37,189 nt of DNA from an uncultured cyanobacterium (lineage in GTDB: Bacteria > Cyanobacteriota > Cyanobacteriia > Cyanobacteriales > FACHB-T130): positions 1-37,189 of the forward strand of contig CAKZHE010000242.1 of assembly GCA_936920195.1 (NCBI GenBank), written 5' to 3'. Numbering within the stretch: the stretch's first letter is position 1; each line of letters starts with the position of its first letter. Below, piece by piece: positions 1 through 37,189 of this stretch. Both the position numbers and the translations under genes were made by a program. A model generated the notes under the pieces. The model saw nothing but the letters and a program-made list of their open reading frames with translations, did not search any database and was not told the origin of the DNA.

Positions 1-59
1 GAACAAGCGAATTAATTAATTCAAAATTATTTCCATTCTTCATTTTGAATTTTGAATTT
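1..59. repeat. 59-bp dispersed repeat, copy 1
   Basis: These 59 bases are the exact reverse complement of 29051-29109. The sequence is AT-rich and made of 'ttttgaatt' units. It is noncoding and lies downstream of the diguanylate cyclase. Related 'ttttgaattggag' pieces occur at about 14435-14461 and 29181-29213. Confidence 0.85.
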
Positions 60-99
60 TGCCTTTTGAATTCAAAATTTGTGCTTGGGGGCAAGGCAA

Positions 100-942
100 C
101 TAGATTCCGGTTCGGTGTTCTAATCCATCTTTACCATTAGTTTTAATAAAATACATTAAACGGTCGGCTTTTTCTAGCATTTCATTGACTGATTCTGGGG
201 GATTAATTAAAGTGACTGCCCCAATACTAAAGGTAACAGGCCAACCCAAATTATCCATGGATTCTAACAGATGAGAATGTACTCTTTGCAAGACAATCTT
301 GGAAGGTTCAAACCCGCTACCAGGTAAAAGAATAGCAAATTCATCTCCTCCCAATCGGGCAATAATATCAGTTTGGCGTAGGTTGTTTTTTAGGCTTTGA
401 GCTACTTCTTTTAAGAGCAAGTTTCCAGATTTTCTAGTGAATTTATCATTAAAGACTTTAAAATCATCAATATCTATATAGGCAATAGTTAGGGGATGCC
501 TGTAACGATTGGCTCGTTTAATTTCTAGTTGCGCTAACTCAAAAAATAGGGCTTTATTTGCCAATCCGGTTTTATAGTCAATTCTCGCTAAGGTTTTTTC
601 TCTTTCCAGAGCTTTATACAATTCATCGGCTAGATATATCACAATTAAAAAGAAGCTGAAGACTACTAAAGTGTTCCAAATTGCAATTAAATAAGAATAA
701 GAATTTTGCTGTTGAAAAAAATCAATTATTCCCCAGTTAACGGCACTGAAAATAGAGAGAAAGATCCCAGCAGACCTCCCAGCAAATCTAGTCACAAATA
801 AAATTGGGAGTAAATAAAAAACAAATAGATAAAAGTCAGAAGTAACAGCGTAGTCAAGCGCAGCGATCGCGATCGCGAGTATAATTCCTAAACTAATGAC
901 TATAAATTTAGGTTTTTTGTCAAAAAATAGTATCAAATCCAT
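100..942 (-). CDS. membrane-anchored diguanylate cyclase (GGDEF)
   Basis: This protein should make cyclic-di-GMP from two GTP at the inner membrane. The N-terminal ~125 residues form about four hydrophobic segments, followed by a short helical linker and one C-terminal GGDEF domain. The active-site motif GGDEF is intact at residues 198-202 in 'RLGGDEFAILLPG'. An allosteric I-site RxxD (RQTD, 189-192) sits at the usual five-residue spacing before it, so product inhibition is likely. No EAL, PAS or GAF domain is present. I chose the ATG at 942. An upstream TTG at 1002 would add 20 hydrophobic residues. The GGDEF assignment is firm; the signal sensed by the membrane part is unknown. Confidence 0.9.
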   Translation of the reverse strand: MDLILFFDKKPKFIVISLGIILAIAIAALDYAVTSDFYLFVFYLLPILFVTRFAGRSAGIFLSIFSAVNWGIIDFFQQQNSYSYLIAIWNTLVVFSFFLIVIYLADELYKALEREKTLARIDYKTGLANKALFFELAQLEIKRANRYRHPLTIAYIDIDDFKVFNDKFTRKSGNLLLKEVAQSLKNNLRQTDIIARLGGDEFAILLPGSGFEPSKIVLQRVHSHLLESMDNLGWPVTFSIGAVTLINPPESVNEMLEKADRLMYFIKTNGKDGLEHRTGI

Positions 943-1028
943 TGGCAATTCCGGAGATCGAGACAATCCAATTATAATTGCCAAATTTAAAAAAGCAATC
1001 AATAATAAAAGCTTAGGACTTACGCAGC

Positions 1029-1075
1029 GTTGGAAAGCCGAAGATCAAAAATTGAACCTTAGCGTGAAACAGCCC
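1029..1075 (-). repeat. truncated copy of the CAGGGCTGTTTCACGCTA element
   Basis: Read on the minus strand, this stretch matches the left end of the MITE at 27790 over about 45 bases with a few mismatches: the GGGCTGTTTCACGCTA terminus, then a 'TTCAATTT..GATCTT' stretch, then 'GGCTTTCCAACGC'. Only one end is present. Confidence 0.65.
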
Positions 1076-1086
1076 CTATCCATTAG

Positions 1087-1338
1087 GCTGGGGAGTATGT
1101 CAAAGATGCCTACGAAGCCTTGAAATCCGCCATCAAGCAGAAATTTGGTCGCGACAGCGAAGTGGCGAGCGCCGTGGATGGCTTGGAAAAGAAGCCGGAT
1201 TCGGCAGGGAGGAAAGCGACTTTGGCAGAGGAAGTTAAAAATGCCAAAGTTAGCGAAGACTCGGAAATTCTGCAATTAGCGCAGGAATTGCTCAAAAAAA
1301 TCAATTCTGAACAACCTGGAACGAGTAATTATTCCTAA
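1087..1338 (+). pseudogene. decayed helical (Bell-like) effector fragment
   Basis: An open frame of about 83 codons follows an in-frame stop at 1084-1086, with no ATG or GTG to start it. The first possible start, a TTG at 1120, falls inside the conserved helical region. The predicted protein is highly charged and helical. It aligns with residues ~32-100 of the 145-aa protein at 18561: 'KKPDSAGRKATLAEEV' here against 'AKPESKARQDLFQEEL' there, and a similar 'EILQLAQELL' helix at the end. The hydrophobic N-terminal helix and the C-terminal Gly/Val motif are both missing. I read it as the remnant of a second effector gene whose 5' end was lost when the mobile-element piece at 1029-1075 came to abut it. 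A short expressed protein from the TTG cannot be excluded. Confidence 0.6.
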
Positions 1339-1408
1339 TCGAGTTGCCGATGATATGAAAATAGAGGTATTGCGTAAGTCCTGATTTATCTGTGGTGTTG
1401 AGTAAGTC

Positions 1409-2086
1409 CTATTTGGCTTGACGGCAGGGACTAAATGACAGGCGATGCAAAGGTGAAGCCCCATATTGTTGCAATGCCGATAAATGTTTAGCCGTGCCAT
1501 AACCCTTATTTGACTTGAGATCGTACATGGGATATTTGATAGCAAAACGATCGATCAAATCATCTCGCCAGACTTTAGCTAGAATACTCGCAGAGGCGAT
1601 CGCTATGGAACGGCGATCGCCTTTAATTAAAGCTTTTTGCGTTATCCCCAGTTCGGGAATTATCCACTTACCATCGACTAGACAAATATCTGGCTGAACT
1701 TTTTTCAGTTTTAGCACTGCTCTTTTCATGGCTAACAAACTAGCATGAAAAATATTGAATCGATCGATTTCCTTGGTAGAGGCATATCCAATTGCCCAAT
1801 CTAAAGATACAGCTTTGATTTCCTCGGCTAGTTTTTGTCTTTTGCCTGGGGAAAGTTGTTTGCTATCTTTCACTCCCGACGCTGCTAAATCAGATAAACT
1901 CGAAATTGGTAAAATTACGGCTCCAGCTACCACTGGACCAAATAAAGAACCTCGTCCCACTTCATCTACCCCTGCTACTAATTGACCAGCATAGGCTAAT
2001 TCTGGCAATTCAGATAAATATAAATTTGGCGACTTGCGATTTTCCCCAACACTGGAATTTAGCGAATTAAGTTTTGGCTTGTTCAA
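1409..2086 (-). CDS. rnhB: ribonuclease HII
   Basis: RNase HII cuts the RNA strand of RNA-DNA hybrids and removes single misincorporated ribonucleotides from DNA in the cytoplasm. The family signature is clear: 'AGVDEVGRGSLFGPVVAGAV' with catalytic D41 and E42, 'KDSKQLS' at 73-79, 'CLVDGK' with D138, and a last acidic site in 'KVWRDDLID' (~D175). The length of 225 residues is normal with a ~30-residue N-terminal extension. The only start that keeps the extension is a TTG at 2086, and I see no strong ribosome binding site. In many cyanobacteria rnhB directly follows rne. Here both are on the minus strand but 5.6 kb apart. The function is secure; the exact start is not. Confidence 0.93.
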   Translation of the reverse strand: MNKPKLNSLNSSVGENRKSPNLYLSELPELAYAGQLVAGVDEVGRGSLFGPVVAGAVILPISSLSDLAASGVKDSKQLSPGKRQKLAEEIKAVSLDWAIGYASTKEIDRFNIFHASLLAMKRAVLKLKKVQPDICLVDGKWIIPELGITQKALIKGDRRSIAIASASILAKVWRDDLIDRFAIKYPMYDLKSNKGYGTAKHLSALQQYGASPLHRLSFSPCRQAK

Positions 2087-2122
2087 GGTTTGTAACTTTC
2101 AGTACATTAGTAAAGGGCTATT

Positions 2123-3754
2123 TTATTTTAAGCGCTTTTCGATATTTTGGAAAACTGGCGATCGCACAACAAAAATCATCAATAAAGCAGGCACTAGCAC
2201 TAATTGTAAAAATACTTGTATTGCTTGCCAGCCGCGATTAACCGCTTCAACTAACAAACCAGATTGCAGTCTTTGATACAAAATAGCTAGCAATACCAGA
2301 ACTAGAATGCCTAAAATAGCCAGCGATCGCCCCGATATATTTCCTACTCCCCGAATTTGCCAAGGTTGTCGCCACCACTTAATTGTGAATTTTGTCGCTT
2401 TCTCCCCAGCAACCAATACAATTCCTGGCAAAATCACTTCTAAACCTACTAATCCTAAAAACCAGTAACTAGGTACAACTTGGAAACTATAAGCTACAAA
2501 GAGATTAGTCTTAGTCCCCAAAAAAGTATTATAAATTAAAAATGCTGACCACTGAAGTAAAAATTGCGGCACTTGCAGAATATAGCTAGGGCTAACTATT
2601 AACTGATTGCTACCATTAATCAAACCAGGTAAGGCAAAAGCGCACAATAATAGGACAGTGTAAAGTGCCGTCAAACGGCAACGAACCAATAAATTACTTT
2701 GGCAGCGCAAGGCATAGTTAACTAATAATTGCAAAGCTAAATTAAAAAGTAAAATATTACTAGCCCAAGCGGGGGAAATTAACTTGCCACTGGCTATCCA
2801 AATTAACAGATCAATTGCCACTATACTTAGAGATAAACCATAGTGCCACCAGAGCGATCGCTGCCTAGCCATCTGCCAAATTAAGTTGGCTACCGTACCT
2901 AAACCACTACTAAAAATTGTCAGCCAGCCGAGAGTGTACCAAGGCATCACTAAAGACACAGGGCGAACACTTTTGACATCTAAAGCTTTAATTGTCCAAT
3001 TAACTGCCTCTGCTAACAAATAAGGATCGTAAGGGGCAGTAAAATGATCGGCAGTAGGGGAGACAACTAACATTCTGGCTGTACCAGCAGTAAAGTCACC
3101 ACTAAGTTTTCCCACGGCGACATTCTTACCTGCTGCTGCGATGATATCGTCACGCAATTCCCAAACGGGATTGAGTTCATCGTAAGCACCAACGCCAAAC
3201 AGTAAATTTTGGGGCGAATTGGGTAGTGCTAAACCGCCTATGCCTAAAACAATAGTTGCACGCAGTTGACTATCTTCTTTAGCTAAACTTAAAGCTGCCG
3301 TACCACCCATAGAGTGACCGCCAATTCCCAACTGATGGTTATCAAAGCGATTGGTTTGACGGACAAAAGCCAAAACTGTCCTAGTATCCGCTAAATGAAA
3401 TTCATCAATATTTGCTATAGCTGGTTTTTGGTCTAGATTGCTCGTTGATTCGCCAAAACCGCTAAAATCAAAAGTCAAAGCTGCTACTTGTTGTCTGGCT
3501 AATTCCACTGCCAAGAAAGTCATAAATTCCTTGCTGGAATTAATCCCATGACAGAGAATTACTAGGGGTGGACGATCTGGCATTGGTTCAGGCAAGTATA
3601 ACTGAGCGACTGTTTGTCGTTGCGAATCTAGGGGAATAGTTAACAACTGCGATCGCCAGCCTGTAGGATTAAAAGTCAGGCATAACCACAACCCAATTAC
3701 CACGATCATCAAACTTGCCGATATTTTGGGGTTAATGATTGGCAATTTTGTCAT
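2123..3754 (-). CDS. alpha/beta hydrolase fused to a polytopic membrane domain
   Basis: One N-terminal membrane segment (~13-28) is followed by an alpha/beta-hydrolase domain and then by about seven hydrophobic segments (~265-530). The hydrolase core shows 'VILCHG' (oxyanion strand), the nucleophile elbow 'GIGGHSMGG' with Ser148, 'FDFSGFGES' and a probable catalytic His237 in 'PTADHF'. It should be a serine esterase, lipase or dienelactone-hydrolase-like enzyme facing one side of the inner membrane, perhaps acting on lipid or acyl substrates. The substrate cannot be read from sequence. The start ATG at 3754 directly precedes the first membrane helix. It is 36 bp upstream of rnhB on the same strand and may share its transcript. 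Confidence 0.8.
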   Translation of the reverse strand: MTKLPIINPKISASLMIVVIGLWLCLTFNPTGWRSQLLTIPLDSQRQTVAQLYLPEPMPDRPPLVILCHGINSSKEFMTFLAVELARQQVAALTFDFSGFGESTSNLDQKPAIANIDEFHLADTRTVLAFVRQTNRFDNHQLGIGGHSMGGTAALSLAKEDSQLRATIVLGIGGLALPNSPQNLLFGVGAYDELNPVWELRDDIIAAAGKNVAVGKLSGDFTAGTARMLVVSPTADHFTAPYDPYLLAEAVNWTIKALDVKSVRPVSLVMPWYTLGWLTIFSSGLGTVANLIWQMARQRSLWWHYGLSLSIVAIDLLIWIASGKLISPAWASNILLFNLALQLLVNYALRCQSNLLVRCRLTALYTVLLLCAFALPGLINGSNQLIVSPSYILQVPQFLLQWSAFLIYNTFLGTKTNLFVAYSFQVVPSYWFLGLVGLEVILPGIVLVAGEKATKFTIKWWRQPWQIRGVGNISGRSLAILGILVLVLLAILYQRLQSGLLVEAVNRGWQAIQVFLQLVLVPALLMIFVVRSPVFQNIEKRLK

Positions 3755-3810
3755 CAGAAAATAACTGCAAGATAATGATGGTATTCGCCCTGACTAAATC
3801 TAGATTTTTG

Positions 3811-3822
3811 GCGTAAGTCCTG
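3811..3822. repeat. solo AGGACTTACGC end
   Basis: 'GCGTAAGTCCTG' matches the terminus of the elements at 1015-1382, 13831-13922 and 34908-35032. No partner end is nearby, so it is a solo terminus. It lies just beyond the stop codon of the aldo/keto reductase. Confidence 0.6.
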
Positions 3823-3829
3823 TCCATTC

Positions 3830-4780
3830 CTAATCCGTAACTATTTTACTTTTTTGCCGCAAATTTTCAATCTCCTCTGGAGTTAATTCCCATCCCAATG
3901 CCCCAGCATTTTGTTCAGCTTGGGCGGCATTCTTTGCTCCCGGAATCGGAATAATATTTCCTTGAGAAATCAACCAATTTAAAGAAACTTGAGCTGGAGT
4001 CCGATGATACTTTTCCGACAATTCTTGTAAAGCCGAAAATAGAGGAGCAAGTTTTTGCAATCCTTTAGGAGTAAACCGAGGATTGAGGCGACGCGCCCCT
4101 TGTAAACTTATAGTTGAGTCTGGGGTATATTTTCCCGTTAATAATCCTTGAGCCAGGGGACTATAAGCCAAAATAGTTACCCCTAATTCGCGGGACTTTT
4201 CTAGCACCCCATTACTTTCAATTTTGCGATCTAATAGGGAATAAGGAACTTGATTTACCGCTAGGGGAATACCTTTTGCCGCCAAATATTCATGGGCGAG
4301 TGCCATTTGTGCCGCTGAATAGTTGCTCACCCCCACCGATTGAATTCGGCCTTTTTTGACTTCATCAGCTAACACTTCCATAAAGTCTTTGGTTTTGAGA
4401 ATAAATTCCAAAGGCCAATGGATTTGATAAAGAGCAATTTGGGAGGTTTGCAATCGGGTTAAACTAGCAGTTAAAGCATCGGCGATCGCTTCCCTATTCC
4501 ATCGCCAAGGTAAGGGAAAATACTTAGTTGCAATTTGTACAGGTTTCTCAGTTTCTTGAGCAAACTTGCCAATCAGACGTTCTGACTCCCCAAAGCCATA
4601 CACTTCTGCGGTATCAAAAAACGTGATTCCGGCTGCCACTGAAGCCTGAAATGCCGCCGCCACATCCTCAGCCCCAAAATCCTTCCCATAAGCCCAAAAC
4701 AGCGTATCTCCCCATGCCCAAGTCCCCACCCCCAAAGATGGAACTGTTGGTCCATTTACCCCAAGTTTGATAGTTTGCAT
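3830..4780 (-). CDS. aldo/keto reductase
   Basis: This is an NADPH-dependent oxidoreductase with the TIM-barrel aldo/keto reductase fold, probably cytosolic, reducing aldehydes or ketones. The catalytic tetrad is complete: Asp56 and Tyr61 in 'FFDTAEVYG', Lys86 in 'IATKYFP', and His121 in 'YQIHWPL'. The C-terminal cofactor region 'IPIPGAKNAAQAEQNAGALGW' is typical of the family. The length of 316 residues is normal. It starts with ATG at 4780. It lies 75 bp upstream of the hydrolase on the same strand; a solo repeat end sits between them. The physiological substrate is unknown. Confidence 0.93.
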   Translation of the reverse strand: MQTIKLGVNGPTVPSLGVGTWAWGDTLFWAYGKDFGAEDVAAAFQASVAAGITFFDTAEVYGFGESERLIGKFAQETEKPVQIATKYFPLPWRWNREAIADALTASLTRLQTSQIALYQIHWPLEFILKTKDFMEVLADEVKKGRIQSVGVSNYSAAQMALAHEYLAAKGIPLAVNQVPYSLLDRKIESNGVLEKSRELGVTILAYSPLAQGLLTGKYTPDSTISLQGARRLNPRFTPKGLQKLAPLFSALQELSEKYHRTPAQVSLNWLISQGNIIPIPGAKNAAQAEQNAGALGWELTPEEIENLRQKSKIVTD

Positions 4781-4875
4781 AGTTCTTAGCTCACATTATT
4801 TCTTTGTTTTAGCAGATGCGATCGCTACATGAATTGCGTTCAAGCTACCGGACATGATATAATTTGGGATCTTCG

Positions 4876-5340
4876 TTAAGTTAAATTACCTTCTCCTGCT
4901 AATCTTAAAGCTTCTTGCACAATTGCATTGGATATACGGAAATCAACTTGCAAAAGAGCAATCAAAAGTGGTCTAATTTCGGGAATTACCCCCTGGGTTT
5001 TCGCACGAAGAAGCATTCCGACCGTTCCTATTACTTTCAACCCAATCTGTTGAGCAACACGACGCGCTTTTTTATCGTCAAGGATGAGAATAATATCATC
5101 AAGTTCCATCGCCAGAGCAATAGTTTCCGCTTCACCTTCATCCATTTGAGTTTTTAAAGTTGCAATTACAGACTTATTTTTAACCGATTGAACTCTCAGC
5201 CAATTTAACTTCCTCTGAACTTCCATTGCTACAGTGGGTGGTGCAAATACAACCTCAAATACTTGTGGAAGTAAATCCAACCTGTCAATCCGTTCTAGCC
5301 CAATTAAACAAGTGCTATTAGTAACAGCTTTTTGGCTCAA
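4876..5340 (-). CDS. DUF3368 PIN-like toxin
   Basis: The 154-residue product belongs to the DUF3368 family of PIN-fold toxins, predicted metal-dependent RNases of type II toxin-antitoxin modules. Visible family features are the opening 'NSTCLIGLERIDRLDLL', where DUF3368 proteins carry Asn rather than the first PIN Asp, the acidic stretch 'DEGEAETIALA', and 'LILDDKKARRVAQQIGLKVIGT' near the middle. Its ATG overlaps the 3' end of the upstream UPF0175 gene by 4 bases, the usual arrangement for translational coupling of antitoxin and toxin. The family call is confident. RNase activity is inferred from the family. Confidence 0.88.
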   Translation of the reverse strand: MSQKAVTNSTCLIGLERIDRLDLLPQVFEVVFAPPTVAMEVQRKLNWLRVQSVKNKSVIATLKTQMDEGEAETIALAMELDDIILILDDKKARRVAQQIGLKVIGTVGMLLRAKTQGVIPEIRPLLIALLQVDFRISNAIVQEALRLAGEGNLT

Positions 5341-5555
5341 AAACTTATCTCCTGCTGTAATTCTTCTACTGGATAATCAATTACAGGTACGCCAAGTTTG
5401 CCAATTACTTCTATAAAAGTTGGCTTGGAGTATCCGGCTAATTTAGCAGCTTGTCCAAGGGAGAGCCTGCCAACTTCAAACAGTTTGATCGTTAGCAGGA
5501 ATCGTGCCTCTTCAACTGGTATATCTAGCGGCAATTCTACTGTTAATGCGTTCAT
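5337..5555 (-). CDS. UPF0175 antitoxin
   Basis: The 72-residue protein matches UPF0175, the small antitoxin usually encoded just before DUF3368 toxins. A central predicted helix-turn-helix, 'LSLGQAAKLAGYSKPTFIEVIGKLGVPVIDYP', probably binds the operon promoter. The N-terminal 'ELPLDIPVEEARFLLTIKLFEVGRLS' is typical. I start it at the ATG at 5555. The GTG 12 bases upstream lies inside the AAGGTG that serves as ribosome binding site. That AAGG also overlaps the stop of the preceding mini-ORF (5569-5655), so the three frames look translationally linked. Confidence 0.88.
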   Translation of the reverse strand: MNALTVELPLDIPVEEARFLLTIKLFEVGRLSLGQAAKLAGYSKPTFIEVIGKLGVPVIDYPVEELQQEISF

Positions 5556-5568
5556 TTTGAAAATCACC

Positions 5569-5655
5569 TTAAGTGAGTAAAACTGGCTCTACAGCCGTTC
5601 GCTCAAAAATTTCCGCCTGTTGGTTATGGGCTTCTGTCAGATTGTAACTACGCAT
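5569..5655 (-). pseudogene. truncated Phd/YefM-like antitoxin mini-ORF
   Basis: A 28-codon frame runs from an ATG at 5655 to a TAA at 5569. It reads MRSYNLTEAHNQQAEIF then ERTAVEPVLLT. This resembles the first strand and helix of Phd/YefM-type antitoxins, which in cyanobacteria often begin 'M..YNLTEAR..L..IF..A..EPVLLT'. The rest of the antitoxin is missing. The TAA overlaps the ribosome binding site of the UPF0175 gene. It is either the stump of an older antitoxin gene or a short leader that couples translation. The resemblance is seen by eye only. Confidence 0.5.
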
Positions 5656-5678
5656 GGAAGTAGTTAGTTTAGACCTTT

Positions 5679-5709
5679 TTGGGCATTATGTCTATTTTAG
5701 GCATAATCC
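5679..5709. repeat. imperfect inverted repeat, possible operator
   Basis: ATTATG and CATAAT, flanked by GGG and CCC, form an inverted repeat around 'tctattttag'. It lies between the divergent toxin-antitoxin unit and the PEP-CTERM gene, where an autoregulatory operator would be expected. No further support. Confidence 0.3.
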
Positions 5710-5814
5710 CTGGAAATTTACCAGGACTGGCGATCGCTTGAACTTGATCGTAATTTATCCTATTGTTTATATGGTATATTACCACCACAGCACTTATGTC
5801 TTTTGGGTGGTTTT

Positions 5815-6972
5815 ATGAGAGCTTTAGTATTGACTGCTGTTAGCACCGCTTTATCTACCTTGGCGATGAGTTTACCTGCTAGCGCCGTATCTCTGTATTC
5901 GATTACAGATTTGGGCAGCTTGAATCCTTTAGATTTGAATGACTCTGGTCAAATTATCGCTGGCGATGGGGCAAATACTCTTCTGTGGCAAAACGGCACA
6001 ACCGTTGATTTAACTTTTATGGGCGGTAGGGCTATTAATAACTTAGGTCAAATAGCTGGAGCCAAGAATGGAGAACTATTTTTACGAGAAGCTGACGGCA
6101 CAGTAACAAATTTGGGGCTACCTAACTGCTTCAACCCTATTGCTGGTTTTCCTTGTGGTTATGAGTATGTCAATGATATCAACGATGCCGGACAAATTCT
6201 ATTGAATGGCAGATTAGGTGCCATCAATTGGAATGGAACTTATATGGAGAGTGCTTTAGCTCGGAGAGATGCTAACGGTACATTGGCAATAATAAATGGG
6301 AGTGCAGACTTCATAACTACTAATGGCTATGAAATGAACGATTTTGGTCAAGTTCCTTATAGTCAAACTTCCCACGGGCATGGTTTACAGAGTGGGAGTG
6401 CTTTTATCTTTAATGGCAGCACCTCTACGCAACTCTCTTCTCCGCATATTGTTAACCCCATTAACAGTGTGCATTCTGCCTTTAGAAATGCTGCTAATGA
6501 TATCAATAATCAAGGCCAAATAGTCGGTATGACTAAATATGCTTGGGAATACTATCGGTGGATTCCAATTCGTCAGCAGATGCAAGCAACGCTATGGACT
6601 GACGCTAATACCGCAATTAATTTAGGTACTTTAGGAGGCGACAACAGCGAAGCTAAATCTATTAATAACTTCAGCCAAATAGTTGGCTGGGCAAACAATA
6701 CTAGCAACGATCAAACTGCGACTATCTGGGAAAACAATCAGATTTTTGATCTGAATAATTTTCTGGTGAATGGTACAGGTTGGCAACTAACTTCAGCGAA
6801 TTTGATTAACAACAATCAGCAAATAGTTGGGACTGGAACTTTTAATGGTCAAACTCACACTTTCCTACTCAATGCTGTTAGCCCTCAGTCCGTACCAGAA
6901 CCGACTGGAGTGCTAGGATTGTTGGGAATAGGAGCGATCGCTTTTACCCAGCGCCAGTCTCGCCGCCGATAG
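5815..6972 (+). CDS. secreted HAF-repeat PEP-CTERM protein
   Basis: The product has a signal peptide ending near 'SLPASA', then repeats of the HAF type: 'INNLGQIAG', 'INDAGQILL', 'INNQGQIVGMT', 'INNFSQIVGWA', 'INNNQQIVGTG' and 'LNDSGQIIAG'. It ends with a PEP-CTERM sorting signal: 'VPEP', a hydrophobic segment, and 'QRQSRRR'. Such proteins are exported and processed by an exosortase/archaeosortase-like system for surface or matrix attachment. The repeats predict a beta-propeller-like extracellular domain. The ATG at 5815 is preferred; an in-frame ATG 12 bases upstream is also possible. It is divergent from the toxin-antitoxin unit and followed 17 bp later by the DUF433 gene. The exosortase is not in this window. 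Confidence 0.88.
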   Translation: MRALVLTAVSTALSTLAMSLPASAVSLYSITDLGSLNPLDLNDSGQIIAGDGANTLLWQNGTTVDLTFMGGRAINNLGQIAGAKNGELFLREADGTVTNLGLPNCFNPIAGFPCGYEYVNDINDAGQILLNGRLGAINWNGTYMESALARRDANGTLAIINGSADFITTNGYEMNDFGQVPYSQTSHGHGLQSGSAFIFNGSTSTQLSSPHIVNPINSVHSAFRNAANDINNQGQIVGMTKYAWEYYRWIPIRQQMQATLWTDANTAINLGTLGGDNSEAKSINNFSQIVGWANNTSNDQTATIWENNQIFDLNNFLVNGTGWQLTSANLINNNQQIVGTGTFNGQTHTFLLNAVSPQSVPEPTGVLGLLGIGAIAFTQRQSRRR

Positions 6973-6989
6973 CTGAAAAGGAGAAAATT

Positions 6990-7277
6990 TTGGCAACTCT
7001 TACTGACATTAGCACATTGATTGCAATTGATCCTAGCCGCCCTAATGGTCGTCCAATCATTGCTGGAACAGGAACATCTGTTCGCCGAATTGCTGGCTTA
7101 TATAATCAAGGTAACAATGCTGAAGAAATAGCCAGACGGTTAAATCACTTGACGATTACTCAAATTTATGCAGCCTTAACCTATTATCATGCCAATCGAG
7201 ATCAAATCGATGAAGATATCGCGGCAGAAAAAACCGCTTATGAACAATTAGCCAAACAACATTACCAGTCACTTTAA
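6990..7277 (+). CDS. DUF433 antitoxin
   Basis: The 95-residue protein is a DUF433 member, a predicted helix-turn-helix antitoxin. Characteristic text is 'IAIDPSRPNGRPIIAGTGTSVRRIAGLYNQGNNAEEIARRLNHLTITQIYAALTYYHAN'. It starts with TTG at 6990, supported by a strong AAAGGAG at 6977-6983. The next gene begins 8 bases after its stop and encodes the partner DUF5615 protein. The pair is a known type II toxin-antitoxin arrangement in cyanobacteria. Repression of its own promoter is likely but inferred. Confidence 0.88.
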   Translation: MATLTDISTLIAIDPSRPNGRPIIAGTGTSVRRIAGLYNQGNNAEEIARRLNHLTITQIYAALTYYHANRDQIDEDIAAEKTAYEQLAKQHYQSL

Positions 7278-7285
7278 TCTCGAAA

Positions 7286-7651
7286 ATGACCAAGATTCGT
7301 CTTTATTTAGATGAAGATACGATGGATAGCGATCTTCTAGTTGCTTTGCGACTTCGGAATGTTGACGTATTATCAACCAATGAAGCTCAAATGTCATCCC
7401 GTAGCGATGAAGAACAATTAAAATGGGCATTAGATAATCAGCGGGTGATTTATAGCTTTAATGTTCGGGATTTTTACAGGATTCATACTAATTTGGTGAA
7501 ACAAGGAGAACGACACGCAGGTATCATTTTAGGGTTTCAAAACTATTCGATTGGCGATCAAATGCGGCGTATTTTACGAATAATTGCCAATAAATCAGCA
7601 GAAGAGATGCAAAATCAAGTAGAATTTTTGAGTGCTTGGGATGAACAATAG
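7286..7651 (+). CDS. DUF5615 PIN-like toxin
   Basis: The 121-residue product matches the DUF5615 (Mut7-C/PIN-like) family of predicted RNase toxins. The acidic opening 'IRLYLDEDTMDSDLLVALRLRNVDVLSTNEAQMSSRSDEEQLKWALDNQRVIYSFNVRDF' carries the expected conserved Asp and Glu residues. It is the toxin partner of the DUF433 gene immediately upstream. The length is normal and the gene appears intact. The real RNA target is unknown. Confidence 0.87.
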   Translation: MTKIRLYLDEDTMDSDLLVALRLRNVDVLSTNEAQMSSRSDEEQLKWALDNQRVIYSFNVRDFYRIHTNLVKQGERHAGIILGFQNYSIGDQMRRILRIIANKSAEEMQNQVEFLSAWDEQ

Positions 7652-7740
7652 ATTCAATTCCAAAAAAGAATGCCGCCTCACATTTGGTAGTTGATGCGAT
7701 CGCATCTTCACCCCAATCAAGGCGGCATCATCTGATAATG

Positions 7741-10056
7741 TTACAAAGCTTCATCCTCCATTGCTGAGGAACGACGACGGCGGCGGCGAGTGGGGGGATT
7801 ATTTTCTGATTCGCTCGCTGGGGGAACTTCTACTTCTGGTTCCGATGAAGTTGGTTGTAATGAAATTGGTTCAGAGGTAATTGGTTCAGAGGGAATTGGT
7901 TCAGAGAAAACTGGTTCAGAGGAAACTGGTTCAGAGGAAACTGGTTCAGAGGTAATTGGTTCAGAGGAAACTGGTTCAGGAAAAAAGCTCGATTGATACA
8001 AACCATGCGTTATTTCCGCTGTGCTAATTTGAGTCATTTCATCGATTTCTTCCTGACTTTCAGTAACTTCAGGTTCAAATTCCTCCTCGCTATCATCATT
8101 GCTTTCTAAGGGCAAAGATGGTAGAGGAATACTAGCAACTGGGGCAGGTTCCGATTTGACAGTTTCCGGTGCATCAGCTTCGCCAGGAAGTTTCACCGAG
8201 ATAATTACCGATTTAGGATTTTTGATTTCTCGATTTAACCGCACCAGAGGCGAAACACCCATCAGAGCATAAACATCCTGCTCCTCTGGAGTCATTTCAA
8301 TGGCAATAATTTCTGGCGGTTCTATTTCCTGTCTAATCGGTTTTGGTCGGGCAACCTTTTCTGGACGGTCTACTTCTGGAGCCGGAGGCAGAGAGAAATT
8401 ATTCGCAATTGTGGGGGGAATAATTCGCTCGTCTTCAAAGTCTTCGGCATCAGCGATTAAATTAGGCTTGAAATGATTGACGGCGTTGGGAGTTGTCGGC
8501 AACCGCACCGGAAGTTTATTTGTAGTCGGAGTAGTTTCTTCCCGTAAAGGAGGATCTCCCACCCGACGGCGACGGCGACGGCGATTATTGTTATTCAGAC
8601 CACCCCGTTCCTGATAACTGGGATGGTTCATCAAATCCAAGGCATCGTCATCATCTTCCCCAAAATCCAAGGCATCGTTGCGACTTTCCCAGGTATCGGC
8701 AACCGGGGGTTCCCGGAAAGTCCGCACTTCGCGGTTTTCTCTGATGGGTAGGGATATGGCAATTTCAGCCACTTCGCGTAAAGGACGCTCGGATACTTCC
8801 CCTGGTAAATGGACGGTATGCCCTAAACCACCGCAAGTCTGACAAGTTTGCCCAAAGAGTTCGTAGATATTTTTCCCTTGTCGCTTCCGAGTCAGTTCAA
8901 TTAATCCTAGTTCCGAAAGTTGAGCAATTTGGGGTCGGGCTTTATCTGCTCGCAATGCTTTGTTAAAGTGTTCCAGTACCTGAAGTTGGTCGCGGCGGGC
9001 ATCCATATCAATGAAGTCCACCACAATCACGCCTGCAATATTCCGCAACCGCATTTGACGGGCAATTTCTGTGGCAGCTTCGCAGTTTGTCCACAAAACT
9101 GTTTCTCGCGCCGTGGCAGAACGAGTGAAGGAGCCGGAGTTAACGTCAATGACGGTTAAGGCTTCCGTGGGTTCGATGATGATGTAGCCACCAGAGGGCA
9201 AATCAACTCTGGGTTTCAGGGCTTCGCGAATGGCAGCATTAATCCGGAAGTATTCCAAAATGGAACTGCGAGAATCTTTGGTAGCAGTTTCGTTGGGGCG
9301 GTGGTGGTCAATTAAGACATTTTCGGGAGATTTGCCGCCACTCCAACTAACTAAGTATTGCTTGATTCGTTTGACTCCGGTGTGGGAATCGACCACAATC
9401 CGATTCACATCGGCGGTGTACATATCCCGCAATACCCGCTGAATAAAGTCATCGTCGCGATTGAGCAAGGCGGGCGCTCTGGAGGAGTTGGCCTCTTGCT
9501 GAACGTTTTCCCACTGCTTTTGGAGGGTTTCTAAATCTTCGATAATTGCTTCTTCGGCGCGGCCTTCAGCTTCAGTTCGGACTAATAAGCCCATTCCAGC
9601 GGGTTTAACCAGGACGGCGAGGGCGCGGAGGCGATTGCGTTCGGCTTCGCTCTTAATCCGTCGGGAAAGGTTTACGCCCCTGCCAAAGGGCATTAAGACT
9701 AGATAGCGACCGGGTAAGGTGATGTTGCCTGTGAGCCGAGGGCCTTTATTGCCCGTTGGCTCTTTCATGACTTGGACTAAAACTTTTTGCTGGGGGGAGA
9801 GCAGTTCGGTAATTGCGCCAGCGGCACGCTTTAACCGCAAGGGACCAAGGTCGGTGACGTGAATAAATCCATTTCGTTCGGCATCGCCAATATTGACGAA
9901 GGCGGCATCAATTCCGGGGAGAATATTTTCAACAATTCCCAGGTAAACATCGCCGACTTGATGGCTGCCAGTGGCAACGACTAATTCTTGGATCTGCTCT
10001 TCCCAGAAAACGGCAGCAATCCGATGCTGCTCTGCTATGATAATTTGTTTTGGCAT
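7741..10056 (-). CDS. rne: ribonuclease E/G
   Basis: RNase E is the main endoribonuclease of mRNA decay and tRNA/rRNA processing. An S1 RNA-binding domain lies at ~33-115. The DNase-I-like catalytic centre carries Asp304 ('VIDVNSG') and Asp347 ('VVDFID'), equivalent to the two essential acids of E. coli RNase E. The zinc-link is 'CQTCGG' (Cys405, Cys408). The C-terminal ~350 residues are low-complexity and acidic. They include a run of seven Arg after Asn repeats (~500), a Ser-Glu-Pro repeat block (~700-745), and a terminal 'RRRRRRSSA', the nonapeptide known in cyanobacterial RNase E to bind PNPase. The ATG at 10056 follows GAGGAAATTGA. The long leader upstream may carry the 5' UTR autoregulation known for rne, but that is inference. 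Confidence 0.97.
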   Translation of the reverse strand: MPKQIIIAEQHRIAAVFWEEQIQELVVATGSHQVGDVYLGIVENILPGIDAAFVNIGDAERNGFIHVTDLGPLRLKRAAGAITELLSPQQKVLVQVMKEPTGNKGPRLTGNITLPGRYLVLMPFGRGVNLSRRIKSEAERNRLRALAVLVKPAGMGLLVRTEAEGRAEEAIIEDLETLQKQWENVQQEANSSRAPALLNRDDDFIQRVLRDMYTADVNRIVVDSHTGVKRIKQYLVSWSGGKSPENVLIDHHRPNETATKDSRSSILEYFRINAAIREALKPRVDLPSGGYIIIEPTEALTVIDVNSGSFTRSATARETVLWTNCEAATEIARQMRLRNIAGVIVVDFIDMDARRDQLQVLEHFNKALRADKARPQIAQLSELGLIELTRKRQGKNIYELFGQTCQTCGGLGHTVHLPGEVSERPLREVAEIAISLPIRENREVRTFREPPVADTWESRNDALDFGEDDDDALDLMNHPSYQERGGLNNNNRRRRRRRVGDPPLREETTPTTNKLPVRLPTTPNAVNHFKPNLIADAEDFEDERIIPPTIANNFSLPPAPEVDRPEKVARPKPIRQEIEPPEIIAIEMTPEEQDVYALMGVSPLVRLNREIKNPKSVIISVKLPGEADAPETVKSEPAPVASIPLPSLPLESNDDSEEEFEPEVTESQEEIDEMTQISTAEITHGLYQSSFFPEPVSSEPITSEPVSSEPVSSEPVFSEPIPSEPITSEPISLQPTSSEPEVEVPPASESENNPPTRRRRRRSSAMEDEAL
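7868..7980. repeat. 15-bp tandem repeat inside rne
   Basis: Seven copies of a 15-bp unit (consensus GGTTCAGAGGAAACT, with GGTAATT, GGGAATT and GAAAACT variants) plus a partial eighth. On the coding strand they encode repeated S-E-P-(V/I)-(S/T/P/F). The unit length is a multiple of three, so copy changes keep the frame. Confidence 0.9.
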
Positions 10057-10590
10057 TCAATTTCCTCAAAAATTTTGCAGCACATTTAGGCACTTAATAC
10101 TTCTTGTGCCTCTCGCTCTGGCTGGAAAAAGTAATGGCGTTCTCGACAAACCCTGAAATCTCGCAAATATCAAGAAACCTGTCCTGAACCCAGAAAGACT
10201 GAATACAGTGACAAAGTGCTGGGTTAGGAATCAGGAAGCAATTGGTAGTCAGCATTACCCCGCTATGTAGAGGGGTAATGCGAGATTTTGTCAAGATTAA
10301 ACCGAAAGTCCCTTAGAAGTGAATTGCACCCAACAAGCTTTGCTGGGTCTGCGGGCAAAAACCTTTAAATAGCCTTTATTTGCAATTTCTTCTCTTGAGG
10401 AGTATTATATCTCTCTCTCACTAGAATGCCACTAAGTCGAAGTTGGCGGCGGCGAAGCTCGGCGTTCGCGTAGCGATGCCCAAGGCATACGCGCTAGCGC
10501 TATCGCTGTCACTAAAATTAACTTTTAATCTGGTGATTTACAAGCCTGATGTTCCCCCTAGGGAGAACATCGGGTTGGCGACCAGTAAGA
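10057..10590. other. 533-bp intergenic region, rne leader and hairpins
   Basis: I see no convincing gene here. The part nearest rne is probably its 5' untranslated leader. It holds a perfect 10-bp hairpin, GCATTACCCC (10252-10261) with GGGGTAATGC (10272-10281). It also contains a near-palindrome around AAGCTT at about 10329-10348. The part near the cysteine desulfurase holds a HIP1-related GC-rich repeat (10441-10510). Confidence 0.5.
10548..10571. terminator. hairpin downstream of cysteine desulfurase
   Basis: GATGTTCCCCCT and AGGGAGAACATC form a 12-bp stem with one mismatch, about 20 bp past the stop codon of the desulfurase on the minus strand. No U-run follows on that strand, so it may protect the mRNA end rather than act as a true intrinsic terminator. 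Confidence 0.45.
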
Positions 10591-11754
10591 TTAATGCAAA
10601 ACCGTTTGCCTCCGCAGGCTGTGAATGGTTGCGCTCGCTCGCTCTGCCGCTTCGTCAATCTCAGCTGTGGTTTGCCAGCGCCCAATTCCAAAGCGAACTG
10701 AGGAATAGGCTAGCTGTTCCGAGCGTCCTATGGCTAATAGGACGTGGGAAGGAGCAATTTTGGCAGAACTACAGGCAGACCCAGAAGAAATTGCCATAAC
10801 TGGCTGCAATCCCAACAATAAGGCGGCTCCATCAACCCCCTCTAAACTAATATTAAGGTTTCCTGGTAGCCTTTGGGTCGAATGACCGTTAAGATAAATT
10901 CCGTCTATTTGACTCAATTTCCGCCATAATTGTTGCCGAAGTAGGGTCAATCTGGTTGTTTCTTCGGCTTGTTCGGCTAAGGCGATTTCGACAGCTTTGG
11001 CAAAACCCACGATTTGCGGTGGGTAGAGGGTTCCAGAGCGCATTCCCCGTTCCTGTCCGCCGCCGTGGAGTTGGGGAGCAACTTGAACTTTGGGTTTGCG
11101 GCGGACGTACAATGCCCCAATGCCTTTGGGTCCATAGACTTTGTGGGCGGTTAAGGACATTAAATCAATCTTCATTGCCTCCACGTCCAAAGGAATTTTA
11201 CCAATGGCTTGAGCCGCGTCGGTATGAAATAAAACTTGATGTTCTCGACAAATTCCCCCAATTTGTGCTATGGGTTGCAAAACACCAATTTCGTTATTGG
11301 CTGCCATCACTGAAACGAGGATGGTTTCTGGACGAAAGGCTTTTTCGAGCAGGTTTAAATCCAGCAGTCCGTCGCTGTCAACGGGTAAATAGGTAACTTG
11401 AAAGCCTAATTTTTCTAAATAATTGCAGGGGTCAAGGATGGCTTTATGCTCGGTTTGGACGGTAATAATGTGCTGTCCTTGTTGGCAATAGGCTTCGGCA
11501 ATGCCCTTAATGGCGAGATTATTGGCTTCAGTTGCGCCGCTGGTAAAGACGATTTCTTCTGGTTGGGCGTTAATGGCTTGAGCTAGGGTTTCCCGTGCCT
11601 GTCGAACGGCGGCTTCTGCTTCCCAACCGTAGGGATGGCCAACGCTGGCGGGGTTGCCAAAATGTTCGGTAAAGTAGGGCAGCATGGCTGCTAGTACCCG
11701 TTCATCTACGGGGGTGGTGGCGTGACAGTCAAGGTAAATGGGGCGACGAATCAT
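10591..11754 (-). CDS. cysteine desulfurase (NifS/IscS type)
   Basis: A PLP-dependent enzyme that removes sulfur from cysteine as an enzyme persulfide for Fe-S cluster and other sulfur biosynthesis. The PLP lysine is Lys205 in 'SLTAHKVYGPKGIGAL'. His103, Asp179 and Gln182 bind the cofactor ('TEH', 'FHTDAAQAIG'). The catalytic Cys328 lies in 'SSGSACSSAKIAPSHVL', with the flexible loop of group I enzymes. The N-terminus 'YLDCHATTPVDERVL' and length of 387 residues are normal. No nif or isc partners are adjacent, so I do not assign nifS or iscS. It starts at the ATG at 11754 and is transcribed toward rne. Confidence 0.94.
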   Translation of the reverse strand: MIRRPIYLDCHATTPVDERVLAAMLPYFTEHFGNPASVGHPYGWEAEAAVRQARETLAQAINAQPEEIVFTSGATEANNLAIKGIAEAYCQQGQHIITVQTEHKAILDPCNYLEKLGFQVTYLPVDSDGLLDLNLLEKAFRPETILVSVMAANNEIGVLQPIAQIGGICREHQVLFHTDAAQAIGKIPLDVEAMKIDLMSLTAHKVYGPKGIGALYVRRKPKVQVAPQLHGGGQERGMRSGTLYPPQIVGFAKAVEIALAEQAEETTRLTLLRQQLWRKLSQIDGIYLNGHSTQRLPGNLNISLEGVDGAALLLGLQPVMAISSGSACSSAKIAPSHVLLAIGRSEQLAYSSVRFGIGRWQTTAEIDEAAERASATIHSLRRQTVLH

Positions 11755-11932
11755 TCAATGTTAAATGGGGATTTTTTTTAGATGGGCGATGCTCTCTCGG
11801 AGTTGGCTGCCGAGAGGAGAAGACTTTCTGGGAAGCAGGTAAAATTCTGTAGTTGTTGAGCCATTGGGAAAAATGCTGCCCAAATCAAAGCTAGCATAGC
11901 ATTAAGTCACTCTAGAGCCAAGGATAATTTTT

Positions 11933-12496
11933 ATGAATTTAACTGTTAAGGATTTAGAAGTATTGCAAAGACAATTGCAAGAAAGCGATCGCGATTACCA
12001 GATAGAGTTGCAAGAAGGCAATATTGTAGTCATGGGTCCATCAGATATTGAATCTAGCTTTATTGGCGCTCAGTTTAGCTACCTACTGAAGTTATGGGTT
12101 GTCCCGCGCCAACTAGGATTTGTCTTTGATTCCAGTGGTGGTTTTATTATGCCCAACACAGATTTGCGAGCGCCTGATGTCTCCTATGTTACACGGGAAC
12201 GCTTGCCCCAAACTAAGCAAGCTTGGCGTTATTTTGGTCAATTAGTTCCAGATTTGGTGGTGGAAATTAAATCTCAAAGTGACAGAATATCGGTTTTAGA
12301 AAAGAAAGTGCGATTCTTTTTAAATGCAGGAGCGCAGGTGGGAATTCTGATTGACCCAGACAAACAAATTGTCAGCATTTATCGTCCCAATAGTGAAATA
12401 ATAGTTTTAAGCAATGACGATCGATTAACTATTGCTGAATTATTTCCCGGTTGGGAAATTGCAGTTGCTGAACTTTGGCCTCCGGAATGGGATTGA
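11933..12496 (+). CDS. Uma2 family endonuclease-like protein (DUF820)
   Basis: The 187-residue protein belongs to the Uma2/DUF820 family, which has a PD-(D/E)XK nuclease fold and is greatly expanded in cyanobacteria. The nuclease signature is visible as 'LRAPDVSYV', then 'PDLVVEIKSQSD' with the E-x-K pair. The C-terminal 'IDPDKQIVSIYRP ... LTIAELFPGWEIAVAELW' is typical. It starts at the ATG at 11933, with AAGGAT upstream. It lies divergent from the cysteine desulfurase and ends 14 bp from the convergent acyltransferase gene. Family members are intact nuclease folds, but their biological role is unsettled. Confidence 0.9.
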   Translation: MNLTVKDLEVLQRQLQESDRDYQIELQEGNIVVMGPSDIESSFIGAQFSYLLKLWVVPRQLGFVFDSSGGFIMPNTDLRAPDVSYVTRERLPQTKQAWRYFGQLVPDLVVEIKSQSDRISVLEKKVRFFLNAGAQVGILIDPDKQIVSIYRPNSEIIVLSNDDRLTIAELFPGWEIAVAELWPPEWD

Positions 12497-12510
12497 TGAT
12501 CGGCAAGCAT

Positions 12511-13623
12511 TTATAATTTCCAAAACCACCGCTGGCGATACATAATATATAAAATTGCCATCCAAAACAGTAAGGTAGCGATCGCAAATAGCCAGGATGC
12601 ATTGATTGGGCTTGTCCAGAAGAAAAGAATCTGTTGAGATAACCAAGTATAGGTTGTGGGTGCAGCTTCCCCAGTCCCGATATGGGTTTTAACCAGGATT
12701 TTAATTAGCAAAACTGAGGCGACAAAGGCAAAGATGGCGTTTAAACCCATAGCTTCAAAAGGTTTTCCCCAACGGCGATAATTGCGGACTTCAATTAGTT
12801 CGTAACAAGCCGCCAACAACAGCAAACACCACCCCGTGGTAAATAAAACGTAGGAACTTGTCCACAACTTCTTGATGATCGGAAATTCTAACCCCCAAAG
12901 CCAACCCGTACCTAAACAGCCAATCCCAAATAGGACTAACCCCAGACTGGTACGAGACTGGATGGGTTGGACTCGCAACCATTGAGCGCTAAAGTAGCCG
13001 GAGAGGACGGTAACGACGGCGGGAAGGGTGCTAAACAGTCCCTCTGGGTCTCCGAGGGAGCGAAAATTATCCCCTTTATACAAATGGGTGGTAGTAATAA
13101 TTAAACGGTCGATATAAGCCCCCAAATTGCCTTCCCGCGTCAGTATGCCTGCACCATATTCGGGAACGGGAATCGCTGACATGGCTCCCCAATAGCCAAT
13201 TAAGATGATTCCGGCGATCGCCCACAACCATTTCCGAGGTAGATTAATAATGGCTAAAGCTGCCAGCAAGTAAGCGACGCTAATTCGCTGCAATACGCCC
13301 ATAATCCGAATGGTGCTGAAATCGTAATTCCAAAAGCCATTCAGGAATAAACCGAGGGCAAACAGAATAGCACTGCGGCGCAGGATGCGCCCATAAATAG
13401 ATTTGGTTGGCGGTTGTGCGGGATTATAGGCTGGCACTGAAAAGGACATAGCCGCGCCAACAATAAACAGGAAGAAGGGAAAAACCAAGTCCGCAAAGGT
13501 ACAACCTTGCCAGTCGGCATGGTCGAGAAAGGGATAAACCTGCTCCCCTAAACTGGCATTATTGACTAATATCATGCTGGCGATCGCAATTCCGCGAAAG
13601 ACATCTAGGGAAGTTAAGCGCAT
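12511..13623 (-). CDS. HGSNAT-like membrane acyltransferase (DUF5009/COG4299)
   Basis: The product is a polytopic membrane protein with about ten hydrophobic segments over 370 residues. The N-terminus 'LTSLDVFRGIAIASMILVNN' and the following 'DHADWQGCTFADLVFPFFLFIVGAAMSFS' are hallmarks of bacterial homologues of heparan-alpha-glucosaminide N-acetyltransferase. These are thought to carry acetyl groups across the membrane for modification of sugars. The substrate in cyanobacteria is not known. The ATG at 13623 is directly followed by the signature, so the start is reliable. A tandem-repeat tract begins just upstream. Confidence 0.88.
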   Translation of the reverse strand: MRLTSLDVFRGIAIASMILVNNASLGEQVYPFLDHADWQGCTFADLVFPFFLFIVGAAMSFSVPAYNPAQPPTKSIYGRILRRSAILFALGLFLNGFWNYDFSTIRIMGVLQRISVAYLLAALAIINLPRKWLWAIAGIILIGYWGAMSAIPVPEYGAGILTREGNLGAYIDRLIITTTHLYKGDNFRSLGDPEGLFSTLPAVVTVLSGYFSAQWLRVQPIQSRTSLGLVLFGIGCLGTGWLWGLEFPIIKKLWTSSYVLFTTGWCLLLLAACYELIEVRNYRRWGKPFEAMGLNAIFAFVASVLLIKILVKTHIGTGEAAPTTYTWLSQQILFFWTSPINASWLFAIATLLFWMAILYIMYRQRWFWKL

Positions 13624-13628
13624 AACTT

Positions 13629-13769
13629 AAAAGGGAACAGGGGAATTAAGGGAACAGGGAACAGGGAACAGGGAACAGGGAATTAAAGGGAATAGGGAAT
13701 AGGGAATTAAAGGGAACAGGGAACAGGGAATAGGGAATATAGGGAATATAGGGAATATAGGGAATATTA
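13629..13769. repeat. short tandem repeats (GGGAACA / GGGAATA)
   Basis: About 140 bp made of 7-mer units GGGAACA, GGGAATA and GGGAATT, with AAA spacers, ending in 'atagggaat' 9-mers. This resembles the short tandemly repeated repetitive sequences of filamentous cyanobacteria. A frame on the minus strand through it is repeat-encoded and not a gene. Confidence 0.85.
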
Positions 13770-13830
13770 GGTCTAAACCATTTGCCCAAGTAGGGTAACG
13801 CCAAGGGCTTCGCTTCGCTAAAACTCAGAC

Positions 13831-13922
13831 AGGACTTACGCAATACCTCTATTCGTAGGGTGTGTTAGCGCAGCGTAACGCACCATAAACGCTATTATAT
13901 GCGGAGCAACTGCGTAAGTCCT
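13831..13922. mobile_element. 92-bp MITE with AGGACTTACGCA ends
   Basis: Perfect terminal inverted repeats AGGACTTACGCA (13831-13842) and TGCGTAAGTCCT (13911-13922), extending to GACAGGACTTACGCA on both sides. The interior is too short to code. Confidence 0.75.
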
Positions 13923-14021
13923 GTCAGATTTTTGCTATTCACCAACCAATGATCTTAACCCGCCGCTACATCAATCATGGTTAATAACTGATGGACATAA
14001 TATCATCTGGATTTGGCATAT

Positions 14022-14390
14022 TCAACCTGAAATTTTTAAATATTTCCATTGGGAGGCGCTACTATTTGGAGAAATTCGATCGGTTAAAATTTTAGCTAAA
14101 GATTCAGCCTTGGGGAAATTATTCTGGTTGTAATCACAGGCGTGAATGTCAATAGAAATTTTTTGATATTCAGGCCAAAAATGTAAAGCAACGTGGGATT
14201 CTTCTAGCAAAATGACGGCGGAAATCCCCTGGGGATGAAAGCTGGCAAAGGCTTCGCCCACGGGATGTAGTTGAGAAGCGATCGCCGCATTTTTCAACAA
14301 AGCGATAAAATCTGCCGCTTGCCAATTTAAAATAGCTTCAGAAGCGACCAAAATAGCTGATAAGTGGTGGGAGTTAAGATCCGATCCCAT
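14022..14390 (-). CDS. speD: S-adenosylmethionine decarboxylase proenzyme (SpeD/SpeH-like)
   Basis: This small decarboxylase makes the aminopropyl donor for polyamine synthesis. The proenzyme cleaves itself to form an N-terminal pyruvoyl group. The cleavage motif is present as 'LEESHVALHFWPEYQKISIDIHACD', with Glu64-Ser65 at the cleavage point and His66 and Cys85 as the conserved processing and proton-donor residues. The flanking 'GEAFASFHPQGISAVI' also fits. The length of 122 residues is normal for the prokaryotic class. The gene faces away from cbiX; the riboswitch lies between the two. The sequence is divergent from classical SpeH outside the core. Confidence 0.82.
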   Translation of the reverse strand: MGSDLNSHHLSAILVASEAILNWQAADFIALLKNAAIASQLHPVGEAFASFHPQGISAVILLEESHVALHFWPEYQKISIDIHACDYNQNNFPKAESLAKILTDRISPNSSASQWKYLKISG

Positions 14391-14504
14391 TTGACTATTA
14401 AGGGTTGATTGGGGTAATTTTGAATTAATAATTTGGAATTTTGAATTGGAGCCAAGCGACTTAACTGCTCAATTTCTCCCCAAATTCAGTTAAGATACCT
14501 AGGC

Positions 14505-14640
14505 AAGCCCAATGGCATAGGACAGGGAAACATCGGTGCAAATCCGAGGCTGTGCGGCAGCTGTAAGCGAAAATTCGCGAGCCAGAATGCCTGTCTGTCA
14601 ACCGTCCCAGTATTTCCTGCCTCGCACAGGAACAAGGAAG
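14505..14640 (+). promoter_or_regulatory. cobalamin riboswitch
   Basis: The conserved core GGTGCAAATCCGAGGCTGTG at 14535-14554, then GCAGCTGTAAGCGA and GCCAGAATGCCTG, is diagnostic of adenosylcobalamin-class riboswitches. P5 is GCTG (14549-14552) with CAGC (14558-14561) and loop TGCGG. A downstream hairpin TTCCTG (14614-14619) / CAGGAA (14627-14632) has loop CCTCGCA, whose CGCA can pair with TGCG of L5 as the known kissing loop. The ribosome binding site AAGGAAG follows at once, so B12 probably blocks translation of cbiX. Confidence 0.9.
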
Positions 14641-14645
14641 AAATT

Positions 14646-15665
14646 ATGAATTTACCATCAACGGCGATCGCTACTCTATCCTCTCTGGATTTGCCCCCCC
14701 TACCGCTACAACGCCCCCTGCTGGCAATTGGACATGGAACCAGAGATGATGACGGCAGACAAACCTTCTTGGACTTTGTAGCCGCCTATCAAGCCTTGGA
14801 TACCTCTCGCCCCGTTGTCCCTTGCTTTCTGGAACTGACAACCCCTACCATTCAAGAAGGCATTGATGAATGTGTGGAAAAAGGTTTTACCGAACTTTCT
14901 GCCCTGCCCATTTTACTATTCGCCGCTCGCCACAATAAATTTGATATTACCAACGAACTAGATCGCGCCAAAATAAGACATCCGCAACTGAAGTTTCACT
15001 ACGGCAGACATTTTGGGATTACGCCAGCCATTCTAGATTTGTGGCGATCGCGTCTAACCGAACTCGATCAACCCCAGTTTAACCGCCATAATATCAGTCG
15101 CGCAGACACAGTGCTATTATTTGTCGGCAGAGGTTCCAGCGATCCTGATGCCAATGGCGACGTTTATAAATTGGCGCGGATTTTGTGGGAAGGTAGCAGT
15201 TATGCCACTGTGGAAACCTGTTTTATTGGCATTACTCATCCCCGTTTAGAAGAAGGTTTTCGCCGCGCTCGACTTTATCAACCAAAACGGATTGTAGTTC
15301 TGCCCTACTTTCTCTTTACTGGCTTGTTGGTGAAAAAGATTTTTGACATCACCGCCCAACAACAGGAACTTTATCCTGAAATTTCCTTTACTTGTTTGCC
15401 AGAAATGGGAGTTTCTACCCCCTTATTATCAGTGCTACGAGAGCGGGAAATGGAAACCCAGTTGGGAAAAGTGCAAATGAACTGTGAAATGTGCAAATTT
15501 CGCCTTTCCGCAGTGGCAAGCGGCGGACATTCCCACGATCATCATAGTCATAGTCACGATCATCATGGTCACGAGCATCATCATGGACATGACCATTCTC
15601 ACCCACCCGTTGACCCCTACGCTAACTTAGAACATTACCACGAAAAGATTTGGCGATCGCCCTAA
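14646..15665 (+). CDS. cbiX: sirohydrochlorin cobaltochelatase CbiX
   Basis: CbiX inserts cobalt into sirohydrochlorin, an early step of anaerobic cobalamin synthesis. Two tandem chelatase domains are visible. The first has '[20 protein letters not shown]' (His30); the second has '[20 protein letters not shown]', where the equivalent His is Arg. This asymmetry is usual for fused CbiX forms. A 'CEMC' pair (~278-281) and a His-rich tail (~296-325, about 15 His mixed with Asp, Ser and Gly) follow. The tail is probably for metal storage or delivery. The ATG at 14646 has AAGGAAG 5 bases upstream. Control by the riboswitch directly upstream supports the cobalt role over ferrochelatase. Confidence 0.93.
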
Positions 15666-15715
15666 ATCGACATTTTAGACTGAGGAATCAAAAACAAATA
15701 ACTTGATTATAGTAG

Positions 15716-15743
15716 GTTGGGTTTCACTATCGTTCAACCCAAC
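15716..15743. repeat. GTTGGGTT ... AACCCAAC hairpin repeat, copy 1
   Basis: GTTGGGTT and AACCCAAC enclose 'tcactatcgttc'. Close copies lie at 24763-24790 and, in the other orientation, at 37162-37189. This copy sits between the convergent cbiX and RDD genes and may act as a transcript end. Confidence 0.7.
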
Positions 15744-15825
15744 TAAACACTTGTAAATTTTGGTTTACGCCTAAATCAAAGGGTAAGACTATAATCATCT
15801 ATGAAATTTTCGTCTGATTTGAATT

Positions 15826-16596
15826 CTACTGTCTTTGATATGCCAAATAAACTGCTTCTAAAAATACATCTGCCGTTAAACCAGGGGGTAATTTTTTTAA
15901 ATCAATGATAGTTCTCGTTTGTCGGGCTAAATTGAGACTTAATTCAGCTTTAGCTTTGGGGGAAATGTTTTTGCGGCGTTGCAAGTAGTCGCGAATCAGG
16001 GCAAAGTCATCGGGTTTGAGTTGGGCAATATTCGCTGTTTCCAACAACTGGGCAACAAACTCTTCCCCTTGAGATGATACTTGAAAATTAGGAGCAACTA
16101 AATACTCTTCTTGAATCACTAAAGTTCCCGCAACAATGTCTCCCAATCGTTTTTCTTGCTTCCCTAAGAGAATCAAAAAGAACCCAATTGTCAGCAAGTC
16201 ATCTACTGGACGGAGTAAGGCTCTTAATAATGCCTGTTGAATGCTCTCTCGACGACCATCATCGCGAATCACTCTGATTTTAGTATAGCGCTTGCCGGGA
16301 GTTTGTCCTTGCCAAAGAACTTCAAAAAAGACGAAATAACCCACATAGATTAAAAAGAATATCATTAAGGCGATCGCCCTAAACCAAAGATTAGCTTGAA
16401 TGCCAAATATTTGCTGAAAAATACCAGTAGTTAGTTGGTTAAAAATCGTTACTATCATTGTGAATACAAACAGCATCGACCCCCAAACAATATAATCAAT
16501 TAACAAGGCTAAGGAGCGATTCCCAATGCCAGCGAGCAGAAATTCCAATTCTACGCTTTCGGGAGTTTGGAGAGTAATCCGATTTAAAAAGTGCAT
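15826..16596 (-). CDS. RDD family membrane protein
   Basis: The 256-residue protein carries an RDD domain. 'GNRSLALLIDYIVWG' holds the conserved Arg and Asp in the first membrane helix, and 'WQGQTPGKRYTKIRVI' and 'RALLRPVDDLL' follow in the later part. About three to four membrane helices lie in the first 150 residues; the C-terminal ~90 residues are soluble. RDD proteins are membrane proteins of mostly unknown role, some linked to ion transport. The gene forms a minus-strand pair with the polytopic protein at 16618. The SpoIIM-like gene at 17577 is divergent. RDD and SpoIIM genes commonly cluster. Confidence 0.85.
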   Translation of the reverse strand: MHFLNRITLQTPESVELEFLLAGIGNRSLALLIDYIVWGSMLFVFTMIVTIFNQLTTGIFQQIFGIQANLWFRAIALMIFFLIYVGYFVFFEVLWQGQTPGKRYTKIRVIRDDGRRESIQQALLRALLRPVDDLLTIGFFLILLGKQEKRLGDIVAGTLVIQEEYLVAPNFQVSSQGEEFVAQLLETANIAQLKPDDFALIRDYLQRRKNISPKAKAELSLNLARQTRTIIDLKKLPPGLTADVFLEAVYLAYQRQ

Positions 16597-16617
16597 GGGT
16601 ATTTAGCTGATTAATTT

Positions 16618-17517
16618 CTAGCGATCGCTGAGGGGCAATTGATCTGCCTTCTGAGAAAACTGAGCGGAAATTCTTTGCAAATCTAAACCTTCTTTCCGAC
16701 TCCGCAAATCGTAATATAAAACTGTCTTGACTGCTTGCCAAAAAGGTAGGAGGAAAATTGACATCGTAATGGCAAATAATATATAAATGATATCTCCTGG
16801 TTTTTCTAAATTTAGACCCGATCTAGTGGTTTTTAAAACTATTTGTAGAATATTACTAACCCAGATGGTCAGCGGGGAGGAGACTAAAACCCAAACCAGC
16901 AGAATGCCTTGAATTTGTAGAAATGAAGATTTGGTTAATTCCCAACTGCGATCGACACTTTGCTTGCCGCTAATACCATCTTCAATGGCTAACGGAATTT
17001 CTGCAATCATCCAACGACTGTAGTACCAACCAATACCTAGGACAAAAAATACTATCCAAGCTATACGTAATATAAGTGTTATGATTACCAAAGTAATCAT
17101 AACAGTTGCATTCCTAGAAAAAAATTGTGCTATAATTCCAGAAAAGCCAATCAACCCACCAATGAATGCAAATAAGATCAAAGATCCAAAAAGTATTAGT
17201 AGAAAACCACAAAAGACAAAAAAAGTGGAGAGGGTAGCAGCCCAAAAAAATGACCAAACCCGCTGGTTAAGTTTGCGGTTGGCATCTTCAACATTTTCGG
17301 GCAAATGAATTAATTCCCCAAAGGCTAGACGAGAGATCAATCCAGAGATAGCCACATATTTGCCCCACCCGTAGATGGGGATACATAGCCAAAGGTGGGC
17401 AATTAAAGCTAATCTGAAGTAAGTTTTCAGATTAGCGCGATAAACGGCGATCGCAATGGTGATAACATTGCCGGGACTGATCGGCTGACTAGGTTGGATG
17501 TTCGGCTGGGATAGCAC
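16618..17517 (-). CDS. polytopic membrane protein of unknown function
   Basis: I do not recognise a named family with confidence. The 299-residue protein has about six hydrophobic segments, at roughly 38-60, 93-125, 130-165, 195-215 and 240-265. The soluble ends include a Pro/Gln/Ser-rich N-terminus, 'QPNIQPSQPISPGNVI'. The overall pattern resembles DUF975- or glycerophosphodiester-phosphodiesterase-type membrane domains. It starts at the ATG at 17517 and is followed 21 bp later by the RDD gene, so the two are probably one operon. It diverges from the SpoIIM-like gene with 59 bp between. Confidence 0.65.
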   Translation of the reverse strand: MLSQPNIQPSQPISPGNVITIAIAVYRANLKTYFRLALIAHLWLCIPIYGWGKYVAISGLISRLAFGELIHLPENVEDANRKLNQRVWSFFWAATLSTFFVFCGFLLILFGSLILFAFIGGLIGFSGIIAQFFSRNATVMITLVIITLILRIAWIVFFVLGIGWYYSRWMIAEIPLAIEDGISGKQSVDRSWELTKSSFLQIQGILLVWVLVSSPLTIWVSNILQIVLKTTRSGLNLEKPGDIIYILFAITMSIFLLPFWQAVKTVLYYDLRSRKEGLDLQRISAQFSQKADQLPLSDR

Positions 17518-17576
17518 AATGGCAATTCTCCGAATGAAAATGGTTTTGAAAAACTTAAAATCCCCAAGGTTTTTTT

Positions 17577-18530
17577 ATGAATGTGCAGCGGTGGATTTCG
17601 CGCCGAGAAACAAACTGGAAGCGGTTTGATGAACTGCTCAAACGAATTGAAAAAAAAGGGCTAAAGTCTCTCCAGGCTAGCGAAATCAAGGAAATGGCGA
17701 GTCTATATCGCTCAGTTTCCGCAGACTTGGCGCGATCGCGCACTCAGCAGCTAGGTAGTACCATTGTCCAAAATTTGCAGAGTTTGACTTCTCGCGGCTA
17801 CAACCAAATTTATCAGGGTTCGCGCCGTCAGGAGTGGCAAGCGGCAGTGGAATTTTATCTTTGGGGACTACCAGCGGCAATTCAGCAGGCATGGGGTTAT
17901 ATTGCCTGCGCTACCGGGATATTTTTGCTGGGGGCAGCGATCGCCTGGTGGTATGCTTGGCAAGACCCAGCTTTTTTATCCCTGATCGTACCAGAAGACT
18001 TAATTAGAATGGTGCGGGACGAACATAAGTTGTGGATGGGTTCAATTGTCGGGACGGAGCCGCTGGCATCCAGTAGTATCGCCATTAATAATTTGTCTGT
18101 ATCCTTTGGAGCCGTGGCTGGGGGGATATTAGCTGGGACTTACACCACATTTTTGTTATTTTACAATGGCCTGATTATTGGCGCGATCGCCACCCTGGTT
18201 GGACAAAATCACCTCGCCTATCCTTTTTGGGCGTTTGTCTTGCCCCACGGTGCTTTAGAATTACCTGCAATCTTCTTTGCTGGCGGAGCGGGGTTATTAA
18301 TTGCCAGAGCGCTACTGTTTCCAGGCAGATATAATCGTCGGGATGCTTTTAAATACTACGGTTTCCAAGCCTCTCAATTGGTATTGGGGATTATTCCGAT
18401 GTTACTGATGGCGGGGACAATTGAAGGTTTCTTTTCCCCCAGTCCAATTGTCCCCGAATTGTTTAAATATACTGTGGGCATGGGGCTATTTGCCTTGTTA
18501 GTTATTTACTGCCAACGCCAAAAAGGATAA
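17577..18530 (+). CDS. SpoIIM-like (stage II sporulation protein M) membrane protein
   Basis: The 317-residue protein matches the DUF95/SpoIIM superfamily. The soluble N-terminus 'MNVQRWISRRETNWKRFDELLKRIEKKG.. LYRSVSADLARSRT' is typical of the cyanobacterial form. About five membrane segments follow, with 'NNLSVSFGAVAGGILAGTYTTFLLFYNGLIIG' and 'FVLPHGALELPAIFFAGGAGLLIA' as family hallmarks. In non-sporulating bacteria these proteins are found with RDD and AAA/vWA genes and are thought to have envelope-related roles. The divergent RDD gene fits that context. The start ATG at 17577 is unambiguous. Confidence 0.9.
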   Translation: MNVQRWISRRETNWKRFDELLKRIEKKGLKSLQASEIKEMASLYRSVSADLARSRTQQLGSTIVQNLQSLTSRGYNQIYQGSRRQEWQAAVEFYLWGLPAAIQQAWGYIACATGIFLLGAAIAWWYAWQDPAFLSLIVPEDLIRMVRDEHKLWMGSIVGTEPLASSSIAINNLSVSFGAVAGGILAGTYTTFLLFYNGLIIGAIATLVGQNHLAYPFWAFVLPHGALELPAIFFAGGAGLLIARALLFPGRYNRRDAFKYYGFQASQLVLGIIPMLLMAGTIEGFFSPSPIVPELFKYTVGMGLFALLVIYCQRQKG

Positions 18531-18560
18531 GATTATAAAATTACCTTGGGGTTAAAACCT

Positions 18561-18998
18561 ATGGATGTCATCGCTCTCACAGCTTTTCTCACTCCTTTTC
18601 TACCCTTTCTACTCAAGTTTGGCGAGAAGTCAGCCGAAACTGCTGGCAGCAAGTTTGGGGAGGAGGCTTGGAACAAGGCAAAGAAAATTTGGGACAAGTT
18701 GCACCCCGCAGTGGCAGCAAAGGAAGATGCTAAAGTTGCGGTGGAACAGGTAGCGGCGAAACCGGAAAGTAAGGCTCGCCAAGATCTGTTTCAAGAAGAA
18801 TTGGAAACTTTGCTGAAAGAGCATCCAGATTTATTAGCAGCGATCGCCCAAATTATGCAAGAGGGATTACCCCCAACCAGCGGTACTAACATTACCCAGA
18901 ATATCGCAAGTAACGAAGGGCAAATTATCGGTCAGGTGACAGGCGGTAAAGTAATAGGCAGGATTGACGGCAATATTCAGGGGGGCGTGAACTTATAA
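18561..18998 (+). CDS. helical Bell-type effector with C-terminal amyloid-like motif
   Basis: The 145-residue product begins with a hydrophobic helix, 'VIALTAFLTPFLPFLLKF' (3-20). An all-helical charged region (30-102) follows, then a linker, then a Gly/Val/Ile motif NEGQIIGQVTGGKVIGRI at 118-135 and a short 'DGNIQGGVNL' tail. The motif is repeated near the N-terminus of the next protein (residues 26-43), matching at 11 of 18 positions with mostly conservative changes elsewhere. The layout, a membrane-targeting helical domain with a C-terminal motif shared with a neighbouring STAND protein, matches Bell-domain effectors with bacterial amyloid signalling sequences (BASS). Membrane damage on activation is inferred. 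The ATG at 18561 is preferred over an upstream TTG. The stop overlaps the next ATG by one base. Confidence 0.7.
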   Translation: MDVIALTAFLTPFLPFLLKFGEKSAETAGSKFGEEAWNKAKKIWDKLHPAVAAKEDAKVAVEQVAAKPESKARQDLFQEELETLLKEHPDLLAAIAQIMQEGLPPTSGTNITQNIASNEGQIIGQVTGGKVIGRIDGNIQGGVNL

Positions 18999-21316
18999 TG
19001 GCAATGCCTCCAGAACAGTCATCAGAGCGATCTTCCGATTCCAGAACTCAAATTGAGCAAGAGGTTGACAAGAATGACGGACAAGTAATTGGTGAGGTGA
19101 GTGGTGGCGTAGTCATCGGTCATTTGACAGTGTACTTCTCCCAAAAAACCACTGAGTCGGAACCTGTTAGATCCGAGCCTAGCAAGTTTGGCCCAAACCC
19201 CTATCAAGGGTTGCTGTCATTTCGGGAAACCGATGGCGATCGCTTTTTTGGGCGGCAAGACCAAATCGACCAACTTTGGGAAAAGTTCCGGGATCTCCAT
19301 CAAGACCAATCTACCATCCGGGTGCTACCAATCTATGGACCATCAGGCTCGGGAAAATCATCTTTGGCACGAGCGGGATTAATTCCCGCGTTGGGCAAAC
19401 GATCCTTGCCGGGATGCGATCGCAGTAGAGTAGTGGTACTGATTCCCGGGACTCACCCTCTAGAAGCTTTGGCAACAGTGTTAGCGCGGATAGCCACCAA
19501 CGATCCTACTCCGGTAGCCAAATCCCAGGAATTTGAGCAAATTCTCACTAAGAACTATGAAGGCAAGTATGAGGGTTTAAGGCGGATTGCCGATACCTTA
19601 CCTGATATAGCTTCTTCTCCCCTAATTGTGTTAGTCGATCAGTTTGAAGAAGTCTATACCTATGCTCGCTCAACCGATCAAGTTCAGCGGAAGGCGTTTA
19701 TTGCTGAACGGGATGCCTTGATTGAGAATTTGCTATGTGCAGCGGCAGAGCGATCGAAACGAGTGTGTGTTATTCTCACCCTCCGCAGCGACTTTTTGGG
19801 AGATACCCAAAAACACCCGCACTTAAATAAACTCTTTTCTAGCCAAGGGTTTCTCGTGCCAATTATGCAACCAGATGAGCTAGCGATCGCCATTGCTCAA
19901 CCCGCAGCACAAGCTGGGTATCAATTAGACAAGGCGATTGTTAAACTCCTGATTGAGCAAACTGAAGGACAGAAAGGTTCGCTCCCGTTACTACAATTTG
20001 CCCTGACGCGGATTTGGGAAGGCTTGCAAAATGGAGTCGAGCCGGCAGAAACATTACATAATATTGGAGGAGTAGGTGGAGCGCTGGCAGGGGAAGCGCA
20101 ACGATTATATCAATCTTTAAAGCCCGAAGATCAAGCGATCGCCCGTTCCATTTTCCTCGCACTCATACAGGTGAATGAAGATAGCGCCGATACCCGTCGT
20201 CGCGCTCCAGTGTCAGAATTAATCCCTAGTGATAGTGATGAAAATCGCGTTTGGTCAATCATAGGTCTGTTTGCCGATCCTGGAGTCCGAATCTTAGCCA
20301 CCTTCTCAGATAAACAAAAAGGCGAAATGATCGAAATGATCGAAGTTGCCCACGAAGCCTTGATTCGCAATTGGGGACAATTGAAAGAGTGGCTAGGCAA
20401 ATGTCGGGAAGATCTCCGAAAAAAACGCAAAATTGAAGATGCAGCCGAAGACTGGAGATCTCATCAAAAGTCCAAAGATTACCTCATCCAAGGGCGATCG
20501 CTCGACAATGCTAGCGAGTTTATGCAAGGGGCTACTAAAGAGACAGCCCTATCCAGCTTGGCAGTAGAATTCGTGAAAGCAAGTCATCGGAAAAAGAGAG
20601 GCGATCTTTTAAAATCCATTGGAATATTTTTTATATTTCCACTTGTAAGCACAATAATAATTGTTCCTCAAATTTTGATCTCCACCCAAAATTCGCAAAT
20701 TGACAGAGCAAAAAAAATTCTTTTTGAAGACAATTGCGATCCAAATCCCAATACTAGAGATGCGATTAAGTATATGTTGCAAAAAAATTATGGATTAGAA
20801 CTTTCTGGTATGAAATTATGTCAAGAAAATTTGCCTAATATCGATCTCTCTGGAACCGATATTTCTAAATCGGATCTTCGAGCCATTAACTTAGGGGGAT
20901 CAAAGCTCAAAAGAACATTCTTAATAGAAGCAAAGCTTAAAGATGCAAATTTGATAGATGCAGACTTGTCTAGCGCAATTTTACGAGATGCACAAATGCA
21001 AGGGACTAAGCTTCAAGTGGCAATTCTTACAGGTACTATTTTGATAGGTGCTAATCTTCAAAATGCTAGTCTTGAGGGCGCAGATCTCTCAGGTGCAGAT
21101 CTGACAGGAGCAAATCTTTCAGGAGCAAATCTTTTAGATGTGAATCTTTCAGGTACACGTTTAACTAATACCGATTTTAGAGAGAGTAAAGGACTCTTGG
21201 TTGAACAACTGAAACAGGCGAAAACACTTTGTGGAACAAAACTTCCTCAAGAAGTTCTGAAATCTTCTGAAGAAATCAGAAAAATTGTATCATGTCCAGT
21301 GAATTACCTAAAATAA
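18998..21316 (+). CDS. nSTAND ATPase with N-terminal amyloid-like motif and pentapeptide repeats
   Basis: This is a 772-residue NLR-like signalling ATPase. In order: a Ser-rich N-terminus; the motif NDGQVIGEVSGGVVIGHL (26-43); 'NPYQGLLSFRETDGDRFFGR' (67-86), typical of the nSTAND1 group; Walker A GPSGSGKSS (114-122); Walker B 'LIVLVDQFEEVY' (~209-220); sensor and winged-helix regions to ~530; one membrane segment (~540-562); then a pentapeptide-repeat domain (~610-727) with A(D/N)L(S/x)G units. WD40 repeats are the usual sensor in this class, so pentapeptides here are a variant. The ATG lies in TAATG with the effector stop, indicating translational coupling. A role as an immune or regulated-cell-death receptor is inferred from family and layout. 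Confidence 0.85.
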   Translation: MAMPPEQSSERSSDSRTQIEQEVDKNDGQVIGEVSGGVVIGHLTVYFSQKTTESEPVRSEPSKFGPNPYQGLLSFRETDGDRFFGRQDQIDQLWEKFRDLHQDQSTIRVLPIYGPSGSGKSSLARAGLIPALGKRSLPGCDRSRVVVLIPGTHPLEALATVLARIATNDPTPVAKSQEFEQILTKNYEGKYEGLRRIADTLPDIASSPLIVLVDQFEEVYTYARSTDQVQRKAFIAERDALIENLLCAAAERSKRVCVILTLRSDFLGDTQKHPHLNKLFSSQGFLVPIMQPDELAIAIAQPAAQAGYQLDKAIVKLLIEQTEGQKGSLPLLQFALTRIWEGLQNGVEPAETLHNIGGVGGALAGEAQRLYQSLKPEDQAIARSIFLALIQVNEDSADTRRRAPVSELIPSDSDENRVWSIIGLFADPGVRILATFSDKQKGEMIEMIEVAHEALIRNWGQLKEWLGKCREDLRKKRKIEDAAEDWRSHQKSKDYLIQGRSLDNASEFMQGATKETALSSLAVEFVKASHRKKRGDLLKSIGIFFIFPLVSTIIIVPQILISTQNSQIDRAKKILFEDNCDPNPNTRDAIKYMLQKNYGLELSGMKLCQENLPNIDLSGTDISKSDLRAINLGGSKLKRTFLIEAKLKDANLIDADLSSAILRDAQMQGTKLQVAILTGTILIGANLQNASLEGADLSGADLTGANLSGANLLDVNLSGTRLTNTDFRESKGLLVEQLKQAKTLCGTKLPQEVLKSSEEIRKIVSCPVNYLK

Positions 21317-21334
21317 TAAACTTGAAGTTTAGCA

Positions 21335-21488
21335 TATAGCGCAATACAGTTCAGTTAGGGATATTTTGGGGCATCTGGGCGAAGCATATGGCTAACGCCA
21401 CGCTGCGCGAACGGACAGAAGATCTATGGTTTTAACAATTAATTGTCGTCCGAATGCTTCGCCCCCTACATCTCACTGAAGCGCTATA
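21335..21488. repeat. imperfect inverted-repeat element with TATAGCGC ends
   Basis: TATAGCGC (21335-21342) is matched by GCGCTATA (21481-21488). TTCAGT / ACTGAA and GGGCGAAGCAT / ATGCTTCGCCC are nested inside. It lies between the convergent STAND and protease genes. Related 'ctatagcgcgtct' sequence occurs at about 23913 and 27721. Confidence 0.6.
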
Positions 21489-21492
21489 ATTA

Positions 21493-23694
21493 CTAAACTT
21501 CTTTCCAGCAGTTTCCACCAAATTGTTTAGAATATTCTTTCCCGTTAGCGCAATTGGTTGCACTTCTACGTTTACCGTCAACATAGCAGTTTATTGTTTG
21601 ACCAGTACAAGTCGTTATTCCTTGTCGACCATCAAAAAAGCTTTCTTCCATTTGATTACCTGTATCAAAGTTAGCAATTTCAGAGCCGCACTTGGATAAA
21701 GTATCAGAAGCTAGTCTCCTGAGATTTTTAAGATGTTTTTGTTTTAGTTCAGCTTCTTCTTTGAGTGCTAAGTCCTTTAATTTCAGATTTTTCTTGCTAT
21801 TTTCATCAAGTTTTAGTTGTAAAATTTGAGTCAATACACTGATGGCTGTTGCTTGATATCTACCTAGTTTGAGAAGTCCTTCAGCCGCAAATATATGTTC
21901 TTCATCAATTTTGTCAGCTTGAGTGATTTTGCCTAAGTCATTTAAACACTCGTCTAAAACTTCCCGTAAATAATAGGCAGATTTTGCGACTGGTGAGCGG
22001 TGAATGAAGTTAGCATTACTAATGCTCAGTTCAACATCTTCTAGTTCATATTCATTGATTGTTGATTGCAATTCCTTTTCAAATTTCCAACGTAGTTCAT
22101 CAAGTTTCTTTTGGAGTCTAGGGAATTCAGAAGACATAGGTTTCCTGGTTTTTAATGTTGGGTAAATAGTCGAAAAATTTTGCTCTGCTAGATCTGGAGA
22201 TGCACAATCATCACAACCTTTTTCGTTAGGGAGTGCTTTCGCAGTTTCTACGGAAGCATAGGCATCCGCTAATCCATAGCCTGTGGCTAGATCGAGTCCG
22301 GGGCTGGCTCGACTGCCGCCTGTATTTGGATTGCTATAACCTTCAGTAACATCGCGGGCTGTTTGCTGCAAGATTTGCTTGATTCTGGCGGGAGATAAGT
22401 TAGGATTAACCTGCTTCAGCAAGGCGCAAATACCTGCTAACTGCGGTGCGGCGGCGGAAGTACCGCTAAATATCGCCCATCCATCTGAAGGTAGCGTACC
22501 ATCTCCAGATGCAGAACGCCCTACATCGACCTGACTGCCAGGGGGAACAGGTAGCCGAATATAAGCTCCGTAGGGAAGTTGTCCGACTAATCCACAAACA
22601 TCTGGCACTTGTCGCCCCGGATAAATTGGACTGACAAAGCTGCTAGCGTAATTGCTGGCTTCCAATTTACCTTTTAATGATCCATCAAGATGTTTGTAAA
22701 CGCCACCAACGGCGATCGCATCTGGATGTTGAGCCGGAAAGCCATATTGTCCGTTTCCCGCCGAAAAAATGACTACAATCCCCTCATAAACAGCCCGAGC
22801 CACAGCAGCAGCTAAGAGTTTTTCTTGAGGTGAAAGTTGAGCGTTGCGGCGATCGGAACCCCAACTACAAGAAATAATATCTGGTTTTTGCTCGATCGCT
22901 TTCTTGAAAGCCGCCACCGAGTTAACATTTGCTAGCTTGCCTTCAATAGCGATGTCTGCTTTAATCGCGATTAATTCAACTTCAGGCGCGATCGCCAAAA
23001 TATTTGCTGATTCTCCCGTACCATGTCCGTTATCATCTCGTGCGGGATCGGTGGAACCAGGAGCTAAAATAACACTTACTTGATAATTATGCTGTTTAAA
23101 AAATGGATGGGCATACCACCCAGTATCAATCATCGCAATCCTAACGCCCTTGCCAGTAATACCATTTTGATGAACTAGGGTGGCATTTAATCCTTGCGCC
23201 ACATCATCTGGCACATTCAAGTATTTTGAAGTTTTTTCTGGGGGATCTGTAGTGGGAGTATTGGGGCGAGCATAGTAAACAGGTTCGTTAATCGCAACCC
23301 CATCTAGGACATCATGCCAAATAGACTTAGAGGTATCAATCTCACCAAATGGCTTGTTATCAACTGAATTGATCAATGTTGCCGTACTAATTTCGCCCAT
23401 TTCCTTGATCGCCGGACGTTCAACTGCTTCTAGCCTGGTTTGAAATGAGCGTTCATAAACCTCTGGTGCAGCCGCAATACTGATTAAGACTTTGCCAACA
23501 TCTAAGATTTCAAATCCTGCTTCTTTGAGGCGTTTAACTGCTAATTCAACTCGCTGGGGTTCGGCATAAAATTGAGTAATATTTTCACTGGTCACGGAGT
23601 TTGAGTTCCGCAATAACGATGCCCCGCTGACGGAACGGACAATAGCCTCGGCATAAATTTTAGTAGGTAAATTGGGCTGATTTGAACTGTTCAT
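21493..23694 (-). CDS. subtilisin-like serine protease (S8) with helical C-terminal extension
   Basis: A 733-residue S8 peptidase. The N-terminal ~165 residues look like a propeptide-type region ('RVELAVKRLKEAGFEILDVGKVLISIAA'). The catalytic triad is complete: Asp190 ('IAMIDTGW'), His224 ('DNGHGTGE') and Ser413 ('FSGTSAAAPQLAG'), with oxyanion Asn314 in 'SAGNG'. Beyond ~505 is an extension with a charged coiled-coil-like stretch (~550-690) and a Cys-containing tail ('TTCTGQTINCYVDGKRRS.. NCANGK'). There is no signal peptide, so it may act in the cytoplasm. I chose the internal ATG at 23694; the ATG at 23742 adds 16 residues and has GGGAG immediately before it. It is convergent with the STAND gene. 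A link to that system is possible but unproven. Confidence 0.88.
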   Translation of the reverse strand: MNSSNQPNLPTKIYAEAIVRSVSGASLLRNSNSVTSENITQFYAEPQRVELAVKRLKEAGFEILDVGKVLISIAAAPEVYERSFQTRLEAVERPAIKEMGEISTATLINSVDNKPFGEIDTSKSIWHDVLDGVAINEPVYYARPNTPTTDPPEKTSKYLNVPDDVAQGLNATLVHQNGITGKGVRIAMIDTGWYAHPFFKQHNYQVSVILAPGSTDPARDDNGHGTGESANILAIAPEVELIAIKADIAIEGKLANVNSVAAFKKAIEQKPDIISCSWGSDRRNAQLSPQEKLLAAAVARAVYEGIVVIFSAGNGQYGFPAQHPDAIAVGGVYKHLDGSLKGKLEASNYASSFVSPIYPGRQVPDVCGLVGQLPYGAYIRLPVPPGSQVDVGRSASGDGTLPSDGWAIFSGTSAAAPQLAGICALLKQVNPNLSPARIKQILQQTARDVTEGYSNPNTGGSRASPGLDLATGYGLADAYASVETAKALPNEKGCDDCASPDLAEQNFSTIYPTLKTRKPMSSEFPRLQKKLDELRWKFEKELQSTINEYELEDVELSISNANFIHRSPVAKSAYYLREVLDECLNDLGKITQADKIDEEHIFAAEGLLKLGRYQATAISVLTQILQLKLDENSKKNLKLKDLALKEEAELKQKHLKNLRRLASDTLSKCGSEIANFDTGNQMEESFFDGRQGITTCTGQTINCYVDGKRRSATNCANGKEYSKQFGGNCWKEV

Positions 23695-24077
23695 GTATCT
23701 AAATTTGTAAAGAAAACTAATGCAAAAATGACTCAACCCCATCTCCCTACTGGCTTAGACAAACCAATAAAGCTATTTTGCAATTGAAAATTGTGTAAGC
23801 TAAAATGCTCGCTCCCTAGTAATATTACGCATATATGAGAGTTATTTCTTCCCAATGAGAATAGAATATCATCTGACAAAAATTTTTTCAAGGGGGCGCG
23901 TGCGAAGCTTTGCGCTATAGCGCGTCTGAATCATAAGTGTAAATGTGTAATGTGTAGGCGGTAGCGCCTAGGCAGAGCCTAGGCTGTTGACTTGGTAAGT
24001 TTTTGAACAATTTTATTCATGCAATAACCGTGTCCGATTTACCTGCTCCCTTGAACCAGTTTATAATTACATCCAAG
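23695..24077. other. intergenic region with repeat fragments
   Basis: No gene is visible. It holds a 'gcgctatagcgcgtct' palindrome (~23912-23926), the doubled palindrome GCCTAGGC aga GCCTAGGC (~23966-23984), and a one-ended copy of the CTAGGCTGTTGACTT repeat family at 23979-24038. Confidence 0.5.
23979..24038 (+). repeat. one-ended copy of the CTAG(A/G)CTGTTGACTT element
   Basis: CTAGGCTGTTGACTTGGTAAG, then 'TTATTCATGCAATAACCGTG', parallels the left arm of the element at 30105. No matching right arm follows. It provides a spurious TTG start in frame with nanE. Confidence 0.65.
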
Positions 24078-24752
24078 ATGACTAATTACCAACTTCCCCA
24101 AGGACTAATTATTTCCTGCCAAGCGCCAGCCGACTCTCCCCTGCACGAACCCCAGGCGATTGCGGCGATGGCACAGGCAGCGATGAATCAAGGCGTGGCA
24201 GGAGTGCGTCTGGATACCCCCAACCATGTCAGCGCCACTCGCCAAAGAATGCCCTCGGCAACGATTATTGGATTGTGGAAACAAGTTATACCGGGATTTG
24301 AGGTTTATATTACCCCGCAATTTCACCATGCAGCAGCGATCGCCCACGCTGGGGCTGATATTATTGCTATTGATGCTACCTTGCGAGCTAGACCTGGTGG
24401 TGAAACCGTTACGGAATTAATTGCGCGGATTCACAGCGAATTAAATAAACCCGTGATGGCAGATATTGATACCATAGAGGCAGCGATCGCGGCTGTTGAT
24501 GCTGGAGCCGATTTAGTGGGAACTACTCTTTATAGTTATACGGCTGAAACTAAACATCTTGCTCCCCCCGGTTTCGAGCTTTTGGCAAAAATGGTAGCTA
24601 CTCTCAACGTGCCAATAGTTTGCGAAGGTGGCATTGCTTCCCCACAAATGGCACAAAAAGCTTTGGAATTAGGCGCTAATATTGTGGTTGTGGGTACGGC
24701 AATTACAGGTATTGACTATAATGTTCGGAGTTATCAAGCTGTTTTTTCCTAA
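24078..24752 (+). CDS. nanE: N-acetylmannosamine-6-phosphate 2-epimerase
   Basis: NanE interconverts ManNAc-6-P and GlcNAc-6-P, a step in amino-sugar use. The TIM-barrel protein of 224 residues shows the family pattern: 'QGLIISCQAPADSPLHEPQAIAAMAQAA', 'GVAGVRLDTPNH', 'VYITPQFHHAAAIAHAGADIIAIDATLRARP', 'KPVMADIDTIEAAIAAVDAGADLVGTTLYSYT' and 'VPIVCEGGIASPQMAQKALELGANIVVVGTAIT'. The frame is open back to a TTG at 24003, but that region is a dispersed repeat (23979-24038), so I start at the ATG at 24078. No other sialic-acid genes are adjacent. In cyanobacteria it may serve amino-sugar recycling. Confidence 0.92.
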   Translation: MTNYQLPQGLIISCQAPADSPLHEPQAIAAMAQAAMNQGVAGVRLDTPNHVSATRQRMPSATIIGLWKQVIPGFEVYITPQFHHAAAIAHAGADIIAIDATLRARPGGETVTELIARIHSELNKPVMADIDTIEAAIAAVDAGADLVGTTLYSYTAETKHLAPPGFELLAKMVATLNVPIVCEGGIASPQMAQKALELGANIVVVGTAITGIDYNVRSYQAVFS

Positions 24753-24762
24753 ATATGCGTAG

Positions 24763-24790
24763 GTTGGGTTGCTAGAGGGCAAAACCCAAC
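24763..24790. repeat. GTTGGGTT ... AACCCAAC hairpin repeat, copy 2
   Basis: GTTGGGTT (24763-24770) pairs with AACCCAAC (24783-24790) just after the nanE stop. It is a relative of 15716-15743 and may end the nanE transcript. Confidence 0.65.
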
Positions 24791-24857
24791 AAACCACTGA
24801 TAAATGTTGGGTTTTCACTATAATAAATCGTTCAATTTGAGCATTACCAAAAAAAAC

Positions 24858-26210
24858 GGGTATAAAGCCCCGTCCTTCTAGGACGGCTTTTTATTAGTAT
24901 ATTTTATGCCGCCTACCCAATACCTTGACTATTTTCGTGATTTAAGCCATAATAGTCAGCGTAAGACTTAAAGATTCTGATGCTAGTTTTTGAGTTCAAA
25001 GCCTACGGAAAACATCCCCAGTTCGCCGCCATTGACGACGCAATTCGGACTGTGCAGTTCATTCGGAATAAATGTATCCGCTTTTGGATGGATAACCCGA
25101 AGGTCAGCAAGTACGACTTGAGCAAGCAATGTGCAATTTTGGCGGCGGAGTTTCCTTTTGCTAATGAACTTAATTCGATGGCACGTCAGTCTGCCGCAGA
25201 ACGCGCTTGGGCGGCAATATCTAGGTTCTACGACAACTGCAAGAAGAAAGTTTCTGGATTAAAAGGATTTCCGCAATTCCAGAAAAATAACCGCTCAGTT
25301 GAATATAAAACCACTGGATGGAAACTTGCCGAAGATCGCAAATCAATCACCTTCACTGATAAAAAGGGTATTGGCAGACTGAAAATGAAAGGTACTCGTG
25401 ACCTGAATTTTTATCAGCCCGACCAGATTAAGCGAGTGAGGTTGGTTAAACGCGCCGATGGCTATTATGTTCAATTCTGCATTCAAGTAGAGCGGCAAGA
25501 AGTAATCAAACCAACACATCGAACCATTAGTTTGGATGTCGGTTTAGAGAGTTTCTACACTGATTCATTGGGCGACAAAGTTGAAAATCCTCGGTTTTAT
25601 CGAACTGGGGAAAAGAAGATGAAACGGTCGCAAAGACTGGTTTCTCGCAAGGTCAAAGGCTCTAGCAATAGACGTAAGGCCAGAGTTAAATTAGCTAGAA
25701 TTTACCTCAAAATAAGTAGACAGCGTAAAGATCATGCCGTGAAATTGGCAAGATGCGTAATCACATCTAACGATGTAGTAGTCTATGAAGATTTGCGGAT
25801 TAAGAATTTAGTTAAAAATCACTGTCTGGCTAAATCAATTAATGACGCGGGATGGTATCAATTTCGAGTTTGGCTAGAGTATTTTGGCAAGGTGTTTAAA
25901 CGGATCACTATTGCGGTGAATCCGGCCTACACTTCTCAAGAATGCTCTAGCTGTGGCACTGTGGTTAAAAAGTCTTTGTCTACTCGTACTCACGTTTGTC
26001 AATGTGGTTGCAGACTAGACCGTGACCATAATGCTGCTATAAATATCCTTAACGTAGGATTGGGTACGGTAGGGCATACCGGAACCTTGGCGCTAGACGC
26101 TAGAAACGCTTTAGGAGATTCGCCCTCTACTCTGGTTGGTGAAAACCTGCCAGGGCAAGACGAATCATTGATTAAAGAATCCCCGTGCCTTTAGGCCGGG
26201 GAGTGTCAAC
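24858..26210 (+). mobile_element. orphan TnpB element (IS200/IS605 group)
   Basis: The left end carries the hairpin CCGTCCT (24870-24876) / AGGACGG (24880-24886) followed by TTTTT. The right end carries the hairpin CCCCGTGCC TTTA GGCCGGGG at 26181-26200, then GAGTGTCAA, typical of IS605-group right ends. Only tnpB lies inside; no tnpA is in the window. Exact borders are estimated. Confidence 0.75.
24980..26194 (+). CDS. tnpB: RNA-guided endonuclease TnpB
   Basis: TnpB of the IS200/IS605 group is an RNA-guided DNA nuclease and ancestor of Cas12. The 404-residue protein is full length. The RuvC acids are all present: Asp186 ('SLDVGLE'), Glu270 ('VVYEDLRIKNL') and Asp349 ('LDRDHNAAINIL'). The zinc finger has Cys322 and Cys325 ('CSSCG') with 'CQCGC' at 340-344. 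The 3' end runs into the right-end hairpin (26181-26200), and the stop TAG lies in its loop. The right-end guide (omega) RNA is expected to overlap the 3' end of the gene. Without tnpA in cis, mobility would need a transposase in trans. The element sits between nanE and icd. Confidence 0.93.
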   Translation: MLVFEFKAYGKHPQFAAIDDAIRTVQFIRNKCIRFWMDNPKVSKYDLSKQCAILAAEFPFANELNSMARQSAAERAWAAISRFYDNCKKKVSGLKGFPQFQKNNRSVEYKTTGWKLAEDRKSITFTDKKGIGRLKMKGTRDLNFYQPDQIKRVRLVKRADGYYVQFCIQVERQEVIKPTHRTISLDVGLESFYTDSLGDKVENPRFYRTGEKKMKRSQRLVSRKVKGSSNRRKARVKLARIYLKISRQRKDHAVKLARCVITSNDVVVYEDLRIKNLVKNHCLAKSINDAGWYQFRVWLEYFGKVFKRITIAVNPAYTSQECSSCGTVVKKSLSTRTHVCQCGCRLDRDHNAAINILNVGLGTVGHTGTLALDARNALGDSPSTLVGENLPGQDESLIKESPCL

Positions 26211-26215
26211 ATGCC
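26100..26215 (+). ncRNA. predicted omega RNA (right-end guide RNA) of TnpB
   Basis: Known TnpB elements make a guide RNA from the 3' end of tnpB through the right end, with the guide taken from flanking DNA. The right-end hairpin at 26181-26200 is here. The boundaries are inferred, and the guide would be the bases just past ~26210, in the icd leader. Confidence 0.45.
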
Positions 26216-26261
26216 TGAGATCTGATAGCCTACCAAAGGACAATATCTTACTCCCAGCAAT

Positions 26262-27680
26262 ATGTACGAGAAAATCGCATCTCCCACCACTGGTTCTCGG
26301 ATTACCTTCAAAAACGGCGAGCCGCTTGTGCCAGACAACCCGATTATCCCCTTCATTCGCGGCGACGGTACTGGGGTGGATATTTGGCCCGCTGCCCAAA
26401 AAGTCTTTGATGCGGCTGTCCAAGCTGCCTACGGTGGCAAACGGCAAATTACCTGGTTTAAAGTTTATGCTGGCGATGAAGCCTGCGAGCTATACGGCAC
26501 TTACCAATATTTGCCAGAAGATACGCTAACTGCCATTCGCGAGTACGGCATTGCCATCAAAGGTCCTTTAACCACGCCGATTGGTGGCGGCATTCGCTCA
26601 TTGAACGTGGCTCTACGACAAATATTTGACTTGTATGCCTGCGTCCGCCCTTGTAAATATTATGCGGGTACGCCTTCCCCCCACAAAACCCCGGAAAAAC
26701 TAGATGTGATTGTTTATCGGGAAAATACCGAAGACATTTATTTAGGGATTGAGTGGCGGGAAGGCAGCGAAATTGCCCTGAAACTGATTGATATTCTCAA
26801 CAATGAGTTAATTCCAGCTACCCCGGAACATGGCAAAAAACAGATTCCCCTAGATGCCGGGATTGGAATTAAACCCATTAGTAAGAAAGGTTCTCAGCGG
26901 TTGGTACGCCGCGCCATGCAACACGCCTTAAGATTGCCAAAAGCGAAGCAAATGGTAACTTTGGTGCATAAGGGCAATATTATGAAGTACACCGAGGGCG
27001 CTTTTCGAGATTGGGGTTACGAATTAGCTACTTCTGAGTTTCGCCAAGAATGTGTAACGGAGCGGGAATCTTGGATTTTGGGGAATAAAGAACAGAATCC
27101 AGATTTGAGCATTGAGGATAATGCTCGCCAGATTGAGCCTGGTTATGATACTTTAACGCCAGAAAAACAAGCTGCCATTGGGCGAGAAGTGACAGAGGTG
27201 TTAAATGCGATTTGGGACAGCCACGGCAACAGCAAGTGGAAAGATAAAGTGATGGTAAACGATCGCATTGCCGATAGTATCTTTCAACAAATCCAAACTC
27301 GTCCCGATGAGTATTCGATTTTGGCAACGATGAATCTGAATGGCGATTACCTTTCCGATGCCGCTGCTGCTATTGTCGGCGGGTTAGGCATGGGACCGGG
27401 AGCCAATATTGGGGATCAATGTGCTATCTTTGAAGCTACTCACGGCACTGCCCCCAAACACGCCGGACTTGATCGAATTAATCCGGGTTCGGTAATTTTA
27501 TCAGGAGTAATGATGTTGGAGTTTATGGGTTGGCAGGAAGCGGCTGACCTAATTAAGCAGGGTATTGCCAGTGCCATCTCCAATCAGGAAGTCACCTACG
27601 ACTTAGCGCGAATGCTGGAGCCACCTGTTGCTCCACTGAAGTGTTCTGAATTTGCCGAAGCGGTAATTAAGCACTTTTAA
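26262..27680 (+). CDS. icd: isocitrate dehydrogenase (NADP)
   Basis: ICD converts isocitrate to 2-oxoglutarate, which in cyanobacteria is the carbon skeleton for ammonium assimilation and the signal for NtcA and PII. The 472-residue length matches cyanobacterial enzymes. Substrate-binding '[23 protein letters not shown]' holds the Ser equivalent to the phosphorylated Ser of E. coli. '[14 protein letters not shown]', '[25 protein letters not shown]' and '[12 protein letters not shown] ... [27 protein letters not shown]' are classic, and '[12 protein letters not shown]' binds the cofactor. The ATG at 26262 is only ~52 bp past the TnpB element, so the native promoter may be displaced. NtcA control, common for icd, cannot be seen here. 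Confidence 0.97.
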
Positions 27681-28012
27681 AAAGTCGCTAATTGCCAATT
27701 AAATCAGACTCTCGTTAATCCTATAGCGCGTCTCAATGAGTTGTGCAATTCCGTAGGGGCAATCCCCCCGTGGTTGCCCCGATGTGTAGCAGGGCTGTTT
27801 CACGCTAACGTTCAATTTCCGATCTTAGGCTTTCCAACGCCTCTCCCAGTGGGCAAAACAGGAGTTTTTAATAATTCCGACCTTCTTGGTAGAAATTATC
27901 GTCTGAAAGCCTTGCAAAGCAAGGCTTTCAGACCGTCAAAAATCCTAGCGTGAAACAGCCCTGCGATGTGTAGGGGTAGGCACGGGGGCGCTACCCCTAC
28001 AGATTTACATAA
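27681..28012. other. intergenic repeat cluster after icd
   Basis: This 332-bp gap is filled with repeats: 'ctatagcgcgtct' at 27721, a MITE at 27790-27963, and the host repeat it interrupts ('gtaggggcaatcccccc' ... 'cgggggcgctacccctac'). No gene is seen. Confidence 0.6.
27780..27973. mobile_element. 174-bp MITE with 18-bp ends and 10-bp target duplication
   Basis: The perfect terminal repeat CAGGGCTGTTTCACGCTA (27790-27807) and its exact complement (27946-27963) are flanked by the direct repeat CGATGTGTAG at 27780-27789 and 27964-27973. The interior holds a perfect 15-bp hairpin (27901-27915 / 27919-27933). A 10-bp duplication is usual for IS4-type transposases. Confidence 0.85.
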
Positions 28013-28288
28013 ATGATTCGGATTCGGATTGCCCTTTCTGGCGCTGAATCTCGCGTGGAAGAGTTGGAGCCTTGTACCAAGTGCGAAAAATTCACCGAGC
28101 AGAATTTGCCTGCAAGTTGTCCCAACGATGGCACAGTGGGCGAGTATGCTGTCAAACCTGGTAAATATGAGGTGGTGGTACTTTCTAGCGATAGCAGTAG
28201 CGTTACCCCTTTTAAAGGCACTTGGGATTTGAGTGGTGGGGACAAGTATTCTAACTGTTTCTACATTGTCACCAAAAAACGGTTCTAA
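28013..28288 (+). CDS. small Cys-containing hypothetical protein
   Basis: A 91-residue frame starting at the ATG at 28013, directly after an in-frame TAA. I do not recognise a family. It carries 'ELEPCTKCEKFTEQNLPASCPN' with a Cys-x2-Cys pair, then 'YAVKPGKYEVVV', a Gly/Ser-rich turn and 'NCFYIVTKKRF'. The pattern suggests a small beta-rich fold, perhaps the C-terminal part of a larger secreted or peptidase-associated protein. No ribosome binding site is clear, and repeats lie just upstream, so it may be a fragment left by rearrangement. It ends 19 bp before the GST gene. Confidence 0.45.
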   Translation: MIRIRIALSGAESRVEELEPCTKCEKFTEQNLPASCPNDGTVGEYAVKPGKYEVVVLSSDSSSVTPFKGTWDLSGGDKYSNCFYIVTKKRF

Positions 28289-28307
28289 AAATTAAAGCAT
28301 AACTAAC

Positions 28308-28961
28308 ATGGCTGAACTTACCTTAATTATTGGCAATAAAAACTACTCCTCTTGGTCTTTGCGCCCCTGGTTAGTGCTAAAACAAATAGGAGTGGAATTT
28401 GCTGAAGTGCGAATTCCCCTATATGGGGCAACTACTCGGCAAGAGATTCTCCGTTACAGTGCAGCGGGAAAAGTACCAATTTTACAACATGGTAATATAA
28501 CCATCTGGGAATCCCTAGCTATTTGCGAATATTTAGCGGAAACCTTTCCTGATGCTAACCTATGGCCTGAAGAAAAAGCAACTAGAGCGATCGCTCGTTC
28601 TATTAGCAATGAAATGCACGCTGGTTTTAGCCATGTTCGCAGTCAAATGCCGATGAATATGCGGGCTAGATTTCCCCGTAAAGAAATCAGTCCAGAAGTA
28701 AAAGCAGAAAGCGATCGCATCTTCACCATTTGGCGGGATACTCGTCAACAATTTGGGGCTGGTGGTAAATTTCTCTTTGGTCATTTTACCATTGCCGATG
28801 CCATGTTTGCTCCCGTTGTCAGTCGCTTTTTAACTTATAATGTGCCATTAGATGCCACCGTGCAAGATTACGTGGAAACTATTTGGACTTTGCCTAGTTT
28901 GCAAGAATGGCGCGTTGCTGCCGAAGCCGAGACAGAAAGTTTACCAAAGTTTGAATTGTAG
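28308..28961 (+). CDS. glutathione S-transferase family protein
   Basis: The 217-residue protein has the N-terminal thioredoxin-like GST fold: 'LIIGNKNYSSWSLRPWLVLKQ', with Ser in the position that activates glutathione, then 'GKVPILQHGNITIWESLAICEYLAETFP' with the cis-Pro (VP) and the glutathione-binding Glu-Ser. The helical C-terminal domain follows ('FGHFTIADAMFAPVVSRFLTY', the N-capping box region). The length is normal. It starts at the ATG at 28308. The substrate is not predictable from sequence; roles in detoxification or oxidative stress are typical of the family. Confidence 0.92.
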   Translation: MAELTLIIGNKNYSSWSLRPWLVLKQIGVEFAEVRIPLYGATTRQEILRYSAAGKVPILQHGNITIWESLAICEYLAETFPDANLWPEEKATRAIARSISNEMHAGFSHVRSQMPMNMRARFPRKEISPEVKAESDRIFTIWRDTRQQFGAGGKFLFGHFTIADAMFAPVVSRFLTYNVPLDATVQDYVETIWTLPSLQEWRVAAEAETESLPKFEL

Positions 28962-29050
28962 ACAATTAAACTCCCCAACCTGGGTTATAGCAAACTATAT
29001 TTTGGGGAGAAATTCTTTCAAATTGGTGACTTTGACCTTTTTTGAATTCA

Positions 29051-29109
29051 AAATTCAAAATTCAAAATGAAGAATGGAAATAATTTTGAATTAATTAATT
29101 CGCTTGTTC
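29051..29109. repeat. 59-bp dispersed repeat, copy 2
   Basis: Exact reverse complement of positions 1-59. It is intergenic, after the GST gene. Confidence 0.85.
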
Positions 29110-29179
29110 AAGCCCCCACCACAATCTTTGATTTGGCGGTCTTCAATTAGTGGTGAGTTCAAGCTCCCACTAATTGTCT

Positions 29180-29689
29180 TTAATTTTGAATTTTGAATTG
29201 GAGCGAAGCGACTTGACGATTTGCTCGCCAAGCCCGACTAATTTCCGTCCAGAATTCCGCATCCTGATATTTAGCAATAGCAATTATTTCCGGATCGGTA
29301 ACTTGATTTAGTTTACATTGGCCTGCGCCTCCTGACAACTGATCGGGAGATTTAACTCTGGGAAGATCGAGGACATCAATCACTTCAAAACTTGGTTTTC
29401 CTTCGCTATCTCTTGATAGCAGTATTTCCAACCAAAGCATTTGTTTGCGCCCTTGTTTGAGATAGGAAATTGCATATTCCTTGCCCTCTACCGCATCACC
29501 AATTATCCACCCACCCAAACTTTCTAATCCCCTAGGTAAATTGCGGTAACGCAAGCCAATATAGCGCCTGGAGTTTTGTTGGTTATTTGCGCTGGATATA
29601 TAGATTTGATTAACTTGAGCGATCGCAGGTAACTGTATAAATTCAGATCCAGTCATTAATGCGATTAAAATCAAGATTTGAGGCTTCAT
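29180..29689 (-). CDS. secreted hypothetical protein
   Basis: The 169-residue product begins with a signal peptide ('MKPQILILIALMTGSEF...PAIAQV'), predicted to be cut near 'AIA'. The mature part has 'RYIGLRYRNLPRGLESLGGWIIGDAVEG', 'QMLWLEILLSRDSEGKPSFEVIDVLDLPRV' and a single Cys in 'GGAGQCKLNQV'. No family is recognised. The last residues, 'LQFKIQN', are encoded by the dispersed 'ttttgaattggag' repeat, so a repeat insertion has probably replaced the original C-terminus. I start at the ATG at 29689; an upstream TTG is less likely. It diverges from the frameshifted ORF at 29746. Confidence 0.7.
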   Translation of the reverse strand: MKPQILILIALMTGSEFIQLPAIAQVNQIYISSANNQQNSRRYIGLRYRNLPRGLESLGGWIIGDAVEGKEYAISYLKQGRKQMLWLEILLSRDSEGKPSFEVIDVLDLPRVKSPDQLSGGAGQCKLNQVTDPEIIAIAKYQDAEFWTEISRAWRANRQVASLQFKIQN

Positions 29690-29745
29690 CTGATTAACAA
29701 TCTCTGGTAGAATTAACAAAGATAGTCATATTTTAACAAATCAGT

Positions 29746-30032
29746 ATGGAACATGGCATATTGAGAATCAGTGAAACTGCCACTACTGAAATTGAAGCAG
29801 TTCAAGCCATTGTAATTATCAATGTTACCAACGAAAAGATTGTTTTTGGTAATGCAGCGATCGCTATCATCTACCTAACATTGGGGAAATTGTTTTTAGT
29901 CAATCTAGCGTTTATGAAGAACCAACTATGAGAGCTAGAAAAAGTGTAGATTTTGGCACTCAAATTAAAAGTAAAAAGCAGATTTCCGCCACTTGTACCG
30001 TAGAATTCCTCGTCAAAGCAAATAACAGTTAA
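29746..30032 (+). pseudogene. frameshifted small ORF
   Basis: Frame 1 from the ATG at 29746 reads sensibly to 'NVTNEKIVFGNAA', then continues as an unlikely hydrophobic tail. A different frame, open from the same region to a TAA at 30030-30032, reads 'RYHLPNIGEIVFSQSSVYEE' and then 'RARKSVDFGTQI ... CTVEFLVKANNS'. Together they would make a protein of about 95 residues. The switch falls at a GCGATCGC octamer (~29857). I do not recognise the family. A one-base indel is the simplest explanation; sequencing error or recoding are alternatives. Confidence 0.5.
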
Positions 30033-30401
30033 TTTTGGTAGCAATTCCTCGTCAGCTAACCCCCTAGCAGATAAAAATGTTATTTTTAAGATAGCCCGCT
30101 CATGGCTAGACTGTTGACTTTGTGAGTTTTTGGGCGATATTATTCATGCAATAACTATGTTCGATCCCTGCGAGCCTCCCCGTCAAAAGGGGGGAACCGG
30201 AAATTTCTTCAAAGTCCCCCTTTTTTCTAGCGCAGCGGCGCGTTAGCGCGGGGATTTAGGGGGATCTAAACTTAGAACGGTAGTCATAAAAGCCAATCTA
30301 TAGATTAAAAACTGCATGAACAGAAACTCCATAAAAAGGCACAAAGTCAACAGCCTAGCTCCTGGCTGCTAACTTAAAGTCGTGTTTTCTACCTCCATTG
30401 G
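30033..30401. other. intergenic region occupied by a MITE-like element
   Basis: No gene is seen. Most of the gap is the inverted-repeat element at 30105-30359. Confidence 0.55.
30105..30359. mobile_element. 255-bp inverted-repeat element, GCTAG(A/G)CTGTTGACTTTGTG ends
   Basis: The left arm GCTAGACTGTTGACTTTGTG (30105-30124) and the complement of the right arm (30340-30359) differ at one base over 20. Similarity continues inward (TTTTT, TTCATGCA). The interior holds another common repeat, 'gaggct/ccccgtcaaaagggggg ... agggggatct'. It is noncoding. A one-ended relative is at 23979. Confidence 0.75.
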
Positions 30402-33400
30402 ATGCTTATGAATCAGCCATTAACCTCCCGCTATATCTACAAAGTTGGCGGACATTTACCTTTAGATGCCCCCACTTACGTCATTCGGCAAGCAGATAAA
30501 GACCTCTATGAAGGCTTGAAAGCAGGGGAATTTTGTTATGTTCTCAATTCCCGACAGATGGGAAAAAGCAGCCTGCGAGTCCAAACCATGCACAAATTAC
30601 AAGCCGAAGGGTTTGTTTGTGCCGCCATCGATTTAACTAAAATTGGCAGCCAAGATATTACCCCAGATCAATGGTATGCAGGAATTATGCGGCGGCTAGT
30701 CACCAGTTGTCAATTAACTGATAAAATTAATTTGCAAAGTTGGCTGCGCGATCGCGCTTTTTTACCTCCCGTCCAACGATTAAGTGAATTTATCGAACAA
30801 ATATTATTAGAGAATATTAATCAACGAATTATAATTTTTATTGATGAAATTGATAGCGTCCTCAGTTTGAACTTCAAAATGGACGATTTTTTTGCTTTTA
30901 TTCGCGCTTGTCAAGAATACGAACGCTTAACTTTTGCGTTATTGGGAGTCGCCACACCTTCCGATTTAATGCAGGATAAAAATCGCACCCCGTTTAATGT
31001 TGGGCGAGCCATTGAATTAAATGGTTTCCAACTAGCAGAAGCCAAACCTTTAGCCATCGGGTTTGCAGAAAAATTTACTCATCCAGACTTGGTTTTAGAA
31101 GCAGTTTTAAATTGGACGAGCGGACAGCCCTTTCTAACCCAGAAATTATGCAAACTGCTAGTTGAAAATGCCGAATCCATTGCCCAATCTAACTTGGTGT
31201 TAAATTTAGCGAGAGAGCGCGATCGCACGCCTCCAGAATGGCTTTGGGTAGAAGCGATCGCGCGATCTAGAATTATTGAAAATTGGGAAGCTCAAGACGA
31301 TCCTCCCCATCTTAAAACCATTCGCGATCGCCTATTAAGAGTGGGGCAACGCAGTCGCGGATTATTAGATACTTATCAAGAAATCTTAGAATTAGGCGAA
31401 ATTACCGCCGATGACAGTCGCTATCAAATGGAATTAAGATTGTCAGGATTAGTCATCAAACAACAGGGCAAATTAAGAACTTGCAATCGGATTTACAGCG
31501 CTGTTTTTAATTGGGCTTGGCTGAATCGTTCCTTAGCCGATTTGCAAGCCGATTTCCTCCAAATTGTCGCCTATCAAGAACAGAAACTGCTATCCATGCT
31601 CAGTTTAATGGAAGGCAAAGATTTTGAAGACATTCTTTATGAAATTTTAGGTTCAATTATTTTAAAACTAGGCGAACTATTAAGCGTAGACCGAACCACC
31701 ATCTTTTTTGTGGATGAAGAAAAGAACGATCTTTGGTCAATTATTGCTAAAGATGGTAGTAGCAGCTACCCGGAAATTCAAATTATTGCTAATCGGGAAA
31801 CCGAAGGTAGAGTAACTAACTTTAAAAAATTAGTCAATACTCCCTTCAGTTTTCGCGACGAATCCAGCGACCTCAGTGAAGATGACCAAGAAACAGGAAA
31901 TAGATATCGCACCTACAACGAATTAGTTTTACCAATTTTAAACGAACAAGACGATTTAGTTGCCGTTATGCAGCTATTAAATAAACTCAAAACATCTAAT
32001 AATTCCTTTGAGAACCTTTCAGAAAGAATTGACCGTGAAGGTTTTACCCCAATCGATCAAAAACAGTTTGCCGAATATGCTCCTGCCATTCGCCGGATTT
32101 TAGAACGCTGCCAATACTGCTATAAACTCACCCAAAGATTGCAGGCTTCAGAAGCATTAGCCGAAGCCACTCGTTCCCTTTCTCAAAGTAGCCTAGACTC
32201 CGAAGAAATTCTCAAACGAGTGATGGATTCTGCCAAAAAGTTAATGAATGCCGACCGCAGCACCCTATGGTTATTAGATAAAGAAGCTAATGAATTGTGG
32301 ACAAAAATTCCCTTTGGAGATGGGGAAGTACGGGAATTGCGTTTGCGAGTTGGACAAGGTTATGCTGGCAAAGTTGCTGAAAGCAATCAAGCCCTAAATA
32401 TTCCCTTCGATTTATACAAGCATCCCGGTTCAGAAACTGCCCAAGAAACTGACCGCAAAACTGGCTATCGGACGTGCAGTTTATTATGTATGCCTGTGTG
32501 GAGTCCCGATGGGGAATTGTTGGGGGTAACTCAATTAGTTAATAAGCGAAAATTAGGGGAATTTCCCGAATATAATCCCGCAGATTGGCCGGAAGCACCG
32601 GAATGTTTCAAAGCCAGTTTTGACAGTCAAAGTCAAAAATATATGCAGATTTTTAATTCCCAAGCTGGGGTGGCTTTACAAAATGCCCGGAAGTTTGCCC
32701 TCGTCAAACAAGAAGCCGCAAATCATCAACAAAATGTCGTTAGTCAAACCTTGGCAATGCTGAATAGCGTCATGGATACCCAAGGATTTGACGATATTTT
32801 AGATGCGACTTTGCGCTCGATTACTTTAAAAATGGGCAGATCATTAAATGCCGATAGAACTACCATTTTCCTATTAGATGAAGATAAAAATGAGTTTTGG
32901 TCAATTATTGCCGAAGCCGATGGCGATCGCTTTTTAGAAATTCGCATTCCTGCCAGTAAAGGAATTGTCGGTCAAGTAGCAGCAAATAAGCAAGCGATCG
33001 CCATTCCCTTTGATTTCTACGATGACCCCCGTTCCACCGCCGCCAAAGAACAAGATAAAAAGAACAATTATCGCACTTATACCATGCTGACCATGCCCCT
33101 TTTAAACGAGCAAGGCCACCTGGTGGCAGTAGTGCAATTACTCAACAAATTAAAGCGCTCTGGCAGCCGGACAGCCCCCTTAGAAGACAGAATCGATCGC
33201 CAGGGATTTACTGCTACCGATCGCGCCAAATTTGCTGAAACCGCCCCCCTATTACAAATGATTTTACAAAGCTTCCGTTCCTATCATAAAACCGCCAGAG
33301 GTCAACGAGTTGCCGCCGCATTGATGGCAGCTACCAGGTCAGTCAGTCAAAGCAGTTTGGAATCGGAAGATATTATTACTAGAGTCATGGAAGCTGCCAA

Positions 33401-33932
33401 AAAATTGATGAATGCCGACCGCAGTACCCTGTGGTTAATCGATCAAAATACGGGAGAATTATGGACAAAAATTCCCTTTGAAGATGGAGAAATTAGAGAA
33501 TTGCGAATTGCCATTGGGCAAGGTTATGCAGGGCAGGTTGCCGAAACCGGAGAACCGCTGAATATTCCCTTTGATTTATACGAGCGTGCCGACTCAGAAA
33601 TCGCCCAAAAAACCGATCGCAAAACCGGGTATCGAACTTGCAGTTTATTGTGTATGCCCGTCTTTAGTCCCGATGGCGATTTAATTGGAGTGACGCAACT
33701 GGTTAACAAAAAGAAATTAGGCGACTTTTTCGACGAAGACCCCCGAATTGATGAGGAAATTCCCGATTGTTTTCAAGCCAGTTTTGATGAAAGCGATCAG
33801 AAATATATGCAGATTTTTAACAATCAAGCCGGGGTAATTTTACAGAATGCCGAGTTATTTGCCGCACTGAAACAGCAAGAGCGATCGCTCCGAGACAACT
33901 TAAACTTGCCAGAAAAAGCCGAGATTTCCTAA
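30402..33932 (+). CDS. AAA-like ATPase with four GAF domains
   Basis: A 1176-residue signalling protein. The N-terminus is an AAA-like domain of the AAA_35 type: '[33 protein letters not shown]', with the variant P-loop at ~50-58, and Walker B 'IIIFIDEID' (~143-151). Four GAF domains follow at about 396-569, 583-766, 783-959 and 973-1152. GAF1 resembles GAF3 and GAF2 resembles GAF4, so a two-GAF cassette was duplicated. Each GAF has an 'NK' turn ('QLLNK' or 'QLVNK'), and three also have F-x3-D, close to the NKFDE motif of cyclic-nucleotide-binding GAFs. No kinase, cyclase, phosphatase or GGDEF output domain is present. It probably senses a small ligand and signals through its ATPase or a partner. 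The start could also be the ATG at 30408. Confidence 0.88.
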
Positions 33933-33967
33933 TTTTATTTTCCCCAAATGGTAATATATTTGTTACT

Positions 33968-34071
33968 CGTTCCCAGGCTCTGCCTGGGAATGCCCATTGA
34001 GAGGCTCTGCCTCGGATGATAAAGCGAGGCAGAGCCTCTCGATATCGGTTCCCAGGCAGAGCCTAGGAACC
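33968..34071. repeat. nested palindromic repeat (AGGCTCTGCCT)
   Basis: An outer inverted repeat GTTCC(C/T)AGGCTCTGCCTGGGAA encloses an inner perfect 16-bp stem, GAGAGGCTCTGCCTCG (33999-34014) with its complement at 34025-34040 and a 10-base loop. It lies 36 bp past the stop of the AAA-GAF gene and could act as a transcript end. Confidence 0.75.
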
Positions 34072-34096
34072 AGTTTAAGGCGATCGCCCTCATTTT

Positions 34097-34264
34097 CTAC
34101 TTGCCAAACAGCAATTTGAGGTTCAAGGCTATCTGGACAAGTGCCACCACAATTGCTATTGGGGGCGCAATGTAGAGGCAGAATTTACGCAGTCTGTCAG
34201 TCACGGGTTTTAGGAGACTAAACAGCAACTCTGCGATACTATAAAGAAAGGAAAGCCTAGACAT
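34097..34264 (-). CDS. 55-residue membrane peptide (hidden small ORF)
   Basis: An ATG at 34264 is preceded by GGAGGAAAA, a near-ideal ribosome binding site, and opens 55 codons ending in TAG at 34097-34099. The peptide starts MSRLSFLYSIAELLFSLLKP, then a basic turn 'TDRLRKF', then a membrane segment 'LYIAPPIAIVVALVQIALN' and a final 'LKLLFGK'. It has no recognised family. The strong ribosome binding site, the coherent amphipathic and membrane layout and the structured leader argue that it is real. It diverges from the DUF4351 ORF across a perfect hairpin. It could be a small toxin-like or regulatory membrane peptide; that is inference. Confidence 0.6.
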   Translation of the reverse strand: MSRLSFLYSIAELLFSLLKPVTDRLRKFCLYIAPPIAIVVALVQIALNLKLLFGK

Positions 34265-34286
34265 TTTTCCTCCATTTAAAAATAAG

Positions 34287-34311
34287 CCTTGGGGATCGCA
34301 CCCCTCAAGGC
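34287..34311. repeat. bulged hairpin in the leader of the small membrane ORF
   Basis: GCCTTGGGG and CCCCTCAAGGC pair around 'atcgca' with one bulge. It lies about 20 bp upstream of the small ORF start on the minus strand. Confidence 0.5.
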
Positions 34312-34319
34312 CAAAGTAA

Positions 34320-34372
34320 GCTAACGCAAGACACCCGTAGATCTCGCAAATCTACGGGTGTCTTGCGTTAGC
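34320..34372. repeat. perfect 23-bp hairpin between divergent small ORFs
   Basis: The left arm 34320-34342 (GCTAACGCAAGACACC...GTAGAT) and right arm 34350-34372 are exact complements with a 7-base loop, CTCGCAA. It sits 29 bp upstream of the DUF4351 start and 56 bp upstream of the small membrane ORF start, so it could be an RNA structure or a protein-binding palindrome. No transposase-like ends or target duplication are seen. Confidence 0.85.
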
Positions 34373-34400
34373 CATAATTCATTTAAGTCAGGAGGAAATT

Positions 34401-34655
34401 ATGCGAGAATCCGTGATTTACCAAGAAATTTTCCAAGAAGGACATACCGAAGGACGTGCTGAAGGTCTGAAAACAGAAGCATTGTCAATGGTTATTCGCC
34501 AGATGACACGCCGCCTCGGTGGATTGTCCCCGGAATTAGCGCAGCAAATTCAGCAGTTATCCCTCAACCAACTAGAAAATTTGGGTGAGGCGCTATTAGA
34601 TTTTTCTCAACCGGGGGATTTGGTGGCTTGGTTGGCAGCTAATCAAGCCAGCTAG
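34401..34655 (+). CDS. standalone DUF4351 protein (Rpn-family C-terminal domain)
   Basis: The 84-residue protein matches only the C-terminal part of the large Rpn/YhgA-like transposase-nuclease proteins common in cyanobacteria. 'MRESVIYQEIFQEGHTEGRAEGLKTEA' is the usual charged linker, and 'VIRQMTRRLGGLSPELAQQIQQLSLNQLENLGEALLDFSQPGDLVAWL' is DUF4351. The PD-(D/E)XK nuclease domain is absent. Yet the ORF has a strong AGGAGG 5 bases before the ATG, so it may be expressed as a free regulatory domain. Separate expression of a C-terminal part is known for some Rpn proteins. The alternative is a truncation remnant. Confidence 0.75.
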   Translation: MRESVIYQEIFQEGHTEGRAEGLKTEALSMVIRQMTRRLGGLSPELAQQIQQLSLNQLENLGEALLDFSQPGDLVAWLAANQAS

Positions 34656-34661
34656 CAAATA

Positions 34662-34701
34662 TTGCCGAAGGCATACGCAATAGCGCCTATGCCTTCGGCA
34701 A
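34662..34701. terminator. 14-bp hairpin after the DUF4351 ORF
   Basis: TTGCCGAAGGCATA (34662-34675) and TATGCCTTCGGCAA (34688-34701) form a perfect stem with a 12-base loop, 6 bp past the stop. There is no clear U-run, so termination is uncertain. Confidence 0.5.
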
Positions 34702-34746
34702 CAACCCTAAATATTCTACTTTCCCCAAACTGGGGATGATGGAAAC

Positions 34747-34832
34747 GGAGAGGGTGGGATTTGAACCCACGTTGAAGTTGCCCCCAAACAGCATTTCCAG
34801 TGCTGCGCCTTCAACCACTCGGCCACCTCTCC
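34747..34832 (-). tRNA. tRNA-Ser (GGA)
   Basis: On the minus strand the 86-base sequence folds as a class II tRNA. The acceptor stem is GGAGAGG with CCTCTCC; the D arm is GCCGAGTGGTTGAAGGC. The anticodon stem CAGCA/TGCTG holds loop CTGGAAA with anticodon GGA (reads UCC and UCU). There is a long variable arm, and the T arm contains GGTTCAAATCC. CCA is not encoded. Confidence 0.96.
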
Positions 34833-34907
34833 AAAACTTCGGCTTTACAACTATAGCAAACCAATCCGGAAATTGTCTACCCTCATTTAGCCTAATTTAT
34901 CATAAAC

Positions 34908-35032
34908 AGGACTTACGCAAGCACTTATTGTCATCCTGAGCGAAACGCAGTGTAGCGAAGGATCTCGGAGATTCTTCACTTCGCTGTCGCTCCGTTCATA
35001 ATGACAGAATCTCGTTAAAGTGCGTAAGTCTT
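34908..35032. mobile_element. 125-bp MITE with AGGACTTACGCA ends
   Basis: AGGACTTACGCA (34908-34919) pairs with TGCGTAAGTCTT (35021-35032), one mismatch. Inside is a second inverted repeat, TGTCAT ... ATGACA, around the 'cctgagcgaa ... gaaggatct' repeat seen in many bacteria. It lies 85 bp upstream of the NACHT gene. Confidence 0.75.
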
Positions 35033-35117
35033 GGGGATTTTACAACTCATTTAGACGCGCTAGATAAGATTTGGAATGGTTATAATAAACAACAGTCTCT
35101 AGCTCACCTTTATCTTT

Positions 35118-37151
35118 ATGCTAATCGATCCTACTGGTCTTACTACCCTTGTTACTACAGAAATCAACAAACTCCTGATCAAAAACCTTTGGGAAGGCGG
35201 CGGTAAAGCAGCTAAGTGGATGGGTATAACGCTAACTGAAGATATCCGACAGCTATTTTTTAACGCATCCAAACAATATTGGGAAAATTATGAAAAGCGC
35301 CATTGTTTGCTGAAAGTGCTAGGAATGCGCGAACCCGTTCGGTTAGAATCAATTTATACTGAAGTTCAGTTTTTAGATGATCGCGATATCTTAAACTTTA
35401 CTTCTGTTGATAGTTTAGAAAAAGCTTTTCGCAAAACTGCCCAGCGTAGCTATCAGCGGCAAGATAATTCCAAGCAAGCAGGTTTGCAAGCGGCTAAAGA
35501 CAAGCAATATTTAATGGTTTTGGGCAGTCCAGGATCGGGGAAATCTACTTTTTTGCGCCGTATTGGTTTAGAAGCATTCAAAGGTAGTAAGGGAAATTAT
35601 CAGCATGATTGCTGGCCTGTGTTTGTGGAACTGAAAAGGTTTAACAATAGTGAGATTTCCCTAGAAAAATTTATTGTTGAAGAATTTAAAACCTGTCGTT
35701 TTCCCACGCCAGAAGCACAAACTGAAAAGTTATTGAAAGAAGGTAAGTTACTGATTTTATTAGATGGGCTAGATGAAGTTCCTACCAAAAATTTAGATGC
35801 GGCAGTTACTCAAATTCAAGACTTTGTAGATCGCCATCATCAAAATCGCTTTATTATCTCTTGCCGCACCGCTGCCTATCGCAGTGGCTTTCGCCGCTTC
35901 AGTGACGTGACTGTAGCCGAATTTGATGACGATCAAATTGAAGGGTTTATCAATAATTGGTTTGGTTCAGAGCCGGATAAACAAGCAGGCACGGCGAAAA
36001 AGTGTTGGGAAATTTTGCAGAAGGAAGAAAATCAAGCTGCTAAGGAATTAGGTCAAACTCCCTTATTACTAACTTTTCTGTGTTTGGTTTATGACCGTTC
36101 CCAAAATTTTCCAGATAATCCCAGCGTCCTCTATCGTAAGGCTTTGCGAATCCTTTTAGAAGAGTGGGCATCAGAAAAGAGAATTTTGCGGGATGAAATT
36201 TATAGCGGTTTGCATACGGAGTTACAAGAGATTTTGCTATCCGAGATTGCCCATAAGGGATTTCAAGCAGATCGGTTATTTTTTGAGGAACGAGAAATTA
36301 TTCAAGATATCAAAGGCTTTTTGGCAGGTAATTGCAACGCGCCCCAGAATTTAGATGGCAAAGCTGTTTTAAATGCCATTGCGGTTCAACAAGGTATTTT
36401 GGTAGAACGGGCGGAAGATATTTATTCTTTTTCCCATCTGACTTTGCAGGAATATCTAACGGCTCAATATATTGATGACAATAGGCAAGTTGAGCAGTTA
36501 GTGACTCAGCATTTAACTGATAAACGCTGGAAAGAGGTGTTTTTGCTAGTTGCTGGATTAATGCGCGGCGGGGCTGATGAGTTGCTGTTGCAAATGGAAA
36601 AGCAGGCACAAACGTTGATTGATACTCCGAAGTTAAAGGCTTTGCTGAATTGGGCAGAAGAAGAAACGGTAGGATCTGAAGGTAATTTTAAACCTGTTGG
36701 GAAAAGAGCGATCGCCAACGCTAGCGTCTACGCCTACACCTACGCCATCGCCTACGCCAACGCCATCGCCAACGCCTACGCCTACGCTATTCCTGGCTAT
36801 ATTACTGAGTCTATAGATTATTATCGCATAATGGATGAATTAAAGGTTTTTAAAAACCTAAATTTTCAGGCAGCGATCGCCAGACTAGAAGAATTAAACA
36901 CCAAAATTCCAGACAAAGATCGACCTCTGAATGAACGGAAAGAATTTGCCGATCAACTCTTGCAAACTTACTTGCAAACTTTTAATCTCGATCTCGAAAT
37001 GGTAACTTTATCTAAAGCAGAATTGCAGGCATGGGAAGATTACTTTTATGCCAATTGGCTCATCATCGAATGTCAGCGAGCAGCGGTGCGGGTGTCGCCC
37101 TCAACTTGGGCCGCAATTGAAGAAAGAATGCTGCTACCACCTCAAGATTAA
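35118..37151 (+). CDS. NACHT-domain NTPase (NLR-like)
   Basis: A 677-residue STAND protein of the NACHT group, several of which act in anti-phage defence in bacteria. An N-terminal helical domain (~1-110) precedes the NTPase: Walker A GSPGSGKST (136-144), Walker B 'LLILLDGLDEVP' (211-222, Asp216, Asp219, Glu220), and 'RFIISCRTAAY' (sensor). The winged-helix signature is 'FSHLTLQEYLTAQY' (~440-455). A low-complexity Ala/Tyr/Asn tract (~532-558) is encoded by hexamer repeats. The end, 'ELQAWEDYFYANWLIIECQRAAVRVSPSTWAAIEERMLL', is a short helical C-terminal domain usual for cyanobacterial NACHT proteins. No effector gene is visible downstream within the window. A TATAAT at 35081-35086 may be its -10 box. 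Confidence 0.9.
   Translation: MLIDPTGLTTLVTTEINKLLIKNLWEGGGKAAKWMGITLTEDIRQLFFNASKQYWENYEKRHCLLKVLGMREPVRLESIYTEVQFLDDRDILNFTSVDSLEKAFRKTAQRSYQRQDNSKQAGLQAAKDKQYLMVLGSPGSGKSTFLRRIGLEAFKGSKGNYQHDCWPVFVELKRFNNSEISLEKFIVEEFKTCRFPTPEAQTEKLLKEGKLLILLDGLDEVPTKNLDAAVTQIQDFVDRHHQNRFIISCRTAAYRSGFRRFSDVTVAEFDDDQIEGFINNWFGSEPDKQAGTAKKCWEILQKEENQAAKELGQTPLLLTFLCLVYDRSQNFPDNPSVLYRKALRILLEEWASEKRILRDEIYSGLHTELQEILLSEIAHKGFQADRLFFEEREIIQDIKGFLAGNCNAPQNLDGKAVLNAIAVQQGILVERAEDIYSFSHLTLQEYLTAQYIDDNRQVEQLVTQHLTDKRWKEVFLLVAGLMRGGADELLLQMEKQAQTLIDTPKLKALLNWAEEETVGSEGNFKPVGKRAIANASVYAYTYAIAYANAIANAYAYAIPGYITESIDYYRIMDELKVFKNLNFQAAIARLEELNTKIPDKDRPLNERKEFADQLLQTYLQTFNLDLEMVTLSKAELQAWEDYFYANWLIIECQRAAVRVSPSTWAAIEERMLLPPQD
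36709..36788. repeat. hexanucleotide repeat tract in the NACHT gene
   Basis: About thirteen WWCGCC-type hexamers (TACGCC, AACGCC, ATCGCC) starting at a GCGATCGC site. They encode alternating Ala with Tyr, Asn or Ile. The unit is in frame, so copy change would alter length without frameshift. Confidence 0.85.
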
Positions 37152-37161
37152 GATGATGTAG

Positions 37162-37189
37162 GTTGGGTTGAAACGACAGTGGAAACCCA
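37162..37189. repeat. GTTGGGTT hairpin repeat, copy 3 (cut by the window end)
   Basis: GTTGGGTTGAAACGACAGTG then GAAACCCA resembles the reverse complement of 15716-15743. The right arm is cut by the window end. Confidence 0.6.

Follow-up and report, generated by a model that had tools for sequence, protein, structure and literature searches.

A single-copy perfect hairpin at the edge of an apparently truncated rpn-type (DUF4351) gene in an uncultured cyanobacterium: a possible palindromic scar

In Escherichia coli, the rpn genes are described as encoding a C-terminal small protein, the antitoxin RpnS, that is translated from within the gene, and in some species RpnS is also a separate gene annotated as DUF4351 (PMC10327210). 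Two further described phenomena concern palindromes: template switching, which can make and mend perfect stems (PMC8794818), and GTAG-tagged REP palindromes, which are known in cyanobacteria (PMC3733652). The locus described here lies in a 37,189-nt contig of an uncultured cyanobacterium (CAKZHE010000242.1, analyzed whole and referred to as the window) and resembles each of these systems in part. Like RpnS, its open reading frame (ORF) corresponds to the C-terminal DUF4351 part of the protein and has a start codon and a Shine-Dalgarno-like site of its own. The experiments on RpnS were done on E. coli genes, in a paper whose main text does not contain the word "cyanobacteria" (PMC10327210), whereas at our locus the full-length part appears to have been lost and a hairpin stands at the junction. 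As in hairpins attributed to template switching (PMC8794818), the stem is a perfect reverse complement that could arise in one step, but it has no ancestral one-arm state for comparison. As with the GTAG-tagged REPs (PMC3733652), we are dealing with a short intergenic palindrome, in a genome with its own palindrome family that begins with GTAG; unlike them, the hairpin has just one copy, and the bases before it are GTAA rather than GTAG. The features of the locus are as follows.

34097-34264, minus strand: ORF of 55 codons with a Shine-Dalgarno-like sequence (by eye); no homologue found
34286-34311, no strand: second, shorter stem (9 bp, 8-nt loop) that ends eight bases left of the hairpin
34320-34372, no strand: perfect hairpin, single copy; arms 34320-34342 and 34350-34372 (23 nt each), loop 34343-34349
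34374-34400, plus strand: apparent ancestral rpn-type coding sequence, in the frame I-I-H-L-S-Q-E-E-I before the Met, with AGGAGG at 34390-34395
34401-34655, plus strand: solo DUF4351 ORF (84 amino acids; PF14261), the C-terminal (RpnS-like) piece of an Rpn-type protein

The original prediction of a perfect 23-bp hairpin without a mismatch, with a minus-strand ORF at 34097-34264 and a plus-strand ORF at 34401-34655 on either side, is confirmed. All 23 pairs of the stem are complementary (100%), and with the 7-nt loop (CTCGCAA) the structure spans 53 nt; it is a stem with a loop, not a gap-free palindrome. The longest perfect arm in 60 dinucleotide-preserving shuffles of the window (loops of 0 to 20 allowed) was 8 to 12 nt, versus the 23 nt observed. 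As RNA, the 53-mer has a predicted energy of −42.0 kcal/mol on the plus strand and −43.8 kcal/mol on the minus strand, and the 136 nt around it fold at −70.7, against −26.7 ± 3.4 in shuffles (z = −12.8). An RNA-family search around the hairpin returned below-threshold matches only, caiA and mir-10 among them; the mir-10 microRNA (Rfam RF00104) scored 30.6 bits against a gathering cutoff of 47.5 and was taken as a chance match. An assembly chimera is unsupported, as the flanks of the hairpin differ beyond the arms.

The original prediction allowed that the hairpin might prove to be an ordinary dispersed repeat with many scattered copies, and copies were counted. In its own genome (a draft of 5.70 Mb, 326 contigs, and 95% completeness), only the two arms themselves match the arm sequence at up to 3 mismatches. 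A search of 100 genomes for the 19-base core of the arm (up to 2 mismatches) found it in its own genome and in none of the 99 others. Among 84,980 species, in a scan that may omit records very near the window's genome, 17 exact arm bases gave four matches, all in unrelated bacteria and each to a single arm. There was no match in plasmid records, nor in viral contigs when the inner 13 bases of both arms were required. Found at a single place in its genome and absent from the 99 other genomes, plasmids, and viral contigs, the hairpin is not a dispersed repeat. It also departs from REP and MITE elements, which are defined by many copies per genome, and neither a GTAG nor a CGTC tag stands beside the stem, which is flanked by AAAGTAA on the left and CATAATT on the right.

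To the right of the hairpin, the DUF4351 ORF matches PF14261 with an E value of 1.5e-23 (83 bits; cutoff, 25). The genome holds 19 matches to this family, 18 of them over the cutoff, and the window's domain ranks 8th, scoring as well as the long paralogues. The open frames with these domains span 287 to 384 codons in 17 of the 19 cases and 102 to 104 codons in the other two, which include the window's. Nine of 10 long relatives match the Rpn family nuclease model TIGR01784 at an E value of 2e-10 or better (five over the cutoff and four below it; L102 had no match), and no Rpn N-terminal model from Pfam was detected in any of the 10. Upstream of its ATG, the ORF has AGGAGG at Shine-Dalgarno distance, and the read-through frame there (I-I-H-L-S-Q-E-E-I) aligns with I-R-Q-L-F-R-E-E-I and similar stretches of the long proteins. 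Ten of 15 local protein alignments with long relatives begin at base 34374, a single base separating them from the hairpin's end at 34372; the remaining five begin 9 to 18 bases further right, and none reaches into the hairpin. A blastx search of 33933-34400 against 15 long proteins gave no match at E values up to 1, and the missing N-terminal part can thus not be recognized to the left of the hairpin. Together, the start of homology and the blank on the left indicate that the hairpin sits at the edge of what appears to be a truncated rpn-type gene, a gene of defense type, and that its supposed right-hand promoter side is apparently ancestral coding sequence. Judging by its frame, the remaining piece retains the capacity to code for a small RpnS-like protein.

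To the left, none of 290 other genomes of the order contained a homologue of the 55-codon ORF, which also has no Pfam match and is probably not a conserved gene. The original prediction that the hairpin lies between two promoter sides is thus correct in the placement of the ORFs, fails on the right, and on the left concerns an ORF lacking homologues in those 290 genomes. The left neighbor gene has close homologues in all five other family genomes examined (76 to 79% over a C-terminal stretch; one with a stop), and downstream of its homologue at L061 the next listed plus-strand ORF is a different gene (cysK-like by eye). A short block of the left flank, 34240-34311, resembles the region preceding rlpA in two genomes from another genus (L094 and L095). 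In a comparison that scored at most two candidates per genome, similar sequence was found in 3 of 290 other genomes, namely, these two of one genus and a third in which it lies elsewhere. A degenerate pattern of the flank occurred in 10 of 388 genomes, its own included, and not at all in the reversed control. A promoter shared with rlpA was not built on, since rlpA adjoins the pattern at only one of these ten loci (G188).

We read the hairpin, with a probability of roughly 0.45, as a single-copy palindromic scar, most simply made by template switching, at the breakpoint of a rearrangement that truncated an Rpn-type (DUF4351) gene. The rearrangement would have taken away the 5′ part of the gene, its first ~200 codons. 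In short-range replication template switching, the polymerase would have briefly copied the nascent or the opposite strand and laid a reverse-complement copy beside the original, so that a single event gives a perfect 23-bp stem and its 7-nt loop; from anatomy alone, this seems the most economical one-step route to such a stem. The remaining piece would have kept its internal Shine-Dalgarno site and start codon, and the hairpin may now be the leader stem of a solo RpnS-like gene. If RNA is made, it would form a stable 5′-leader stem 17 nt upstream of the Shine-Dalgarno site, and any effect on RNA stability or read-through is likely a by-product rather than a conserved regulatory device. This scar reading draws on the homology edge at 34374, the single copy, the lack of such a hairpin at other short DUF4351 frames, and a genome that favors perfect palindromes. 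It comes close to the recent palindromic insertion suggested earlier. The pre-hairpin sequence was not found in any relative searched, and the one-arm ancestor is unseen. It could be by chance that the hairpin ends where the homology does, because few residues before the Met match those of relatives and five of the alignments start further right.

If a mobile palindromic element had a single copy left, it would be indistinguishable from such a scar. On this somewhat unlikely account, a REP- or MITE-like element was inserted, one copy is left, and the insertion and a later deletion truncated the rpn gene. The genome is rich in palindromes of similar size. A sample made up of the window and 20 further 20-kb stretches (437,189 bases) contained 34 perfect hairpins with arms of at least 14 bp, five of them with arms of at least 23 bp; the four besides the window's are copies of one dispersed palindrome, GTAGTTGGGCT..., and long perfect hairpins are ordinary in this genome. 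The GTAGTTGGGCT family has 435 half-sites genome-wide (up to 1 mismatch), versus none in the reversed control. Among 100 matches listed, 20 half-sites had no listed partner nearby (by eye; the partner of the last may lie beyond the matches listed), so not every site of the family is a full palindrome. The dispersed palindrome of these 435 half-sites (GTAGTTGGGCTTYAGCCC; e.g., L083 6125-6182) occurs in two versions of the arm, which usually agree within any one copy, and begins with GTAG, as do known REP families. Also present is a 110-bp dispersed inverted repeat at window positions 33965-34074, about 250 bases left of the hairpin, with at least 7 copies elsewhere in the genome at 96 to 99% identity. 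Elements with ends GGACTTACGCA lie at 34909-35032 and 13820-13933 of the window, and their end motif recurs in the genome sample.

The perfection of the stem says less about recent origin or selection than it might seem. The absence of a mismatch had been taken to imply recent origin or selection, an argument weakened by the GTAGTTGGGCT family, in which 16 of 19 distinct two-armed copies sampled agree between arms at one two-base position (11 with one version and 5 with the other) and 3 disagree. The comparison covers only the single position left free, the search pattern having fixed the rest, and it shows that matched arms can persist while the copies of a palindrome change. Ten hairpins of the sample were examined closely: seven besides the window's have arms of 15 to 19 bp and a terminal 12-mer that is unique in the sample, the window's hairpin being the longest of this kind. 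None of the ten lies wholly within an ORF of at least 100 codons, and two (L085 and L086) extend over the end of an ORF. A recurrent terminal motif, GACTTACGCAAG, which has 15 matches in the sample (up to 1 mismatch) versus 2 in the reversed control, resembles the hairpin end CTAACGCAAG and would suit a mobile element. Against this, CTAACGCAAG itself is confined within the 437-kb sample to the window's hairpin (2 matches; reversed control, 2), the hairpin has no second copy in its genome (up to 3 mismatches), its 19-base core is missing from all 99 other genomes, and none of the four exact 17-base matches has two arms. No clear target-site duplication is seen by eye at the hairpin, which in itself speaks neither for nor against insertion.

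The hairpin could instead terminate, or insulate from, leftward (minus-strand) transcription coming from the side of tRNA-Ser(GGA), which lies upstream on that strand at 34745-34833 and is adjoined by a NACHT-domain NTPase gene (35118-37151). A simple scan does list the hairpin as terminator-like on the minus strand, with the tail AGCTTACTTT. However, terminator-like sites in the region do not exceed those in shuffles (2 versus 1.6 ± 1.4), the minus-strand T tract is broken, and the hairpin is ~370 bases from the tRNA, with a further stem at 34662-34701 in between. The plus-strand tail, CATAATTC, contains no T tract. Usual terminator stems are much shorter than this one, and we consider a terminator or insulator quite unlikely.

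Slightly less likely still is a stem selected in the 5′ leader to stabilize or control the mRNA of the solo RpnS-like gene. The hairpin is very stable and would precede an intact Shine-Dalgarno-like site, with its start codon, by 17 nt, and the DUF4351 domain scores like those of the long paralogues (83 bits; 8th of 19), but the scan called no plus-strand promoter-like site immediately upstream and the relatives do not share the stem. In 20 stretches of relatives, picked from a list of short frames rather than at random, we found 25 DUF4351 matches in open frames of <150 codons; one in L134 (where the frame is really 353 codons) and that in L123 (which starts at a contig end) were not counted as solo. 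The scan for perfect arms (loop of 3 to 20) began 250 nt before each open frame and ended 90 nt within it. No arm of at least 9 bp was present near the start in 21 of the 23 usable short frames, and the other two had arms of 9 and 10 bp (L132 and L133). The hairpin is therefore not a conserved element of solo DUF4351 genes, none of the 23 having an arm of >10 bp. Among the paralogues of its own genome (the window's copy and L050, L055, L057, and L058 left out), 2 of 14 had a 9-bp arm near the frame start (L042 and L053) and 12 had none. An attenuator or operator, as also proposed originally, gains no support from relatives, whose short DUF4351 frames do without such a hairpin. At L117 (G008:C25:22400-25600), an intact Rpn-type gene is followed by three tandem short DUF4351 ORFs with 350-bp spacing.

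An integron attC-like recombination site is scarcely credible: GCTAAC...GTTAGC at the stem base resembles the attC core boxes, but the choice of strand at attC needs extrahelical bases and an imperfect stem, this stem is perfect (23/23 pairs) and has no extrahelical bases, and the arm lacks a second copy, a weaker point given that attC sites share only short boxes.

The scar reading leaves a solo ORF whose start can be compared with the intact genes. The start MRESVIYQ aligns to an internal position of the long relatives, with AGGAGGAAATTATG kept, and the window ORF thus appears to begin at a putative internal start of full-length rpn genes that has a Shine-Dalgarno site. The short frames at L120, L121, L122, and L124 have 9 to 13 residues before the Met, little beyond the Shine-Dalgarno region, like the window's. 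Among 40 distinct frames with the motif in the loci examined, 34 have Met at this position. The six without (L047, L052, and two each in L130 and L134) have no Shine-Dalgarno match and were excluded from the codon count; three G008 frames with Met (L098) have none either. At the third codon ahead of the Met, the 21 long frames that possess it use GAG in all 15 cases of Glu, the other six being AAG (4), AAA (1), and GAT (1). Elsewhere in the 34 frames, GAG makes up 31% of Glu codons (nominal P = 2e-8; as the genes are related, this overstates the significance). A second subfamily, in which the sequence surrounding the Met differs, used GAG in 8 of 9 frames (including one short frame) versus 29% (nominal P = 4e-4). 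GAG followed by a codon beginning with G puts GAGG at Shine-Dalgarno distance, and long cyanobacterial rpn-like genes with the internal Met thus appear to favor an internal Shine-Dalgarno codon.

No title on an internal small protein was found in the part of the literature on rpn or DUF4351 in cyanobacteria that we covered, which does not prove that none exists. A more far-reaching account, which we regard as rather improbable, is that an intragenic start for a small DUF4351 antitoxin is conserved in cyanobacterial rpn-type genes, that this unit has broken free time and again as a solo gene, severed shortly before the internal Shine-Dalgarno site, and that here the escape left a perfect hairpin now serving as a leader and insulating the gene from upstream transcription. 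As the present locus suggests, a perfect stem located at a gene breakpoint can pass for a regulatory element. The more useful lesson may be that the apparent ribosome site on the promoter side would be the fossil of an internal start. Judging from the codons preferred in two subfamilies, a second small protein may be encoded within the Rpn-type genes of cyanobacteria, as in those of E. coli.
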